Part shown: positions 1-60,148 of the stretch, one piece after another
Layout: every line of letters begins with the position of its first letter
How positions within the stretch are numbered: position 1 is the first letter of the stretch
Assembly: GCA_017883235.1 (NCBI GenBank)
Contig: JADGNY010000022.1
Span: forward strand, 1-60,148
Direction of reading: 5' to 3'
Source: Thermoanaerobaculia bacterium
Lineage (GTDB): Bacteria; Acidobacteriota; Thermoanaerobaculia; Gp7-AA8
Length of the DNA: 60,148 bases
The notes under the pieces: model-generated
What the model saw: the letters and a program-made list of their open reading frames with translations, nothing else
The model's database searches: none
What the model was told of the DNA's origin: nothing
Translations under genes and position numbers: made by a program

Positions 1-273
1 CTGATCATGGACTCGTGGAGTCTGATCATGGACTCGTGGAGTCTGATCATGGACTCGTGGAGTCTGATCATGGACTCGTGGAGTCTGATCATGGACTCGC
101 GGAGTCAATTCATGGACTCGCGGAGTCAATTCATGGACTCGTGGAGTCAATTCATGGACTCGTGGAGTCAATTCATGGACTCGCGGAGTCAATTCATGGA
201 CTCGTGGAGTCAATTCATGGACTCGTGGAGCCCATTCATGGCCTCGTGGAGTCAATTCATGGACTCGCGGAGT
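1..273. repeat. 21-bp tandem array A (13 units, truncated by window start)
   Basis: Thirteen head-to-tail 21-bp units run from base 1. The first units share the core TCATGGACTCGTGGAG. From about base 106 the 5' part of the unit changes from CTGATCATGG to CAATTCATGG. Each unit holds a short palindrome, GACTC-GTG-GAGTC or GACTC-GCG-GAGTC, in which the 5-bp arms are constant and only the 3-nt loop varies. The array is open in several frames because 21 is a multiple of 3, so a coding role is not implied. It continues beyond the left window edge. Confidence 0.95.
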
Positions 274-663
274 CCCGACTTACCAGTTTTGGCCGTTCCC
301 GTTCCTTCCATGGCCGGCGCTGGAACTGAAATGCGTCACTCGCGCCCGCGATCGTGCCGATTCAGCGAGCACGCCGGACGACTCACCGCGTGATCCGGGT
401 GACTCGCCGCGTGATCCCCTACCGTGTTCGCGCGTATCCCGAACGCGTCAGCAGCCTGTTGATCCGTCCAGTTTGGACCCGTCGACATCGACTCTCAGCA
501 GTACTCGCGCTCGCCCGATCTTCCGGGCACTTGCACGACCTTTCGAGACCAACCCCTTCAGCTCCTCCCGTTCCTCACTCGCGTGAGGCGAACGATGCAC
601 TTCTTCCCCATCACACCCTCCCGCCCCTTTTGGTCGTTCCGTTTCCATCCAGCAGCACCGGCG
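274..663. other. Intergenic stretch with degenerate 21-bp units
   Basis: No convincing gene is visible here. Around 380-425 two adjacent 21-nt segments begin GACTCACCGCGTGATCC and GACTCGCCGCGTGATCC, which look like decayed relatives of the preceding array. The rest is GC-rich sequence without recognisable motifs. Confidence 0.5.
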
Positions 664-1119
664 GTTTCAACCTTCGTCAAGCCGATCGGCCGCGATCGCC
701 TGCTCGACCGCGCCCGCCAACTGACGGCCACCATCAGTCCAAGACCGGCCTCCTGCTGATCGACGACGACACGTCACTCCACGAGCTCCTCGACGAAGAG
801 CTGACCCACCTCGGCTACACGATCGAGAGCGTTCTTCAACGGCGAAGCCGGCCTCGCCGCCGCAAAAGCGAACACTCCCGACGTCATCATCCTCGACCTG
901 ATGATGCCCGGCATGAGCGGCTTCGAGGTTGCAGGCCTGCTGAAGCACCACCCGTCCACCGCCCGCATCCCGATCCTCGTCCTGACGTCGAAGGAGATCT
1001 CCGCCGACGATCGCCGGGAGCTGCAGTCGAAGGTCGCCGCGTGCGTGCAGAAGGGGAAGAGTGCGAGGGATGATCAGTTGGTGGCGGAGATTCGGCGGCT
1101 GCGAAGGGCGAACGTATAG
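664..1119 (+). pseudogene. Frameshifted remnant of a hybrid two-component protein (receiver domain)
   Basis: Three reading-frame segments join into one recognisable product. Frame 1 gives STFVKPIGRDRLLDRARQLT, which looks like the C-terminal end of a receiver-type domain. Frame 3 then gives LLIDDDTSLHELLDEEL, the acidic pocket and first helix of a second receiver. From about base 829 frame 1 resumes with DVIILDLMMPGMSGFEV (phospho-acceptor Asp), ILVLTSKE (switch Thr) and a late Lys before the stop at 1117-1119. Two compensating frame changes are needed, near 735-745 and near 829. The upstream kinase or first receiver is missing. It is therefore a decayed tail of a multi-receiver hybrid kinase or regulator, unless the indels are assembly errors. 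Confidence 0.75.
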
Positions 1120-1435
1120 AGCGCTTACGCTGGTACGAACCAGTCATCCACTCGCACTGGCACAGTCCATCTCGGCGCTCCATCACTCGATTGAGTTTTA
1201 CGATGCCGGCGGCACGCCTCCAACAAGACTCGCCTTCAGAAATTAGTGTGACGCGAGGGCGAGAAATACCGATAACCGATCGAATCGATCGACACGGGCC
1301 GCTCCTCGGACCTTCGGCGGCAGCGTGGGTTGCATCACACCTCTCCTCCTTCGATCCGCCGTTTCTCTGTGCTGGAAAAACTTCAGACTGGCTAGATTGC
1401 AAAAAAACGGATAGCGTTACCTCCCCAACCGCCAG
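1120..1435. other. Intergenic region upstream of the DpdA-like operon
   Basis: About 316 bases contain no gene I can support. An AT-rich patch near 1396-1420 (a run of seven A residues followed by GGATAGCGTTA) is the most promoter-like part and lies about 20-40 bases before the next start codon, but no clear -35/-10 pair is seen. Confidence 0.4.
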
Positions 1436-3154
1436 ATGGATCGCCACCTTCTAGTACTTTCTTGCTCTTCCATGAAAGTGGATCACCGCGATCCACTTCC
1501 CGCGCTCGCGCGGTACGACGGCCCCTACTACCGAGTCCTGAACTCGTACATCCGCGAACGCGGTTGGCCGGGAAAGTTATCGATCGCTGTGCTTTCCGCT
1601 GAGTACGGTCTCATCGGCGGATTGACTCAGATCGATAACTACGATCGTCGGATGGATGAAAGGCGCGCGGTTGAACTCCGCCGTGCCTGTACCGACACCT
1701 TGCTGAAATGGTCTGAAGCGCATTCGTCTGCCACATTGCTCCTCGGGAAGGATTACCTACCCGCGATCGATTTCACCGCGACCGCTCGCTTAAAGACGAC
1801 GGTGCCCGAGGGACCCATCGGCATGAAATTGCACGCACTTTCCGAGTGCCTGCGTGGGTTCTCTCCAACGACCGTTCGTGGGGAAATGCGATCTCCCCGA
1901 GCACGTGCGCCGATGTATTTCCTGCCGGATTGGGATGACTTACTCGATGTTGATTTCGACTTCCGAACGGACCGATTCTCTTCACCTGATCGCGCGACGA
2001 GAAATGAGGAGCACTGCATCAAGATCATGCAGCCGCGCCGAATGTGCGACGGTGTCCTGGTGAGCCTTGCGCAGAACCAAGGGACGAAAGGAATTCTGCG
2101 GAGGTTCGAGCCCACGGATGTTGAATCTCTCGCGCCGCAATCGATCCGACTGAAGTATGGTCTACGGGACGATCAATGGGCGTTCGGGGATTGCGGCGCA
2201 TTCTCGTACTCGTCGGCGCCTGAACCGACGATTACGACCGAACAAGCGGTTTCGCTCTACCACCTGTATGGCTTCGACCTCGGCGCGAGTGTCGACCACA
2301 TTCCACTTCCGTTCATCGACGGGCCGAAGGGTCCGGAAGCACTTTCGGAAACCGCGAAGAGGCGGCGTGTTCGAATGACTCACATGAACGCTCGCGAATT
2401 CATGGATGTCTGGTCGCGGCGAAAATGCACGTTTACTCCCGTAGGAATCATTCAGGGTCTTAGTGCACGAGATTACGCCAAGCAATTTCCAGAGTACGTG
2501 GAGATGGGATACTCCTTCATCGCGCTCGGTGGATTGGTGCCAAGGTCCGATAGCGAAATCGAGGAGATAGTTCGCGCAACCTCAAAGGCGCGTATATCGC
2601 TGCGGAAGCAAGATAGGGGTGTCCGTATTCATCTCTTCGGAGTGTTTCGTCCGAAGCTTCAGCGCTCCTTCAGAGAGTGCGGTGTGTTCAGTTTCGACAG
2701 TGCGACTTACTTCCGAAAGGCTTGGCTTCGCTCTGATCAGAACTACCTTGGTGCGGACGGCGATTGGTACGCCGCGATTCGAGTGCCAATGATGTCCGAC
2801 GCGCGAACACGCAAGCGGCTCGAAACTTCCGGGATCTCTGAGGTCGAACTGCAACGGCTCGAAAAGTCTTCTCTAGATGCGTTGCACGAATTCGCGCTGG
2901 GCAACGTGACGATTGATCATGCGGTGAGTGCTGTCCGAAAGTACGACGAACTGCTTTCACGCGGGGATGAGCAGGGTGAGAGCTTGTATACGAAGTACCG
3001 GCGAACACTAGAAGCGAAGCCATGGCTGTTGTGCGGATGCTCGGTATGTTGTGATCTCGGTATCGACATCGTCATTTTTCGAGGCTACAACCGCAACAAG
3101 CGGCGCGGCGCTCACAATACGTATCAACTCTATCGGTCGCTGCGAGGCACCTAA
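1436..3154 (+). CDS. DpdA-like TGT-superfamily protein with N-terminal DUF6884-like domain
   Basis: The protein has 572 residues. Residues 1-120 resemble the DUF6884/YaaA-like fold (LVLSCSSMK at the start, then LSAEYGLIGG and the NYDRRM motif). Residues about 200-572 resemble the tRNA-guanine transglycosylase superfamily, closest to DpdA: GDCGAFSY with D252, VGIIQGLS, GYSFIALGGLVPRSD, and FSFDSATYFRKAW with D421, the two positions matching the TGT catalytic aspartates. A zinc site CGCSVC (C533, C535, C538) is followed by RGYNRNKRRGAHN with H560. Established knowledge: DpdA proteins exchange guanine in DNA for 7-deazaguanine precursors in Dpd modification-restriction systems. The next gene starts 4 bases after the stop, so it heads a tight operon. 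No preQ0 synthesis genes are in the window, so precursor would have to come from elsewhere in the genome. DNA rather than tRNA as the target is inference. Confidence 0.8.
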   Translation: MDRHLLVLSCSSMKVDHRDPLPALARYDGPYYRVLNSYIRERGWPGKLSIAVLSAEYGLIGGLTQIDNYDRRMDERRAVELRRACTDTLLKWSEAHSSATLLLGKDYLPAIDFTATARLKTTVPEGPIGMKLHALSECLRGFSPTTVRGEMRSPRARAPMYFLPDWDDLLDVDFDFRTDRFSSPDRATRNEEHCIKIMQPRRMCDGVLVSLAQNQGTKGILRRFEPTDVESLAPQSIRLKYGLRDDQWAFGDCGAFSYSSAPEPTITTEQAVSLYHLYGFDLGASVDHIPLPFIDGPKGPEALSETAKRRRVRMTHMNAREFMDVWSRRKCTFTPVGIIQGLSARDYAKQFPEYVEMGYSFIALGGLVPRSDSEIEEIVRATSKARISLRKQDRGVRIHLFGVFRPKLQRSFRECGVFSFDSATYFRKAWLRSDQNYLGADGDWYAAIRVPMMSDARTRKRLETSGISEVELQRLEKSSLDALHEFALGNVTIDHAVSAVRKYDELLSRGDEQGESLYTKYRRTLEAKPWLLCGCSVCCDLGIDIVIFRGYNRNKRRGAHNTYQLYRSLRGT

Positions 3155-3157
3155 TCC

Positions 3158-5530
3158 TTGCTTTCAGAAGACGAATTCGTCCGCGCCGTACGAACGGTTG
3201 AGCGCTTCCACCGCGCTTGGCTGAACGACGAACAGCGCGAGGCGGTTACTGCTGGCGCAGGAACGCCCATTTTCATCGTCGCCGGTCCCGGCACAGGGAA
3301 GACCACGGTCCTGGCACTTCGCGCTCTGAAACTGATCCTAGTCGACGCCCTTCCGACTGAAGCGGTTATCGCTACAACGTTCACTCGAAAAGCGGCAACA
3401 GAACTGCGGTCGCGCATTCTGTCTTGGGGGTATCAGGCAGTCAGCGCGGCGATCGACTCTGCACGCGCGGCAGGTGAAACCGCGAAGCTTCAATGGCTCC
3501 ATCAAGTTGACGTGAACAGTGTCAAGGTGGGTACACTCGACTCTCTCGCGGAAGACTTCATTACCGACTGCCGTCTGCCCGGCGAGATTCTTCCCGCAAC
3601 CGTCGAGGGTTTCTTGGTTCGAGGACTGGCGCGTCAACACGCGTTGTGGGCGAACAAGCGGTTTCAGGATGCAAACCTTGCGGCGTTACTGCAACGGCTC
3701 ACCCCGCGATTCCCTTTCGCGAATTCCTTCGCGGCCAAGTTGGATGCAGTCGTCGCGTTTATCGAAAGAGCACGGCATGACGGAGTTGATCTCGAAGCGT
3801 ATTCACGTCGTGACGCCGGGTCGTCTGTATTGGTCGACGCGGCTCAGGATTACTTCCGTGCGCTAGGTGAGAACCACTATGCAGACTTCGCTCGGTTGGA
3901 GGTTCTTCTTCACGATCGGATTAGCCGCGGACAGCTCGAGCGAATCACTAATGTCGTCCGTGCGATTCTTGTCGACGAATTTCAGGATACAAATTTTCTA
4001 CAGGAGCAGATTTACCTAGAGTTCTGCCGCCGGACCGGTGCCAGCTTGACGGTGGTAGGTGACGATGACCAATCGATCTATCGGTTTCGCGGCGCAACCG
4101 TAGAGTTGTTCGCGAATTTTGAAACCCGCATCGTCAGTGCGCTTGGCGCGGAGTGGCAGCCACGACGCGTCAACCTGTTCCGTAACTATCGCTCATCGCA
4201 ACGAATCGTCGACTTCTGCAACAACTTCGCGACGTTGGATGAGACATATCTCGCCGCGCGCGTTGAAAACAAACCACGCCTCTTGCCTTCCGGCTTGCGA
4301 TCGACCAACGTTGAATGGAACGTTCCTGTACTCGGAATGTTTCGCAACAACATTCAGCAGCTTGCAATCGACCTCTCCACTTTTCTGAGCGACATCTTTC
4401 GCGGAGACGGCCGTCGGATCGTGACTCAGGATCGCGAGTATGTCATTCGCCGCTCTGAGGGAGGCGATTTTGGTGATGCGGTGTTCCTCTCTCGCTCCGT
4501 TCGTGAAAGAACATTGGCCGCTCAGCCCCGCGACCGGTTACCGCTAACTATCCGGCAAGAATTCGAATCACGTGGAATCCGTGTCTTCAACCCGCGAGGC
4601 CGCAGCTTGAAAGATCACATCAGCGTGCAGCGGTTGCTCGGTCTTGCGCTCGAATGTATCGATCCAGACGCTGCAATTCTGAACGGTATTACGACGATCA
4701 GCCCGGTTCACCGGAACACGATGCTGCAGTGGAGAAACGCCGCTGCACAGTTTAGGGCGTCCGATCCTGTTCCCGGGCGGCTTGATCAATTCGTCAGCGA
4801 CTGGATGCGGCGCAGTCCACGCAGCATGAGCGCGTGGCCGCGAGAGTGGCCTTTGCTGGAACTCATGTTTTCACTCGTAACCTGGCTGCCAGACTTTCAG
4901 CACGATCCGGAGGGTCAGGTTTATCTCGAAGCTGTCACGAGGACGATTTCCGAGGCAGCACAGGCGTCAATATACAGAGGCGTAATTCTCCATGGCACGC
5001 AGCGAGATCCGCAGTCAGTTCAGAACGCCATCCGCATGGTTTTCGAGGCGATCGCCGACGAGATTGTCGACGTCGATGAGGAGATCATGCCGGACGTTCC
5101 CCGCGACCGCTTTCCGCTCATGACAGTTCATCAAGCAAAAGGCCTTGAATTTCCCCTTGTCGTTCTGGACGTCGGATCCGACTACCAAAGAGCGCATGCG
5201 ATGCAAGCCGCGAGCAGGTATCCGCGAGAGGGTGACACCGTCCACGTGCGCGAAGATGACGTTGCCGACTTTTCCCCGGTCGGTCCCATGCGCAGCGGCC
5301 GAGCCGCCGTCGACCGCGCGTGGGATGATCTGCGCCGCCTCTACTTCGTCGCGGCCAGCCGTCCGCAAAACGTTCTTCTCCTCGTCGGTCACATCAACCT
5401 CCTCCGCCAACCCAACCCGATCCCGGCCATCGGTATGGGCGATCACCGCAGCGGATCACGGGCGATCGACTTCGTCCCCGCAGCAGCGTTTCGATCTGAT
5501 ATGTTTGCTGGCACGGTTGCCTACCTATAA
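3158..5530 (+). CDS. UvrD/PcrA/AddA-type superfamily 1 DNA helicase
   Basis: The 790-residue protein carries the full UvrD helicase motif set in order: Walker A GPGTGKTT, Ia TFTRKAATEL, Walker B ILVDEFQDT, III VGDDDQSIYRFRGA, IV NYRSS, V TVHQAKGLEFPLVVLD and VI RRLYFVAASRPQ. It should be a 3'-5' ATP-dependent DNA translocase. The start is TTG, since no ATG lies between the upstream stop and the conserved N-terminus; GAGG stands about 10 bases upstream. It lies 3 bases after the DpdA-like gene and 2 bases before a RecB-like nuclease gene, so the pair resembles an AddAB-like helicase-nuclease split over two genes. Unlike AddA it has no C-terminal nuclease domain. Confidence 0.93.
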   Translation: MLSEDEFVRAVRTVERFHRAWLNDEQREAVTAGAGTPIFIVAGPGTGKTTVLALRALKLILVDALPTEAVIATTFTRKAATELRSRILSWGYQAVSAAIDSARAAGETAKLQWLHQVDVNSVKVGTLDSLAEDFITDCRLPGEILPATVEGFLVRGLARQHALWANKRFQDANLAALLQRLTPRFPFANSFAAKLDAVVAFIERARHDGVDLEAYSRRDAGSSVLVDAAQDYFRALGENHYADFARLEVLLHDRISRGQLERITNVVRAILVDEFQDTNFLQEQIYLEFCRRTGASLTVVGDDDQSIYRFRGATVELFANFETRIVSALGAEWQPRRVNLFRNYRSSQRIVDFCNNFATLDETYLAARVENKPRLLPSGLRSTNVEWNVPVLGMFRNNIQQLAIDLSTFLSDIFRGDGRRIVTQDREYVIRRSEGGDFGDAVFLSRSVRERTLAAQPRDRLPLTIRQEFESRGIRVFNPRGRSLKDHISVQRLLGLALECIDPDAAILNGITTISPVHRNTMLQWRNAAAQFRASDPVPGRLDQFVSDWMRRSPRSMSAWPREWPLLELMFSLVTWLPDFQHDPEGQVYLEAVTRTISEAAQASIYRGVILHGTQRDPQSVQNAIRMVFEAIADEIVDVDEEIMPDVPRDRFPLMTVHQAKGLEFPLVVLDVGSDYQRAHAMQAASRYPREGDTVHVREDDVADFSPVGPMRSGRAAVDRAWDDLRRLYFVAASRPQNVLLLVGHINLLRQPNPIPAIGMGDHRSGSRAIDFVPAAAFRSDMFAGTVAYL

Positions 5531-5532
5531 AC

Positions 5533-6705
5533 ATGCTCTTGCCTGCTCGAGAATTGCCTTTCGAAGTACCGTCGTACAGCCTGACGGGCGACATCCTGGC
5601 GTTTCAAACCTGCGGCCTTCAGTATCGGTACTACAGCGGTAGCTCCCTGCCGCCGTCGCGTCCTGTTCAAATCTGGACGGGTGAATTCGTGCATGGTGCG
5701 CTGGAGGACGCCTATCGCCTATGGCGCGAGCGGCAGTTTCCATTTCCTTGGCCCAGCAATCCCACTCCATTTCCCGCTCCAAACCCCCTCCCCCAACGAG
5801 CCGAGAATGACATCGGAGTCATCGGGGACCGAGTAGAGGCTCGACTAGCTGCATCAGGCAAACGCCCGCGCAACCGAGATGCGCGCGAAGCGGTCTACCG
5901 CCGCGTTACCTCCGCAATCAATGAGTTGGGACCGCACCTGTTTCCTCTAATCACCGCCGCCGAAGAGCGCATTTCAGGAACGCGGGCCATGCCCGAAATC
6001 GAGGGTCGCGTTGCGCGAGGCGACCGATACGAACTGACGGGGATCGTTGACGTCATCTCAAGCGTTCAACTCGGCCGCGAAACCACAAACCCGCTCGTGA
6101 GAATGTTGCAAGGCCATCTCCCTAATCGCGCTGGCGTTTTCGACATCATCGTTGACTACAAAGCCAGCCGCAGACCGGGCAGCGCTGACAGCTTTTGGGT
6201 AAACCAGCAGTGGCAGGTGCAGACGTATGCTTGGCTGCGCGAACAGTCCGCCACCGCCAACCCAATCGGAGCAGGCGTTATCGTTTACGTCGATGAACTC
6301 GCGCCGTCGGCGACCGAATTGACGGCATTCAAGAAAGAGCTCGAAGCGGGCACTGCTGACGTGGCTCCGCCCGTAGGATCGGCAGACTGGTACGCGATTC
6401 AGCGGTGGCGAAGCGGAGCGGAGTTGCCGGAACTCACCTTCGACTTCCGCGTAAACCGGGCGGTCCGGATCATCAGCGTGTCGCGTGTTGACGTTGACGC
6501 AGCAGTTCACGCGATCGATGGTGTCGTCGAACGCATCGAAGCATCCGCGGTCCGCGAGTTCAACACAGGAGACATCCTGGCAAATTGGTCTGCATGCGGC
6601 GGGGAGACAACTTGTGTCGCCTGCGACTTCCGGACGTTCTGTCCCGAACCGCACGCGCATCGCGGCAATCCGCATGGACCGCGTCCAGCTTCGGCACCCG
6701 GTTAG
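5533..6705 (+). CDS. RecB/Cas4/AddB-like PD-(D/E)XK nuclease with Fe-S cysteines
   Basis: The protein has 390 residues. The nuclease core is visible as GVFDIIVDYKAS (the acidic residue and DYK of the PD-(D/E)XK fold) followed by NQQWQVQTYAWL, the QxxxY helix typical of RecB-family nucleases. One cysteine near the N-terminus (QTCGLQYRYY) plus CGGETTCVACDFRTFC at the C-terminus reproduce the spacing of Cas4/AddB-type [4Fe-4S] nucleases. It starts 2 bases after the helicase stop and is surely co-translated. With the helicase it would form a DNA end-processing or target-degrading module. Its pairing with a TGT-like enzyme suggests action on modified, or unmodified, DNA, which is inference. Confidence 0.88.
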   Translation: MLLPARELPFEVPSYSLTGDILAFQTCGLQYRYYSGSSLPPSRPVQIWTGEFVHGALEDAYRLWRERQFPFPWPSNPTPFPAPNPLPQRAENDIGVIGDRVEARLAASGKRPRNRDAREAVYRRVTSAINELGPHLFPLITAAEERISGTRAMPEIEGRVARGDRYELTGIVDVISSVQLGRETTNPLVRMLQGHLPNRAGVFDIIVDYKASRRPGSADSFWVNQQWQVQTYAWLREQSATANPIGAGVIVYVDELAPSATELTAFKKELEAGTADVAPPVGSADWYAIQRWRSGAELPELTFDFRVNRAVRIISVSRVDVDAAVHAIDGVVERIEASAVREFNTGDILANWSACGGETTCVACDFRTFCPEPHAHRGNPHGPRPASAPG

Positions 6706-6748
6706 TCTACGAGCCGTAGAGATAAGCTGAGGCGGACGCGCTCTCTGG

Positions 6749-6754
6749 TACGAT
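6749..6754 (+). promoter_or_regulatory. Candidate -10 element for a leaderless transcript
   Basis: TACGAT ends 6 bases before the ATG at 6761, so transcription would begin at or next to the start codon. No good -35 hexamer and no Shine-Dalgarno are seen. The same arrangement recurs at several other genes in the window, which is the main support. Confidence 0.4.
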
Positions 6755-6760
6755 CAAGCC

Positions 6761-7723
6761 ATGGAGAAAGCAGACAACACGGAAGCCGCTCGCCGGCAGC
6801 ATCAACTACGTTGGCTTGAAGACGCACCGCTGTTCAGCGATCCCGTCTCGATCGCTCGTTTTCATGACGCCATCGTCCGACCAACGTCAACGACGAATCA
6901 GGTGACGTACGCGGCGAGCGAAGCACGGATTCAAGAGTTTAAGGCAGAATTGGGCATCGAAGCTGGCGTCGGCATCGGCTTGCCTCAGTTTCTCGCAGCC
7001 ATTTTCGACTTTAAGGCGGAGGCGAAAGCGAAGGCGAAAGGGGGCGCAACCACTACATCGAAGGAAGGCAAGACGGTAACTCTGAACGTCACTCCCGTGC
7101 AGAATGCCGAAAGGCAGTTGCAGGACGTGATCGTTCAATACCTTCTTCGGTATCCGGATCGGTTCTTCTTTTCGCAAGACGTTCGGGTGCCAAAATGGAC
7201 CGAGCCGCAGTGGATTAGCGAGACGCCGCGGCCGCTCGTCTTCCTTTCATTACCAGACGCGATTGAAGCTGACATTCTAAAAATGCCGAAAACCCAACTC
7301 GTGCCGACCGCAGCCGAATTCGAAAACGGAGAGGTCGTCCAGATATACAGCACGTTGAAGTTTGGAAAGAAGGAAGATGAGAATCCTCCTGACTACCCTC
7401 AGGTTGGTGAATCCGAGGCCGATCTCGTAGCGGAGCGCAAAAAGTATTGGTCCTGGTTCGAAGATAATTTCAATCCGACGGCTGCGATGCTCGCTGTGGA
7501 AGCTGCTGCCAAAGGTCGTGGCCGAATCCACTGGATCGATTACCGCCTGCCGATCGACACGGACGGGACGACCCTTCACCTTCACGTGTCCCCGCGTGGC
7601 CAATATCCCACCGGCGACTTCGCGTACAACCTGATCAAGCGCGGTTACAAGCACGGCATTCGACTAGTCGGAACCCTAAAATCAGAACCCGATATGAACG
7701 TCTTAGCGATCTACGAACGGTAG
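6761..7723 (+). CDS. Unrecognised 320-aa protein, fourth gene of the DpdA-like operon
   Basis: I do not recognise this family. The 320-residue protein has no signal peptide or membrane segment. It contains a low-complexity Lys/Ala stretch near residue 85 (FKAEAKAKAKGG), a central segment with LQDVIVQYLLRYPDRFFF, and a C-terminal part with LPIDTDGTTLHLHVSPRGQ and LVGTLKSEPDMNVLAIYER. The order alpha-rich N-terminus, linker, mixed C-terminus could suit a small adaptor or sensor. It follows the nuclease gene by 55 bases on the same strand, has similar base composition, and the next gene is convergent, so it is most likely the last member of the same module. A possible own -10 sits directly before its ATG, so it may also be expressed separately. 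Confidence 0.7.
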   Translation: MEKADNTEAARRQHQLRWLEDAPLFSDPVSIARFHDAIVRPTSTTNQVTYAASEARIQEFKAELGIEAGVGIGLPQFLAAIFDFKAEAKAKAKGGATTTSKEGKTVTLNVTPVQNAERQLQDVIVQYLLRYPDRFFFSQDVRVPKWTEPQWISETPRPLVFLSLPDAIEADILKMPKTQLVPTAAEFENGEVVQIYSTLKFGKKEDENPPDYPQVGESEADLVAERKKYWSWFEDNFNPTAAMLAVEAAAKGRGRIHWIDYRLPIDTDGTTLHLHVSPRGQYPTGDFAYNLIKRGYKHGIRLVGTLKSEPDMNVLAIYER

Positions 7724-7752
7724 ATTTGTCGAGGAAAAGGAATCTCCTCAGA

Positions 7753-8811
7753 TCACGGCGCCCGAAACGCCCGCTCATACCCTGTCATCTCCACGTACCC
7801 CCGCCCATTCACCGCCACGTTTCCGAACGAGCCGGCTACGTCGACCGCCCCTTCCCAGTACGTCACCCGCGTCGAGCTGCGGGTGACGAGCTCCTGGTCC
7901 TTCATCACCGGTTGCAGGACGAGAGCGATTCCGAAGGATGGGATGGCGACGCGCCAGCCCATCGGATAGGTCGCGCCGGATTTGTTCGAATGCCATTTGC
8001 CGAGGGGCGTGATCACCATCTGGTCGCGGCGGAGGTGGATCACGTTGCCTTCGCTGCTGATCAGAGAGCCGGACGACGGCGTATCGGGCGTGCCATCCTT
8101 GCGGCGGATCTGGTAGAGCATCAGCTCGGCGTCGTTGTCGAGTTGGACGGAAAACCAATCCCAGCCCTGCTGGCTCTCGCGCAACGCGGAGCTGCCGAAC
8201 TCGTGGTCCATCCAGGCCTGACCGTGGCAGTTTGCTCCGTTCACGCGGCCTCGCAGCTCCAGGCGCGACATCGAGTAGTAGTGAGTGGCGTACCCGGCTC
8301 CTTCCGCCTTGATGCTCACGCCGTTCTCTCCGTGAATCGCCGGCGCCTTGCGCGACGTCATCACGAGATCGATGGAGTCCTTCCCGCTGTATGCCACGAT
8401 GCGCCATGAGCCATCGGCGAGGGTCACGGCGCGCCAGCCTTCGTTGAAGACGTCGAGCGTTCCCGCCGCCGCCCCTGCCGTGAACGGCGATGAGCGGTTG
8501 AGTTTCTCGTAGTACCGGAACTCGCTCGATGCGACGTCTGTGATCGCGAAGTGTGCGAGCGACAGATTGCGCAGATCCCAGCGCGTCTTCGCGGCCTCTC
8601 CCGGCGGCACGACGCCGACGCGGAAGAAGGTCAGCTCGAATCCGTAACGCTTCCCGTCGTCCGTCTCCAGATGTCCGGTGTAGTACCACCACTCGGTCTT
8701 GTACTCGTCGTGCGAGCCGTGATCGCGCGGGAAGGAGAACTCGTAGCCGGGCAGCGCAGGCTGGAACTGCGGTACCGCCAGAAATAACGCCAATGCGACG
8801 GTCCGAAGCAT
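7753..8811 (-). CDS. Secreted lipocalin-like (AttH/CrtC-type) protein
   Basis: The start at 8811 gives 352 residues beginning MLRTVALALFLAVPQFQPA, a signal-peptide-like segment. A longer in-frame start at 8907 would overlap the divergent gene and hide the signal. The mature part contains TEWWYYTGHLETDDGKRYG, the hallmark of the AttH/CrtC lipocalin-like family. It continues with GQAWMDHEFGSSAL and GWDWFSVQLDNDAELMLYQI, both typical of the second barrel. Family members include carotenoid 1,2-hydratases and secreted putative hydrolases (often called lipocalin-like domain proteins). No carotenoid genes are nearby, so the substrate is unknown. It is divergent from the TPR/cNMP gene with a 22-bp shared promoter space. 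Confidence 0.85.
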   Translation of the reverse strand: MLRTVALALFLAVPQFQPALPGYEFSFPRDHGSHDEYKTEWWYYTGHLETDDGKRYGFELTFFRVGVVPPGEAAKTRWDLRNLSLAHFAITDVASSEFRYYEKLNRSSPFTAGAAAGTLDVFNEGWRAVTLADGSWRIVAYSGKDSIDLVMTSRKAPAIHGENGVSIKAEGAGYATHYYSMSRLELRGRVNGANCHGQAWMDHEFGSSALRESQQGWDWFSVQLDNDAELMLYQIRRKDGTPDTPSSGSLISSEGNVIHLRRDQMVITPLGKWHSNKSGATYPMGWRVAIPSFGIALVLQPVMKDQELVTRSSTRVTYWEGAVDVAGSFGNVAVNGRGYVEMTGYERAFRAP

Positions 8812-8818
8812 TCGGCCA

Positions 8819-8824
8819 TAATAT
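8819..8824. promoter_or_regulatory. Shared AT-rich core acting as overlapping divergent -10 elements
   Basis: Only 22 bases separate the two divergent start codons, 8811 on - and 8834 on +. The AT-rich core reads TAATAT on the + strand, 9 bases before the + start. On the - strand it reads TATTAT, 6 bases before the - start. Both would give nearly leaderless transcripts, and RNA polymerase could not occupy both at once. This is inference from position and base composition. Confidence 0.4.
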
Positions 8825-8833
8825 TCGCTCGCC

Positions 8834-10642
8834 ATGGCCGAAACCCCGGTCGCTACTCCAGCTCGTACGCGCTTCCGCACGGTTGCCGCGGAGTCGAGCA
8901 TCCCCATCGATGCCGACGACCTGGTGACGCTGGCGAGGCGCTACGCGGACCAGGGGATGTATGACGAGGCCATCCATCTTTACGAGATGGCGGAGAAGCT
9001 GAAGCCGGGCTCGGTTGCCGTCCACATCAACTTGGCGCGCACCCGCGACCTCAAACAACAGGCCGAGGCATCGCGGTATGAGACGGTGAGACAGGACGTC
9101 GACGCGCAGCGCGCCCGCGATGAGGTCGATGCTTCCCAGTATGTCGGCCTGGCCCAGTACTACATGGCCAAGGATCAGACCTCGAAGGCGATCGAGCTGC
9201 TCGAGATCGCCAAGCTGAAGACGCCGAACAACTATCGGCCCTACGAGATCCTGGGGCGGCTCCACTACTCGCAGGGCGAGTGGGATGCCGCGCACGACGA
9301 GATCGGGAAGGCGCGCAAGCTCAATCCCTTCGACCGAGGGCTGGCCGAGATCTCGGGGCGCGTCGAGTTCGAGCTGCGCAACTTCGACCGCGCGCTGGAG
9401 GACTTCGTCGACTCCTTTCTCCTCTCGACCGACCAGAAGGGCGAAAGCACCGAGCCGGTGCGGCGCATGATCAACACCCTCAAGCGGATCGAGAACATCG
9501 AATCGAAGGACCTCAACACCCGGATCAAAAAGCGCGTCGAACAGCTTCAGCTCTGCACCGAACGGCTGGAGCTTCGAAAAGACAACCTCTTCAAGCTCGA
9601 GTCGAAGAAGGGTCTGCGCGACATCATCGAGAAGGTCACCCGCGATGCCGAGACGCGCGACAACCTGATCACGATGGCCGCCGAGCTCCGTGCGCTGGAG
9701 GTCTTCCAGCACATCAAGGACGAGCAGATCATCCGCCTTTCGAAATTCGCGCACGTCCAACAGTTGGCCGAGGGCGGGCATGTGTTCAAGGAAGAAGACC
9801 GGTCGATGGACTTCTATGTGGTCAAAGAGGGCCGCATCGAGATCCGGAAAGAGACGCCCTTCGGACCGCAGATCCTCGGTTCGCTCACGTCGGGCACCAT
9901 CTTCGGCGAGATGAACTTCATCGACCGGACGCATCGATCGAGCGACGCCATGGCCGTCATCCCGTCGAATTGCTACGCCTTCTCGTTCAGCGCGCTCGAT
10001 CAGCTCATGGACGAGGACAAGCAGCTTGCGGTCGGTCTGCACTGGGCCTTCTGGCGCTCGCTCACCGAAAAAGTACGCGACGCCAACGAACAGCTCAAGC
10101 TCTTCTTCCAGGAGGACGCCAAGAAGGGGCAAGGCCGCAAGCGGGTCGAGGGAACGCGCGAAACGAAGGAGGTTACGGTCAAGTCGGAAGACAAGGTCGA
10201 TCTCTTCAAAGAGCGCGGCCTGTCCGCCGGTGAAATGAAGCTGCTGGCGACGTTCTCGAGCGAAGAGCGCTTCCGCGAGGGGTCGACGGTCTTTCGCGAG
10301 GGGGAGAAAGGCGACAAGCTCTACATCGTCCTCGACGGCCGCGTGCGCATCTCGAAATTCATCCCCGGCGTCGGCGAGGAGGCTCTGGCCGTCCTCGACC
10401 GCGGCGACTTCTTCGGCGAGATGGCCCTGATCGACGACAAGGCACGTTCCGCCGATGCCAAAGCGCACGACGGAGATGCGACGGTGCTGTCGATCGACCG
10501 GGCCACGCTGAATGAGATCCTGTCGATGGACCCGCATGCTTCGCTGCAGTTCCTCAACCTTCTCTGCCGCATGATCAGCCGCCGCTTGCGCGAGATCAAC
10601 GAGAAGATCGTGCAGTGGAAGTACATGTCGGGAGGGTTTTGA
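8834..10642 (+). CDS. TPR protein with two cyclic-nucleotide-binding domains
   Basis: The protein has 602 residues. Residues about 20-200 hold TPR-like helical repeats (LARRYADQGMYDEAIHLYEM, LGRLHYSQGEWDAAHDEI). A helical linker of charged residues follows to about 285. The first cNMP-binding fold lies at about 289-400 (FGEMNFIDRTHRSSDA) and a second at about 460-590. The second carries a textbook phosphate-binding cassette, FFGEMALIDDKARSA. There is no HTH, kinase or channel segment, so it is a sensor scaffold without an obvious output domain, probably acting by protein contacts through the TPRs. The first cassette has Asn-Phe in place of the usual Ala-Leu and may bind weakly. The ligand (cAMP or cGMP) is not predictable from sequence. 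Confidence 0.9.
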   Translation: MAETPVATPARTRFRTVAAESSIPIDADDLVTLARRYADQGMYDEAIHLYEMAEKLKPGSVAVHINLARTRDLKQQAEASRYETVRQDVDAQRARDEVDASQYVGLAQYYMAKDQTSKAIELLEIAKLKTPNNYRPYEILGRLHYSQGEWDAAHDEIGKARKLNPFDRGLAEISGRVEFELRNFDRALEDFVDSFLLSTDQKGESTEPVRRMINTLKRIENIESKDLNTRIKKRVEQLQLCTERLELRKDNLFKLESKKGLRDIIEKVTRDAETRDNLITMAAELRALEVFQHIKDEQIIRLSKFAHVQQLAEGGHVFKEEDRSMDFYVVKEGRIEIRKETPFGPQILGSLTSGTIFGEMNFIDRTHRSSDAMAVIPSNCYAFSFSALDQLMDEDKQLAVGLHWAFWRSLTEKVRDANEQLKLFFQEDAKKGQGRKRVEGTRETKEVTVKSEDKVDLFKERGLSAGEMKLLATFSSEERFREGSTVFREGEKGDKLYIVLDGRVRISKFIPGVGEEALAVLDRGDFFGEMALIDDKARSADAKAHDGDATVLSIDRATLNEILSMDPHASLQFLNLLCRMISRRLREINEKIVQWKYMSGGF

Positions 10643-10650
10643 GGAAAGAC

Positions 10651-10755
10651 GAAATGTTGAATGTTAAATGTTGAATCATGTTGAATGTTGAATCGAGAGT
10701 GAGCGGTCTTCCGGCTTCGAACATTCAACACTGAACATTCAACATTCAACATTTG
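10651..10755. repeat. AT-rich inverted repeat made of GTTGAAT units
   Basis: Iterated AATGTTGAATGTT text on the left (10651-10694) is mirrored by AACATTCAACATTCAAC on the right (10720-10754), with about 25 bases between. It can fold into a stem of about 30-40 bp. A second element of the same type is at 52048-52150. It lies between two co-directional genes. Confidence 0.9.
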
Positions 10756-10797
10756 CTTTTCGGCTCTCGGCACCATCCCTGCTGATCCAGAAGCCAA

Positions 10798-11607
10798 ATG
10801 TTCTTCCTCGCCTTCACCCTCACCTTCCTGATTCTCTGGGCCGTCGTCTATGTCACGCTCCCTGCGGTCAGGCGCCTCGGGCAAGTGCTGGCGCGGCTCA
10901 TCGCCCGCAGCACGCGTGCGAAGCACCTCGTCTCCATCACCCGGGAGCGGTACAAGAACTATCTGCCGGTGATCGCCATTCTCGTCGTCGGCGGGCTTCT
11001 GACGGCGTGGGCAGGCGACGGGTTCCTTGATCTGGCGGAGCGTGTTCATGCGAAGAACGGCGCGCTCGAGCAGACCGATGCGCGGATACACGACTGGGCC
11101 ATCGGCCAACGGACCGCCGGAGCGACTCTCTTCTTCACGGCGATGACGTATGTCGGCGGACCGGTCGGCGTCGCCGTCGAGATACTCATCGTCAGCATCA
11201 TCCTGGCTTTCCGAAAACGCTGGCGCTGGCTGATCTACCTTGTCGTCACCGCCGGTGGCGGAGGGCTGCTCGATTTGGAGCTGAAGCGCTACTTCGCCCG
11301 AGCCCGTCCCGCCGTCGCGGAGATGCTCCGCCGCGCCAACGGCTATTCCTTTCCAAGTGGTCACGCCATGGGCTCCGCCATCGCGTACGGTGCGCTGGCG
11401 TATCTCGCCTTCCGCGCCATCAGGAGCTGGCCTGCCCGTGCGGCCGCGATCGCCTTCCTGTACACGCTGGTCGCCGCCGTGTCCCTTTCCCGGGTGTACC
11501 TCGGCGTTCACTGGATTTCCGACGTCCTCGCTGGCATCACAGCAGGAACCGTCTGGGTGACGACGACGACCGTGGCGTACGAGACGATGAGGCGACTCCG
11601 GCGGTGA
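10798..11607 (+). CDS. PAP2-superfamily membrane phosphatase
   Basis: The 269-residue membrane protein has several hydrophobic segments and the three acid-phosphatase motifs in order: KRYFARARP (KX6RP), SFPSGHAMGS (PSGH) and SRVYLGVHWISD (SRX5HX3D). These form the PAP2 vanadium-haloperoxidase-like active site. The enzyme should dephosphorylate a lipid phosphate such as undecaprenyl diphosphate or phosphatidic acid on the outer face of the inner membrane. The N-terminal 60 residues contain one long hydrophobic segment and a basic stretch, an extension relative to minimal PAP2 proteins. It is flanked by repeat elements on both sides, so it is probably transcribed alone. The exact substrate cannot be read from the sequence. 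Confidence 0.92.
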   Translation: MFFLAFTLTFLILWAVVYVTLPAVRRLGQVLARLIARSTRAKHLVSITRERYKNYLPVIAILVVGGLLTAWAGDGFLDLAERVHAKNGALEQTDARIHDWAIGQRTAGATLFFTAMTYVGGPVGVAVEILIVSIILAFRKRWRWLIYLVVTAGGGGLLDLELKRYFARARPAVAEMLRRANGYSFPSGHAMGSAIAYGALAYLAFRAIRSWPARAAAIAFLYTLVAAVSLSRVYLGVHWISDVLAGITAGTVWVTTTTVAYETMRRLRR

Positions 11608-11627
11608 CTGCGGCTTTGCCGCGTTGT

Positions 11628-11815
11628 CTGCAGCTTCGCTGCGTTGTCGGTTGTCTGCGCGCTGCGGCGCGCGTGGTCAGTTAGTCGAGGATTGATGTGT
11701 TTTCGGAAGTTCGGTCGGGCGTTGGCTCGGAGGGACGTTGATCGCGCTTGGCGCAATGGAGCTGGAACGTCCACGCGCCGCAGCGCAGACAACCGACAAC
11801 GCGGCGAAGCCGCAG
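11628..11815. repeat. Long inverted repeat, about 40-bp arms
   Basis: The left arm (11628-11669) and right arm (11776-11815) are near-perfect reverse complements built round GTTGTCGGTTGTCTGCGC. They enclose about 106 bases with no gene. The right arm abuts the stop codon of the YihY-type gene, so the element sits between two converging genes and could work as a bidirectional transcription stop. Confidence 0.9.
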
Positions 11816-13213
11816 TTAACTCGGCCGTTCTCCGTACATCTGGCGAACGAGCTGGCCGATGGTCTGGTGTTCGAGCGCGTTGTTCATGCAGGCGCCAATG
11901 CGGGTCAATAGCTCGCCGATCACGGAACGTTCCTGATCGTCCATGTGGATCTCGGGGACGTCGCGGCACGATCCTTCCAACTGGGCCACGACCTCTTCGA
12001 TCGTGATTCGGTTGGGATCGCAGCCGGGCGTAAAGCCGGCCCAGTCGCCGCCGACCTCTTTCACGAGCTGGGCATCCTCGAGCTTGCGGAGCAGGCGCAG
12101 CATCTGCGCATCGGTCGTTCCAAACTGTTCCGCCAGGCGGTAGGACGAAGGCGCCTCCTCGCGGCGATCGAAGCGGCGGGCGATCTCGATCAGTGCCCGA
12201 AGTCCGAAATATGCATCGAAGCGCGGCTCGTCCTGTACCTGCTGCTCGGTCGCGCGCAGGATGCCGTAGAGGTTCTGATAGACGTAGCTGATCTCCACGC
12301 CCAGCAGGATCACCACCCACAGGGTCTGGATCGCGATCAGGAAGATGATCGCCAGGCCGAGGGTGCCGTAGATCACGTTGAAGCGGCCGTGGAAGAGGTA
12401 GTCCGCGTAGATCCCGAAGCCGAAGCGGACCAGCGAAAAGAGCGACGTCGTCACGAGCGCGCCGACAGCCGCGGAACTGAAACGAACACGCGTCGACGGC
12501 ACGAGCCAGAACAGCATCGTGAAGGCGATGAACAACACCACGATCGGAGCGATACGGAAAATGATGTCCTGCTTGAAGAGGACCTGAAGGTAGCGGTTCT
12601 TTTCGAGCGTGTTGGTCGTGGTGAAGGAGATGCCCATCGCCACCGGGCCCCAGAAAAAGAGCATTGTGAAGGCGATGATCTTCTGCCGGTAGCCGCGCAC
12701 GTTCCGTACCTTCCAGATCTGATTCACCGTGCTCTCGACGGCGAGGAAGAGGCGGAAGGCGATGACGGTGAAGATGATCACGCCGAACGTCGACGCCGTC
12801 TGCGCGTTCTCCGCGAATTGGGTGATGTAGTACGAGACCTTCGGCGATTGGTACGGGATGATGTTGTTGAGGATGGCGTCGATCTGAGCTTGGGCGTTCG
12901 GGAAGAGATTGCGGAAGTAGCGCTGCAGCGCCTGCGTGAACGCAACAAGCAGCGGGATGAGCGACAGGAGTGTCGTGTACGCGAGCGCTGAAGCGCGGGA
13001 CGTTCCTTCGACGTCGTAGAACTCGCGCGCCACTTCGCGGACGAAGAGGAAGAACTCGACGGTCATGACGCGCGCCCGCTCCCGGCCGTGCGCCTCGCGC
13101 CGGTAGAGCAGGACCGCCGGGTCGGTCAACCACGACCAGATGATCGTCCGCGCCCGCGCGAACTTCGTTTTGAACCTCGCGCGGCGCTCGCCCTGACGAC
13201 GGATTTCGGCCAT
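11816..13213 (-). CDS. YihY/BrkB-family inner-membrane protein with C-terminal winged-helix-like tail
   Basis: The protein has 465 residues. Residues about 65-310 contain the six-helix YihY/BrkB (formerly RNase BN) membrane domain, with family features such as ASALAYTTLLSLIPLL near the first helix, YYITQF and VVILLGVEISYVYQN. After it comes a soluble tail of about 130 residues with EQFGTTDAQMLRLLRKLEDAQ and IGELLTRIGACMNNALEHQT. The tail reads like a winged helix and is present in a subset of the family. The start MAEIRRQGERR is the only ATG before the conserved region. The molecular function of the family is not firmly known; the old RNase BN assignment is wrong. It diverges from the MEMO gene with about 60 bases between starts. 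Confidence 0.9.
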   Translation of the reverse strand: MAEIRRQGERRARFKTKFARARTIIWSWLTDPAVLLYRREAHGRERARVMTVEFFLFVREVAREFYDVEGTSRASALAYTTLLSLIPLLVAFTQALQRYFRNLFPNAQAQIDAILNNIIPYQSPKVSYYITQFAENAQTASTFGVIIFTVIAFRLFLAVESTVNQIWKVRNVRGYRQKIIAFTMLFFWGPVAMGISFTTTNTLEKNRYLQVLFKQDIIFRIAPIVVLFIAFTMLFWLVPSTRVRFSSAAVGALVTTSLFSLVRFGFGIYADYLFHGRFNVIYGTLGLAIIFLIAIQTLWVVILLGVEISYVYQNLYGILRATEQQVQDEPRFDAYFGLRALIEIARRFDRREEAPSSYRLAEQFGTTDAQMLRLLRKLEDAQLVKEVGGDWAGFTPGCDPNRITIEEVVAQLEGSCRDVPEIHMDDQERSVIGELLTRIGACMNNALEHQTIGQLVRQMYGERPS

Positions 13214-13274
13214 GCCTCAACTATAAAGGCAAGGAGTGCGCCTGCGGTGATCGGGGATGCGATAACGTTAGCAG

Positions 13275-14090
13275 ATGGTCACCCGCCCCCCTGCCGTCGC
13301 CGGCACGTTCTACGAGGGGACACCGGAGCGTCTGGCCGCGCAGGTGGCGGCCTGCCTGGCGGAAAATCCGGAGCCGGAGGCGATCGAACGGTTCATCGGC
13401 GCGGTCGTTCCGCACGCCGGGCTGATGTACAGCGGCCACGTCGCCGCGGCCTTCTACGCGATGGCCGAGCTGCCGCGGCGATTCATCATCCTCTGCCCCA
13501 ACCATACCGGCTTCGGACATTTCGCCGCGATCAATCGCCAGGGCGACTGGCGCACCCCTCTCGGCAGCGTGCCCATCGACACGCCGTTGGCCGATGCTCT
13601 GATGGAGAAATCGCAACTCCTCGGCGACGACGACCGCGCCCATGCCCGCGAGCATTCGCTGGAGGTGCAGCTCCCGTTTCTGCAGCAGCTCCACCGTGAT
13701 TTCACCTTCGTTCCGATCTGTCTCGGCGCAAATCGATACGACTACTGCGAGGAGATCGGCAGCGCCATCGCCGCCGTCGTCGCCGCCGCGGGTGAACCGG
13801 TTGGCATCCTTGCCAGTTCCGACCTCAACCACTATGAGGACCAGAAGACGACGTTGCGGAAGGACCAGTTGGCGATCGACGAGATCCTGAAGCTCGATCC
13901 GCGCGGGCTGTGGCGCGCCGTCGAAGAATCCGATATCTCGATGTGCGGCTTTATCCCGGCGACGACGATGCTGATCGCCGCGAAGCAGCTCGGCGCGAAA
14001 CACGCAAGGCTGATCAAGCACGCCACGAGCGGCGACGTCAACGGCGACTATTCGCACGTCGTCGGCTACGCGGCCCTCGTGATTTCGTAA
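13275..14090 (+). CDS. amrB: AmmeMemoRadiSam system protein B (MEMO1 family)
   Basis: The 271-residue protein is full length for the MEMO1 family. It shows PPAVAGTFYEG at the N-terminus, VVPHAGLMYSGHVAAAFY with the first active-site-like His, ILCPNHTGFG, REHSLEVQLPFLQ and SSDLNHYED with further conserved His and Asp residues. In bacteria this protein usually occurs with AMMECR1 and a radical SAM protein; neither is next to it here. TAACGT lies 6 bases before the ATG and no Shine-Dalgarno is visible, so it may be leaderless. Its stop shares one base with the glycogen synthase start. The biochemical role is not established; a metal-dependent dioxygenase-like fold is known. Confidence 0.92.
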   Translation: MVTRPPAVAGTFYEGTPERLAAQVAACLAENPEPEAIERFIGAVVPHAGLMYSGHVAAAFYAMAELPRRFIILCPNHTGFGHFAAINRQGDWRTPLGSVPIDTPLADALMEKSQLLGDDDRAHAREHSLEVQLPFLQQLHRDFTFVPICLGANRYDYCEEIGSAIAAVVAAAGEPVGILASSDLNHYEDQKTTLRKDQLAIDEILKLDPRGLWRAVEESDISMCGFIPATTMLIAAKQLGAKHARLIKHATSGDVNGDYSHVVGYAALVIS

Positions 14091-15556
14091 TGAACATCCT
14101 CTTCGCAACCGCCGAGGTTTCGCCCATCGCCAAGACGGGCGGGCTGGGAGATGTCTGCGGCTCGCTGCCGAAGGCGCTGGCCCAACTCGGGCACGATGTG
14201 ACGATCTTCATGCCGTACTACCGGCAGGCGCAGGAGTGGTTTGCGAGCAACGACATCGAGCCGGAAGAAGTTCTGCCGGCCACGTACGTGTCGTGGGCGA
14301 ATTGGGCCGTGGAAGCGAGGTATCTGCGCACCACACTTCCGGGAACGGAGATCCCGCTCATCCTCGTCGGAAACGATTACTACTTCCATCGCCCGCATAT
14401 CTACTCGGCGCGTTTCGACGGGTACGACGACGGCATCGAGCGCTTCACGTTCTTCTGCCGGGCCGTAATCCGAGGCTGCGAGTTACTCGGCATCGCTCCC
14501 GACGTCGTCCACGCGCACGACTGGCACACCGCGCTCCTGCCGGTCTACCTCCACTCCGGTCTCCGCGGCAGCGATCAGTTCAGGAACGCGCGCTCGGTCT
14601 ACACGATTCATAACCTGAACTACCAGGGGATCGGCGGTTCCAACCGCTTCGCAGGGCTTGGCCTCCACAGCCGGTACTGGGCGCCGGACGCCGTCGAGCA
14701 CTACGGCGACGTCAACCTGATGAAGGGAGGCATCATCCTCGCCGATCAGGTGACGACCGTATCGCCGACGTATGCGCGGGAGATTCAGTCAGGAGAGCAC
14801 GGGGCCGGCCTGGACGGGATCCTGCGAAGCCTTTCCTTCAAGCTGCACGGCATCCTGAACGGCATCGACGTCGATGAGTGGGATCCCGCCACCGACCCTC
14901 ACATCAGATCCAATTTTGACAAAGGGCATCTGGCGGGCAAGCGCCTGTGCAAGCGCGCGTTGCTGCGCGAATTGAATCTCAAGCACAAAGCCAGGACGCC
15001 ATTGGTGGGATTCGTTTCCCGGCTCGTCGATCAGAAAGGGATCGATCTCCTCATCGCCGCGTTGCCGCACATGCTTGCCGCCGGTGCGCAGGCGGTGATC
15101 CTCGGCTCCGGCGAGCCGCGCTACGAAAACGCCCTGCAGCAGATCGCCGCACGGCACCCCGAGTCATGCCGGGTGATCATCGGATTCGACAGCGCGCTGG
15201 CGCACAGCATCTACTCCAGTGCCGACATGCTTCTCATGCCGTCGATCTATGAGCCGTGCGGTTTGAATCAGATGTACGCGCTGCGTTACGGTACCGTCCC
15301 GGTGGTGCGGCTGACCGGCGGCCTTGCCGACACCGTCATCCCGTTCGATGGAACGAACCTCGACGCCGCCAACGGTTTCGGCTTCTTCTCCGCGAACGCG
15401 GCCGATTTCTACACCGCAACATGGCTGGCGATGCTCAACTATCGCGAATCGAAGAGCTGGCGGCGCCTGCAGGCAAACGGCATGGCCGCCGATTTTTCGT
15501 GGGAACGCTCGGCACGCCAGTACGAGGCCGTCTATGATCGCGCCCGGTATTCATGA
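14090..15556 (+). CDS. glgA: Glycogen synthase, ADP-glucose type (GT5)
   Basis: The enzyme transfers glucose from ADP-glucose to the growing alpha-1,4-glucan. The 488 residues match the family length. MNILFATAEVSPIAKTGGLG contains the KTGGLGD ADP-glucose site and sets the start at 14090; the reading frame runs further upstream but only within amrB. Other signs are VVHAHDWHTALLP, YTIHNLNYQGI, GILNGIDVDEWDP and the C-terminal GT-B signature (FVSRLVDQKGIDLL, SIYEPCGLNQMYALRYGTVP). It overlaps amrB by one base upstream and the fRMsr gene by four bases downstream, suggesting translational coupling of the three. No other glycogen genes are in the window. Confidence 0.96.
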   Translation: MNILFATAEVSPIAKTGGLGDVCGSLPKALAQLGHDVTIFMPYYRQAQEWFASNDIEPEEVLPATYVSWANWAVEARYLRTTLPGTEIPLILVGNDYYFHRPHIYSARFDGYDDGIERFTFFCRAVIRGCELLGIAPDVVHAHDWHTALLPVYLHSGLRGSDQFRNARSVYTIHNLNYQGIGGSNRFAGLGLHSRYWAPDAVEHYGDVNLMKGGIILADQVTTVSPTYAREIQSGEHGAGLDGILRSLSFKLHGILNGIDVDEWDPATDPHIRSNFDKGHLAGKRLCKRALLRELNLKHKARTPLVGFVSRLVDQKGIDLLIAALPHMLAAGAQAVILGSGEPRYENALQQIAARHPESCRVIIGFDSALAHSIYSSADMLLMPSIYEPCGLNQMYALRYGTVPVVRLTGGLADTVIPFDGTNLDAANGFGFFSANAADFYTATWLAMLNYRESKSWRRLQANGMAADFSWERSARQYEAVYDRARYS

Positions 15557-16014
15557 AGACCGCTGACTACGAGGAGTGTTTCCAGGCCGTCGCCGCCATC
15601 TGGCGCGACGAAGGAGGCGGGTCGCTCGATGACATCGCTCTCATGGCCACGATCAGTTCGATCCTCGCCCATCGTTTTTCGCACTTCTACTGGACGGGGT
15701 TCTACCGCGTCTGTGGCGATCGGCTGGTCGTCGGTCCGTACATCGGCACCGTCGGCTGTCTGCAGATCGAATTCGGTCAGGGCGTCTGCGGCACGGCCGC
15801 GGAGAAGCGCGAGACCGTCATCGTGCCGGACGTGAATCAGTTCCCCGGCCACATCGCCTGCGATCCGAATTCAAAATCGGAGATCGTCGTCCCTGTCTTT
15901 GGTCCGGACGGGGAGTTGATCGCCGTGCTCGACGTCGACTCCGATCGGCTCGATGCGTTCGATGAGGAAGATCAGCGCGGGCTGGAGAGAATCGTCGCGC
16001 TGTTTAGCAACTAA
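15553..16014 (+). CDS. msrC: Free methionine-(R)-sulfoxide reductase (GAF-domain fRMsr)
   Basis: The 153-residue single GAF domain matches fRMsr in length and motifs: FSHFYWTGFYR, then C69 in IGTVGCLQI, C79 in GQGVCGTAA and C103 in HIACDPNSKSEIVVP. These are the three conserved cysteines of the family, including the catalytic one. It reduces free methionine-R-sulfoxide at the expense of thioredoxin and protects against oxidative damage in the cytoplasm. The ATG overlaps the glgA stop by four bases (ATGA), so it is translationally coupled to glgA, an unusual metabolic pairing probably reflecting only operon packing. Confidence 0.93.
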   Translation: MKTADYEECFQAVAAIWRDEGGGSLDDIALMATISSILAHRFSHFYWTGFYRVCGDRLVVGPYIGTVGCLQIEFGQGVCGTAAEKRETVIVPDVNQFPGHIACDPNSKSEIVVPVFGPDGELIAVLDVDSDRLDAFDEEDQRGLERIVALFSN

Positions 16015-16113
16015 TCTCATTCCATTCGTAAATCGGGACTAACAACGTCGCTCTGGGATCCGACACCCTTACCAATCTTCGATGATATGCTCCGCTAACT
16101 AAAGGAGAGCGCG

Positions 16114-16524
16114 ATGAATGACACAAGTCAACTAACGAAGCCTGCGACTGCATTGCTTGTCGGCGGAATTGTTCTTGCGCTGGTTGATCTATTCGGGTTG
16201 ATTGTGGCGTTCAGCAATCGCATGGAGAATATGTACTCCCGCACCGGCATGAGCAACGAGGCCATAATGTTATTGAGCGCTCTCGGTAAGCTCAACGGCA
16301 TTGTGGGCCTGCTCTTAAGCGGCGTTGTCATCGCCGGTTCCCTTGCGATGATGAAACAGACCAGCTATGGTCTGAGTAAAGCGGGCGGTATTTGCGGAAT
16401 CATTGGTGGCGTATTGGCCGGCTTGCTGGGATGGCTCTTCGTCTTACCCTTTGGGATTTGGGCCGTCGTAACCCTACGGAAACCCGAAGCCAGACGCCTT
16501 TTTGACCGATCGATTGCAAGTTGA
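16114..16524 (+). CDS. Small membrane protein, four hydrophobic segments
   Basis: The 136-residue protein has hydrophobic segments near residues 12-32, 48-70, 74-84 and 95-120 (GIIGGVLAGLLGWLF), ending in a short basic tail. A good Shine-Dalgarno (AAGGAGA) stands before the ATG. I do not recognise a named family; the pattern resembles DUF4064-like or other short integral membrane proteins. Its base composition is clearly more AT-rich than the glgA region, and the following lipoprotein gene shares this, so the two may be a recently acquired pair. They are 35 bases apart and on the same strand. Confidence 0.75.
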   Translation: MNDTSQLTKPATALLVGGIVLALVDLFGLIVAFSNRMENMYSRTGMSNEAIMLLSALGKLNGIVGLLLSGVVIAGSLAMMKQTSYGLSKAGGICGIIGGVLAGLLGWLFVLPFGIWAVVTLRKPEARRLFDRSIAS

Positions 16525-16559
16525 TTTCTGCGTTTTTTAGTTCCCGAGGGAGGCGAGCA

Positions 16560-16979
16560 ATGAAAATCCTCAGGGCCGGAGTGTTCACATTTGTTTCTCT
16601 GTTTATGACAGCCGCGTGCTCGATGGACGACAGCAGCAAGCTGGTCGGCACGTGGCAATCCAATGATCCACGGTTGAGTAGCCTGAGATTTTCGAAAGAT
16701 GCGACGTACTCACCGTACAACTATTACCAAAGCTGTTGGTTCACAATAAACGGCACTACTTATACTGGCTTTTGGTGCATTAGAAATGACGGAACTAGCG
16801 ACAAGTTCCTTTGGCTAGGTAATCCACCACCAGTTGGTCCTCCTGAGCTGATCCAAATGGGCGCCTCAAGATTCAAGATCATTGAATTAACGTCGGATAA
16901 GTTCATGGTTCAGTGGGATGACAGATACAGTGGCAATGGAGGTAACTCCTACCAAGTTGAGCTTAGTAAAGTCAAGTAA
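16560..16979 (+). CDS. Small secreted lipoprotein, lipocalin-like size
   Basis: The start at 16560 is preferred over an upstream in-frame ATG because GGGAGGCGAGC gives a strong Shine-Dalgarno. The product then begins MKILRAGVFTFVSLFMTAAC, a lipoprotein signal with a lipobox cysteine at residue 20. The mature part is about 120 residues with KLVGTWQSNDPRLSSLRFSK near the front, an opening like that of small lipocalin-like or META-like beta-barrel proteins that measure a G-T-W motif. Tyr, Asn and Ser are abundant, and GC content is close to 47 percent by eye in parts. Function is unknown. It follows the small membrane protein gene and may work with it. Confidence 0.78.
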   Translation: MKILRAGVFTFVSLFMTAACSMDDSSKLVGTWQSNDPRLSSLRFSKDATYSPYNYYQSCWFTINGTTYTGFWCIRNDGTSDKFLWLGNPPPVGPPELIQMGASRFKIIELTSDKFMVQWDDRYSGNGGNSYQVELSKVK

Positions 16980-16985
16980 AGAAGC

Positions 16986-17315
16986 CTACCGAACAGGGTC
17001 CGAAGTCCCTTGCCGGACAGCCGTCGTGCATGATGCCAGACGACGCACCGTCAGCACCAGCCCCTCTCGGATACCATGCCGGCTAACAGCTTCGAGCGAG
17101 TACTCCGAACACGTCGGACGATAGCGGCAGCGAATGTACCGGCTGCTCAGCGGCCGGCCATAGTGCTGGTACAGCCGCACCGAAGATACATACAGATGCG
17201 CCGTCACTTGCGCAGAAGGCTGCCTGAACGAATCGGTTACGGTCAGCGCGAATAGCACGGCCAGCGCATAAAGATATGTTTCCGGCCTCTTCAGACGTTG
17301 CCGCAGTGAGGACAC
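16986..17315 (-). CDS. yidD: Membrane protein insertion efficiency factor YidD
   Basis: The 109-residue product contains the YidD signature CRYRPTCSEYSLEAVSRHG preceded by HLYVSSVRLYQHYG. YidD assists YidC/Sec-dependent insertion of inner-membrane proteins. It normally lies beside rnpA and yidC, but here it is away from them. The start is GTG at 17315, overlapping the end of the upstream gene by 25 bases. An N-terminal hydrophobic segment (YLYALAVLFALTV) extends the protein beyond the usual 70-90 residues and may anchor it to the membrane. Confidence 0.92.
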   Translation of the reverse strand: MSSLRQRLKRPETYLYALAVLFALTVTDSFRQPSAQVTAHLYVSSVRLYQHYGRPLSSRYIRCRYRPTCSEYSLEAVSRHGIREGLVLTVRRLASCTTAVRQGTSDPVR

Positions 17316-17674
17316 TTAGCGCTTGCCTGTAACCGCTGGTTATTGCAGTGCGAACACTGGATCAAGTTCCCCTGCGGTCTCGAGAAGATGTAGATGACGA
17401 GTCCCAGGACGCTGGTGACCATCACCAACACCATCCACAGTACCGCGCTGTCCATCCCTCGGGCTTTAGCATCCCGCGCCACCCAGATCAGCAGCGCGAT
17501 ATTCAGCACCAGGATCGCGATCGGGATAAAGATCAGCGAGCCGCACAGAGCGCACCCCGCCGCGCCCGCGGCCGGGTTGTCGTTGTTCTGGGCTTGAGCG
17601 ACTTCGGCGAATGCGAGCGTGAGCAACGAGAGCAGCGGCACATGTTTGCGGATCGATAGCCGTAGAGCGTTCAT
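17291..17674 (-). CDS. Membrane protein with C-terminal zinc ribbon
   Basis: The 127-residue protein has an N-terminal signal-like segment, two hydrophobic segments (IFIPIAILVLNIALLIWVA and WMVLVMVTSVLGLVIYIF, a PLDc_N-like arrangement) and a C-terminal ribbon of the form CSHCNNQRLQASAKCPHC. The ATG has a strong Shine-Dalgarno (AAGGAGAACGAG). Its 3' end overlaps yidD by 25 bases, so the pair is co-transcribed. The family is unnamed to me; short membrane proteins with zinc ribbons are common and of unknown function. Confidence 0.8.
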   Translation of the reverse strand: MNALRLSIRKHVPLLSLLTLAFAEVAQAQNNDNPAAGAAGCALCGSLIFIPIAILVLNIALLIWVARDAKARGMDSAVLWMVLVMVTSVLGLVIYIFSRPQGNLIQCSHCNNQRLQASAKCPHCGNV

Positions 17675-17758
17675 CTCTTCTCGTTCTCCTTAGCGGTTTC
17701 TGATGATTGATCGGAGGACAACAATACACCGGACTCAGGCGCGGAGCAATAAAAAAAC

Positions 17759-18313
17759 CTAACCAACGATCACTTCCAGTTCGTCGAACAGGTCACGAAT
17801 CGGCGTCGATCCAGGTTCCACAATCAGTGTATCGAGCGCCGGCGTGGGGAAGCCCGCTTCGGCGAGCTGACTGGCGATGGGAATTGCCTCCTCGCGGAGG
17901 GCCTCAGGCGGATGCGGGAGTGGCGCCGACCCCCCTTCGACGTAGGTTTGCCGCTCGATGGCCTTCATCCGCTCGCGCAGTTTCGAGTGAAATCGACAGA
18001 TTTGGGCGATCAGGCCCGGATCGAGAGCCGTCGCCGATTTCAGAGCGGCCAGATCCTCACGCAGCACCGCCAGGAGCGGCGCCAGGCAATCGGCGTCCGT
18101 CTGCGGCAGCTCATCGATCGCCGCAATCAGGTCATTCGTTGCGAATTCGATGTCGTTGACGATGGCCGCGTTCACGGTGTCGTGCCCGGCGGCGATCGCG
18201 TTCGCCAGAACGCTGATGCAAAGCCCGAGCTGCGGCGCCGATTCCGGATCGACGTCGCTCGCGGCCGCGCGCAACTGAAACAGCGCGGCCTCGAGCATCA
18301 CGACGTCCGTCAT
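17759..18313 (-). CDS. Conserved-looking alpha-helical protein of unknown function
   Basis: The 184-residue protein is soluble and mainly helical by composition ([20 protein letters not shown] at the start, [20 protein letters not shown] in the middle). I do not recognise a family. The start at 18313 is chosen because its ATGA overlaps the slipin stop by four bases; the longer open frame upstream lies within slipin. The coupling with slipin suggests a partner role at the membrane or in the same stress response, which is inference. Confidence 0.7.
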
Positions 18314-19065
18314 TCTTTGTTGAGAAGTTTCACCAGCCCCGAAACGATGTCGATCGGCAGCGGGAAGACGATGGTGGTGTTCTTCTCGACGCCGATCTCC
18401 GTCAGCGTCTGCAGATAGCGGAGCTGCAGAGCCGTCGGCTGCGTGGCCAGCACGCCCGCGGCATCCGCCAGTCTCTGCGACGCCGCGAACTCGCCCTCGG
18501 CGTGGATGAGCTTGGCCCGTTTCTCTCGCTCTGCCTCGGCCTGTTTGGCCATGGCCCGCAGCATCGACTCCGGCATGTCGACCTGCTTGACTTCGACATT
18601 CGCCACTTTCACGCCCCAAGGCTCGGTGTGCTGGTCGAGGATGGACTGGATGCGCGCGTTGAGCGAATCGCGATGGGCGAGAAGCTCATCGAGCTCCACT
18701 TCGCCGAGCACCGACCGCAGCGTCGTCTGCGCAAACTGCGAGGTCTGGTAGCGGTAGTCGAACACTTCGACCACCGCGCGCCGCGGCTCGATCACACGCA
18801 GGAAGACGACGGCATTCACCTTCAGCGTGACGTTGTCGCGCGTGATGATGTCCTGAGGCGGCACTTCGAAGGCCTCCTGCCGCAACGAGACCCGGACGAT
18901 GCGGTCGATCGGCGCGAAGACGAGGAAGAGGCCCGGTCCTTTCGCTTCCGGCAGCAAACGGCCGAGGCGGAAGATGACGCCCCGTTCGTACTCCGGCAGG
19001 ATCTTGATGGAGCTCAGAAGGTAGAGACCGAAAATGATGATGATGATCAGCAGACCCAGATTCAT
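18310..19065 (-). CDS. Slipin (stomatin/prohibitin SPFH-family membrane protein)
   Basis: The 251-residue protein opens with [19 protein letters not shown], a single membrane anchor. It continues as a bacterial slipin: [37 protein letters not shown] and [20 protein letters not shown], ending in a helical oligomerisation region. Slipins form membrane microdomain scaffolds and are classically paired with an NfeD-type protease that cleaves their C-terminus. An nfeD gene is indeed next upstream on the same strand, but a 21-bp repeat array stands between them. Start 19065 has GGAGG upstream; the in-frame extension through the repeat array is rejected. The gene is coupled to the helical-protein gene downstream. 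Confidence 0.93.
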
Positions 19066-19089
19066 GGGAACCTCCGCGCGAACAGGTGG

Positions 19090-19095
19090 ATTGTA
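19090..19095 (-). promoter_or_regulatory. Candidate -10 for slipin
   Basis: TACAAT read on the - strand lies 24 bases before the slipin ATG, leaving a leader of about 18 bases that contains GGAGG. This would let slipin be expressed independently of nfeD across the repeat array. No convincing -35 is seen. Confidence 0.45.
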
Positions 19096-19249
19096 GCGCT
19101 TGGTCTCGTGGTCGCGGGGTTTCGCGGTCTCGCGGGAGTCTTGCCGGTTCGGGGACGAGACGCCAGCGCTCCGGAAAACCGCCGCCGCCCGCCCCGGCAA
19201 GATGCAAGGGCTCGGTTTCGCTAAGTTCCGCCATTGGGGCTGGGACCGA

Positions 19250-19570
19250 AATCGCATCAAATTGGACCGACGCCGCTCCAAACGGATCGAAATCGGTCCA
19301 AATTGGATCGATACCGCATCAAATTGGATCGATGCCGCATCAAATTGGATCGATACCGCATCAAATTGGATCGATACCGCATCAAATTGGATCGATGCCG
19401 CTCCAAATTGGATCGATACCGCATCAAATTGGATCGATGCCGGATCAAGTTGGATCGATACCGCTCCAAATTGGACCGATGCCGCATCAAATTGGATCGA
19501 TACCGCATCAAATCGGACCGATGCCGCATCAAATTGGATCGATACCGCATCAAGTTGGACCGATACCGCG
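19250..19570. repeat. 21-bp tandem array B between nfeD and slipin
   Basis: About fifteen 21-bp units share the core ATTGGATCGATACCGC. They vary mainly at three spots: ATACCGC or ATGCCGC, ATCAA or CTCCA, and GGATC or GGACC. The centre ATCGAT is palindromic. The array is flanked by inverted GC-rich text, GGTCGCGGGGTTTCGCGGTC near 19108 and GAGACCCCGCAACCGCGAG near 19577. The same unit occurs in inverted orientation at 59886-60148. Confidence 0.95.
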
Positions 19571-19600
19571 GCAGCGCGAGACCCCGCAACCGCGAGACCG

Positions 19601-20869
19601 CTACTCAGCCGGTTCCACGACCAGGTGCAGCCCATTCACTCCGGCCACCCGCACGCGCGCGCCCTCGGCGATCGCGGTCGACGACATGGCGTTCCACAAC
19701 TCGCCGTGTACGAAGACTTTGCCCTCGGGGCCGAGCGGCGTCCGGGCGATGCCGATCTCGCCGATCATCCCCTCGCTGCCGGTGGACACACGACCGCGCC
19801 GCGCGCGCAGGACCAGCGTCGTCAGGAACACCGCGATGATGCCGATGGGGACGCTGACCGCTACCGCCGTGACGATGTTCACCCGCATCTGCGGGATGGG
19901 ACCGTCGACGAGAAAGAGCGCGCCGATCACCATGCAGACGATCCCGCCGGCGGCAAGGACGCCGTGCGAGGCGAACTTCGCTTCGAGCGCGAACAACGCG
20001 AATGCCACGAGCAGCAACGCCAGCGACGCGAAACGGGTCGGCAGGAAGTTCAGCGCGAACAGGGCCAGGACGATCGAAATCACGCCGACGACGCCCGGAA
20101 CGACGGCGCCGGGATGGTTGAATTCAGCGAAAAGGGCCAGCGCGCCGAGGGCCAGCAGGAGGAAGGCGATGTTCGGGTCCATCAGCGAGGACATGAGCCG
20201 CTGCCGCAACGACATCTCGAAGACGTTCACCCGCGCGTTGGCCACGTGCAGCGTAACGCTGGTGCCGTCGTAGCGCTTGAATGTTCGTCCATCGAGTGCG
20301 CGGAGCAGCGATTGCTCGCTCGGCGCGACGATGTCGATCAGTTTCTGCGACAGCGCCTCCTGCTCGGTGAACGACTTCGACTCGCGAACCGCGCTTTCGG
20401 CCACGGTCACGTTGCGCCCGCGCTTCGCGGCGATCGTGCGCATGAAGGCGGCGGCATCGTTCTCCATCTTCGCCTTCATGGTCTCGTCCATCGTTTCGCC
20501 GAGGAGCACCGGGTGCGCCGCGCCGGTATTCGTTCCGGGAGCCATGGCCGCGATGTCGGCTGATTCGAGAATGAAGAAGCCCGCCGACGCGGCGCGGCTT
20601 CCGGCGGGCGCGACGTAAACGATCACCGGTACCCGCGAGGTCATGATCTTCTCGACGATGGATCGAGTGGAATCGAGCAGACCGCCCGGCGTGCTGAGCA
20701 CCAGGATGACGGCGTCGTCGTGCTCGCTCTGGGCCTGATCGATCGCGCGCCCGATGAACTCGTCGCTGATCGGATGGATCATGTCGTTGACGTTGAGCCG
20801 CAGCACGCTGGCGTGAGCGTTGAAGGCGGCGGCAGTCAGGAGCGCAGCGATGGCAAGAGCGCGTCTCAT
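19601..20869 (-). CDS. nfeD: NfeD-family membrane serine protease (ClpP-like domain plus NfeD OB fold)
   Basis: With the start at 20869 the protein has 422 residues and a signal peptide ([20 protein letters not shown]). Residues about 25-230 form the ClpP/SppA-like protease domain with [27 protein letters not shown] (candidate nucleophile S95) and candidate Lys K132/K134. Residues about 235-350 hold four membrane segments ([20 protein letters not shown]). The C-terminal 70 residues form the NfeD OB-like domain ([20 protein letters not shown]). It is the expected partner protease for slipin, encoded next downstream after the repeat array. TACGAT lies 7 bases before the ATG, so it may be leaderless. 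The longer frame upstream of 20869 runs through a repeat and is not part of the gene. Confidence 0.92.
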
Positions 20870-20914
20870 GACGCTGATCGTACACCTGTGACTGCGGGTA
20901 TGCCGTGTCGCGAC

Positions 20915-21042
20915 GGAGCGCTGGCGTCTCGCCGGCTGGCTCGGCGGCGTCTCGCCGCTGAGGGGGTTACAAGCGAATGTACGGAGTCTTGCCAGAAACG
21001 GGGGCGAGACGCCCCCGGGCCAGCCGGCGACGCCAGCGCTCC
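20915..21042. repeat. Inverted repeat, 24-bp arms, with inner hairpins
   Basis: The left arm (20915-20940), which begins GGAGCGCTGGCGTC, and the right arm (21019-21042), which contains CGACGCCAGCGCTCC, are reverse complements apart from a 2-base insertion. Inside lies a perfect hairpin GGGGGCGAGACGCCCCC (21000-21016). The text GAGACGCCAGCGCTCCGG also occurs alone near 19155-19180. The element separates dnaB from nfeD. Confidence 0.9.
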
Positions 21043-21059
21043 GGCGCGAAGCCGCAGCC

Positions 21060-22457
21060 TCATTGCGGCCCGTAATCCGGAGTCGGCTCGTAGTTGAAGA
21101 ACTTCGTGATGTCGTTTCGGAAGACGAGCTTGAAATCGCCGATCGGGCCGTTGCGCTGCTTACCGATGATGATCTCGGCGATCCCCTTCTCCTCGGTGTC
21201 TTTGTTGTAGACCTCATCGCGGTAGATGAAGCAGACGACGTCGGCGTCCTGTTCGATCGATCCCGATTCGCGAAGGTCGGAAAGCTGCGGCCGGTGATCG
21301 CCGGTGCGCTGCTCGGGACGGCGGGAGAGCTGCGAGAGCGAGACCAGCGGAAGGTTCAGCTCCTTGGCGATTGCTTTCAGGCCGCGCGAGATCTGCGAGA
21401 TTTCCTGGTTGCGCGACTCCGTTTTCCCCTTCACGGCCATGAGCTGGAGGTAGTCGACCATGATCATGTCGAGGCCGGCCTCCATCTTCAGGCGCCGCGC
21501 CTTTGCGCGCATCTCCATGATGTCGATGCCGGGCGTGTCGTCGACGAAGATCTTTGCTTTGGCCAGCCTGGCCGACGCCTCAGCCAGATCACGCCAGTTC
21601 CGCTCGCTGAGCATCCCCGCGCGAATGAGGTGGTTCGATACGCCTGACTCCGAGGAGAGGATGCGCAGTCCGATCTGCTCCTTCGACATTTCGAGCGAAA
21701 AGACGCCGACCGAGTAGAGGCGCTGCGCCGGCGACCGCGGCTCGCCCGAGCGGTCGGGGATGGCGATCGATTCGGCGATGTTCATCATGAACGAGGTCTT
21801 CCCCATCGATGGGCGGGAGGCGATGATGATCAGGTCCTGCGCCTGGAATCCGGACGTGAATTCGTTGAACCTGTCGTAGCCCGTCGGGATGCCGGTGATG
21901 AGCTTTCCGGCGTGCTGCAGTTGTTCGATCGCGGTCATGTTCGACCGGGTGATGCGTTCGAGCGCGACGAACCCCTTCTCGATCGATCCCTCGGCGATCT
22001 CGTAGATCGACTTCTCCGCGATGTTGAGCACGTCGGCCGGTTCGCTCGGAGCGTCGAGCGCCGCGCGCATCACCGAGTTGCCCATGACGATCAGCCGGCG
22101 CAGCGTCGACTTCTCTTTGACGATGCGCGCGTAGCGCTCGACGTTGGCGATGTCCGGGATGCCGTCGACGAGTGAGGCCACGTACGCGGATCCGCCGACC
22201 TGTTCGAGCTGGGCATTCTTGGCCAGCTCCTCGCGGACCGTGAGCGGATCGATCTCTTTGCTCTGCTCCGCCAGCCGCCGCATCGTGGCGAAGATCGTTC
22301 GATGCGCATCGCGAAAAAAATCCTCGGTGTTGATCGTTCCCACCACGCGGTAAAAGGCGTGGTTGTTGATCAGGATCGATCCGAGCACCGCGCGCTCCGC
22401 ATCCGGAGACTGCGGCATCGGCCGGTCGAGTGCGACGTCAAGTTGCGCTACGGACAT
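21060..22457 (-). CDS. dnaB: Replicative DNA helicase DnaB
   Basis: The 465-residue protein is full length. The N-terminal DnaB domain shows MPQSPDAERAVLGSILIN and FYRVVGTINTEDFF. The C-terminal RecA-like ATPase carries Walker A (ASRPSMGKTSFM), the Walker B region MIMVDYLQLM, and the late motif RESGSIEQDADVV with the arginine-finger region after it (VCFIYRDE). It unwinds DNA 5'-3' at the replication fork as a hexamer. Here the gene stands alone on the - strand, divergent from a uL30-like gene. No intein is present. Confidence 0.97.
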   Translation of the reverse strand: MSVAQLDVALDRPMPQSPDAERAVLGSILINNHAFYRVVGTINTEDFFRDAHRTIFATMRRLAEQSKEIDPLTVREELAKNAQLEQVGGSAYVASLVDGIPDIANVERYARIVKEKSTLRRLIVMGNSVMRAALDAPSEPADVLNIAEKSIYEIAEGSIEKGFVALERITRSNMTAIEQLQHAGKLITGIPTGYDRFNEFTSGFQAQDLIIIASRPSMGKTSFMMNIAESIAIPDRSGEPRSPAQRLYSVGVFSLEMSKEQIGLRILSSESGVSNHLIRAGMLSERNWRDLAEASARLAKAKIFVDDTPGIDIMEMRAKARRLKMEAGLDMIMVDYLQLMAVKGKTESRNQEISQISRGLKAIAKELNLPLVSLSQLSRRPEQRTGDHRPQLSDLRESGSIEQDADVVCFIYRDEVYNKDTEEKGIAEIIIGKQRNGPIGDFKLVFRNDITKFFNYEPTPDYGPQ

Positions 22458-22627
22458 TGGGTTGAAGGAGGCGGAGTCTAGGCCTTTTTTTCACCTTGGC
22501 GGGATGCTCACAGTCGCCTCACACGTGTTCCACACCATTTCCACAGGACGGCGAGCGCCATCGACTGGGGAGGTGAGCGCAGGTTAGCAAAACGTGGAGG
22601 AAGCCTGTTGAAAAGTGAAGATTTCCC

Positions 22628-22695
22628 TTGACACGAGTGGGGACGTTTCTACGGTTCGTAGAATGGGAATCGCTTTCGTGCCTGCGGGTTATCAT
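22628..22695 (+). promoter_or_regulatory. Candidate promoter region of the uL30-like gene
   Basis: Two readings are possible. TTGACA at 22628-22633 with TACGGT 16 bases later would give a leader of about 40 bases. Alternatively TATCAT (22690-22695), 6 bases before the ATG at 22702, would give a leaderless transcript like others in the window. Confidence 0.4.
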
Positions 22696-22701
22696 GAAGG
22701 C

Positions 22702-22986
22702 ATGCGTGCAACGTCGAAGCGCAAGATGATCAGACTCAAGCAGATCAGGAGCGGAGTTGGCGCTCCGCGCGAAATGCGCGACGCGCTCAAAGCTCTCGGC
22801 TTGGGAAAACGGTTTAAGTTTTCCGAGCTTCCGGACACAAAAGAAGTTCGCGGTATGATCGCGAAAGTTCCTCATCTGGTTTCGATCCTCGATGGCCCTG
22901 ACATCCTCTTCCCGCGCGAAAAGAGCACGTTGGGAGTGGACCGAATCCTCGACGCCGTCGAGGCAGTTCGAGCACTGCGAAAGTAA
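22702..22986 (+). CDS. Ribosomal protein L30 (uL30)-like protein, outside a ribosomal operon
   Basis: The 94-residue product has MIRLKQIRSGVGAPREMR, ALKALGLGKRFKF, ELPDTKEVRGMI and KVPHLVSIL, which line up with the bacterial L30 pattern (two-strand, two-helix fold binding 23S rRNA). Bacterial L30 is usually about 60 residues and encoded between rpsE and rplO. This one has a longer C-terminal tail (about 30 residues) and no ribosomal neighbours. It could be the only L30 of the genome, relocated, or a paralog. Start 22702 fits the conserved core; an upstream in-frame start would add an unconserved stretch. Confidence 0.82.
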   Translation: MRATSKRKMIRLKQIRSGVGAPREMRDALKALGLGKRFKFSELPDTKEVRGMIAKVPHLVSILDGPDILFPREKSTLGVDRILDAVEAVRALRK

Positions 22987-23037
22987 AGTTTGAAGTGCTG
23001 CGCGGACGTGACCCCGAGTACGAGAGGAACGTTCTTT

Positions 23038-23219
23038 GGACTCAACGGTCATCGGGTCCGACTGACCATCATCGACGTTGAAACTCAACGGTGAGTCGAT
23101 TCGACTGGCCGTTGACGACGTTGGACTGAACGGTGACTCGATCCGACTGACCCTCGACGACGTTGGACTCAACGGCGACTCGATTCGAGCGACCCTCGAC
23201 GACGTTGGACTCAAGCAAC
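23038..23219. repeat. 42-bp tandem array (four units plus a partial)
   Basis: Four units of 42, 43, 42 and 42 bases share GGACTCAACGGTGACTCGAT and CGACTGACCCTCGACGACGT, followed by a partial unit. The two halves of each unit resemble each other (GACT at position 2, AC at position 14), so the 42-mer may be a diverged double of a 21-bp unit. The array fills most of the 300-base gap between the uL30-like gene and the parvulin gene. Confidence 0.9.
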
Positions 23220-23286
23220 GGAATGCTCGCCTCCGGTAACCCTGTTGGTCAGCGAGTCGTCTGATACCCGTCTGGAGGATCCTGAA

Positions 23287-24276
23287 TTGATCAAACGCAT
23301 ACTCATCCCCTTGTTCGCGCTTGCGCTACCGGCTTTTGCGCAGCAGGGCACGCCGGCGCAGCCGCCGGCGGCATCGCAAATGGCGCCCGGGCAATCCGCG
23401 GCCACGGCCACGGATGCGCAGAAAGCGGTGGCCGTCGTCAACGGCGAGACGATCACCGTCGAGAAGCTCAACCGGATGTACATCAACCTCAACGCCCAGA
23501 TGCGCAAGCAGTACGACGACAACGGCGGCAAGGGAGCGTTCCTCGAGAACTACATCCGCAAGCGTCTCCTCATTCAGGAAGCGTACAAGTCTGGTTTTGA
23601 TAAACGGCCAGACGTGGTCGCTGCTGTCGAGTCAGCGCGCGAGTCGACCTTGTTCGATCGCTACGTGCGCGACGTGGTGGCCACTCCGATTGTGACCGAC
23701 GCCGACACCAGGGCGTACTACAGCGACCACCCCGACGACTTTGCCACACCGGAAAAGGTGCACGTCCGCCATATCGTCATCGCCGACATCGCCAGCGGCC
23801 CGGGACAGAAAACCAAGGAACAAGCGCTGGCGGAAATCGAGAAGGTGCTCAGCGAGATTCGCGCTGCCGACGTTCTGAGCGCGCAGGGAACGGCCGATCA
23901 GGAGACGCTGGCGCACTTCCGCATCCTGCACTTCTCGGAAGCGGCGAAAAAGTATTCCGAGGATGGCTCACGCGAGAGCGGCGGCGATCTTGGATGGATC
24001 GTCAAGGGTCAGACCGATCCCGATTTTGAAAAGGCGGCCTGGAACATGAAGCCCGGAATCATGAGCGGAATCGTTCACACGAAGTTCGGCTATCACCTCA
24101 TCCTGGTCGAAGGGCGTGCGCCGGCCGGCACGGAGCCGTTCGAAAACGTTCAGTCGGGCATCCGTGAGTACCTGCTCACGCAGAAGGCGCCGGATGTCAT
24201 GGCCTCGGTCACCCGGCTTACGAACGAGCTGCGCGCCAACAGCCGCATCAGCACGTTCCCCGAGAACATCAAATAG
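23287..24276 (+). CDS. SurA/PrsA-like parvulin peptidyl-prolyl isomerase, exported
   Basis: A TTG start at 23287 is chosen because GGAGG lies 8 bases upstream and the product then begins with a signal peptide (MIKRILIPLFALALPAFAQQ). An ATG at 23245 would bury it. The 329-residue protein has a SurA_N-like helical region (VVNGETITVEKLNRMYINLN), a parvulin domain (VHVRHIVIAD, SGGDLGWIVKGQTDPDFEKA, VHTKFGYHLILVEGR) and a short helical tail. It probably assists folding of outer-membrane or secreted proteins in the periplasm. It is convergent with the siroheme decarboxylase gene. Confidence 0.92.
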   Translation: MIKRILIPLFALALPAFAQQGTPAQPPAASQMAPGQSAATATDAQKAVAVVNGETITVEKLNRMYINLNAQMRKQYDDNGGKGAFLENYIRKRLLIQEAYKSGFDKRPDVVAAVESARESTLFDRYVRDVVATPIVTDADTRAYYSDHPDDFATPEKVHVRHIVIADIASGPGQKTKEQALAEIEKVLSEIRAADVLSAQGTADQETLAHFRILHFSEAAKKYSEDGSRESGGDLGWIVKGQTDPDFEKAAWNMKPGIMSGIVHTKFGYHLILVEGRAPAGTEPFENVQSGIREYLLTQKAPDVMASVTRLTNELRANSRISTFPENIK

Positions 24277-24279
24277 CTG

Positions 24280-25290
24280 CTACGACGCGGCGCTCGCGGC
24301 ATCGCGGGCGCCGTGCGCGGCTTCCCACTCCTCGGCTTCCGGGGAGAAGAGGTTGATGCGCGCTTTCTTGTACTCGCGCGTCGGATAGAGCGCCTGCTTC
24401 TCATCGATGCCGGTATCGATGGCGATGTCGGCGATGATCGACTCGCACTCATCGACCGAGCGTCCGTGTACGATCGTGTAGAGGTTGTACGGCCAGTCGT
24501 CGTAGACAGGGCGGAGATAGCAGTGAGAGACAGCCTTGTTCTGCGACATCTTGACGCCGACACTTTCCACTCTGTCAGCCGGAACGACCCACACACCCAT
24601 GGCGCTCGCGGCGAAGCCGGTCTTGCGCGGCTGAACCACCGCGCTGTAGCGGCGGATGTATCCCCGCTTCAGCAGAGATCTCGCCGAGGCGAGCAATTCG
24701 TCGGAGGAGACACCGTTGGTCCTTGCCATCGCCTCGAAGGGCCGCGGCTGGAGCGGAAGATCGCGTTGCAGAAGACGGACGGATTCGATCTCCAACGGTG
24801 TCAGCGGCGCGAACTGGCCGTCACCATGTGATTCATCCGAGTCGTTGCTCCCTTTGAACTGCCGGAGGGTCGGCAGTGCGCGAACGGTCTCGCAGCCGGC
24901 CTCGTCGCCGAGGATCTCGACCGTCTTGTCGAGGCCAAGGCGGGATCCCGGCGCGACGGCGATCGTGAACCACAGGTTGAAATCGTTGTTTCGCCGGTAA
25001 TTCTGCGTCACACCGGGGTGCGCGTTGATTACCGCCGCCGCCTCGTCGATCCGTTCGGGATCGACTTTGGCCGCCACGAGACACGATCGGTAGCCGAGCG
25101 CTCGCGCATCGAACTGCGCCGCGAGCTGCCGGAGCGGGCCTTCGCGTTTCAGGCGCTCGATGCGCTTGATGACTTCTTTCTCCGACATGTCGATCGCCTG
25201 TCCGATCAGGGCGAACGGTGTCGAAACCAGCGGAATCTCACTTTGCAGGGTACCCAGCAGCTCACGGTCCCGTTGATCGATTTCCTGCAT
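24280..25290 (-). CDS. Fused two-domain siroheme decarboxylase (AhbA-AhbB / NirDL type)
   Basis: The 336-residue protein is two Lrp/AsnC-like modules in tandem. The first has DRELLGTLQSEIPLVSTPFA (HTH) and HPGVTQNYRRNNDFNLWFTI. The second has ESVRLLQRDLPLQPRPFEAM and VSHCYLRPVYDDWPYNLYTI. The HPGV..NY and WPYNLYT motifs are those of siroheme decarboxylases, which convert siroheme to 12,18-didecarboxysiroheme in the alternative heme or heme d1 pathway. Annotation as an Lrp regulator would be misleading. The start at 25290 has GAGG with good spacing. No other heme genes are in the window. The N- and C-halves are each about the length of separate AhbA and AhbB. Confidence 0.88.
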   Translation of the reverse strand: MQEIDQRDRELLGTLQSEIPLVSTPFALIGQAIDMSEKEVIKRIERLKREGPLRQLAAQFDARALGYRSCLVAAKVDPERIDEAAAVINAHPGVTQNYRRNNDFNLWFTIAVAPGSRLGLDKTVEILGDEAGCETVRALPTLRQFKGSNDSDESHGDGQFAPLTPLEIESVRLLQRDLPLQPRPFEAMARTNGVSSDELLASARSLLKRGYIRRYSAVVQPRKTGFAASAMGVWVVPADRVESVGVKMSQNKAVSHCYLRPVYDDWPYNLYTIVHGRSVDECESIIADIAIDTGIDEKQALYPTREYKKARINLFSPEAEEWEAAHGARDAASAAS

Positions 25291-25361
25291 TTGGATCCTC
25301 GGCTCACATTGTGGCGTTGGGATGTTGGGGATGTGCCGATTGTATGAGATCGGACGCTCGT

Positions 25362-25766
25362 TCACCAGTGTTCAAATGGCGGAATCGGCGATTCATCGGT
25401 AGCAATCGTCGGAAAGTCGTTGGCATCGAGTCGCTCCTCCCCTCCGCCCCGTGCAAGAAGCGCCGCAACCCACTGGCGATGACGCCTTGCCGCCTCTTCG
25501 ACCGAGGTTCGATCGATGCCGCACCAGCTCTTCGGAAAACGTTCCAGCTTCTCCAGGGCGGCATCGAAAAGACGCAGTCCTCCCGAAAATGTCCCTCGCT
25601 TGACGTGGTGATAGGCAGCCGCGAGCTGGATGAGTCCCTGCAGGAAAAGATGAACATCCGACTCCGCCTCCAGCCAGATCGTCTCCCACGATTCATGGGC
25701 ATCCCAGAACTCGCCGGCATTAAAATGATTAAGGCCGGCACGGAAATAGGTGACGAAGTCGGTCAT
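25362..25766 (-). CDS. DUF309 protein
   Basis: The 134-residue protein matches DUF309 in HFNAGEFWDAHESWETIWL and FLQGLIQLAAAYHHVKRG. These give an all-helical fold with a conserved HExW-type motif that may bind a metal or ligand. The start MTDFVTYFRAG at 25766 is taken because the longer in-frame extension (to 25865) overlaps the end of the isocitrate dehydrogenase gene. The gene is followed by the siroheme decarboxylase gene after about 70 bases on the same strand. Function is unknown in the family. Confidence 0.88.
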   Translation of the reverse strand: MTDFVTYFRAGLNHFNAGEFWDAHESWETIWLEAESDVHLFLQGLIQLAAAYHHVKRGTFSGGLRLFDAALEKLERFPKSWCGIDRTSVEEAARRHRQWVAALLARGGGEERLDANDFPTIATDESPIPPFEHW

Positions 25767-25825
25767 GAGGTTGCTCGTTTCGCGTTGGAAGCTTGGCACA
25801 CAGACCGCGCGACCGCGTAACCCCG

Positions 25826-26854
25826 TTAATCGCTCGTCCTCGTTCCCTTTCGAAGCGTTTCGCACATCGCGGTGGTGAAGTCGGCTGTCGTACCTCTCCC
25901 GCCGATGTCGCGGGTGCGGTGCTCGGGGCCGGAATCGAGCACTTTCATGATCGCGTCATCGATCCGTTGAGCCGGCCCCATCTCGCCGAGGTGGTGGAGC
26001 ATCAGCACCGCCGACTTCAGCATCGCCAGCGGGTTGGCTTTGTTCTGGCCGGCGATGTCGGGCGCGCTCCCATGCACCGCCTCGAAGACCGCACCGCTCT
26101 CGCCGATGTTGGCGCCGCCGACGACGCCCAGTCCGCCCACCAGTCCAGCGGCGAGGTCGGAGACGATGTCGCCGTAGAGGTTTTCCAGCAACAGGATGTC
26201 GAACTGCGTCGGATCGGTGACCATCTGCATGCAGAGGTTGTCGACGATCTTGTCGTCCGCGACGATACTCGGATACTCCTTCGAGACGTTGCGGAAGCAC
26301 TGCAGGAAGAGGCCATCCGACAGCTTCATGATGTTGGCCTTGTGGATCGCCGTGACTCGCTTGCGTCCATGCGTCCGCGCATATTCGAAGGCGAAGCGGG
26401 CGATCCGCGTCGACGCTTTCTCCGTGATGATCTTCAGCGATTCGACGACGCCCGGGACAACCTCGTGTTCAAGGCCGCTGTAGAGGTCTTCCGTGTTCTC
26501 CCGGACGACGATGATGTCGACGTTCTCGAAGCGCGTGATGATGTTCGGCATCGACTTAACCGGCCGCAGGTTGGCGTAGAGGTCGAGTGTCTTGCGCAGC
26601 CGGACGTTGATGGAAGAGAACCCGGTGCCGATCGGCGTCGTGACCGGTCCCTTCAGCGCAACTTTGTTGCGCAGGATCGATTCGATCACCTCACCCGGCA
26701 GGGGGTCACCGGACCGTGCCAGCGCTTCGGCACCGACGAAGAACTTCTCCCACTCGACGTCGACCCCCGAGCACTCGATGATCGAGACCACCGAGGCCGT
26801 GACCTCGGGGCCGATCCCGTCACCTGGGAGAAGCGTGATCTTGTGTTGCGTCAT
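25826..26854 (-). CDS. NAD-dependent isocitrate dehydrogenase (IDH/IPMDH superfamily)
   Basis: The 342-residue protein belongs to the isocitrate/isopropylmalate dehydrogenase family: LLPGDGIGPEVTASVV, VALKGPVTTPIGTGFSSINV, RKTLDLYANLRPVKSMP, VVRENTEDLYSGLEH, THGRKRVTAIHKANIMK, ENLYGDIVSDLAAGL and EAVHGSAPDIAGQNKANP. The S-x-N-V-x-L-R-K segment and the ENTEDLYSG loop favour isocitrate over isopropylmalate, and the short form suggests NAD use. It converts isocitrate to 2-oxoglutarate in the TCA cycle. The start at 26854 has AAAGGA upstream and overlaps the end of the phosphotransferase gene by 35 bases. Confidence 0.88.
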   Translation of the reverse strand: MTQHKITLLPGDGIGPEVTASVVSIIECSGVDVEWEKFFVGAEALARSGDPLPGEVIESILRNKVALKGPVTTPIGTGFSSINVRLRKTLDLYANLRPVKSMPNIITRFENVDIIVVRENTEDLYSGLEHEVVPGVVESLKIITEKASTRIARFAFEYARTHGRKRVTAIHKANIMKLSDGLFLQCFRNVSKEYPSIVADDKIVDNLCMQMVTDPTQFDILLLENLYGDIVSDLAAGLVGGLGVVGGANIGESGAVFEAVHGSAPDIAGQNKANPLAMLKSAVLMLHHLGEMGPAQRIDDAIMKVLDSGPEHRTRDIGGRGTTADFTTAMCETLRKGTRTSD

Positions 26855-27878
26855 GATGAATCCTTTCCGACCGCTCACGCGCCGTTGCTAAGGAGAAGTC
26901 CATCGGCAGCAGGTCGGACAGCGAACCATATTCGGGCAGTTCGTCGATGCAGCGACGGACGCTTTCCAGCGTCGGCGGGATGAAGTCGAGATACCACATG
27001 CGGCCGCGCGTGAGCGGCTGCTTTGAGAACGTACCGAGAATCTTGATGGAGCGCTGAAGCAAGGTCTCGAAATAGCGGCGACGCATCGACCGGCGTTCAC
27101 CGTGAGGCAACGCGGTGCGGGCCGGCAAGCCATGGACCCGCCACTCCGCATAGTAGTCGACCAGCTCCAACTCCGTTGCTTCACCCAGGATGCGGGCCAC
27201 GCCGCGGTCACGAAGGAGAGAGGCGATATCGTAGGTGTCAGGACCCATTCGGAGATCCTGATAGTCGATGAGATAAAGCTTCTCGTTAAAGATATGAATA
27301 TTCTGGCCGTGATAATCGCGGTGACATAAAACGTAGGGGTGCCGCGAAATATTATCGGCCAGTTTTCTGAGCAATGGTTTTAGAGCCGCGGCGGCCGCGG
27401 CGGGCACGCCCATGAGTTTCTCGACGTAGAACTCACGCGACATCTCCAGCTCGTTGAAAAAGAAGTCGCCCGTGAACGGCGGATTGATGTCTACCGCGCC
27501 GGCCTTCTGGAAGTAGGCGAGGAGCGTGACCGCCTTCCGGTACCAGCGAACCCCTTCCTCGCGGTCGCGGTGGAGGAGGTCGAAGAGCGTCTGATCGCCG
27601 ACATCCTGCTGCAGCATGGCCGCGTCGCAGTGCTCCATCAGCTTCGGCAGGTAGGCGTGCTTCGATGCGGCGCGGTACGCGGAAAGAACCCGAGGCAGAT
27701 CGTGACGCACCTCATCCGGGTACCAGGTCAGCATGTGCCTGCTCCCGTCGCCCGCGGTGATCCGGTAATAGACCCGAACCGAGGCATCGCCGGGAAGCCG
27801 CGCAGCCGACCATCCGTCGCCGAGCCACGACCGTAGCGCGGTGGTGACTTCCACCGGAAGTTCAGCGGTTTCCTTCAT
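26820..27878 (-). CDS. APH/choline-kinase-family phosphotransferase, AmgK-like
   Basis: The 352-residue protein has a kinase fold: PGDASVRVYYRI near the N-terminus, catalytic VLCHRDYHGQNIHI and metal-binding LIDYQDLRMGPDTYDIASLL. The D-x-Q-D-x-x-x-G-P-x-T-Y-D form resembles AmgK, the anomeric N-acetylmuramate/N-acetylglucosamine kinase of peptidoglycan recycling. An amgK pair normally includes the nucleotidyltransferase murU, which is absent here, so the substrate remains uncertain. The start at 27878 follows CCGGAG; an upstream in-frame start lacks support. Its end overlaps isocitrate dehydrogenase. Confidence 0.82.
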   Translation of the reverse strand: MKETAELPVEVTTALRSWLGDGWSAARLPGDASVRVYYRITAGDGSRHMLTWYPDEVRHDLPRVLSAYRAASKHAYLPKLMEHCDAAMLQQDVGDQTLFDLLHRDREEGVRWYRKAVTLLAYFQKAGAVDINPPFTGDFFFNELEMSREFYVEKLMGVPAAAAAALKPLLRKLADNISRHPYVLCHRDYHGQNIHIFNEKLYLIDYQDLRMGPDTYDIASLLRDRGVARILGEATELELVDYYAEWRVHGLPARTALPHGERRSMRRRYFETLLQRSIKILGTFSKQPLTRGRMWYLDFIPPTLESVRRCIDELPEYGSLSDLLPMDFSLATARERSERIHHDATQDHASPR

Positions 27879-27956
27879 GACTCCGGACGTCCCTTGCAGA
27901 CTGCGTGACACCAGCAGGTCCCACGCAGTCTGCGCACGGTCCGGACGGGCAGAATC

Positions 27957-28673
27957 TTATTTCGGCGCCGGGCCCTGCTCATCGGGCTTGGCGTTGCGGA
28001 TCACGATCTTGTCGATACTTATGGGATTGATCGGACGTTCCTGGCCGCCGGCCGGCGCGTTAACGATCTTGTCAGCGATGTCCATCCCTTTCGTCACCTG
28101 ACCGAAGACGCTGTACTGCCCGTCGAGCGACGGATAGTCGGCGACCATGATGAAGAACTGCGATGAGGCGCTGTTCGGAGAGTTCGAGCGCGCCATCGAT
28201 ACGATGCCACGCTTGTGCTTGACGGAGCTGAACTCGGCGTCGATGTTCTTACCGGAGCCGCCCGTGCCCCACGTCGACGGCGGGCCGGAGATCGTGTTCG
28301 GGTCGCCGCCCTGGATCATGAAGCCTGGAATGACGCGATGGAACTTCGAGCCGTTGTAGAAGCCCTTCTCGGCGAGGTCGATGAAGTTCTTCACATGGTT
28401 CGGCGCGACGTCAGGGAAGAATCGGATGTCGATCTCGCCGGCGCTGGTGTGCAGCTCGGCTACCTTGTTCTCGTACTGGCTCATCGGCTTTTTCTCCTCT
28501 GTTGCGGTCGTCGGCGCGGCCGTAGGCGGTACGGTAGCCTCGGTCGCGGTTGCACTGCTGGTGGTCATGGTGTCTGTTTGCGCGACTGCCGTCCCGTTGG
28601 GCACGTTGCTCGAGGGCGAGCATGCAGTGACGGCGACGGCGAGCAGCGCGTAGATGACGTTATTCAAGAGCAT
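27957..28673 (-). CDS. Cyclophilin-type peptidyl-prolyl isomerase, lipoprotein
   Basis: The product of up to 238 residues has a lipoprotein signal (IYALLAVAVTAC) and then a Ser/Thr/Ala/Pro-rich linker of about 60 residues. The cyclophilin domain follows: FFPDVAPNHVKNFIDLAEKG, FHRVIPGFMIQGGDP, GIVSMARSNSPNSASSQFFI and YSVFGQVTKGMDI. The Arg, Phe and Gln of the active site are present. It should be a periplasmic, membrane-tethered prolyl isomerase. The Shine-Dalgarno AAGGAGG touches the ATG at 28673, which is too close; the TTG two codons in (28667) has ideal spacing and is the likelier start. Confidence 0.93.
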   Translation of the reverse strand: MLLNNVIYALLAVAVTACSPSSNVPNGTAVAQTDTMTTSSATATEATVPPTAAPTTATEEKKPMSQYENKVAELHTSAGEIDIRFFPDVAPNHVKNFIDLAEKGFYNGSKFHRVIPGFMIQGGDPNTISGPPSTWGTGGSGKNIDAEFSSVKHKRGIVSMARSNSPNSASSQFFIMVADYPSLDGQYSVFGQVTKGMDIADKIVNAPAGGQERPINPISIDKIVIRNAKPDEQGPAPK

Positions 28674-28745
28674 CCTCCTTCGTGGTCTCGGTGGCGAATC
28701 CTACTACGCCGAGCGCCGGAGTCGAGGCCGATGAGCCGGTGGCAA

Positions 28746-29432
28746 TCAGGGGAACATGTCCGTTCCGTTCGTTTCGAGTGTACCGATCGTCAGATGGCGA
28801 ATCGGATGCTGAGGCTCGAACTCGATCCGCAGCATAGTGACGCTGCGCTCGCCGGGCTTGACGACGACCTCTCCGAAGTAGAGCGTGCCCACTCCAGCGA
28901 CAACGAGGGTCTGATCCTGGTCATCAAGAAGAGCCGATGCGAGCGGTAACGACGCGCCGTCACGACCGCGGAGAGCGGCGAAGGTTCGAACCTCGTTCAG
29001 ACGGACAGCATCAGGCCGCAAGGAAACGTGGCGACCATCGACGACGACGTTCTTGAGGCGAAGGTTGTCAATGGTGATCTCTGCTTCCGCAGCACCCCGT
29101 GCCTGGCGCCCTACGACGCGGGCGGTGATCTCTTCGATCTGGATGCGGCCGAGGATGTCGATATTGCGCAGAGCCACCACTGCGGTAGTGACGGCGACAT
29201 GGCCGTCATCGGTCCCGAGTACGGAGGAGGTTGCTTGATCGAAACGAATACCGTTCGTGTCGTAGTGTTCGACGACGACATTCCCCGCGCCACCGGCGGG
29301 CGCCAGCGCCACTGCGCCAGCGGTCGGGACGTCGCCGCCGATTGCGATGACCTGTGCGTGAAAATGATGGTGCATCGCTGCGGCCGGGAGTGCAACGAGC
29401 ATCAGCAGAAACGGTAACACGCGGGATTTCAT
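28746..29432 (-). CDS. Secreted protein of an unrecognised family, paralog of the 31928-32851 product
   Basis: The 228-residue protein starts with a signal peptide (MKSRVLPFLLMLVALPAAA) behind a strong AAGGAGG site. The mature part has HFHAQVIAIGG, AGAVALAPAGGAGNV, a beta-rich middle, LYFGEVVVKPGERSVTMLRI and a C-terminus ETNGTDMFP. The same landmarks occur in order in the 307-residue product encoded at 31928-32851 (SVALAPSGGEG, GELIIKPGERRLNLLRF, TTNGTEMVP). I know no family name. Position as last gene after a CHAT protease in a sigma-anti-sigma operon suggests an exported substrate or partner of that protease. Confidence 0.8.
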   Translation of the reverse strand: MKSRVLPFLLMLVALPAAAMHHHFHAQVIAIGGDVPTAGAVALAPAGGAGNVVVEHYDTNGIRFDQATSSVLGTDDGHVAVTTAVVALRNIDILGRIQIEEITARVVGRQARGAAEAEITIDNLRLKNVVVDGRHVSLRPDAVRLNEVRTFAALRGRDGASLPLASALLDDQDQTLVVAGVGTLYFGEVVVKPGERSVTMLRIEFEPQHPIRHLTIGTLETNGTDMFP

Positions 29433-29508
29433 GACGAACCTCCTTCACGGGTAAGACGCCGGCGTCATTGCCGGCGGTCTGAGACGATCGAATGGGCGCT
29501 TCAGGCAC

Positions 29509-31950
29509 TCATGATCCTGAGTAGAGGACGAAGGGAGCCCAGTACCTCGGCTGCCGGTAAACCGTGGCGCCGCCGTGAATCAACTTGAGTTTCGCGGCGC
29601 GCAGCGAGGTTGCTGGATCCTGACCGGCACGGATACCCGCATAGAGGTCGTCCATCATTTTCGGCGTAGCGTCGTCGTTCGCTTCCCACAGAGCTGCGAT
29701 CACTTGGCGCGCACCGGCGTGCAGAAACGCCCACGCCAGGCCCACAAGGCCTTCACCGGTGTAGGTTCGCGTGCCGGCGCCGTGACAGCTCGAGATGGTG
29801 ACGAGTCCAGCTCGCAATCGATGTTTGAGGATATCGCGCGCATACAGCTTGTAATCGTCGCCGTCCCGAGCAAGAATTACAGCAGAGTCGAGCGGGCGCT
29901 GGCGGGTAGCAATGCCGTGGGCTACGAAATGGATGAATCCATATTGTCCCGCGTTAGCCCTCTCGTACGCGCGGGGCGTTGCCGCCCTTCCCTTTAAGGT
30001 CGTGCACCTCTGAGGGAAGTGCTGCTGGACGAGCGACATCTCCTCCGCGGCCTTCTTTAGGCGCGGAAACTCCGGGGCAGGCGACGGCGGATCGCCCACC
30101 AGAAGCATCGAAGCTGGTGGTACTCCGGTCCGCGGACGATCGAGCAATTCGAGCGAGCCAGCTGTTTCGATCGTGACGTTCTCAATCCAGTAGTGCCTCG
30201 TTGCCGGATCGACGAGCGTTTCCATGTTGAACGCATGCATTTGGCCGTCCGGAACGATGATGACGCGCCCACCTTTCGGGATGCGCTTAGCTACCGGCTC
30301 AACAAGCATGCTATATAACTCGGCGCCGTGTGCCTGGGTTGCGTCGCCCACACGGACGCTGCGGATCTCTTTCGAGTAGATAGCCACCTTTTCTGCGATC
30401 GTACTCGCCGAGGGCAGTCTAGCGACTTCAATTGCCGAAGGAGTAATGGTCCAGACGTACGAGCGTTTCGAGCCTAACCAATAGGACAAGAGTATAGCGT
30501 GGCGATCACGGGCCAGACGCATGGGATCGACGCGCCGCGGTACCGTGCCGGTATCCAGCGATTCCGCGAGCGTTTGCGCCCGGCTGGCTTCAGCTACCGA
30601 GAGTGCCTCTGCGACGTGGTTCTCTGTCAGAAGAAAGGAGACGTAGTCGTCGTAAATCTCGCGCACGAGCGTACCAAAGGGCAAGCGGAGCTCGTCGGAT
30701 CTCACATCTTTCCGCGCCTCGTCGGCCGTATCGATGGCACGGCGGAAGTGTTCGTCCGCATCGGCATAACGATTCGCCGCAACGTGGAACTGTGCAAGGC
30801 GTGCTTCCGCCTCCCATTTCTGCGGCTTTGACTCCGCCGAGGCAATCACCCGCTGCGCTTTCTCGACAGCCGAGCTGAGCTGGCCGGAGGCGGCGTCGAT
30901 TCGGGCGTCGATCAGCAGCGCCCGGAGCACTTGCTTTTGATCATTCTCTGCACGCGCAAGGGTCGATGCCTCCTCGTTCGTCAGACGAGCGGCGCGCAGA
31001 TCTCCCGTTTCGAGTTGTGCAGTAGCCAAGTTGATGGTGAAATCGGCAAGATCGCGATGCTTGGCTGGTCGCGCGATGGCTAACCCTCGTTCGTAGTACT
31101 GGAGCGCCGATACCTGGTCTCCTCGCATATGAGCGATGTCGCCGAACAATTCAAAAAATACGATGAGATCATGATCGGCTCGAAGCCGGGTGGCCAGCGG
31201 GATAGCGTGGTTCAATAGGATCGCTGCGTTCTCAAAATCTCCGACAGACTCGTAGGCCCAAGCCAGATTCCCTTCGATCTTTACGATCGTCAACTCCGAT
31301 CCAGACGCCTGCGCCAGCGCGAGCTGGCGTCGAAACAGATCGATCGACTCGTCGTAACGTTGCTGCTCCGTCCTCACAATCGCCAGCGTCGACAACGCCT
31401 TGATCTCGATTGCTGGCTGCGAATAACGCCGTGCGGCCGTGACGGCAGCACGTGCGTAGAGGATCGCGTCGTCCTGCTTCTTGCGGGCGTACTCGAAATT
31501 CGCGCGATAAAGAAGGACTTCACTAATGGATCGAGGTTGATAGGCGTGGGCAAGTTTCTCGGCGCGTGCCAGGAGTTTCTCGGCAACCGGGAATTGCTTG
31601 TCTCGGTAGTACGCAGTTGCCAAATATGTCAGACGGTAGACTTCGAGGTCGCTATGGGCAAGGCGACGTGGCAACTCCGGTTCGAGGGCAACAAGCGCAG
31701 AAGCTGCATCACTACGGCCGAGGAGCACCTTGCCGCGGAGCACACGAAGGCCCCACACGGCGTCGGCGTCATTGCCACCGAAGCGTTGCAACGCAGCGTC
31801 GATGTACGGAAGTGCTGCGCTCCAGTCGCCGCGCTCGCACAACAGCGCAGCCTGCTGGTACGCAGCTCCCTCCTCACTCTTCGATGTTCCCGCGAAGATC
31901 GCGAAAAACAGCAGAAGACAAAACAGCCTAAGGGACCATTTCCGTACCAT
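29509..31950 (-). CDS. Secreted TPR-CHAT protease
   Basis: The 813-residue protein begins with a signal peptide (LRLFCLLLFFAIFAGTSKS). Residues about 30-430 are TPR-like repeats (YQQAALLCERGDWSAALPYI, AWAYESVGDFENAAILLNHA). Residues about 530-813 form a CHAT domain, a caspase-like cysteine peptidase. The catalytic His is H678 in YGFIHFVAHGIA and the Cys is C722 in GLVTISSCHGAG, followed by GEGLVGLAWAFLHAGARQVI and the terminal strand YWAPFVLYSG. Both dyad residues are intact. It overlaps the end of the preceding paralog gene by 23 bases and lies in the ECF sigma/anti-sigma operon. CHAT enzymes cleave partner proteins after activation; the secreted location here is notable, since known CHAT effectors are mostly cytoplasmic. 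Confidence 0.93.
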   Translation of the reverse strand: MVRKWSLRLFCLLLFFAIFAGTSKSEEGAAYQQAALLCERGDWSAALPYIDAALQRFGGNDADAVWGLRVLRGKVLLGRSDAASALVALEPELPRRLAHSDLEVYRLTYLATAYYRDKQFPVAEKLLARAEKLAHAYQPRSISEVLLYRANFEYARKKQDDAILYARAAVTAARRYSQPAIEIKALSTLAIVRTEQQRYDESIDLFRRQLALAQASGSELTIVKIEGNLAWAYESVGDFENAAILLNHAIPLATRLRADHDLIVFFELFGDIAHMRGDQVSALQYYERGLAIARPAKHRDLADFTINLATAQLETGDLRAARLTNEEASTLARAENDQKQVLRALLIDARIDAASGQLSSAVEKAQRVIASAESKPQKWEAEARLAQFHVAANRYADADEHFRRAIDTADEARKDVRSDELRLPFGTLVREIYDDYVSFLLTENHVAEALSVAEASRAQTLAESLDTGTVPRRVDPMRLARDRHAILLSYWLGSKRSYVWTITPSAIEVARLPSASTIAEKVAIYSKEIRSVRVGDATQAHGAELYSMLVEPVAKRIPKGGRVIIVPDGQMHAFNMETLVDPATRHYWIENVTIETAGSLELLDRPRTGVPPASMLLVGDPPSPAPEFPRLKKAAEEMSLVQQHFPQRCTTLKGRAATPRAYERANAGQYGFIHFVAHGIATRQRPLDSAVILARDGDDYKLYARDILKHRLRAGLVTISSCHGAGTRTYTGEGLVGLAWAFLHAGARQVIAALWEANDDATPKMMDDLYAGIRAGQDPATSLRAAKLKLIHGGATVYRQPRYWAPFVLYSGS

Positions 31951-32851
31951 TCGTCGTTACCGAAGCCGCCGTTCCATCTCCCATAATCGGGCAACCGAAT
32001 TGAAATCGCAAAAGATTGAGTCTGCGCTCTCCCGGCTTGATGATCAATTCGCCGACCTTGATCGCGCCGAACTCGGCGACCTTGATGACATATCCGTGGC
32101 GGCGAACGGGGAATCTGCTACGCAGCTCCTCCGCCTTGAACTGTGAATCATCGACAACGTCGATGCCGTCGATCGAGTCGACCAGCGAACAGTGGATCGA
32201 GCCATGGTCGTCGGGCGCACCCTCTGTGCAGTCCTTCGGGTTCCAGCAGAAGCGATCGCAGAGAAGCTCGGCGACGCGCCTTTCCTGTGCCTGCTGAAAC
32301 GCGGTATCTTGCGCGACTTGGCTGTTCGCGCTAATGGTTTGTTGCACACTCTCTGCAATCAACCGTTGTACCTGAGTATCGTCAGCCATGTCGCGGCCGG
32401 TCTTGGCCAGCGCGGCGGACAACGTGGCGTGCGTCGGATAGCGCGCAAAGAAGTCGTGATTGAAGTTGACCTGAACAGGCTTTCCTCCAATCCTGAGGTT
32501 CTCGACCGACGTGCCGTGAACGGTGATCTCACCTTCCTCTTCTCCCAGGACGTGGCGCGAGGTGATGCGGCTGGATAGCAGGTCGGCATGCAACAGGTTC
32601 AACACGTTGAGATTCTTGATCGTCACCGACGCCAACGTGTTGCGGATGTCGCCCTCTTCGCTTCCGCCGACGTAGACCGAGGCCTCGTCGAAGGTGATGA
32701 TCCCCTTGTAGTCGAAGTTACGAACCGACTCGTAGCCCTCGCCGCCACTGGGAGCGAGCGCGACCGACGCTTGGCTGGGGATAACGCTGGAACTCGGCTG
32801 CTGAATGCGCCCACCGAATGCGAGGGCGCTCGCATTGAATGCGAATGACAT
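31928..32851 (-). CDS. Protein of the same unrecognised family as 28746-29432, longer form
   Basis: The 307-residue protein has no clear signal peptide (MSFAFNASALAFGGRIQQ) although its start is well supported by GAGGAGG. The family core is SVALAPSGGEGYESV, TFDEASVYVGGSEEGD, TIKNLNVLNLLHADLLSSRI, ENLRIGGKPVQVNF and the end TTNGTEMVP. An insertion of about 90 residues (about 145-235) contains a helical, Gln-rich part and a four-Cys cluster around LCDRFCWNPKDC, which the shorter paralog lacks. It lies directly upstream of the CHAT gene, which overlaps it by 23 bases, so the two are translationally coupled. Function unknown; a CHAT substrate or inhibitor is inference. Confidence 0.78.
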   Translation of the reverse strand: MSFAFNASALAFGGRIQQPSSSVIPSQASVALAPSGGEGYESVRNFDYKGIITFDEASVYVGGSEEGDIRNTLASVTIKNLNVLNLLHADLLSSRITSRHVLGEEEGEITVHGTSVENLRIGGKPVQVNFNHDFFARYPTHATLSAALAKTGRDMADDTQVQRLIAESVQQTISANSQVAQDTAFQQAQERRVAELLCDRFCWNPKDCTEGAPDDHGSIHCSLVDSIDGIDVVDDSQFKAEELRSRFPVRRHGYVIKVAEFGAIKVGELIIKPGERRLNLLRFQFGCPIMGDGTAASVTTNGTEMVP

Positions 32852-32875
32852 GACTGCCTCCTCTTCTCTCTACGG

Positions 32876-33517
32876 TTACCGAACCTCCACTGCGAAGGGG
32901 TACGCGGCGATCTCTCGGTCGCCACCTCGGATCACAACGTTGTACTTGCCGCTGCGGAGGGTTTGCGCCTTCACCGGCATCCGGACCGCGGTCTCCGCCT
33001 GCTTCCGGGTCACGGAGATCGTCTGGACGATCCCGCCTGCTGCATCCTGCAATTCGCAGGTGTAGAGAGGCAGCGAGTGTTCCGGCGGAGGAATCACGAA
33101 GTACAGAGCTACCGGCTGATCGGCTCGTAGTTTGCGGACGTCATTGGGGCCGCGCGAGGAATCGAGCTCGATCGGCTGTTCGGCCGCAACAATACTGACA
33201 GGCTGTCCGATCGAGGTCGGAACCCGATGCTGCCAAAGGTACGCGCCGCCGACCGCCATGACGACCGCGGCGGCAACCGCCCAGCGCGTGAAGTGATTCG
33301 CCGGCTCGACACGACCCGCCGTCCTGACTCCGGCGGCAATCTTTGTCTCGTCGCGCACGTCGCTCGAGCATTCGGCGCAATCGAAAAAATGATCCTCGAA
33401 CGCGTCGCGCTCGGCTGGCTCCATTTCGCCGAGGACGTAGCGCTCCGCGGCCATCGATTCCACCACTGTGCGATGCTCTTCGGCGAACTTCAGTTCTACG
33501 TCGTCTTGCTGTTCCAT
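32876..33517 (-). CDS. Anti-sigma factor with N-terminal zf-HC2-like domain
   Basis: The 213-residue protein has a ZAS/zf-HC2-like N-terminal domain: YVLGEMEPAERDAFEDHFFD followed by CAEC, matching the H-x3-C-x2-C zinc site. A single membrane segment follows at about residues 80-95 (WAVAAAVVMAVGGAYLW), then a periplasmic domain of about 110 residues with a beta-rich pattern. Such proteins hold their ECF sigma factor inactive at the membrane. It follows the sigma gene by 21 bases, the canonical arrangement. The periplasmic domain would be the sensor and may be linked to the exported proteins of the operon. Confidence 0.88.
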   Translation of the reverse strand: MEQQDDVELKFAEEHRTVVESMAAERYVLGEMEPAERDAFEDHFFDCAECSSDVRDETKIAAGVRTAGRVEPANHFTRWAVAAAVVMAVGGAYLWQHRVPTSIGQPVSIVAAEQPIELDSSRGPNDVRKLRADQPVALYFVIPPPEHSLPLYTCELQDAAGGIVQTISVTRKQAETAVRMPVKAQTLRSGKYNVVIRGGDREIAAYPFAVEVR

Positions 33518-33538
33518 GTGCCCGTCTCTCTGCCCTTC

Positions 33539-34144
33539 TCAGTTTGGTAGTGACGGATGGTCGTCATCCGTTTCATCGGAGTGCATCCGGGTCACGTTTC
33601 GGCGCCAGCTCTTTCGGAACTTATCCTTGGCCCGATGAAGCAGCACGCGCAGATAGCTGGGCTTGATTTTCAACTCGCGGCAGATATCGTCGGGGCGGCG
33701 TTGCTCGAAGAAATGGGCGCGGAGAATCAACGCGTCGCGCTTCGGCAGATCGGCCATCACGACGCGGACGTGCTCGGCCTCCTCGGCGCTGAGGAGCGCT
33801 TTTACGACATCCTCCAACGTGACGACTTCGAGATGCTCGTCGGTCAGCGGCTCGGTGCGATTTGCCTTCCGGTACCACTCGAACAGGATGTTCGTGCATA
33901 TGGAGTTGACGTAGGAGCCCAGCCGCCGGCCGTCGCGAATCCCGCCGTCCGGCGAGCGCAACGTTTCGAAAAAGCGGGCAAAGACCGTCTGTCGGACGTC
34001 ATCGATCGCATCCATTGACGGCAGCCGCCTGCGGAGCTTGATCAGCAGAAGCTGCTGGAAATACGAGTGAAAATGCTCCTCGGTCCAGCGGTCTCCTTCC
34101 CGCAGACGCCGGACGTATTCGTCGTCGAACGTGAAGAGTTCCAT
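33539..34144 (-). CDS. ECF-type RNA polymerase sigma factor
   Basis: The 201-residue protein shows sigma region 2 (DAIDDVRQTVFARFFETLRS, then YVNSICTNILFEWYRKA) and region 4 (LPKRDALILRAHFFEQRRPD and ELKIKPSYLRVLLHRAKDKF), with no region 3, as in ECF sigmas. It is the first gene of a five-gene - strand operon with anti-sigma, two paralogous exported-type proteins and a CHAT protease. ECF sigmas commonly activate their own operon. Upstream, GTAACG-N16-TACTAT sits close to the ATG but cannot be identified as a specific ECF promoter. Confidence 0.93.
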   Translation of the reverse strand: MELFTFDDEYVRRLREGDRWTEEHFHSYFQQLLLIKLRRRLPSMDAIDDVRQTVFARFFETLRSPDGGIRDGRRLGSYVNSICTNILFEWYRKANRTEPLTDEHLEVVTLEDVVKALLSAEEAEHVRVVMADLPKRDALILRAHFFEQRRPDDICRELKIKPSYLRVLLHRAKDKFRKSWRRNVTRMHSDETDDDHPSLPN

Positions 34145-34208
34145 GAATAGTAGAGTGACTGAAACGTTACTTTAGCAGCTACGTGCCCTTCCAGCCTCGC
34201 GTATTTCC

Positions 34209-34652
34209 TTAGCGGTGCAGACGGCTGACGGCCTTCCGAAGCGCCGCGTGACCGATGGCGATGTCGATGCTGCGCTGCAGCATCGGGACGTACTGCGCTG
34301 AAAACGCGCCGGCGGCTTTTGCACCGAAGAGGCGGTCGATACGGCCGGCGATGGCGGCGACGTCCGCCGCTTCGAAATCAGTCCGCGCCATCTCGTCGAT
34401 ATCGACGATGAGGGAAGTGACAGGCTTGAGCCATTCGAAGAAGGGATCGTCCGTCAGGAGCTGAAGGAGTTGCGCAGGCTTGACCGGCGCAACGGCGAGC
34501 GCGTAGTCCTCTTTCGCGGCATCGATGAGAGCGCGATGAAGCGGAAGAAGGAGCTTCGAAACCTCGCGGAGCGATTCACGCTGAACAGCGCGCTCAGGCG
34601 AGTCCGGCGTGTGCATCGTCCGCGCGTAGAACGATTTCTTGTCGAGCGGCAT
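34209..34652 (-). CDS. Small helical protein of unknown function
   Basis: The start at 34652 (MPLDKKSFYARTMHTPDSPE) gives 147 residues. An in-frame ATG at 34712 would make the N-terminus run through a 17-bp-stem inverted repeat and is rejected. Landmarks are LLLPLHRALIDAAKEDYA, LLQLLTDDPFFEWLKPVTSL and VDIDEMARTDFE. The DPFFEWLKP motif recurs in small conserved hypothetical proteins of diverse bacteria as I recall, but I cannot name a domain. The protein is soluble and mostly helical. It stands between the ECF operon and the tRNA-Arg, transcribed on the - strand, perhaps alone. Confidence 0.72.
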   Translation of the reverse strand: MPLDKKSFYARTMHTPDSPERAVQRESLREVSKLLLPLHRALIDAAKEDYALAVAPVKPAQLLQLLTDDPFFEWLKPVTSLIVDIDEMARTDFEAADVAAIAGRIDRLFGAKAAGAFSAQYVPMLQRSIDIAIGHAALRKAVSRLHR

Positions 34653-34666
34653 AGCCCCGTAAACAT

Positions 34667-34725
34667 CGCGCCTCCACGGTTGGTTGGGGAAGGGTGGGTA
34701 GGCAGTGGCCAACCGTGGAGGCGCG
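34667..34725. repeat. Inverted repeat, perfect 17-bp stem
   Basis: CGCGCCTCCACGGTTGG (34667-34683) and CCAACCGTGGAGGCGCG (34709-34725) are exact reverse complements with a 25-base G-rich loop. It lies upstream of the - strand gene and of the + strand tRNA-Arg promoter. Confidence 0.92.
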
Positions 34726-34787
34726 AAACCGTGATGATGAGAAACGAAAGTCTACCGCAAGTGGAGCGGCGCAAGTAAAGGTCTTTC

Positions 34788-34817
34788 TTGCCTCCGCGCG
34801 GCGCACGGGCTTAGAAT
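34788..34817 (+). promoter_or_regulatory. Promoter candidate for tRNA-Arg and tadA
   Basis: TTGCCT, 18 bases, then TAGAAT: a fair match to the housekeeping consensus. Transcription would begin about 58 bases before the mature tRNA-Arg 5' end, giving a GC-rich leader to be removed by RNase P. Confidence 0.5.
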
Positions 34818-34881
34818 GCGCCCCCGCGCCGGGCCCGCCTCGGAATGTGATTCCGGCACGGGTGGTTAACGACGCTTGCTT

Positions 34882-34958
34882 GCACCCATAGCTTAATTGG
34901 ATAGAGCATCTGACTACGGATCAGAAGGTTCGAGGTTCGAGTCCTCGTGGGTGCACCA
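34882..34958 (+). tRNA. tRNA-Arg (anticodon ACG)
   Basis: The cloverleaf is complete: acceptor GCACCCA pairs with TGGGTGC, the anticodon stem TCTGA/TCAGA encloses loop CTACGGA with anticodon ACG, and the T arm is GAGGTTCGAGTCCTC. Discriminator A and CCA are encoded. The A34 of this tRNA is the substrate of TadA, encoded 54 bases downstream. Confidence 0.97.
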
Positions 34959-34972
34959 ACTCAGGAACAAAC

Positions 34973-34997
34973 CGGCGGCGGGCAATGAGCCCGCCGT
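34973..34997 (+). terminator. GC hairpin between tRNA-Arg and tadA
   Basis: CGGCGGGC and GCCCGCCG enclose AATGA, followed by a modest T-rich stretch (TTGTAATCTTT). It could be a weak terminator or a processing hairpin that tunes read-through from the tRNA into tadA. Confidence 0.55.
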
Positions 34998-35012
34998 TGT
35001 AATCTTTGAACG

Positions 35013-35498
35013 ATGGATCATCAGGCGCGGTGGATGAAAGAAGCCCTTGCGCTTGCGGAAGAAGCCGCCGCGGATGGAGAGATCCCGGTCGGTGCGGTGA
35101 TCGTCGACAGCGAGGGCGTGATCATCGGACGCGGCCGTAACCGGCGCGAGTCCGGCGATCCTCTCGGCCATGCCGAGCTGATCGCCATCCGGCAGGCCGC
35201 CGAGGCGATCGGTGACTGGCGGTTGGAAGGGACGACGATGGTGGTGACGCTCGAGCCGTGCGCGATGTGCGCCGGCGCGCTCGTCAACGCCCGCGTCGCG
35301 AAGCTGATCTTCGGAGCGTTCGATCCGAAGGCGGGGTTCTGCGGCACACTCGGAAATCTGGTTCAGGATGCGAGGCTCAATCACCGGCTGGATGTCGTCA
35401 GCGGGGTTGAAGCCGAGGAGTCGAGGCGTCTTCTGCAGGAGTTCTTTCAAGGGTTGAGAAAGCGGTCGCAGGATACGGAGAGGTGGCAGAGTGGTTGA
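35013..35498 (+). CDS. tadA: tRNA adenosine(34) deaminase TadA
   Basis: The 161-residue enzyme has the cytidine-deaminase-fold motifs GHAELIAIRQAAEAI (zinc His and catalytic Glu) and TLEPCAMCAGAL (two zinc Cys), plus EIPVGAVIVDSEG and FGAFDPKAGFCGTLGN. It deaminates A34 to inosine in tRNA-Arg(ACG), whose gene lies just upstream. The last residues (ERWQSG) are encoded within the 5' part of the tRNA-Ser(CGA) gene, so the coding region and the tRNA overlap by 22 bases. Cutting out the tRNA by RNase P would remove the stop codon from the mRNA. No good Shine-Dalgarno is visible. Confidence 0.96.
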   Translation: MDHQARWMKEALALAEEAAADGEIPVGAVIVDSEGVIIGRGRNRRESGDPLGHAELIAIRQAAEAIGDWRLEGTTMVVTLEPCAMCAGALVNARVAKLIFGAFDPKAGFCGTLGNLVQDARLNHRLDVVSGVEAEESRRLLQEFFQGLRKRSQDTERWQSG

Positions 35499-35566
35499 AC
35501 GCGGCGGTCTCGAAAACCGTTATACCTTCACGGGTATCGGGGGTTCGAATCCCCCCCTCTCCGCCA
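35477..35566 (+). tRNA. tRNA-Ser (anticodon CGA)
   Basis: The 90-nt tRNA has acceptor GGAGAGG/CCTCTCC, anticodon stem GCGGT/ACCGT with loop CTCGAAA (anticodon CGA), a long variable arm as expected for serine, T arm GGGGGTTCGAATCCCCC, discriminator G and encoded CCA. Its first 22 bases are also the end of tadA. Confidence 0.96.
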
Positions 35567-35655
35567 CCCGGCACGGCCGGGGGCGTTGGTTGGCATAGCC
35601 TCCTCCGCCGGTCCGTCCTAAGTTGCTTCCGCGAACACGACGGTTTTATTGAAAC

Positions 35656-35745
35656 GGAGAGATGGCCGAGTGGCTTAAGGCGCACGCTTGGAAAGCGTGT
35701 GTACGTTAACCCGTACCGTGGGTTCGAATCCCACTCTCTCCGCCA
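35656..35745 (+). tRNA. tRNA-Ser (anticodon GGA)
   Basis: The 90-nt tRNA has acceptor GGAGAGA/TCTCTCC, anticodon stem CACGC/GCGTG with loop TTGGAAA (anticodon GGA), a long variable arm, T arm TGGGTTCGAATCCCA, discriminator G and CCA. It lies 89 bases after the CGA isoacceptor and is likely co-transcribed. Confidence 0.96.
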
Positions 35746-35774
35746 GCCCGCTGGTCCGGCAACCTGATCGGGCT

Positions 35775-37571
35775 CTACGGCGCGAGTGTCTTCTCGCCGA
35801 GAATCCCCACCGTGACACCTTCGTTGGTGACTCGCATCGTCCGGGTGCAGGTGCGGAGGATCTCCGCCGCACATTGGTTTGCCTCCGCTTCGGTCGCTGT
35901 CCTCTGTGGAATGTTCGCGCCGAGGTTTGTGAAGCGGATGAAAACGGCGAGGTGAGCGATCGAGGGATCGGTGCAACGGCAGCGCGACGGTACACCGGTG
36001 AATGACGCGGAACGGAGGTGGTAGCGGGCCGCGAGATCAGGGTATTGATCTTCGAGAGGACCGGCCCAGAAGAACTGGAAGATGTGCTTGCCGTTCGTGA
36101 AAACATCGATGCGGCTCTGTGGCGCAATGAAGCCTTTTCGCTCGGCCTCGGCCAGTGTCTCGCGGATGGGAAAGAAGACCGGTGCGTCAAAGTGTTCGAT
36201 GAAGTTGCGCGCTGAACTGGGCCGGAAGGCATCGTGAATCGTAGGCGCGAGACCGATACAGTTGAGTGCGACGGCGGTCACGGCGATCATCGCGCCAGCT
36301 GCTCGATTGCGTTCGGCGAGGAGCTCCGCGGCGTAGCCGAGAGCGACGGCACCCATTGCGAGCGGAACGAGATTCAGACGCGGGTAGCCAGCCCATGGCT
36401 GCAGGATCTTCGCGAAGTACATGACGACGAAGTCGGCGACGCCGATGAACAGGAGTGCCGTGAAGGCGCGCCGTCTCACCGCGAAGACGAGCAACAGTGC
36501 GAGCGCGGCGATCACCAGCGGCAGAGCCGGACCGAACTGGAGGCCGATGCGCTCGCGGAAGAGAGCGAAGTGCGCGGCTCTGAGCGCCTGACCCGGGACC
36601 GGCGATGCCACACCCCATGTCTTGAAGACCTCACGCACCCGCCAGAAAAGGACGAAGGGCGTCCCAGCAACAGTCGTGACGAGAAGATGCTCCAGTTGCG
36701 CGCGCCGGTTCCCCCGGAATGGGAAGTAAACCGCTGCCACGATCGGCAGCGAGAGAATCAACTGCTCCTTTACCATCGCAGCAAAGCCGAGCAGGAGCAA
36801 CGGCCGCCAGACAGCCTCCTCGCCGAAACGAACGATATGTTCGGCGGCCGTGAGCAGAAGGACGATCGCCCACGGCTCGAGATAGCCGCTGGTGAAGTAG
36901 TAGACGTTGTCCTTCTGCCAGAAGAGCAGCGCCGCGATGGTCATCGCCGTGATGTCGACATGCCTGCGCACGATGAGCGGCCGTAGAAGGAGCAACCATG
37001 CCGGGATCGCCAGCGTGTTCATCAATCGCTCGACATTGAGCGGCGAGGTCAAATGCATCACGGCGCGCAGCGGGACGGAGAAGAAGTGCAGTGTGCCGGG
37101 GTAACGTCCGGCAAACGATAGCGGTTGCGGCAGCATCAGCCCAATCGCGACGACGATGGCGAGCGAGATCAGGGGTACGGAAGAGTTTTCGATTCGGCGC
37201 GTACGCCACGCGACGAACGCCATCGCGGTGACGGCGGCAATCCATCCCCACGGCCACCAGAATGCATACGCCTCGAGCGCATAAGCGTTGTGCGGGCATT
37301 GATCGCCGAGGTAGGGAAACTCCTCGCGCCACGTCGCGGCGAGGTAGAAAAAGCATGGAGCCGACGCCACAATCGCCAGCAGTCCATCTCGCGGGTTTGC
37401 TCTGACCGGAGCGCCTGGCGGCGACGGCAGGCTGAAAGTGAGCATCAGCGTCGCAGCCCCGACCGCAAGTGCGGCGATCCACGTTAGCGGAAAGACCGCC
37501 GGCGTGCCGATCCAGACTCCCGATATGAGAATGACCACGAAGAGGTAGACGGTCAGGAGCCGGCTTGGCAA
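35775..37571 (-). CDS. Polytopic membrane protein, GT-C-like
   Basis: The 598-residue product has about ten to twelve hydrophobic segments from residue 5 onward (LLTVYLFVVILISGVWIG, LAVGAATLMLTFSLPSPPG, AALALLLVFAV) and a C-terminal soluble domain of about 150 residues. The layout is that of GT-C-type glycosyltransferases or O-antigen/wall-modifying membrane proteins, but no firm family motif is recognised. The loop after the first segment lacks a clear DD/DE motif. The start is TTG, with TATACT 9 bases before it and no Shine-Dalgarno, a pattern of nearly leaderless transcription. No sugar-pathway neighbours support a substrate. Confidence 0.72.
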   Translation of the reverse strand: MPSRLLTVYLFVVILISGVWIGTPAVFPLTWIAALAVGAATLMLTFSLPSPPGAPVRANPRDGLLAIVASAPCFFYLAATWREEFPYLGDQCPHNAYALEAYAFWWPWGWIAAVTAMAFVAWRTRRIENSSVPLISLAIVVAIGLMLPQPLSFAGRYPGTLHFFSVPLRAVMHLTSPLNVERLMNTLAIPAWLLLLRPLIVRRHVDITAMTIAALLFWQKDNVYYFTSGYLEPWAIVLLLTAAEHIVRFGEEAVWRPLLLLGFAAMVKEQLILSLPIVAAVYFPFRGNRRAQLEHLLVTTVAGTPFVLFWRVREVFKTWGVASPVPGQALRAAHFALFRERIGLQFGPALPLVIAALALLLVFAVRRRAFTALLFIGVADFVVMYFAKILQPWAGYPRLNLVPLAMGAVALGYAAELLAERNRAAGAMIAVTAVALNCIGLAPTIHDAFRPSSARNFIEHFDAPVFFPIRETLAEAERKGFIAPQSRIDVFTNGKHIFQFFWAGPLEDQYPDLAARYHLRSASFTGVPSRCRCTDPSIAHLAVFIRFTNLGANIPQRTATEAEANQCAAEILRTCTRTMRVTNEGVTVGILGEKTLAP

Positions 37572-37610
37572 GGCTCGTCGAGTATAGCCAAGATGGAAGT
37601 TCTCCCGGAT

Positions 37611-37642
37611 TTGACCGGTTCAGGCACCGTGCGGGTTACAAT
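37611..37642 (+). promoter_or_regulatory. Promoter candidate for the SRP RNA
   Basis: TTGACC and TACAAT stand before ffs with a 20-base spacer, longer than optimal. The TACAAT is well placed for a start about 22 bases before the mature RNA. Only the -10 is convincing. Confidence 0.4.
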
Positions 37643-37670
37643 CCCCGTCCGTTTCACGGCCCGCTGAGAT

Positions 37671-37769
37671 GAGCCCGGGTCCTGTGCAGCAGGCACACTG
37701 AACCTCGTCAGGTCCGGAAGGAAGCAGCGATAAGGTGTTCCCCTGTGTGACACAGTACGGCCTGGGCTC
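37671..37769 (+). ncRNA. ffs: Signal recognition particle RNA, small bacterial type
   Basis: The conserved SRP Alu-less domain is unmistakable: GTCAGGTCCGGAAGGAAGCA with the GGAA tetraloop and symmetric loop. The ends pair as GAGCCCGGG with CCTGGGCTC. Length of about 99 nt is of the 4.5S class. It lies directly upstream of dnaX, an order found in many bacteria. Confidence 0.96.
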
Positions 37770-37833
37770 TTCTGAACGTTCGGTGAAACGGGCACTGGTT
37801 TTCCCCGCCGCACCCACCTAGACTCCACGCCAC

Positions 37834-39420
37834 ATGTCCTATCAAGCGCTGGCGCGCAAATACCGGCCCCAATCCTTCAGCGACGTCATCGGTCAGGACA
37901 CCGTCGTCCGCACGCTCCAGAATGCGATTGAAGGCAATCGTATCCATCATGCGTACCTCTTCGCCGGCGTCCGCGGGGTCGGCAAGACCACCGCGGCGCG
38001 AATCCTGGCCAAAGCGCTGAACTGCGTGAAAGGTCCGACGATCGAGCCGTGCAACGAGTGCACGATCTGCCGCGAGATCACCGAGGGCATCGACCTCGAC
38101 GTCCGCGAAATCGACGCCGCCACCTACACCGGCGTTGACAACATCCGCGAGCTGCGCGACATCACGCAATTCCAGCCGGCGCGCGACCGTAACCGCATCT
38201 TCATCATTGACGAAGCGCACATGCTCTCGACCGGCGCGTGGAATGCGCTGTTGAAACTCCTCGAAGAACCGCCGCCCCACGTGATTTTCATGTTCGCGAC
38301 GACGGAGATCAATAAGGTTCCCCAGACGATCATCTCGCGCGTTCAAAAAGAGATGCTGCGCAAGATCACCCTCGATGAGCTGAAGGAGCGGGTGCGCAGG
38401 ATCTGCGAATCCGAGGGTATCGAGGCGGACCGCGGCGCGATCGAGATCATCGCTCGTCGTGGTGAAGGAAGCGTGCGCGACGCTCTTTCACTTCTCGACC
38501 AGGTGATTGCCTTCGGCGGCCGTTCGATCACGGCGGCTGATGTCGCCACGGTACTCGGACTTTCCGACTCGACCTTTTTCGCGCGCATTGCCGGTCTCAT
38601 CGCCGAAGGCGATCACGGCGGCATTCTCGAAGCGCTGGACGAGGCATCCGAGAGTGGGCGCGATTTCAAGATGCTGTATCGCGATCTGCTGAGCTTTTTC
38701 CGCAATCTGCTGCTCGTCGCCGGCCGCGCGAACGAGTCGATGCTGGCTGTCGCGCCCGAGGATCTGCCGGCCATTCGCACGGCAGCGGAGATGTTCTCGT
38801 ACTCGGAACTGCTGCGGATTGCCAATCTTTTGCTCCGCGACGACGAGACGGTCAATCGCGCGGAGCATCAGCGGCTGGCGGTCGAGATCGCGCTGTTGAA
38901 GGCGGCGACGTTCCCGCGGTTACGCGCGGTCGAAGAGGCGCTGGCAAGCGGCTCTGAGGTCTCGAGGTCTCGAGGTCGCGCGGTATCCGAGCCCAAAGCC
39001 CCGCAGGCAGCCACACACAGCGAGACCCCGCAACCGCGAAACCGCGAGAACGCGTCAACGCAGCAGCGAGAGCCCGCCGCAGCCGCGACGATTGAGTCTT
39101 TCATGGAGCGCGTGCAGAAAGCGCGTCCGCTCATCGGCGGTTACCTCGGCGCCGCGAAATCGCGCCGGCGCGACGGCGGCAGACTCCTGCTCACGTTCAA
39201 CGATTCGTTCACCGCCGATCAGGTCCTCGGCGCGCGCGAGACACTCGAGCAGCTCGCCGCCGAGGTCTTCGGCGAAACGATGTCGATCGACGTCCAGCTC
39301 GACGCGCCCTCGGCAGCGGCCCAGGCCGCGAAGGCCTCGTCGCCTCTTCGCGACGATCCTGTCGTCCAGGCATTCCAGAAGCATCTCGGCGCGGACCTCG
39401 TCGAGTCACGAAAGCGTTAA
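37834..39420 (+). CDS. dnaX: DNA polymerase III subunit gamma/tau
   Basis: The 528-residue clamp-loader ATPase shows [20 protein letters not shown], Walker [15 protein letters not shown], the zinc site [16 protein letters not shown], Walker [11 protein letters not shown] and the sensor 1 region [13 protein letters not shown] linker after about residue 365 ([20 protein letters not shown]) is encoded by the same GC-rich text (GGTCTCGAGGTCTCGAGG and GACCCCGCAACCGCGAAACC) that occurs as intergenic inverted repeat elsewhere in the window. This suggests a repeat insertion that stayed in frame. The C-terminal domain resembles DnaX domain III. It is followed by ybaB and recR, a classic replication-repair set. 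Confidence 0.96.
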
Positions 39421-39430
39421 GGGAGAGCTC

Positions 39431-39730
39431 ATGAATCCGAAGCAGTTGATGAAGCAAGTGCAGCAGATGCAGGAGCAGATGCAGCAACGCATGACGGCGT
39501 TGCGCGTCGAGGGAAGCGCCGGCGGCGGGATGGTCAAGGCGGCGATGAACGGTTCCAAGGAGTTGCTGGCCATCATTATCGACAAGGAAGCCGTCGACCC
39601 AAATGACGTCGAGATGCTGCAGGACCTCGTCGTTGCCGCCGTGAACGAAGCCTCGCGCAAGGTCGATGAGGAGATGTCGAGCTCCGTCGGCGCCATGACC
39701 GGCGGGATGAAGATTCCAGGACTGTTTTGA
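39431..39730 (+). CDS. ybaB: YbaB/EbfC nucleoid-associated protein
   Basis: The 99-residue protein matches Yba[58 protein letters not shown] and a Met/Gly-rich tail. It forms dimers that bind DNA. The start at 39431 follows GGGAGA and is 10 bases after the dnaX stop, so the genes are co-transcribed. Location between dnaX and recR is the standard arrangement. Confidence 0.95.
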
Positions 39731-39731
39731 T

Positions 39732-39805
39732 GCGGTTGCGGGGTCGCGCGGTTTCGCGGTCTCGCAGTGCTTCACCGCGCGACCGCGCAACCGCGTAACC
39801 TCGCC
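39732..39805. repeat. GC-rich inverted repeat between ybaB and recR
   Basis: GCGGTTGCGGGGTCGCGCGG on the left is mirrored by CGCGCGACCGCGCAACCGCG on the right, with a loop around GCAGTGCTTCAC. The text belongs to the same family as segments beside array B and inside dnaX. Confidence 0.88.
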
Positions 39806-39813
39806 ACCGCGAT

Positions 39814-40410
39814 ATGACCGCTCCCCCTCTCGCAAACCTCATCAATGAGCTGACCAAGCTGCCCGGTGTGGGCGGGAAGTCGGCCTCCCGCATCGCGTAT
39901 CACATCCTCAAGCGCACAACCAGCGAGGCAGAGTCGCTGGCGAATGCGATCGTGGATGTGAAGTCGAAGATCTTCCGCTGCTCGATCTGCAACAACATGA
40001 CAGACGTCGAGCCGTGCGCGATCTGCTCCGATCCGCGCCGCGATGCGGGCGTGATCTGCGTAGTCGAAGAAGCGTTCAATATCCCGACGATCGAGCAGAC
40101 GCGCGATTTCCGCGGCCTGTTTCATGTTCTCCTCGGCGCGCTTTCGCCACTAAAAGGAGTCGGCCCTCACGACATCGACGTGGGAGGGCTGATCAAGCGC
40201 GTACAGGCGGGAGGCGTCCGGGAGGTGATCGTGGCCACGAACCCGAATGTCGAGGGGGAAGCGACGGCTCTCTACCTCGCGCAGCAACTCCGGCCGCTGG
40301 ACGTGAAAACGACGCGGCTTGCGTTCGGACTGCCTGTCGGCGGCGACCTGGAGTATGCCGATCAGGTTACGATGGCGAAGGCGCTGGAGGGGCGGCGCGA
40401 GATCACGTAG
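39814..40410 (+). CDS. recR: Recombination protein RecR
   Basis: The 198-residue protein has the RecR order: an HhH region LTKLPGVGGKSASRIAYHIL, a C4 zinc motif CSICNNMTDVEPCAICSD, a Toprim domain CVVEEAFNIPTIEQTRDFRG with GVGPHDIDV, and the C-terminal LAFGLPVGGDLEYADQVTMA. It helps load RecA at single-strand gaps with RecFO. It is separated from ybaB by a GC-rich inverted repeat but stays in the same direction. Confidence 0.97.
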   Translation: MTAPPLANLINELTKLPGVGGKSASRIAYHILKRTTSEAESLANAIVDVKSKIFRCSICNNMTDVEPCAICSDPRRDAGVICVVEEAFNIPTIEQTRDFRGLFHVLLGALSPLKGVGPHDIDVGGLIKRVQAGGVREVIVATNPNVEGEATALYLAQQLRPLDVKTTRLAFGLPVGGDLEYADQVTMAKALEGRREIT

Positions 40411-40485
40411 CTCGGGAAGTCTGGCCTACGTGTGCTACATTCATCCGTCCTAGTCTTCTCGCGAAACTATTGGTGAAAATACAAG

Positions 40486-40986
40486 ATGGCGACTCCTGAT
40501 CTCGTGATGTACGAGGAGGAGTACCAGCAGATCAAGGACACGCTCCAGCGACTGCAGGTCGACTCCAATTCCAAAATCGTCTTTCTGGTCGACAAAAACG
40601 GCCAGCAGATTGCCGTCCACGGCGACATGCGCGGCGTGGATGCAACCTCGCTTGCCTCGCTGACGGCCGGCAATGTCGCCGCTACCGATGGTCTGGCAAA
40701 ACTCATCGGCGAGAAGGAGTTCTCGATCCTCTTTCATGAAGGGGAGCGGGACAACATTCACATTTCCCTCGTTGCCCAGCGCGTGATCCTGGTGGTGATC
40801 TTCGACGACCGCTCGTCCCTCGGACTGGTGCGGCTGCGCGTGAAGAAGGCATCCGCGGAGCTGGAGAAGACGTTCGAGGTCTTGCTGCGGAAATCCGAGG
40901 AGGAGCGCGGTAGTCTTTCCAGCCGCTTCGACTCGCCTTTCGCCGAGATCACCGACGAGGACATCGACAGTCTCTTCAGCGAATAG
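40486..40986 (+). CDS. mglB: Roadblock/LC7 protein, MglB-type
   Basis: The 166-residue protein has a Roadblock/LC7 core (KIVFLVDKNGQQIAVHGDMR, SLASLTAGNVAATDGLAKLI) and a C-terminal extension (SSRFDSPFAEITDEDIDSLF). Its partner MglA gene starts 7 bases downstream. MglB is the GTPase-activating partner of MglA and sets polarity in Myxococcus. In this organism the output (motility or cell polarity) is not shown by the sequence. The C-terminal tail is longer than in the minimal fold. Confidence 0.9.
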   Translation: MATPDLVMYEEEYQQIKDTLQRLQVDSNSKIVFLVDKNGQQIAVHGDMRGVDATSLASLTAGNVAATDGLAKLIGEKEFSILFHEGERDNIHISLVAQRVILVVIFDDRSSLGLVRLRVKKASAELEKTFEVLLRKSEEERGSLSSRFDSPFAEITDEDIDSLFSE

Positions 40987-40992
40987 TTCCGC

Positions 40993-41577
40993 ATGACGTT
41001 CATCAACTACGCAGCGCGCGAGATCAACTGCAAAATCGTCTATTACGGGCCCGGCCTGTGCGGGAAGACGACCAACCTGCAGTGGATCTACGACAAGACG
41101 AACCCGCAGGCGAAGGGAAAGCTGATCTCGCTCGCCACGGAGACGGACCGCACTCTGTTCTTCGATTTTCTGCCGCTCGACCTCGGCACGGTTCGCGGAT
41201 TCAAAACCCGTTTCCATCTTTACACCGTCCCCGGCCAGGTCTTCTATGACGCATCGCGGAAGCTGATCCTGAAGGGAGTGGACGGCGTTGTGTTCGTCGC
41301 CGATTCACAGGAAGCGCGGATGGAGGCGAACAACGAGTCGCTCCAGAACCTGGACAAGAATCTGAAAGAGCAGGGGTACGAGCTGAAAACCGTGCCCTTC
41401 GTGCTGCAGTTCAACAAGCGCGATCTGCCGACGGCGCTCCCCGCTGACGAGATGTACCGACAGCTCAATTTCAAGGGTGAGCCGACCTTCGAGGCTGTGG
41501 CCATGAACGGCACCGGTGTTTTCGATACACTGAAAGCCGTTGCCAAGTTGGTGCTCACGGAGCTGAAGAAGAAATAA
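40993..41577 (+). CDS. mglA: MglA-type small Ras-like GTPase
   Basis: The 194-residue GTPase has P-loop [14 protein letters not shown], switch text [18 protein letters not shown], the region [23 protein letters not shown] specificity (LQFNKRDLP) and a late AMNGTGV motif. It is a full-length MglA with the family's Gly-Leu in the P-loop and a Pro-Gly in the DxxG region, a known MglA peculiarity. It pairs with the MglB-like protein just upstream and likely acts as a polarity switch. Confidence 0.95.
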
Positions 41578-41611
41578 GCGCGGTCACGAAGCTCTTACCG
41601 GGTTGCACACG

Positions 41612-43024
41612 ATGAGAATCGCTTTCGTCAAACCCCCTGTCGGCGGCATTCTCGGCCTGGAGATGCTCACCTTCGTGGAGCCTCTCGGACCGATCTGCGT
41701 TGCCGCGTGCCTCGAGGCCGAAGGGCACGAATGCAAGGTCTTCGACCTCCGTATCGACGGCGAAGAGCACGGCCTCGATCTCTGCAAGCGCTTCGCGCCG
41801 GCCGTCGTCGGTCTGCAGTGCAATTTCACGACGGAGCGCAACCGTACGGTCCGCCTTGCGCAGCGCATCAAACGGGAGAACCCCGGCGTCTTCGTCGTCG
41901 TCGGCGGACACGATGCCTCGCGCGATCCGAACTGGTTCCACCACGAGGTCATCGACGCGGTAGCGGTCGGCGACGGTGAGGAAGTGATGCCACCGCTGGT
42001 CGACGCGATCCAGCGCGGACACGATCTGGCCACCATTCCCGGCCTGATGCTCCATCGAGATGGACGCTGGGTCAGCACCGGGCATGCACCGACGCGTAAG
42101 AATCTCGACGACTATCCGCTGCCGGCGCGGCATCTCATCGAACAATACGCCGATCACTACTACATCAACTTCCACAAGCCGCTGGCCCTGATGGAAACCG
42201 CGCGCGGCTGTCCCTTCAAGTGCAACTTCTGCTCGGTCTGGAAGTTCCACGAGTCGACCTTCCGGGAGAAATCTCCGGAACGCGTCGTTCGCGAGCTGCA
42301 GGCGATCAAGGCGGAGGCCATCTTCATCACTGACGACATCTTCTGGATGAACGTTAGACGCGGCGAACAGATGGCCAAGCAGATCAAGGCCGCCGGTATC
42401 AAGAAGTTTTTCACCGTGCAGACCAGGACCGACATCATCTGCAAGTTCCCTCACCTCATCGAGATGTGGAAGGACTGCGGCAAGCTGGCCATCTTCCTCG
42501 GGCTGGAGTCAGTCACCGATGAAGGTTTGAAGGCGGTCAACAAGAAGAACACCGCGGACAACAACGTCAAAGCGATCAAGATCCTTCAGGATCTCGGCGT
42601 CGGATTCACCCCCAACTTCATCGTCGATCCGGCCTGGACTCGCGACGATTTCAAACGTCTGCGAGACTGGATCGATCACACCGGCGCCTACAACAGCGGC
42701 TTCTCCGTTCTCACGCCGCTTCCCGGTACCGACCTGTGGGATACGGTTAAGGACCGCGTGACCACGCACGATTGGGAGATGTACGACATCGTTCACGCCG
42801 TGCTTCCGACGACGCTGTCGCTCGACGACTTTTACGAAGAGTATTCGCGCCTCTGGCGCCACGCCCTCGACGTCCGCTACCGCTATCGCGGAAAGTGGAA
42901 GACGTATGTGCAACTCGGCGCGGCGCTGGCCACCGGCAAGGTATCGCTCCATAACGTCCGCCGCGGACTAGGGATGGCGAAGACGTTCAGCAAGCCGGAA
43001 ACGTTTCTGCGCGCCCACGAATAA
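41612..43024 (+). CDS. B12-binding radical SAM protein, HpnR-like
   Basis: The 470-residue protein starts MRIAFVKPPVGG at 41612; a TTG 9 bases upstream is less likely. Residues about 1-150 form a cobalamin-binding domain (GPICVAACLEAEGHECKVFD, VVVGGHDASRDPNW). The radical SAM core follows, with ETARGCPFKCNFCSVWKF (CxxxCxxC). Class B radical SAM enzymes of this shape include HpnR, the hopanoid C-3 methylase, and the SVWKFHESTFREKSPERVV text resembles it. No hopanoid genes are visible, so methyl transfer to an unknown substrate is the safest call. Confidence 0.85.
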   Translation: MRIAFVKPPVGGILGLEMLTFVEPLGPICVAACLEAEGHECKVFDLRIDGEEHGLDLCKRFAPAVVGLQCNFTTERNRTVRLAQRIKRENPGVFVVVGGHDASRDPNWFHHEVIDAVAVGDGEEVMPPLVDAIQRGHDLATIPGLMLHRDGRWVSTGHAPTRKNLDDYPLPARHLIEQYADHYYINFHKPLALMETARGCPFKCNFCSVWKFHESTFREKSPERVVRELQAIKAEAIFITDDIFWMNVRRGEQMAKQIKAAGIKKFFTVQTRTDIICKFPHLIEMWKDCGKLAIFLGLESVTDEGLKAVNKKNTADNNVKAIKILQDLGVGFTPNFIVDPAWTRDDFKRLRDWIDHTGAYNSGFSVLTPLPGTDLWDTVKDRVTTHDWEMYDIVHAVLPTTLSLDDFYEEYSRLWRHALDVRYRYRGKWKTYVQLGAALATGKVSLHNVRRGLGMAKTFSKPETFLRAHE

Positions 43025-43053
43025 CGCGCGAAGCGCAGTTACAATCCCGCGCG

Positions 43054-44103
43054 ATGCGCCATCACGGCCTCAACATCGTCGCCATCGGGGGGGGTACCGG
43101 CCTTTCGACACTGCTGCGCGGTTTGAAGCGGTATGTCGACGCGGATGGTCCGTGGTCGATTGCCCGGCTCGGCGCGATCGTAACCGTGACGGACGAAGGC
43201 GGCAGTTCCGGCGCATTGCGGAAAGAGTTCGGCATGTTGCCGCCGGGCGATGTTCGCAACTGCATCGTTGCGCTTGCCGAGGAAGAGCACCTTCTCTCTC
43301 GCCTCTTCAGCTACCGCTTCGAAAACGCCGAATCATCGCTGGGCGGACATTCCCTCGGCAATCTCCTGCTGGCGGCGCTGACCGACATCACCGGAAGCTT
43401 CGATCAGGCCATCCTCACGGCATCCGAAGTCCTCAATATCGCCGGTGAGATCTATCCGTCGACGCTTGCCGACGTCCGTCTGCGGGCCACTCTTGCCGAT
43501 GGTTCCGCGCTTCTCGGCGAGGTAGCGATCAGCGGCTCGTACCTTGGCCAGAAAACCGCCGCCCCGCCTCGGCACGCGAGGATCGTTCATCTCAGCATCG
43601 ATCCCGCGGGCGCGCAGCCGACCGATCGCGCGCTGGCGGCGCTCAAAGCGGCCGACCTGGTGCTGATCGGACCCGGTTCGCTCTATACGTCCGTGCTCCC
43701 AAACCTGTTGATCAAACCGATCGCTGAGGCGTTGCGTCAAGCCAAAGCGTTGCGGGTTTACATCTGCAACGTCATGACGCAGCCGGGAGAGAGCGACGGC
43801 TACACCGCCGAGGAGCACCTCGCGGCGATCATCGAGCACGCCGGTCTCGTCGTCGATGTGATGGTCCTCAACGGTGGCCGTCCTTCGGAGGCGATTCTCA
43901 ACGCCTACGCCTCGCAGAAGCAGCATCCGGTGCCGTTCGACGTAAACGCCATCCGCGAGCTCGGCGTGACGCCGTTTTTCGGCGACATCATCGAAGAGGA
44001 AAATTACGTCCGCCACAATTCCGTGGCTCTGGCGGACACGATCTTTCGGCTCTATGACCGCTATGGCCGGACCCTTGAAAGGATGAGACGGACGGAGGCA
44101 TGA
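43054..44103 (+). CDS. yvcK: YvcK/GlmR-type UDP-sugar-binding regulator (CofD-like)
   Basis: The 349-residue protein has NIVAIGGGTGLSTLLRGLKR, VTVTDEGGSSGALRKEFGML, PPGDVRNCIVALAEEEHLLS and LIGPGSLYTSVLPNLLI, the YvcK signature. Known members bind UDP-GlcNAc or UDP-sugars and, in Bacillus, stimulate GlmS to feed cell-wall precursor synthesis. Here its stop overlaps the ATG of glmU by four bases, so the sensor and a UDP-GlcNAc-producing enzyme are translationally coupled. TACAAT lies 8 bases before its ATG and no Shine-Dalgarno is seen, so the operon may be leaderless. Confidence 0.94.
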   Translation: MRHHGLNIVAIGGGTGLSTLLRGLKRYVDADGPWSIARLGAIVTVTDEGGSSGALRKEFGMLPPGDVRNCIVALAEEEHLLSRLFSYRFENAESSLGGHSLGNLLLAALTDITGSFDQAILTASEVLNIAGEIYPSTLADVRLRATLADGSALLGEVAISGSYLGQKTAAPPRHARIVHLSIDPAGAQPTDRALAALKAADLVLIGPGSLYTSVLPNLLIKPIAEALRQAKALRVYICNVMTQPGESDGYTAEEHLAAIIEHAGLVVDVMVLNGGRPSEAILNAYASQKQHPVPFDVNAIRELGVTPFFGDIIEEENYVRHNSVALADTIFRLYDRYGRTLERMRRTEA

Positions 44104-45491
44104 CTGCATTGAAAGCATCGCCCGAAAACCTCGACGTGATCATCATGGCCGCAGGTCAGGGCACGCGCATGAAGTCGGCGACGATCAAGATTCTTCACGC
44201 CGCTGCCGGCCGGCCGATCATCGACTACGTCCTCGATCTTGCCGCGGAGATCTGCATGCGGCCGCCGATCATGGTCGTCGGGTATCAGCGCGAGGCAGTG
44301 CAACAAGCCGTCGGCGGCCGGGCCCGCTTTGCGGTTCAGGAGGAGCAGAAGGGAACCGGCCATGCCGTTCTGCAGGCCGTCCACCTGCTCGACGGCGCGC
44401 GGCATGTTTTGATCCTTTCGGGAGACGTACCTCTCACACGTCCCGAAACGTTGCAGCGGCTCCTCGATGAGCACGAGCAGTCGCAGAATGCGCTCACGTT
44501 GCTGACGATGAAGCTCGACGACCCGGCGATGTATGGCCGCATCGTGCGAGACTCCGGCGGCGCCGTGGCGCGCATCGTCGAAGCGAAAGATGCGTCGGAG
44601 GATGAAAAACGCATCAACGAGGTCAATGCCGGTATCTATGTCTTCGACGGCCGGTACCTGCTCGATAACCTTCGCGGCCTTTCGACAAATAACGCGCAGG
44701 GGGAGTACTACCTGACGGACCTGCTCGGTGTGCTGCGCAGCGCCGGGAAACGCGTCGGCGCCGTCGTCGCCAGCGATCCAATTGAGGCGCTTGGGGTGAA
44801 CTCGCGCGCCGATCTGGCATCTGTCGAAGGAGAGATTCAGCGCCGGGTCGTCGCAGCGTTGATGAGCGATGGCGTCACCTTCCGCAACCCGGCAACGGTC
44901 GTGATCGATTCGACGGTGACGATCGGCAATGACACCGTCGTCTACCCGTTCGTGACGATCGAGGGGAAGACGACGATCGGTTCACGCTGTGTGATCGAAC
45001 CGGGAGTCCATCTCGTCGACGTGCAGGTTGGGGATGACGTTCATCTGAAGACGGGAACCGTGGCCGAGGACGCGGTTATCGCGAACGAGGCGACGGTTGG
45101 CCCCTACGCCCATCTTCGCCCTGGTTCGCGGCTCGGCCGTCACGTGAAGGTCGGCAATTTCGTCGAGACAAAAAAGGCGGTGTTCGGTGACGGGGCGAAA
45201 GCGTCGCATCTTTCGTACATCGGCGACGCCGAGGTCGGAGCGGACGCGAACATTGGTGCCGGGACGATTACCTGCAACTACGACGGCGTGAACAAGCACA
45301 AGACGGTCATCGAGGATGGCGCGTTCATCGGCTCAGATACCCAACTGGTCGCTCCGGTCCGCGTCGGCAAAGGCGCATATGTCGGCGCAGGCTCGACCAT
45401 CACGAAAGATGTTCCCCCGGGTGCGCTGGCGCTGAGCCGCACGCCGCAGCGAATCATCAAAGATTGGGTGGCGCGGAGGAAAAGGAAGTAG
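44100..45491 (+). CDS. glmU: Bifunctional GlmU (UDP-GlcNAc pyrophosphorylase / GlcN-1-P acetyltransferase)
   Basis: The 463-residue protein has an N-terminal pyrophosphorylase (VIIMAAGQGTRMKSATIKIL, QEEQKGTGHAVLQA, LSGDVPLTR, YYLTDLLGVL) and a C-terminal left-handed beta-helix acetyltransferase (FVETKKAVFGDGAKASHLSY, IGAGTITCNYDG, IGSDTQLVAPV). It makes UDP-GlcNAc for peptidoglycan and LPS. It overlaps yvcK by four bases (ATGA) upstream, and its 3' end overlaps the convergent pseudouridine synthase gene by 35 bases. Confidence 0.97.
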   Translation: MTALKASPENLDVIIMAAGQGTRMKSATIKILHAAAGRPIIDYVLDLAAEICMRPPIMVVGYQREAVQQAVGGRARFAVQEEQKGTGHAVLQAVHLLDGARHVLILSGDVPLTRPETLQRLLDEHEQSQNALTLLTMKLDDPAMYGRIVRDSGGAVARIVEAKDASEDEKRINEVNAGIYVFDGRYLLDNLRGLSTNNAQGEYYLTDLLGVLRSAGKRVGAVVASDPIEALGVNSRADLASVEGEIQRRVVAALMSDGVTFRNPATVVIDSTVTIGNDTVVYPFVTIEGKTTIGSRCVIEPGVHLVDVQVGDDVHLKTGTVAEDAVIANEATVGPYAHLRPGSRLGRHVKVGNFVETKKAVFGDGAKASHLSYIGDAEVGADANIGAGTITCNYDGVNKHKTVIEDGAFIGSDTQLVAPVRVGKGAYVGAGSTITKDVPPGALALSRTPQRIIKDWVARRKRK

Positions 45492-46194
45492 GTGGCGGCG
45501 CTTCGAGCACGCCAAAGCACGCGTGCTGGAGCTTCCATGCATGGAGCATGAGCCGTTTCGCGCGCGTTCCGAAACCGTAGCGACGGTCGCCGGCCACCGG
45601 ATGACCGATCGACGCCGCGTGGACGCGAATCTGATGCGTTCGTCCGGTCTCGATGATGACCTCCGCCAACGTCGTGATCCCGTCGTTGCGCTGCGGCAGG
45701 AAGGTCGTCCGCGCGTTTTTGCCCTGTACCGGCGTCTCGACGACGCGTTCCTCGTGCAGCTCTCCTTCGAGAATGGCCAAGTAGGTCTTCCGGATCTCGC
45801 CGTTCGCGAACAACGCCGAGAGCCCTGCAGCCGCCTCGGGTGTTCTGGCGAAGAGAACGACGCCGCTCGTCGGTGTGTCGAGGCGATGAACGAGCCAGAT
45901 CTCGCGATACCGGAGCCGCAACAGTTCCTCCAGTGACCGGTGCGCCCGATCGCGCGCCGGCTGCGTCGGCATCCCCGCGGGCTTGTCGACCGCGATCCAG
46001 TCGTCGCTCTCCCGAATCACGGCAATCTCGGGAGCATCCTCGACGACCGCAATCCGATCGTCCGGACCGACGTCGCGCGAGGCGATCGACACCGCCCGCT
46101 CGTTGACGAGGACGCGCCGCGCCGCGATCAGCTCGCGCGCACGACGGCGTGAGATGTCGGGATAGCGAGCGGCGATGGCCTGGTCCAGACGCAT
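45457..46194 (-). CDS. RluA-family pseudouridine synthase
   Basis: The start at 46194 gives 245 residues (MRLDQAIAARYPDISRRRAR, an S4-like N-terminal domain). The catalytic core shows VHRLDTPTSGVVLFART with the catalytic Asp in HRLD, then IETGRTHQIRVHAASIGHPV and AGDRRYGFG. It isomerises uridine in rRNA or tRNA; the exact site is not predictable. It is convergent with glmU (35-base overlap), and a long hairpin separates it from recA. Confidence 0.92.
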   Translation of the reverse strand: MRLDQAIAARYPDISRRRARELIAARRVLVNERAVSIASRDVGPDDRIAVVEDAPEIAVIRESDDWIAVDKPAGMPTQPARDRAHRSLEELLRLRYREIWLVHRLDTPTSGVVLFARTPEAAAGLSALFANGEIRKTYLAILEGELHEERVVETPVQGKNARTTFLPQRNDGITTLAEVIIETGRTHQIRVHAASIGHPVAGDRRYGFGTRAKRLMLHAWKLQHACFGVLEAPPPTSFSSAPPNL

Positions 46195-46203
46195 GACATG
46201 GGA

Positions 46204-46258
46204 GTGGCTTGTGGGGAGTAGGGGTGTAGAAAAAGTCACCCCTAACTCCCCACGCCAC
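46204..46258. repeat. Inverted repeat between recA and the pseudouridine synthase gene
   Basis: GTGGGGAGTAGGGGTG and CACCCCTAACTCCCCAC flank a loop containing AGAAAAAGT, with about 20 bp of stem overall. On the - strand the loop reads ACTTTTTCTA. It may terminate or attenuate recA read-through into the next - strand gene. Confidence 0.88.
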
Positions 46259-46262
46259 AACC

Positions 46263-47345
<1,083 letters not shown>

Positions 47346-47428
47346 GGCTACTCCTTCGATGATTCGAATGGGTGGATAGAAAAGTAGTGACGAATGGTCG
47401 GATCGGCGGGCATTCGTGTGGTGGAGCG

Positions 47429-47458
47429 AGTGTACGCCGCGTTTTTTTCAGCCGTCAA
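47429..47458 (-). promoter_or_regulatory. recA promoter candidate
   Basis: On the - strand TTGACG (47458-47453), an 18-base spacer and TACACT (47434-47429) form a good housekeeping-type promoter, giving a leader of about 75 bases. In the leader TTCGA-ATCA-TCGAA (47355-47368) is an inverted repeat near the Shine-Dalgarno. A classical SOS box was not recognised. Confidence 0.55.
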
Positions 47459-47499
47459 GAAACTCTACTATCCGTAGCTTTTCGGGGCCGAAACAGAGC

Positions 47500-48699
47500 T
47501 TACGTGTCCAATGACAAGGCAATCGATGATCCCACCCAGGTGAATTGCTTGTTGAAGTCGACGCCGAGCATCTTGCCGCGCGAGAGGCGGACGAGGTTCT
47601 GGGCGAGGATCGGTTTCGCGTCGTTGTCCGGACGCAGGAACATCATGCGGATCTCGATCTTCACGCCGCCGCCGTCGGCGGCATGCAGGGCCGGCTCGTA
47701 TTCGATTTTTTCCTGCACGCACCAGGCGTGCCTCTCGGATGCCGGGATCGCCGCAAGATCGGCCGCTGTCGGCTCGATGTTCACGCCGCCGCCCGCAAAG
47801 GAGAAGAGCGGCTTCAGAACGTACCGCGCCGTGAAATCCTCCGGCACCCGATCGAGATCGGAGACAAAGGTCGCCCGCGGTACGGACGGATGATCGAGAA
47901 ACGGCAGCGAGTACTTCGACCAGGTCCAGTACCAGTTCGGATGGGGAGCCCATTCGACGTCAAGCTCGTCGCGATAGTCGAACGGAAGCTCGATCTTCTT
48001 GCTGATCAGCTCATCGAAGACCACGCGGTTGTAGATACGACGGATGCGAGTGCCGCCGCGGAAGAGCTGCCTGCCCCGCTTGGTGAGAGCGCGCGGATCG
48101 ACGGCGTCGACACCGGTAAGCAGCTTCGTAGCCGCGAAGTCGGTATAGGTCTTCTGTTGCGGTGGATCGATGTCCATCAGGATCGCCTCGGCCGGATCGT
48201 GTCCGCCAGTGATCGTCTGCCGGGCCAAATCGATGAACGAGTCGCGTTCAAGGCCGGAGAACCAGCACGACCATTCGCGATCGAGGCCGTCCATCTCGCG
48301 CATCGCCTCTCGCCAGACGTCGCGCTGCACGACCTGAAGGCAGGTCAGCGAGGGAAAGCCCTGTAGCTCGATCAGTTTCGGGACGAGCACTCCGTTCTCC
48401 CGCACGACCGCGAAATCGACCTGCGTGAAGTTCGGCAGCGCGTCCATGCCGGGTGTGTCCCACTGCGCCGGAATGGCGCGTTTCATCGCCTCGACGCGCG
48501 ACGGATCGGAGAGTTGCGCGACGATGGCCTGCGCTGCCTCGACGATGCTGGCTTTGAAGTCATCCGGCAGAAAAACCGGCGACTCGGCGAGGCGAAACTC
48601 GAAGGTGCAGTCGAGACGTCGTGACAGCTCGCGTATGTACCACTCGTAACGTTCCGGAGTGATCTGGGCGTTGAAAAGAGGCCGAAAGCGCTGGTCCAT
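47500..48699 (-). CDS. ATP-grasp-like ligase candidate, C-terminal member of the ligase cluster
   Basis: I do not recognise a named family. The start MDQRFRPLFNAQITPERYEW at 48699 gives 399 residues. The C-terminal half looks ATP-grasp-like: YVLKPLFSFAGGGVNIEP, WCVQEKIEYEPAL, GGGVKIEIRMMFLRPD and the end MLGVDFNKQFTWVGSS, where lysines, glutamates and the glycine-rich loop are at ATP-grasp-like spacing. The N-terminal half has LIELQGFPSLTCLQVVQ. It follows the glutamine amidotransferase gene by 19 bases and the YbdK ligase gene, on one operon. A role in forming an amide or peptide bond from an acid and amine is inference. Confidence 0.72.
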   Translation of the reverse strand: MDQRFRPLFNAQITPERYEWYIRELSRRLDCTFEFRLAESPVFLPDDFKASIVEAAQAIVAQLSDPSRVEAMKRAIPAQWDTPGMDALPNFTQVDFAVVRENGVLVPKLIELQGFPSLTCLQVVQRDVWREAMREMDGLDREWSCWFSGLERDSFIDLARQTITGGHDPAEAILMDIDPPQQKTYTDFAATKLLTGVDAVDPRALTKRGRQLFRGGTRIRRIYNRVVFDELISKKIELPFDYRDELDVEWAPHPNWYWTWSKYSLPFLDHPSVPRATFVSDLDRVPEDFTARYVLKPLFSFAGGGVNIEPTAADLAAIPASERHAWCVQEKIEYEPALHAADGGGVKIEIRMMFLRPDNDAKPILAQNLVRLSRGKMLGVDFNKQFTWVGSSIALSLDT

Positions 48700-48718
48700 G
48701 GATTTCTGGGCCGGATGT

Positions 48719-49702
48719 CTACGCCGAGTGGACTGCGCAGCGTTCTGACACAATCCGGGTCAGATGATGGCGGATCGGGCCGAGCAGCGTGTACTCCGAG
48801 GTCAGGCGGCTGTCGCTCTCGAACCGGTTGAAAAGGTCGCGCATCGTGACGACCCGCTCCCGGTACCAGTCTTCGGAGACTTCACCGCGCGCATGTTTCT
48901 CCTCGAGCACTGTCGTGATGTGGACGCGGTCGACGATCTCGGGATGATGGTTGACGCCGAGGATGCGAGGCATTCCGTCGCCGCTCCGTGCGAACTCGAC
49001 GATCGTCACGCCATCACTGTTTTCCTCTTCGCGCGCGATTAGAGTCGCCGATGACGACTGGTTGGCGACGAGATCGAAGAGTCGATTGTCGACGACGCGG
49101 AAGTGGCGGCTGTCGGTCAACCGGCCGGCGAATTGTGAAAACCACGGATGCGATGCTCCGCCGGGCGTCAGGACATTTTCCGGCATTCCGCTGCTCTTTA
49201 CGGCGCGCAGCACCACGCGCGCAGCGCCGGACCAGCGGCACATCAGTCCGAAACTGTGGCAGACGCCGAGGAGTGCGGCGGAATCGTGCGCGGCGATATC
49301 GTCGTAGAGGCGGAACAGCGGCGCCTCCCAGGCGGAGCTCTCAGCGATTCCCTGGCTCTCTTCGTTCAGCCCGTCGTTCCGGCGCGGGTCGAGGTGGCCC
49401 GGACCTCCTGTGCCGAGATACAACTGGAAACGGCCGTTCGGCGATTGCGGGATCTGGAGCCTGCGGCGAACGTCATACGACAGAACGCGGACTTTCGCGC
49501 CGGCGGCGACGAGCGGCTCTCGCAATGGCTCGGCCGATTCGAGCACCGCGTGTACGAGCGAATCGTGGCCGAGATTGGGCCACGAATGGTTCATGTCGAG
49601 GATGGCCACCTCGATGCGATCGGGATCTGGCGGCGGCTCGGAGCCGGTCACCCGGACGTATTCGAAGAAATCGTACGGTTGATGGATATCGCGTCGTGGC
49701 AT
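48719..49702 (-). CDS. Class I glutamine amidotransferase-like protein
   Basis: The start at 49702 gives 327 residues. The class I GATase triad is intact: nucleophile C148 in LLGVCHSFGLM, and H253/E255 in GVNHHPEIVDR. LYLGTGGPGHLDP forms the oxyanion-type loop. In carbamoyl/GMP-synthase-like enzymes this domain releases ammonia from glutamine for an amidation partner. A tail of about 65 residues after the catalytic region is extra. It lies 10 bases after the carboxylate-amine ligase gene and 19 before the ATP-grasp-like gene, suggesting ammonia or gamma-glutamyl chemistry in the cluster. Confidence 0.87.
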   Translation of the reverse strand: MPRRDIHQPYDFFEYVRVTGSEPPPDPDRIEVAILDMNHSWPNLGHDSLVHAVLESAEPLREPLVAAGAKVRVLSYDVRRRLQIPQSPNGRFQLYLGTGGPGHLDPRRNDGLNEESQGIAESSAWEAPLFRLYDDIAAHDSAALLGVCHSFGLMCRWSGAARVVLRAVKSSGMPENVLTPGGASHPWFSQFAGRLTDSRHFRVVDNRLFDLVANQSSSATLIAREEENSDGVTIVEFARSGDGMPRILGVNHHPEIVDRVHITTVLEEKHARGEVSEDWYRERVVTMRDLFNRFESDSRLTSEYTLLGPIRHHLTRIVSERCAVHSA

Positions 49703-49712
49703 CAGGCTCTCG

Positions 49713-50822
49713 TCAGACAACGCCGTGTTCGGTCTCGCTGATGATGTAGTCGACGACCTTTCTCAGATCGTTCGTCTCTTCGTAGACTTTCAATTGCCGG
49801 TCTGCCCCCGTACCACCCGAGACGATGGTGCGGGCGTAGTACACGGCTTCGCGCGAGCCGAGCTCGTCGACGACGTCGTCGACGAAGGCGAGCAATTCCT
49901 CGAGCAGATCGGTGTACGGCACCTCTTCCAACCGGCCGAAGTCGATCAGCTTTCCCTGAATTCCGAATCGCGCCGCGCGTGCTTTGTTCTCGTTGAGCAG
50001 CATGCGCCGGTAGAGACGCCAGCCCATGTTCTTGCGGTAGAGCGTCCACAGTTTGTAGGTGATGGCCTGGAAAAGCGCGGCGATGCAGATCGTCTCGTCG
50101 ATGCGTAACGGCACATCGCAGATGCGGTACTCGAGCGTCGGGAAAAACGGATGCGGACGGACGTCCCACCAGATCTTCTTGGCGTTGTCGATGCATTTCG
50201 TCTTGATGAGAAGCTGCACATACTCCTCGAACTCGCTGGCCGAGCGAAACGAATCGGGAAGGCCGGTGCGCGGGAAGCGCTCGAAGACTTTGGCCCGATA
50301 GCTCTTCCAGCCGGTGTTCCGGCCGCACCAGAACGGGGAGTTGACCGACAGCGCGAAGACGTGCGGCAGGAAGTACCGCGCCGCGTTCATGACATGGATG
50401 CGGGTCTCCGGATCTTCGATGGCGACGTGAACGTGCAAACCGAAAATCAGGTTGGCTCGCGCGACCATCTGCAAGTCATAGACGATCTGGTCGTAGCGCT
50501 CATTGGACGTGATCGGCACGTCCTTCCAGTGCGAGATCGGATGGGTACCAGACGCGGCGATGCGCAGGCCGCTCTCTCGCACGAGGTTGATGATCTCGCG
50601 CCGCAGCCTCGTTACCTCGCGTCGGGCGTGCTCGACATCGGTGCAGATCGGCGTGCCGACCTCGATGACCGCCTCGTGCATCTCGCGCTTGATCTCGTCC
50701 TTGAGCCGCTTCTCCCCTTCCGCGAACATCTCGGAGATATGCGACCGCAGCTCGCGCGTTTCCGGATCGACGACCTGAAACTCCTCCTCGATTCCGAGGG
50801 TGAAGGTAGGTTGTGGAGGCAT
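49713..50822 (-). CDS. YbdK-family carboxylate-amine ligase (glutamate-cysteine ligase type 2)
   Basis: The 369-residue protein has the GCS2/YbdK core: TLGIEEEFQVVDPETRELRS, EVGTPICTDVEHARREVTRL, HVHVAIEDPETRIHVMNAARY, NSPFWCGRNTGWKSYRAKVF and DVRPHPFFPTLEYRICDVPL. Members join glutamate or other carboxylates to amines using ATP; YbdK itself has weak glutamate-cysteine ligase activity. As first of three tightly packed genes it probably makes an amide intermediate. An inverted repeat separates it from an ATP-grasp gene upstream. The real substrates cannot be read from sequence. Confidence 0.92.
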   Translation of the reverse strand: MPPQPTFTLGIEEEFQVVDPETRELRSHISEMFAEGEKRLKDEIKREMHEAVIEVGTPICTDVEHARREVTRLRREIINLVRESGLRIAASGTHPISHWKDVPITSNERYDQIVYDLQMVARANLIFGLHVHVAIEDPETRIHVMNAARYFLPHVFALSVNSPFWCGRNTGWKSYRAKVFERFPRTGLPDSFRSASEFEEYVQLLIKTKCIDNAKKIWWDVRPHPFFPTLEYRICDVPLRIDETICIAALFQAITYKLWTLYRKNMGWRLYRRMLLNENKARAARFGIQGKLIDFGRLEEVPYTDLLEELLAFVDDVVDELGSREAVYYARTIVSGGTGADRQLKVYEETNDLRKVVDYIISETEHGVV

Positions 50823-50853
50823 GGGGGAAGGATATCAGGGGTGACAGGTCGAT

Positions 50854-50946
50854 CAGTGGATTAGTAGATCAGTGGGTTAGAGAGTAGAAGCAATCTGAGC
50901 AACAGCAACCCGCCAAGCTACTAACCACTGTCCTACTAATCCACTG
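50854..50946. repeat. Inverted repeat, about 26-bp arms, AT-richer
   Basis: CAGTGGATTAGTAGATCAGT and the following GGGTTAG on the left match CTAACCACTGTCCTACTAAT and CCACTG on the right as reverse complement with few mismatches. About 40 bases separate the arms. It lies between the YbdK gene and the ATP-grasp gene. Confidence 0.9.
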
Positions 50947-51022
50947 AGAATCTGCGCAGCAGAACGATCGAGCGGAGATGGTGGCCGAGCCTTGGGCAAC
51001 CAGCGCCGCCGGCCGTGCCGGC

Positions 51023-51982
51023 CTAAATCGCCGACTCCACATCCTTGCTCGTGTTCAACGTCTGGGGCCAGGTGCCCGTCAGCTCCATCTTCCTGCCACT
51101 CGTAACGATCTCGATCAGCGCCTCAGCCATGTTCGAAACGACCCATTCGAAGTTCGTCTGTCCGACCGAGGCGAGGTCCGCGTCGGGAGCGCAGTTCATG
51201 AAGTCGATCGCGTAGGGGATGCCGTCACGCACCGCGAACTCGACGGTGTTCATGTCGTAACCGAGGGCCTCACACAGCGCCATGGCATCGCGACGGATGC
51301 GGGCCTCAAACGCCGGTTCCATCGGCGGCGGGTTTTTCACGTAGCGCAGATGGTGCGGTTGCTTCGGGTCGTAGTGCATGATGTGAACGCGGTTGCGGCC
51401 GATGACGTAGCAGCGGTAGTAGCGGTCGAACTCGATCGCTTCCTGCGCCATCATCGTCAGATCGCGCGTCTGGTCGTACGCGGCGAAGAACTCCTGCTGG
51501 TTGTCGCATTTGTAGACATCTTTCCAGCCGCCGCCGTACGCGGGCTTCATGAAGATGGGAAAGCCGAGGTAGTCGAAAACCTCGTCCCAGTTCACCCATT
51601 TCATATTGCGGAACGACTTGGCCTCGGTGCTGGGCGGATACTCCTTGTGTGGCAGGAGCACCGTCTTCGGCACGGCGACGTTCACGGACTTGGCGACGAG
51701 GTTGTCGAAGAACTTATCGTCGGCGGACCACCAGATCGGATTGTTGACGATCTTCGCGCCTGATGCCGCGGCGCACTTGAGGTACGTTCGGTAGAACGGG
51801 ATTTCGTGGCTGATGCGGTCGAGGATCAGATCGTAGGGAAAGACGCCGTCGTCCTTCAGATACGAAATCTCCGCTGGCATCGCTTCGACCTGGTCTCCAC
51901 CATGGCTGTTGATGGCGTCGATCAACGCCCAGGGGAACGTGTCTTCCATGCCGAACACGAGTGCAATTCGTTTTTTTCGCAT
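51023..51982 (-). CDS. ATP-grasp family ligase
   Basis: The 319-residue protein has RIALVFGMEDTFPWALIDAI (N-terminal pre-ATP-grasp domain), LGFPIFMKPAYGGGWKDVYK (ATP-binding loop with Lys and Gly-rich turn), MMAQEAIEFDRYYRCYVIGR and VEFAVRDGIPYAIDFMNCAP, where the terminal acidic and Asn residues would bind magnesium. The pattern matches D-Ala-D-Ala-ligase-like ATP-grasp enzymes of amide-bond formation. The start follows GGAG with a 7-base gap. It is transcribed toward the YbdK gene, across an inverted repeat, and divergently from the esterase gene. Confidence 0.88.
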   Translation of the reverse strand: MRKKRIALVFGMEDTFPWALIDAINSHGGDQVEAMPAEISYLKDDGVFPYDLILDRISHEIPFYRTYLKCAAASGAKIVNNPIWWSADDKFFDNLVAKSVNVAVPKTVLLPHKEYPPSTEAKSFRNMKWVNWDEVFDYLGFPIFMKPAYGGGWKDVYKCDNQQEFFAAYDQTRDLTMMAQEAIEFDRYYRCYVIGRNRVHIMHYDPKQPHHLRYVKNPPPMEPAFEARIRRDAMALCEALGYDMNTVEFAVRDGIPYAIDFMNCAPDADLASVGQTNFEWVVSNMAEALIEIVTSGRKMELTGTWPQTLNTSKDVESAI

Positions 51983-52047
51983 CGAAATCTCCGGGCGGCG
52001 GATCGTATAGAATCAGCGGTCCCGCCGCAAACGGAGGACGGAAGAAG

Positions 52048-52150
52048 AACGTTGAACGTTCGATGTTGAGTGTTAAATGTTGCACGGATAACGTATATCG
52101 TTTTATCGTCATTTAACATTCAACACTGAACGTTCAACATTCAACATTGA
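52048..52150. repeat. AT-rich inverted repeat of GTTGAAT-type units
   Basis: AACGTTGAACGTTCGATGTT on the left is mirrored by AACGTTCAACATTCAACATT on the right, with a further palindromic centre around ACGTATATCGTT. It matches the element at 10651-10755 in its repeated text. It lies between divergent ATP-grasp and esterase genes, where promoters would be expected. Confidence 0.88.
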
Positions 52151-52168
52151 ATATTTGAGGCGACTTTC

Positions 52169-52876
52169 ATGTATCGCGAACATGTCCATTGGCACAGCTC
52201 CTCTCTTGACCGTCCGATGGAGTTTCTCTGGTACGGAAAGTTCGGTCGCCCGGTGATTCTCTTCCCCACATCGGCCGGCAGTTACTCAGAGAACGCCGAC
52301 CGCGGGATCCCGGAGTCCCTCTCCGACAAGGTCGACAGCGGCGAGATTCAGCTCGTTCTCGTCGATACGGTGAACAACGAGAGTTGGTACAACCGCAGCG
52401 TCCACCCCGCCGTTCGGGCCGCGCGTCACGCGCAGTACGACGCCTACCTCCGCCACGAATTGGTCCCGTACATCTTCAACCGCGCCCAACGCGGCGATCT
52501 GGCTGTTTACGGAGCCAGCTTCGGCGCCTACCACGCCGCGAACTTCGCGGCCCGCTATCCCGACGTCGTCAGCCGCGCGATCTGCTTCTCCGGCATCTAC
52601 GACATCCACGCCCAGCTCGACGGCTACTGGGACGACAACTGTTACTTCAACTGCCCCACCGCATACATTCCCAACATGGACGGCGAATGGGCCGGCAAGC
52701 TCTCGCGCGTCGATTGGATCATTGCCACCGGCGAATACGACACCATCGTCGACAAGAACCGCGAGTTTTCGGCGCTGCTCTCGTCGAAGGGCATTCGGAA
52801 TTACCTGGAGATCTGGGGCGGCGTCTTCGGCCACGACTGGCCGTGGTGGCGCGAGAACCTGCGCCGTTTCCTCTGA
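52169..52876 (+). CDS. Alpha/beta-hydrolase esterase (COG4947-type)
   Basis: The 235-residue enzyme has a complete catalytic triad: S117 in YGASFGAYHAA, D191 in ATGEYDTIVDK and H222 in FGHDWPWWREN. The N-terminal MYREHVHWHSSSLDRPMEFL and VILFPTSAGSYSEN are typical of the esterase-like family COG4947. There is no signal peptide, so it is cytoplasmic. The ATG follows GAGG at 7 bases. It is divergent from the ATP-grasp gene and may hydrolyse an ester product or intermediate of that cluster, which is inference from neighbourhood. Confidence 0.9.
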   Translation: MYREHVHWHSSSLDRPMEFLWYGKFGRPVILFPTSAGSYSENADRGIPESLSDKVDSGEIQLVLVDTVNNESWYNRSVHPAVRAARHAQYDAYLRHELVPYIFNRAQRGDLAVYGASFGAYHAANFAARYPDVVSRAICFSGIYDIHAQLDGYWDDNCYFNCPTAYIPNMDGEWAGKLSRVDWIIATGEYDTIVDKNREFSALLSSKGIRNYLEIWGGVFGHDWPWWRENLRRFL

Positions 52877-52909
52877 TCGCAAGGGCTTTGCAGTCTACGG
52901 GAGACCCCT

Positions 52910-55900
52910 ATGCGTCGCTTCGCAGTTGCCGTCGCTGTCCTTGCCGTAACCATCGCCGCCTCGGCACAGTTCCGGGCGGAGAGAGCCGACGGCACCGAGA
53001 TCGCGATTCCGTCAAGCGCTGAAAAAACGAACGGTGTGATCGTCGAGTTCATTGCTCCTCCGGCCGCAATCGCGGCGATCAGCTCCGGTAAAACTGCCGT
53101 CGCCGACTACCAGGCCACGTTCACTCGCTTCCGCAACGACCTCGGCACGATCCTCAACGCCGGACGGAGCGGCAAGACGGCCATCGACGTTCCGATACGA
53201 CGCCAGTACTTCGTCGTCTTCAACGGTGTCGCGCTCGACGTCCCACCGGAAATTGCCGCGCAGATTCGCACGCTCCCCTACGTAAAACGAGTCGTTGCGG
53301 ACGGCGCGGTCCATGCTCTGGCCGACAGCAGCAACATCACGCTCATCCGAGCCGACAAGGTCTGGTCCACCCTCGGTACGCGAGGTAAGGGCGTGGTAGT
53401 GGCCATCATCGACACCGGCATCGACTACACGCATCCGGCTCTCGGCCAAGGCTTCGGGCCGGGCTTCCGGGTGATCGGAGGTTGGGATTTCGTGAACGAT
53501 GATGCCGATCCGTTCGATGACGAAGGCCACGGCACGCACGTCGCCGGCATCGTAGCGGGGCAGTCGGACGTGATCACCGGCGTGGCTCCCGAGGCGTCGC
53601 TCATCGCGTACAAAGTGCTCGACGCAACCGGAAGCGGCAGCGATTCCAACGTCATTGCCGCCATCGAGCGCGCTGCCGACCCGAATGGCGACGGCGACAC
53701 AAGCGATCACGTCGACGTCGCCAATCTGAGCCTCGGTGGCGGCGGCAATCCTGACGATCCCACCTCAGTCGCCGTCGACAACGCCACAACGGCTGGAGTC
53801 ACGTTCGCCATAGCCGCTGGGAACAACGGCGTCTTTCACGGCATCGCCAGTCCCGGTACGGCACGAAGCGCAATCACGGTCGGCGCGAGCGATCTCATCG
53901 ACCACATTGCCAGCTTCTCGTCTCGCGGGCCGAACATGAAGAACATCACCATCAAGCCGGACGTCGTAGCTCCCGGCTTTGCCATCTATTCGTCCTTCCC
54001 TGGCAACCGCTACGTGTCGCTGAGCGGGACGTCGATGGCCACACCGCACGTTGCCGGGGCGGCCGCCCTTCTCAAAGCACTGCATCACGACTGGACGCCC
54101 GCGCAGATCAAGCTGGCGCTAATGAACAACTCCTCCCTCCTGCAGGACGACATCATGGCCACCGGCGCGGGGCGCATCGATGCGTACGCCGCGGCCACCG
54201 GCAGTCTCGTCATCGATCCGCCGTCGCTGAGCCTCGGCCTGGCTCCGTTCGAGCAGAACAACTGGACAGCGGCGCGTACGCTGCATTTGACGAACAGCGC
54301 GGCCCGGTCGGTGACGTACAACGTCAAATCGAACGTTGCAACGGGCGAGAGCGTGACGATCTCACCTCCAAGCATCACCATTCCCGCCGGCGGCTCGGCG
54401 GACATGTCGCTGACGTTCGCGATCGACAACAGCCTCACGCGGGCCGGCACCAGCTCGTTTACGGGAGGCGGCCAGATCGTTTTCACGAACGCGGCCTCGG
54501 CATCCGACGTCCGCAACATCCAGTTCGCATTCACGAAGGCGGCACGGGCAACCGTGACGTTCGACCGAGCCTATCCCGCCGCCGCCTGGGTCAACAACGC
54601 GCACACAAGCGTCATCGCCGGCGCGTTTCTCGATGAGAACACCTCTGAGGTGCTGTTGCTCCCCGGAAGTTGGGACATGCTGATCTACACATCTGAAATC
54701 GACCAGACAACGGGCGAGGACACATCCGTCGATTTCATTGCCCGCGAAGCATTCCCGGTCACGAGCGACGAACTGATTTCGCTGACCGCGGCCGATATCC
54801 CGCACACCATCACCCTCGGCGGGCGGAAGGAGACCGGAGAAACGCTGGCCGGCTACGGCTACGCGAGCTCGGGCCGCATTCTCCTCGGCGATTTGCCAGG
54901 CGCGATCATCACGGCGCTGGGGCTCCCCTGGAGCAGCGTGCACACGATGCACTTCTCCGACGTCACCAACCAGAAGACCTTTCTCTTTTACGAAACGCTG
55001 CTCGACACCGTGTCGAATGGCTACTACGTGATTCAACATCCTCCGCTGGCCGGAGTTACGGCGGATGCGTCGCTGACAACCGGCGGGTCCGCGCTGCGCG
55101 GCGGCACGATGCAGATCAGCGTGCCGCCGGCATCGCTGGGCGACCGGCGCCTCAGTGCACTCGTGACGACAACCGGGGGAGCCTCGGGGTTGCCGGCCGC
55201 GGTCGGCGTCGTCGACGCGCTGGTCACCAACGCGCGGGTATTCGTTTCGCCGGACGTTCATCCGAGCTACAGCTACGGGCTGACGTTCAGCGCCATCACC
55301 GATACCGTTACGCAATACACGACGCCGATGCTTCGCGTCATCAACGACAAACTGATCAGCCTCTCCAGCGCCGGCCTGCTGCCATGGACGTACAGTGGTC
55401 CAACCTATCAATTCGGCCTCGGTCCGCGCTTTCCGACGTCCTTTTTCACGCCGGCCGGATCGCTGAGCACCATCAGGCTGCGGGCGACCGTGACAGTCGA
55501 GATGCTCGGTCCACTCGGCGAAGTACGAGTGCTCGATCGCGACAACACCGCTACGACTCTCTACGGAGCCACCGGCACGCAGATTCTGAGCGGCGGTTAC
55601 TCGACAGCGCTCGATGGCGCTACGCGGGGTCCTTACCGTATCGAGTCGACGAATCAGGGCGAGCTCTATCCTGGCATCAAGAAGACGACGACGCTCTCGA
55701 TGGCCATCGACTCATCGCACACCGACTATCTCCCGCCGACGCTGACAACGATGATGATGCTCGACGGAAGCGGCTCATTGGTCTCGCGCCTCGATCCACA
55801 CGGGAGCGGTTCGCTTCTCTTCTCGGCGGCTGACTTCGGAATCACCCCCACCGGCAACCGCATCTATCAAACGATCCGCGGCGACGCCACGCATGTCTCC

Positions 55901-56143
55901 TATCGCTACAGCGGCGAAGCGGCGTGGCGTCCTCTCACGGCAACACAAGTGACCGAAGATGTAGCGAGCGGTGGGGGGATTCTCTATCGCGTCGATCTCG
56001 CGAGCGTCACAAACGTCGAGCGCGGCTTCGTCGACCTCAAGATCGATCTGGCCGACGCTGTCGGAAACACGACGACTGTGACAATGGCCCCGGCGTTCTC
56101 CGTGGGACCGGAAGTCGTGCCGAGGCATCGGGCCTTGCGGTAG
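52910..56143 (+). CDS. Secreted subtilisin-like serine protease (S8) with large C-terminal region
   Basis: The 1077-residue protein has a signal peptide (RRFAVAVAVLAVTIAASAQF), an inhibitor I9-like propeptide at about 40-125, and the S8 peptidase domain at about 155-430 with D168 (VAIIDTGIDYTHP), H207 (EGHGTHVAGIVAG) and S375 (LSGTSMATPHVAGAA). The remaining 640 residues are beta-rich (SVTYNVKSNVATGESVTISP resembles a Fn3-like module). They end without an obvious anchor or sorting signal. It is probably exported and self-processed, degrading extracellular protein. The start has GGAG with a 7-base gap. It lies 33 bases after the esterase gene but need not be functionally linked. Confidence 0.95.
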   Translation: MRRFAVAVAVLAVTIAASAQFRAERADGTEIAIPSSAEKTNGVIVEFIAPPAAIAAISSGKTAVADYQATFTRFRNDLGTILNAGRSGKTAIDVPIRRQYFVVFNGVALDVPPEIAAQIRTLPYVKRVVADGAVHALADSSNITLIRADKVWSTLGTRGKGVVVAIIDTGIDYTHPALGQGFGPGFRVIGGWDFVNDDADPFDDEGHGTHVAGIVAGQSDVITGVAPEASLIAYKVLDATGSGSDSNVIAAIERAADPNGDGDTSDHVDVANLSLGGGGNPDDPTSVAVDNATTAGVTFAIAAGNNGVFHGIASPGTARSAITVGASDLIDHIASFSSRGPNMKNITIKPDVVAPGFAIYSSFPGNRYVSLSGTSMATPHVAGAAALLKALHHDWTPAQIKLALMNNSSLLQDDIMATGAGRIDAYAAATGSLVIDPPSLSLGLAPFEQNNWTAARTLHLTNSAARSVTYNVKSNVATGESVTISPPSITIPAGGSADMSLTFAIDNSLTRAGTSSFTGGGQIVFTNAASASDVRNIQFAFTKAARATVTFDRAYPAAAWVNNAHTSVIAGAFLDENTSEVLLLPGSWDMLIYTSEIDQTTGEDTSVDFIAREAFPVTSDELISLTAADIPHTITLGGRKETGETLAGYGYASSGRILLGDLPGAIITALGLPWSSVHTMHFSDVTNQKTFLFYETLLDTVSNGYYVIQHPPLAGVTADASLTTGGSALRGGTMQISVPPASLGDRRLSALVTTTGGASGLPAAVGVVDALVTNARVFVSPDVHPSYSYGLTFSAITDTVTQYTTPMLRVINDKLISLSSAGLLPWTYSGPTYQFGLGPRFPTSFFTPAGSLSTIRLRATVTVEMLGPLGEVRVLDRDNTATTLYGATGTQILSGGYSTALDGATRGPYRIESTNQGELYPGIKKTTTLSMAIDSSHTDYLPPTLTTMMMLDGSGSLVSRLDPHGSGSLLFSAADFGITPTGNRIYQTIRGDATHVSYRYSGEAAWRPLTATQVTEDVASGGGILYRVDLASVTNVERGFVDLKIDLADAVGNTTTVTMAPAFSVGPEVVPRHRALR

Positions 56144-56173
56144 GCAAGTCCAGATTACAATCGCCGCATCCCG

Positions 56174-56818
56174 ATGGACCGTCGTCCTCTCAAAACGCGT
56201 GAGCGCGGCTGGGCGAAAGCGCTGGCGTCGCTGCTTGTTCGCTGGCGGGTTCAGCCGAACGTCATCTCGATTTTCAGCATCGTCTTCGCCTTCGGTGCCG
56301 GCGCGGCCTTGATCGCCAGCAGGAACACCGAGGGGTTGAATCGCGTCCTGCTGTTGATCGCCGCTGCGGCAGGCATCCAATTGCGGCTTCTCTGCAACCT
56401 GATCGATGGGATGGTGGCCGTCGAGGGAAAGATGGGGTCGAAAACCGGCGACATTTTCAACGAATTGCCTGATCGCATTGCTGATCCGTTGATCATCGTT
56501 CCCGTCGGCTACGCCATCATCCGTTTCTACACGCTTGCGCCGGCGCTCGGCTGGTGCGCCGGGGTGCTGGCGGTGATGACGGCGTACGTGCGGGTTCTGG
56601 CCGGCTCCGTGCGTGCGAAGCAGGACTTCGTCGGCCCTATGGCGAAACAGCACCGGATGGCCACGCTCACCATCGCCATCATCGTCGATGCCGCCGCCGG
56701 TTACTTCCGTTTCCGCGACTATGCGCTGATGCTGGCGCTGATCGCCATCATCCTCGGCACGATCATCACCATGATCCGCCGCACGGGCCGCATCGCCGCG
56801 GAGCTGGAATCGCGGTGA
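56174..56818 (+). CDS. CDP-alcohol phosphatidyltransferase family protein, variant motif
   Basis: The 214-residue membrane protein contains a CDP-OH-P-like segment NLIDGMVAVEGKMGSKTGDI continuing to FNELPDRIAD. Against the canonical D-x2-D-G-x2-A-R-x8-11-G-x3-D-x3-D it has Asn for the first Asp, Val for Arg and Asn for the third Asp, while D-G and the fourth Asp remain. At least five hydrophobic segments are visible. This variant points to a divergent subfamily that may use another metal arrangement or substrate. It is joined by a 4-base overlap to an acyltransferase gene and then cdsA, so a lipid headgroup or acyl-lipid role is likely. Confidence 0.85.
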   Translation: MDRRPLKTRERGWAKALASLLVRWRVQPNVISIFSIVFAFGAGAALIASRNTEGLNRVLLLIAAAAGIQLRLLCNLIDGMVAVEGKMGSKTGDIFNELPDRIADPLIIVPVGYAIIRFYTLAPALGWCAGVLAVMTAYVRVLAGSVRAKQDFVGPMAKQHRMATLTIAIIVDAAAGYFRFRDYALMLALIAIILGTIITMIRRTGRIAAELESR

Positions 56819-57429
56819 GGAGATTCGTTGCCAAGGGCGTCGTCGGGATCGCGCGCGTTCTCGCCGGCGGCAATGTACGGCGGGTCGGCTTCACACCCGA
56901 CGAGCGGCAGCGCATCTACTTCGCCAACCACGCCAGTCACCTCGACTTCGTTCTTGTCTGGGCCGCGCTTCCGCCGAAGCTTCGCGCCATGACTCGCCCC
57001 GTGGCGGCAAAGGATTACTGGGACCGGCCCGGCATTCGCCGCTATCTCGGCGTGAAGGTTTTCAACGCGGTGCTCGTCGATCGTCAGCCCGCGCAGTCTT
57101 CCCCGCAAACGGCGATGGACATCCTTCTCGAAGGTCTCGGCGAACGTCACTCGCTGATCATTTTCCCCGAGGGAACGCGCGGCGATGGATCGACGATCGC
57201 CCCATTCAAGAGTGGACTGTACCGGCTCGGCAAAGCGCGTCCGGATGTCGAGCTGATTCCGGCCTACATCAACAACCTCAACCGCGTGTTGCCGAAGGGG
57301 GAGTTCGTGCCGGTGCCGATGCTCGCCTCCGTCAGTTTCGGCGAGCCGATGCACGTCGGTGAAGACGAGGAGAAGAACGCCTTTCTCGACCGGGCGCGCA
57401 ACGCCATCCTGGAGCTGCGGCAATGGTGA
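56815..57429 (+). CDS. PlsC-like lysophospholipid acyltransferase
   Basis: The 204-residue protein starts at GTG 56815, overlapping the preceding stop (GTGA). It has the two acyltransferase blocks: IYFANHASHLDFVLVWAALP (NHxxxxD) and LIIFPEGTRGDGSTIAPFKS (FPEGTRG), with block III text ELIPAYINNLNRVL. It should transfer an acyl chain to a lysolipid such as lysophosphatidate. It is short and lacks an N-terminal extension. Flanking CDP-alcohol transferase and CdsA-like genes overlap it on both sides, indicating a phospholipid operon. Confidence 0.93.
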   Translation: MRRFVAKGVVGIARVLAGGNVRRVGFTPDERQRIYFANHASHLDFVLVWAALPPKLRAMTRPVAAKDYWDRPGIRRYLGVKVFNAVLVDRQPAQSSPQTAMDILLEGLGERHSLIIFPEGTRGDGSTIAPFKSGLYRLGKARPDVELIPAYINNLNRVLPKGEFVPVPMLASVSFGEPMHVGEDEEKNAFLDRARNAILELRQW

Positions 57430-58361
57430 ACATGATCCGCGACCGTCAGACGCTGCTGCTCTTCGGCGGCGTGCTCGGACTCCTTCTCGTCGCCACAATC
57501 ATCGGGCAGATCATCAAGCTGCGGCGGCCCGGCGACGTCGTCGACAACCTCAACGCCCGCATCCGTGCCTGGTGGGTGATGTCGGCAGTCTTCGCCCTTT
57601 CACTTCTGACCGGCGGTCTTGGCTCGGTCATCCTTTTTGCGATGCTTTCGTTCTTCGCGCTGCGCGAATTCATCACCCTCACGCCGACGCGCCCCGCCGA
57701 CCACTCCGCGCTCTTCTGGGTCTTCTTCGTCATCACACCGCTGCAGTACTACCTCGTGGCCACGCAGTGGTACGGCTTCTTCAGCGTGCTCATACCGGTC
57801 TACGCGTTTCTTTTCATCCCGTCGCGCATCGCCATCTCCGGCGATCCGAACGCGTTTCTGGAGAGAAGCTCGAAGATCCAGTGGGGTCTCATGGTCTGCG
57901 TCTACTGCGTCAGCCACGTGCCGGCGCTGCTGATGCTGCAGATCCCCGGCTACGCTGGGAAAAACGCACGCCTGCTCTTCTTTCTCGTCGTGGTCGTGCA
58001 GTTGAGCGACGTGTTGCAGTACGTCTGGGGCAAGCTCCTCGGCCGCCACAAAATCTCGCCGGTGATCAGCCCGAGCAAGACGTGGGAGGGGTTCATCGGC
58101 GGAATCCTCTCCGCCACCCTGATCGGCACGTCGCTCTGGCGGGTGACGCCGTTCAGCATGTGGCAGACGATGGGAATGGCCTTCGTCATCACCGTCATGG
58201 GCTTCCTGGGCGGGCTGACGATGTCGGCCATCAAGCGCGACCGAGGGGTGAAGGACTGGGGATCATCGATCCAGGGACACGGCGGGGTACTCGACCGCAT
58301 CGACTCGATCTGCTTCGCCGGACCGATATTTTTTCACTTGACCCGTTACTTCTTCACTTAA
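57423..58361 (+). CDS. cdsA: Phosphatidate cytidylyltransferase, CdsA-like
   Basis: The 312-residue polytopic protein ends with the CdsA signature SAIKRDRGVKDWGSSIQGHG plus GVLDRIDS. The segment IQWGLMVCVYCVSHV and several other hydrophobic stretches make eight or so membrane helices. It makes CDP-diacylglycerol from phosphatidate and CTP. The long N-terminal part (about 130 residues) and the PSKTWEGFIGGIL motif are typical of a variant bacterial CdsA. It overlaps plsC by seven bases, so the lipid trio is co-translated. Confidence 0.93.
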   Translation: MVNMIRDRQTLLLFGGVLGLLLVATIIGQIIKLRRPGDVVDNLNARIRAWWVMSAVFALSLLTGGLGSVILFAMLSFFALREFITLTPTRPADHSALFWVFFVITPLQYYLVATQWYGFFSVLIPVYAFLFIPSRIAISGDPNAFLERSSKIQWGLMVCVYCVSHVPALLMLQIPGYAGKNARLLFFLVVVVQLSDVLQYVWGKLLGRHKISPVISPSKTWEGFIGGILSATLIGTSLWRVTPFSMWQTMGMAFVITVMGFLGGLTMSAIKRDRGVKDWGSSIQGHGGVLDRIDSICFAGPIFFHLTRYFFT

Positions 58362-58373
58362 AATGCGCCAGCC

Positions 58374-58637
58374 ATGACATACGTGATCGCTGAACCGTGT
58401 ATCGGTACAAAGGACACCGCCTGCGTCGATGTCTGCCCTGTTGACTGTATCCACCCCCGCAAGGACGAGGCCGGCTTCGCGGAGGACACGATGCTCTACA
58501 TCGACCCGGAAGTCTGCATCGACTGCGGCGCCTGCGAGCCGGCGTGCCCTGTGCAGGCCATCTTCCCGGAGGATCTGGTGCCGGAGCAGTGGAAGCACTT
58601 CACGCAGATCAACGCCGACTGGTACAAACGAACTTGA
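58374..58637 (+). CDS. fdxA: 7Fe-type ferredoxin
   Basis: The 87-residue protein has CIGTKDTACVDVCPVDCIHP and CIDCGACEPACPVQAIFPED, two Fe-S cluster sites of which the first has the wide spacing of the [3Fe-4S]/[4Fe-4S] 7Fe ferredoxins. TTAAAAT just upstream of the ATG at about 9 bases suggests a leaderless transcript. It is followed by a strong terminator. The electron partner is not indicated; the cdsA proximity is only positional. Confidence 0.94.
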   Translation: MTYVIAEPCIGTKDTACVDVCPVDCIHPRKDEAGFAEDTMLYIDPEVCIDCGACEPACPVQAIFPEDLVPEQWKHFTQINADWYKRT

Positions 58638-58720
58638 TGTTTTTTGTGAGCTGGGTCACAATTCTTCCAGCCCAACGGACCTAAACTGACCCACACAGCA
58701 ATTGGGCCGCAAGGCAACAA

Positions 58721-58747
58721 AGGGGCGTAGCGCCCCTTTTTTATTTT
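58721..58747 (+). terminator. Rho-independent terminator after the ferredoxin gene
   Basis: AGGGGCG-TAG-CGCCCCT forms a 7-bp stem with a TAG loop, followed directly by TTTTTATTTTC. It would end the + strand lipid/ferredoxin transcript. Confidence 0.9.
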
Positions 58748-58939
58748 CATCATCTTTGAAAACCGAACAGCCGGTCAATCGAGACCCTTCAGTTACGTGC
58801 CCACCTCGGACCCAACCACGGGAAGAGCGGGCGAATGGGCGTGCCTCCCGTGGACAATTGCTGAAGCTACCTCTCTCTCTCTGCAACGCGTGCCGGAGGG
58901 TCTCGATCGAACGGCTGTCCGGGCCATCCCCCGATTAGA

Positions 58940-59821
58940 ATGCCGCTCATGAAAATCGCATTCATCGGTCTCGGAGCCATGGGTTTCCCCATGGCGCGCC
59001 ACCTCGCCAAGCAACACGATCTCCTCGTCTGGAACCGCACCCGCGAAAAGGGGGAGCGCCACGCGCGGGAGCACGGCACCACGCTCGCCGACGACTTGGC
59101 GGACTGCGTCAACGCCGAGGTCATCATCACCATGCTGCCGACGAGCGTCGAAGTCGATGAGATCGTCGACAAGCTGCTTCCGTCCGTTCACCCGGGAACA
59201 CTCTGGATCGACGCCACCAGCGGTGACCCGAACGCCAGCCGCCAGACCGCCGCTCGTCTGGCGGAAAAGGGCGTTGCCTTCGTCGATGCACCAGTCACCG
59301 GAGCGACCGTCGGCGCGGAGAACGCCACGCTCACGATCATGATCGGAGGCGACGCCGGCGACTTCGAGCGGGCGCGCGACATCCTGCAGCTCTGCGGCAA
59401 GACCATCATTCACGTCGGCCCGGTCGGTTCCGGCCACGCCATCAAGGTGCTGACGAACACGATCATGGGCGCAACGGTCTGGATCACCTCGGAGTGTCTG
59501 CTGCTGGCCAAGCAGTACGGCATCGATCTGAAGACCGCGCTTGCCGTGACGAATGCCGGAAGCGGCCGCTCCAACGCCTCGGAGAACCTGCTCCCGATGC
59601 GCCTTCTCGAGCACAAGTGGCCGCTCGTCTTCAAGCTCGCCCATCACGACAAGGACATCCGCATCGCCGCCTCGATCGCCCACCAGCAACACGCGGCGAC
59701 GCCGATGCTCGCGCTGACCCAGCATCTCTTCTCCGCCTCCCTCAACCAGCTCGGCGAAGGCGCGGATTACATAGAGGTGGCGAAGATCGTGGCGAAGATG
59801 AACGGGACGAGTTGGGACTGA
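58940..59821 (+). CDS. 3-hydroxyisobutyrate dehydrogenase-family NAD(P)-dependent reductase
   Basis: The 293-residue protein (or 290 from the second ATG at 58949, preferred because TAGAAT lies just before it) has the Rossmann motif KIAFIGLGAMGFPMARHL, the substrate loop FVDAPVTGATVGAENATLTI and catalytic Lys region VGSGHAIKVLTNTI. Members oxidise beta-hydroxyacids such as 3-hydroxyisobutyrate or tartronate semialdehyde; the substrate is unclear here. Its C-terminal helical domain is complete. It lies upstream of a repeat array and is likely monocistronic. Confidence 0.92.
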   Translation: MPLMKIAFIGLGAMGFPMARHLAKQHDLLVWNRTREKGERHAREHGTTLADDLADCVNAEVIITMLPTSVEVDEIVDKLLPSVHPGTLWIDATSGDPNASRQTAARLAEKGVAFVDAPVTGATVGAENATLTIMIGGDAGDFERARDILQLCGKTIIHVGPVGSGHAIKVLTNTIMGATVWITSECLLLAKQYGIDLKTALAVTNAGSGRSNASENLLPMRLLEHKWPLVFKLAHHDKDIRIAASIAHQQHAATPMLALTQHLFSASLNQLGEGADYIEVAKIVAKMNGTSWD

Positions 59822-59885
59822 GACCGCGGAAGTCGAGGATCTGCCGTTTTCAAGGCTTGCGTCTCGAAAATAGCGACGGTCGACT

Positions 59886-60148
59886 CGGTGTCGATCCAAT
59901 TTGGAGCGGCATCGATTCGATTTGATGCGGTATCGATCCAATTCGATTCGGCATCGAATCAATCTGATGCGGTATCGAATCAATCTGATGCGGCATCGAT
60001 CCAACCTGATGCGGTATCGATCCAATCTGATGCGGTATCGATCCAATCTGATGCGACATCGAATCAATCTGATGCGGTATCGAATCAGTCTGATGCGGTA
60101 TCGAATGAATCTGATGCGGCATCGAATCAATCTGATGCGGCATCGAAT
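59886..60148. repeat. 21-bp tandem array C (truncated by window end), inverted copy of the array B family
   Basis: At least twelve 21-bp units, read on the + strand as GCGGTATCGATCCAATCTGAT-like text, are the reverse complement of array B units (ATTGGATCGATACCGC). Differences are mostly single positions (C for T, T for C). It runs to the window end. No gene is visible in it. Confidence 0.95.

What the first reader, a model, noticed from the sequence alone, without database searches (positions are those of the whole stretch)
1436..7723. Four-gene module pairing a DpdA-like transglycosylase with a UvrD helicase and an Fe-S RecB nuclease
Three gene junctions are 2-55 bases and all four genes point the same way. 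The first carries both TGT-type aspartates (D252, D421) and the C-x-C-x2-C...H zinc site, plus a DUF6884-like N-terminus. The next two form a split helicase-nuclease. Established knowledge: Dpd systems insert 7-deazaguanines into DNA and carry restriction genes, but the classical dpd set (dpdB, C, D and so on) is absent here and the partners differ. Inference: a compact modification-restriction or DNA-sensing system. Lower GC than the flanks, a decayed regulator and repeats at its left edge fit an acquired island.
Basis: partly seen in the sequence, partly recalled or inferred. Interest (0 to 1): 0.9.

Follow-up and report, generated by a model that had tools for sequence, protein, structure and literature searches.

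The report
Compact DNA-marking and DNA-shredding gene module
A set of neighbouring bacterial genes appears to swap a letter of the cell's own DNA for an altered one and to carry a DNA-unwinding and DNA-cutting pair that could destroy DNA without that mark; the same set recurs in distant bacteria and in a virus-like sequence, so it looks like a stripped-down, swappable version of a known DNA-marking defence.

Summary
Real and conserved. Gene 1 (572 aa) is DpdA, the DNA preQ0 transglycosylase (NCBIfam 320 bits, cut-off 200; PDB 7ui4, E 3e-98), fused to a DUF6884 domain, the DpdC-type domain. Genes 2 and 3 are an intact UvrD helicase and a PD-(D/E)XK nuclease with four conserved cysteines. I found 17 such fusions, in at least five phyla: 13 have UvrD plus nuclease adjacent, three have HerA plus NurA instead, one of the 13 has both pairs, one has neither. 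The two genes of a pair match in subfamily in 18 of 18 units, yet pairs are exchanged between DpdA lineages. In reverse, all 4 of 72,556 plasmids with a nuclease match also carry a DpdA-type gene. DpdB and DpdD-K were not found beside the fusions. Gene 4 is optional: its two other strong matches also sit beside the fusion. The genome encodes preQ0 synthesis; GC3 suggests acquisition. Best reading: a compact, DpdB-less Dpd-type modification-restriction system with exchangeable helicase-nuclease effectors. Modification, restriction and gene 4's role are inferred, not shown. I found no description in the held literature; the primary Dpd papers were not held.

The parts
1436..3154 (+). Gene 1: DpdC-type (DUF6884) + DpdA fusion, 572 aa, predicted DNA 7-deazaguanine transglycosylase
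   Evidence: NF041059 DpdA 320 bits, cut-off 200; PADLOC DpdA 4.5e-92; 7ui4 E 2.8e-98, Z 28.6; model pLDDT 81.8
1436..1855 (+). DUF6884 / DpdC-type N-terminal domain (residues 1-140)
   Evidence: PF21818 29.2 bits, cut-off 30; hhalign, one pair, of 15 N-termini against three proteins taken as DpdC by their place beside dpdA/dpdB: probability 94.8, E 4.9e-8; one of these matches PF21818 at E 6e-5
1916..3154 (+). DpdA catalytic domain (residues 161-572)
   Evidence: NF041059 match 161-570; D252, D421, C533, C535, C538, H560 invariant in 15 of 15
3032..3115 (+). C-x-C-x2-C...H zinc site of the DpdA domain
   Evidence: invariant in 15 of 15
3158..5530 (+). Gene 2: UvrD-type SF1 helicase, 790 aa, no nuclease domain matched
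   Evidence: PF00580 161 bits; Walker A and DE-x-QD motifs intact in 15 of 15
5533..6705 (+). Gene 3: PD-(D/E)XK (PDDEXK_1, Cas4/AddB-like) nuclease with four conserved cysteines, predicted Fe-S, 390 aa
   Evidence: PF12705 45 bits; D173, K210, C27, C361, C364, C370 in 15 of 15, D208 in 14 of 15 (E in the other)
6761..7723 (+). Gene 4: optional accessory protein of unknown fold, 320 aa
   Evidence: no family at E<=0.01; besides the query, both strong matches lie directly upstream of the fused DpdA

Best explanation
A compact, DpdB-less Dpd-type modification-restriction system. Step 1 (genes present elsewhere in the genome): FolE, QueD, QueE and QueC make preQ0. Step 2 (inferred from family and conserved residues): the DpdA part of gene 1 swaps guanine in the cell's own DNA for preQ0 by TGT chemistry, and the fused DpdC-type part may hydrolyse it to the amide (dADG). 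Step 3 (inferred): UvrD and the PD-(D/E)XK nuclease form a motor-nuclease that degrades DNA lacking the mark. Gene 4 is an accessory specificity or regulatory subunit in a minority of loci. The helicase-nuclease pair is a cassette that can be exchanged for another subfamily or for HerA-NurA. Shown: gene content, intact motifs, conservation, matched pairs and cassette exchange. Not shown: the base in DNA, and any restriction.
For: DpdA assignment. DpdC-type domain: and a passage of PMC11888242. 13 of 17 fused loci have UvrD+PDDEXK adjacent. In reverse, 4 of 4 plasmids with a nuclease match also have a DpdA/TGT match, about 6e-14 by chance if records were independent, and both IMG/VR records found with the nuclease also hold DpdA. 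UvrD and nuclease subfamilies match in 18 of 18 units, while related DpdAs carry different pair subfamilies. HerA-NurA replaces the pair in three Poribacteria and stands beside it in L018. In Bradyrhizobium (annotated) and Rhizobium (my tblastn) the pair sits beside queC, queD, queE, two dpdB, dpdA and a dpdC-type gene, with no DpdD-K match in the stretch. preQ0 genes. Sporadic: the fusion in 2 of 396 and the nuclease in 1 of 396 genomes of the phylum; the one other genome of the genus in that draw lacks both. Low GC3. R-M genes adjoin the module in L009 (MmeI-type IIG) and L015 (HsdM).
Against: No modified base, expression or phage phenotype was measured. One fused locus (L014) has no helicase-nuclease in the held DNA; its DpdA ORF ends a little short and overlaps a recombinase-like ORF (by eye). 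33 of the 37 plasmid records matched by P0001 have no P0003 match, so most such genes use other partners, though some of these are DUF6884-only matches and one (Scytonema) does have a divergent pair. The LSAxxG motif is relaxed in L019-L022 and CxxxK is broken in L018, so amide formation is doubtful there. A virus-like record has a second DUF6884-UvrD-PDDEXK unit about 20 kb from its DpdA, so DUF6884 may serve the nuclease instead. PMC5704561 (passage) reports unfused UvrD/Cas4-like operons without signs of defence. Most relatives are MAGs. Gene 4's model was unusable (pLDDT 44).
Confidence: 0.63

Rival explanations
1. Modification-support reading: UvrD (or HerA) takes over the ATPase role of the missing DpdB, opening DNA so that DpdA can exchange the base, and the nuclease removes failed intermediates. 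The whole module only marks DNA.
For: No DpdB match at the fused loci or in 10 of 10 whole genomes tested (the same query found DpdB in 3 of 4 control plasmids); each partner pair is a predicted DNA motor plus nuclease.
Against: Bradyrhizobium and Rhizobium keep two DpdB genes and also have UvrD+PDDEXK, so the pair is not simply a DpdB substitute. [quoted passage not shown]
Confidence: 0.15
2. Sensor or type IV-like reading: the DUF6884 domain reads a base (7-deazaguanine or a lesion) and directs the helicase-nuclease to modified or damaged DNA, as against phages that carry 7-deazaguanines.
For: Stand-alone DUF6884 directly upstream of UvrD-PDDEXK in L040 and of NurA-HerA in L018; Pfam authors predict base flipping for DUF6884 YfjM (PMC11701544, passage); GrwAB targets 7-deazaguanine DNA (PMC12137116, passages).
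Against: A self-marking DpdA in the same module would put the host's own DNA at risk unless the two states are told apart.
Confidence: 0.12
3. DNA repair or recombination module (AddAB/Cas4-like) with an incidental DpdA neighbour.
For: PDDEXK_1 and UvrD are common in repair (recalled); PMC5704561 (passages) reports an unfused UvrD/Cas4-like operon outside defence contexts.
Against: Nuclease found in 1 of 396 genomes of the phylum at E<=1e-8 and with DpdA in every record where it was found by search: 4 of 4 plasmids, 2 of 2 IMG/VR records; GC3 and the DpdA tree point to transfer.
Confidence: 0.06
4. tRNA modification: gene 1 is a divergent tRNA-guanine transglycosylase.
For: Weak Pfam TGT match, 20.2 bits, under the cut-off of 26.3; NCBI names the family 'tRNA-guanine transglycosylase DpdA'.
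Against: 7ui4 DpdA far ahead of any tRNA TGT by profile and by structure (Z 28.6 against 21.1); a separate TGT gene exists in the genome (521 bits).
Confidence: 0.02

Closest known systems
Dpd (7-deazapurine in DNA) system, dpdA-K
   Same: DpdA, a DpdC-type domain, preQ0 dependence expected, association with helicases and a nuclease
   Different: DpdC-type domain fused to DpdA (also seen in cyanobacterial and Paenibacillus dpd-type clusters); DpdB and DpdD-K not found; UvrD + PDDEXK (or HerA-NurA) in place of the DpdE/F/H/J helicases and PLD DpdK
BRIGADE (PMC12458937, passages read)
   Same: Dpd-like biosynthesis, with a PD-(D/E)xK nuclease in some members
   Different: BRIGADE is defined by YprA-like helicases and was reported only in halophilic archaea; no DpdJ (YprA-like) match here. 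The Halobaculum plasmid L032, with a TGT, UvrD-PDDEXK and a DpdJ-like helicase, may bridge the two
BRC, BREX-related capture (PMC12839542, section 36 read)
   Same: TGT with a HerA translocase in some members
   Different: PglZ, DUF6079, STAND NTPase and DUF4007 belong to BRC; none is among the four module genes
UvrD-Cas4-like fusions beside R-M genes (PMC5704561, passages read)
   Same: UvrD plus pfam12705 nuclease near DNA-modifying enzymes
   Different: there one fused protein beside methyltransferases; here two genes beside a base-exchange enzyme
AddAB / RecBCD
   Same: SF1 helicase plus Fe-S type PD-(D/E)XK nuclease
   Different: two short separate proteins, sporadic, no nuclease domain on the helicase

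Membership tests
DpdA family | Scores above the curated DpdA model cut-off | tested here: met
   320.2 against 200 bits
DpdA family | TGT-type aspartates and zinc site | tested here: met
   15 of 15 invariant
DpdA family | Inserts preQ0 into DNA | not testable with these tools
   needs mass spectrometry
Canonical Dpd system | DpdC | tested here: met
   a DpdC-type DUF6884 domain is fused to DpdA; its activity is untested
Canonical Dpd system | DpdB | tested here: not met
   no match at the window or the 16 other fused loci or in 10 of 10 genomes; control 3 of 4, so a very divergent DpdB could be missed
Canonical Dpd system | Restriction genes DpdD-K | tested here: not met
   E. cloacae DpdD-K by tblastn at 1e-4 or looser (DpdF cut short, DpdI taken by position): none at the window or the 16 other fused loci; only the held DNA was searched, not whole genomes
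Canonical Dpd system | preQ0 supply in the genome | tested here: met
   QueC, PTPS/QueD, QueE, FolE
tRNA TGT | Pfam TGT gathering score | tested here: not met
   20.2 against 26.3 bits
BRIGADE | YprA-like helicase (DpdJ relative) | tested here: not met
   no DpdJ match at the window or the 16 other fused loci; the same query hit L027 and L032
BRC | PglZ, DUF6079, DUF4007 | not tested
   none of the four module genes matches them; the rest of the genome was not searched
AddAB | Nuclease domain fused to the helicase subunit | tested here: not met
   Pfam finds helicase domains only in gene 2
Gabija | GajA OLD-type nuclease beside a GajB helicase | tested here: not met
   gene 2 resembles GajB (119 bits) but its neighbour is PDDEXK_1; no GajA in the full lists for genes 1, 3 and 4 (gene 2's list was cut at 25 of 52)

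The most novel reading that the evidence does not exclude
7-deazaguanine marking is not tied to one restriction machinery: at least three unrelated effector kits (DpdD-K, UvrD-PDDEXK, HerA-NurA) plug into DpdA as exchangeable cassettes, and a virus-like element carries such a cassette too. Boldest form, for which the probability is given: the DpdC-DpdA fusion works without DpdB and is itself aimed at foreign DNA, base exchange on the invader marking or wounding it for the helicase-nuclease (base-exchange restriction).
Probability: 0.13. Interest if true: 0.9.

Novelty: new variant of a known kind. Interest (0 to 1): 0.78.

Why it matters
How canonical Dpd clusters restrict unmarked DNA is still poorly understood (recalled). 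A three-gene form with all likely enzymes, in five or more phyla, would be a tractable model: it predicts that one polypeptide can make the mark without DpdB, and that a simple motor-nuclease reads it. Exchange with HerA-NurA would show that marking and destruction are separable modules.

Tried and rejected
Considered and rejected: tRNA TGT; classical Dpd with genes merely missed; Gabija and AddAB; left-edge repeats as an island border; gene 4 as a chance neighbour. My own guess that gene 4 is DUF6414-like was recall and got no support from Pfam at E 10.

Led nowhere: P0001 alone in viral contigs and the gene 4 alignment A3 there gave no relatives; in phages P0001 matched 2 of 50,697 records, one over the DpdA part and one over DUF6884 only; gene 4 in plasmids and the nuclease in phages gave no match; gene 4 and nuclease profiles against PDB gave no match; the gene 4 model was poor. 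Weak gene 4 matches in G124 (49 residues, E 4.7e-4; no module match in 13 kb) and G760 (36 residues, E 2.7e-4; no module in 16 kb) are not counted as homologues. In the VIA list one domain filled the rows, so the DUF6884 fold was not tested against YaaA. Promoter-like and terminator-like sites were no more frequent than in shuffles. Four key Dpd papers (Thiaville 2016, Yuan 2018, Gedara 2023, the 2024 review) were not held, so 'not described' rests on searches only.

Rows dropped before counts: L013's UvrD (split into two ORFs), and its nuclease; L006 and G496 from A4; G496 from the tree; Halobaculum. Subfamilies come from average linkage cut at distances of 66 (UvrD) and 69 (nuclease) that I chose.
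Full report
Observation. The window is a whole contig of a 6.9 Mb draft genome. Four ORFs on + lie at 1436-3154, 3158-5530, 5533-6705 and 6761-7723 with gaps of 3, 2 and 55 bases. Gene 1 has two parts: residues 7-135 match DUF6884 (E 1.1e-6, 29.2 bits, cut-off 30) and residues 161-570 match NCBIfam DpdA at 320 bits, cut-off 200. Genes 2 and 3 are UvrD and PDDEXK_1; gene 4 matches nothing at E<=0.01.

Gene 1 is a DNA enzyme by family. A profile of 15 relatives finds DpdA 7ui4 at E 2.8e-98; the only other PDB match at E<=0.01 is the archaeosine TGT at 1.6e-6. The AlphaFold model (pLDDT 81.8, pTM 0.81) matches 7ui4 first (Foldseek E 1.7e-28; Z 28.6, rmsd 5.5 over 361 residues, against Z 21.1 for the best tRNA TGT). 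D252, D421, C533, C535, C538 and H560 are invariant in 15 of 15. The genome has a separate TGT gene on another contig.

The N-terminal part is DpdC-type. The gene upstream of dpdA in a canonical E. cloacae cluster, annotated only as hypothetical and taken here as DpdC by position, matches DUF6884 (E 6e-5). A profile of 15 N-termini aligns with this and two other such proteins (single-pair hhalign, probability 94.8, E 4.9e-8). The GATOR-GC preprint names DUF6884 as the DpdC domain (PMC11888242, passages), and PMC12839542 (section 36) states that DpdC turns dPreQ0 into dADG. Caution: the two DUF6884 motifs described by Pfam (PMC11701544, passage) are relaxed in a few relatives (L018-L022). The fusion is not unique to this module: DpdA proteins of 689-714 aa with such an N-terminus occur in cyanobacteria and Paenibacillus (two shown by Pfam; the others by length and N-terminal sequence), beside other dpd-type genes.

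Conservation. Searches gave 17 full-length fusions: the window; G010, in the same phylum; a 143-kb IMG/VR contig with TrwC relaxase, TraD-type protein and integrase, which looks like a conjugative element; 13 loci from the 84,980 species genomes, found with two short peptide patterns and so a lower bound; and G496. Record titles name Planctomycetota, Pelotomaculum (Bacillota), Armatimonadetes, Desulfobacterales/Deltaproteobacteria and Poribacteria, five phyla; the window's own phylum is not told. UvrD plus PDDEXK adjoins in 13 of 17: window, L006, L009, L010, L011, L012, L013 (UvrD in two ORFs), L015, L016, L017 (upstream), L018, L022 and G496. L019-L021 instead have a NurA-like gene and a HerA-like ATPase directly upstream of DpdA (in L021 Pfam gives DUF87 71 bits and NurA 17 bits, the latter below its cut-off of 21; L019 and L020 were judged by place, length and sequence only). 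L018 has NurA (22 bits) and HerA (86 bits) before, and UvrD-PDDEXK after, the same DpdA. L014 has neither; its DpdA ORF ends a little short and overlaps a recombinase-like ORF (by eye).

Reverse test. tblastn with the nuclease (E<=1e-5) finds 4 of 72,556 plasmids: Bradyrhizobium, Rhizobium, Picosynechococcus and, weakly, Halobaculum (24%, 73% covered). All four are among the 37 with a P0001 match. Chance is 5.7e-14 if records were independent, which related records are not. The other 33 have no nuclease match, so most plasmid DpdA-type genes have other partners; a Scytonema plasmid among them does have a divergent UvrD and PDDEXK beside DpdB. In IMG/VR the nuclease alignment finds two records; both also hold DpdA. 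The second (G396) holds, on one strand, a broken DUF6884 remnant, UvrD, PDDEXK and an unfused DpdA (L047), and about 20 kb away a stand-alone DUF6884-UvrD-PDDEXK unit (L040). In 396 genomes of the phylum the nuclease (E<=1e-8) occurs only in the window's genome and the fusion in 2.

The pair is a cassette. UvrD and nuclease each fall into three subfamilies at most 34% identical to one another, and the assignment agrees in 18 of 18 units. In the DpdA tree (midpoint root, Halobaculum on a long branch, virus row of odd composition) the 16 fusions included form one clade (100/99), the virus DpdA is next to it (100/98), and the HerA-NurA rows nest inside Poribacteria (100/100). Pair subfamilies cut across it: L022 sits in the window's DpdA clade but has the pair type of L017; G496 has a window-like DpdA (54%, against 38% to L006) but the pair type of L006.

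Missing and present Dpd parts. tblastn with E. cloacae DpdB and DpdD-K and other DpdB proteins finds none at the window or the 16 other fused loci; DpdB is absent from 10 of 10 whole genomes. The control rang in 3 of 4 dpd plasmids, missing the divergent Scytonema DpdB. A DpdB-less form is not new as such: PMC12839542 says DpdB was suggested to be dispensable in certain clusters. QueD lies within 2.5 kb of the module or touches it in L006, L012, L022 and G496, and QueD-QueE-QueC lies 2.3 kb upstream in L016. The window's genome has QueC next to QueE, three PTPS genes and two GTP cyclohydrolase I genes. Bradyrhizobium (annotated) and Rhizobium (unannotated record, read by tblastn) have queC, queD, queE, two dpdB, dpdA and a dpdC-type gene next to UvrD-PDDEXK; no DpdD-K match was seen in those stretches.

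Gene 4. Besides the query, the strong matches are Planctomycetales 10988 (40%, directly upstream of the fusion) and G496 (39%, directly upstream), from 396 + 372 genomes searched. It is thus with 3 of the 17 fused loci in the held DNA: a real but optional component of unknown fold. Weak partial matches in G124 and G760 are not counted.

Acquisition. GC3 0.62-0.64 against 0.82-0.86 in four flanking genes; integrases or recombinases lie near L009, L010, L014 and G496; R-M genes adjoin L009 and L015.

Mechanism and novelty. Best reading: self-marking by DpdC-DpdA, destruction of unmarked DNA by the motor-nuclease, without DpdB. The rivals (modification support, sensor, repair, tRNA) are listed with tests. 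Among held papers only one contains both words DpdA and UvrD, a phage genome where they are separate genes (passages). BRIGADE and BRC are the nearest published variants seen (passages and one section). The primary Dpd papers were not held, so novelty against them is untested.

Noticed in passing
window 5-274, 19253-19569, 59906-60148: Three arrays of 21-bp tandem repeats; two sit at the contig ends, so this repeat class probably breaks the assembly.
   Followed up: partly
window 748-1119: CheY-like receiver domain interrupted by a frameshift (read by eye).
   Followed up: no
L047 and L040 (record G396): A virus-like record holds two UvrD-PDDEXK units of different subfamilies, one DpdA, one intact and one broken DUF6884, plus an anaerobic ribonucleotide reductase and a dCMP deaminase-type gene.
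   Followed up: partly
L026 15167-16114, L024 6159-7082, L028 16074-16997: A second, short TGT-family protein (about 300 aa) near the long DpdA in Nostoc, Picosynechococcus and Paenibacillus plasmids (annotated so); the Nostoc one matches Pfam TGT at 78.6 bits.
   Followed up: no
L018 4819-14257: One Poribacteria locus carries stand-alone DUF6884, NurA, HerA, fused DpdA, UvrD and PDDEXK in a row.
   Followed up: yes
L032: Halobaculum plasmid with an archaeal-type TGT, queC-folE-queE-queD, UvrD-PDDEXK and a DpdJ-like helicase; possible bridge to BRIGADE.
   Followed up: partly
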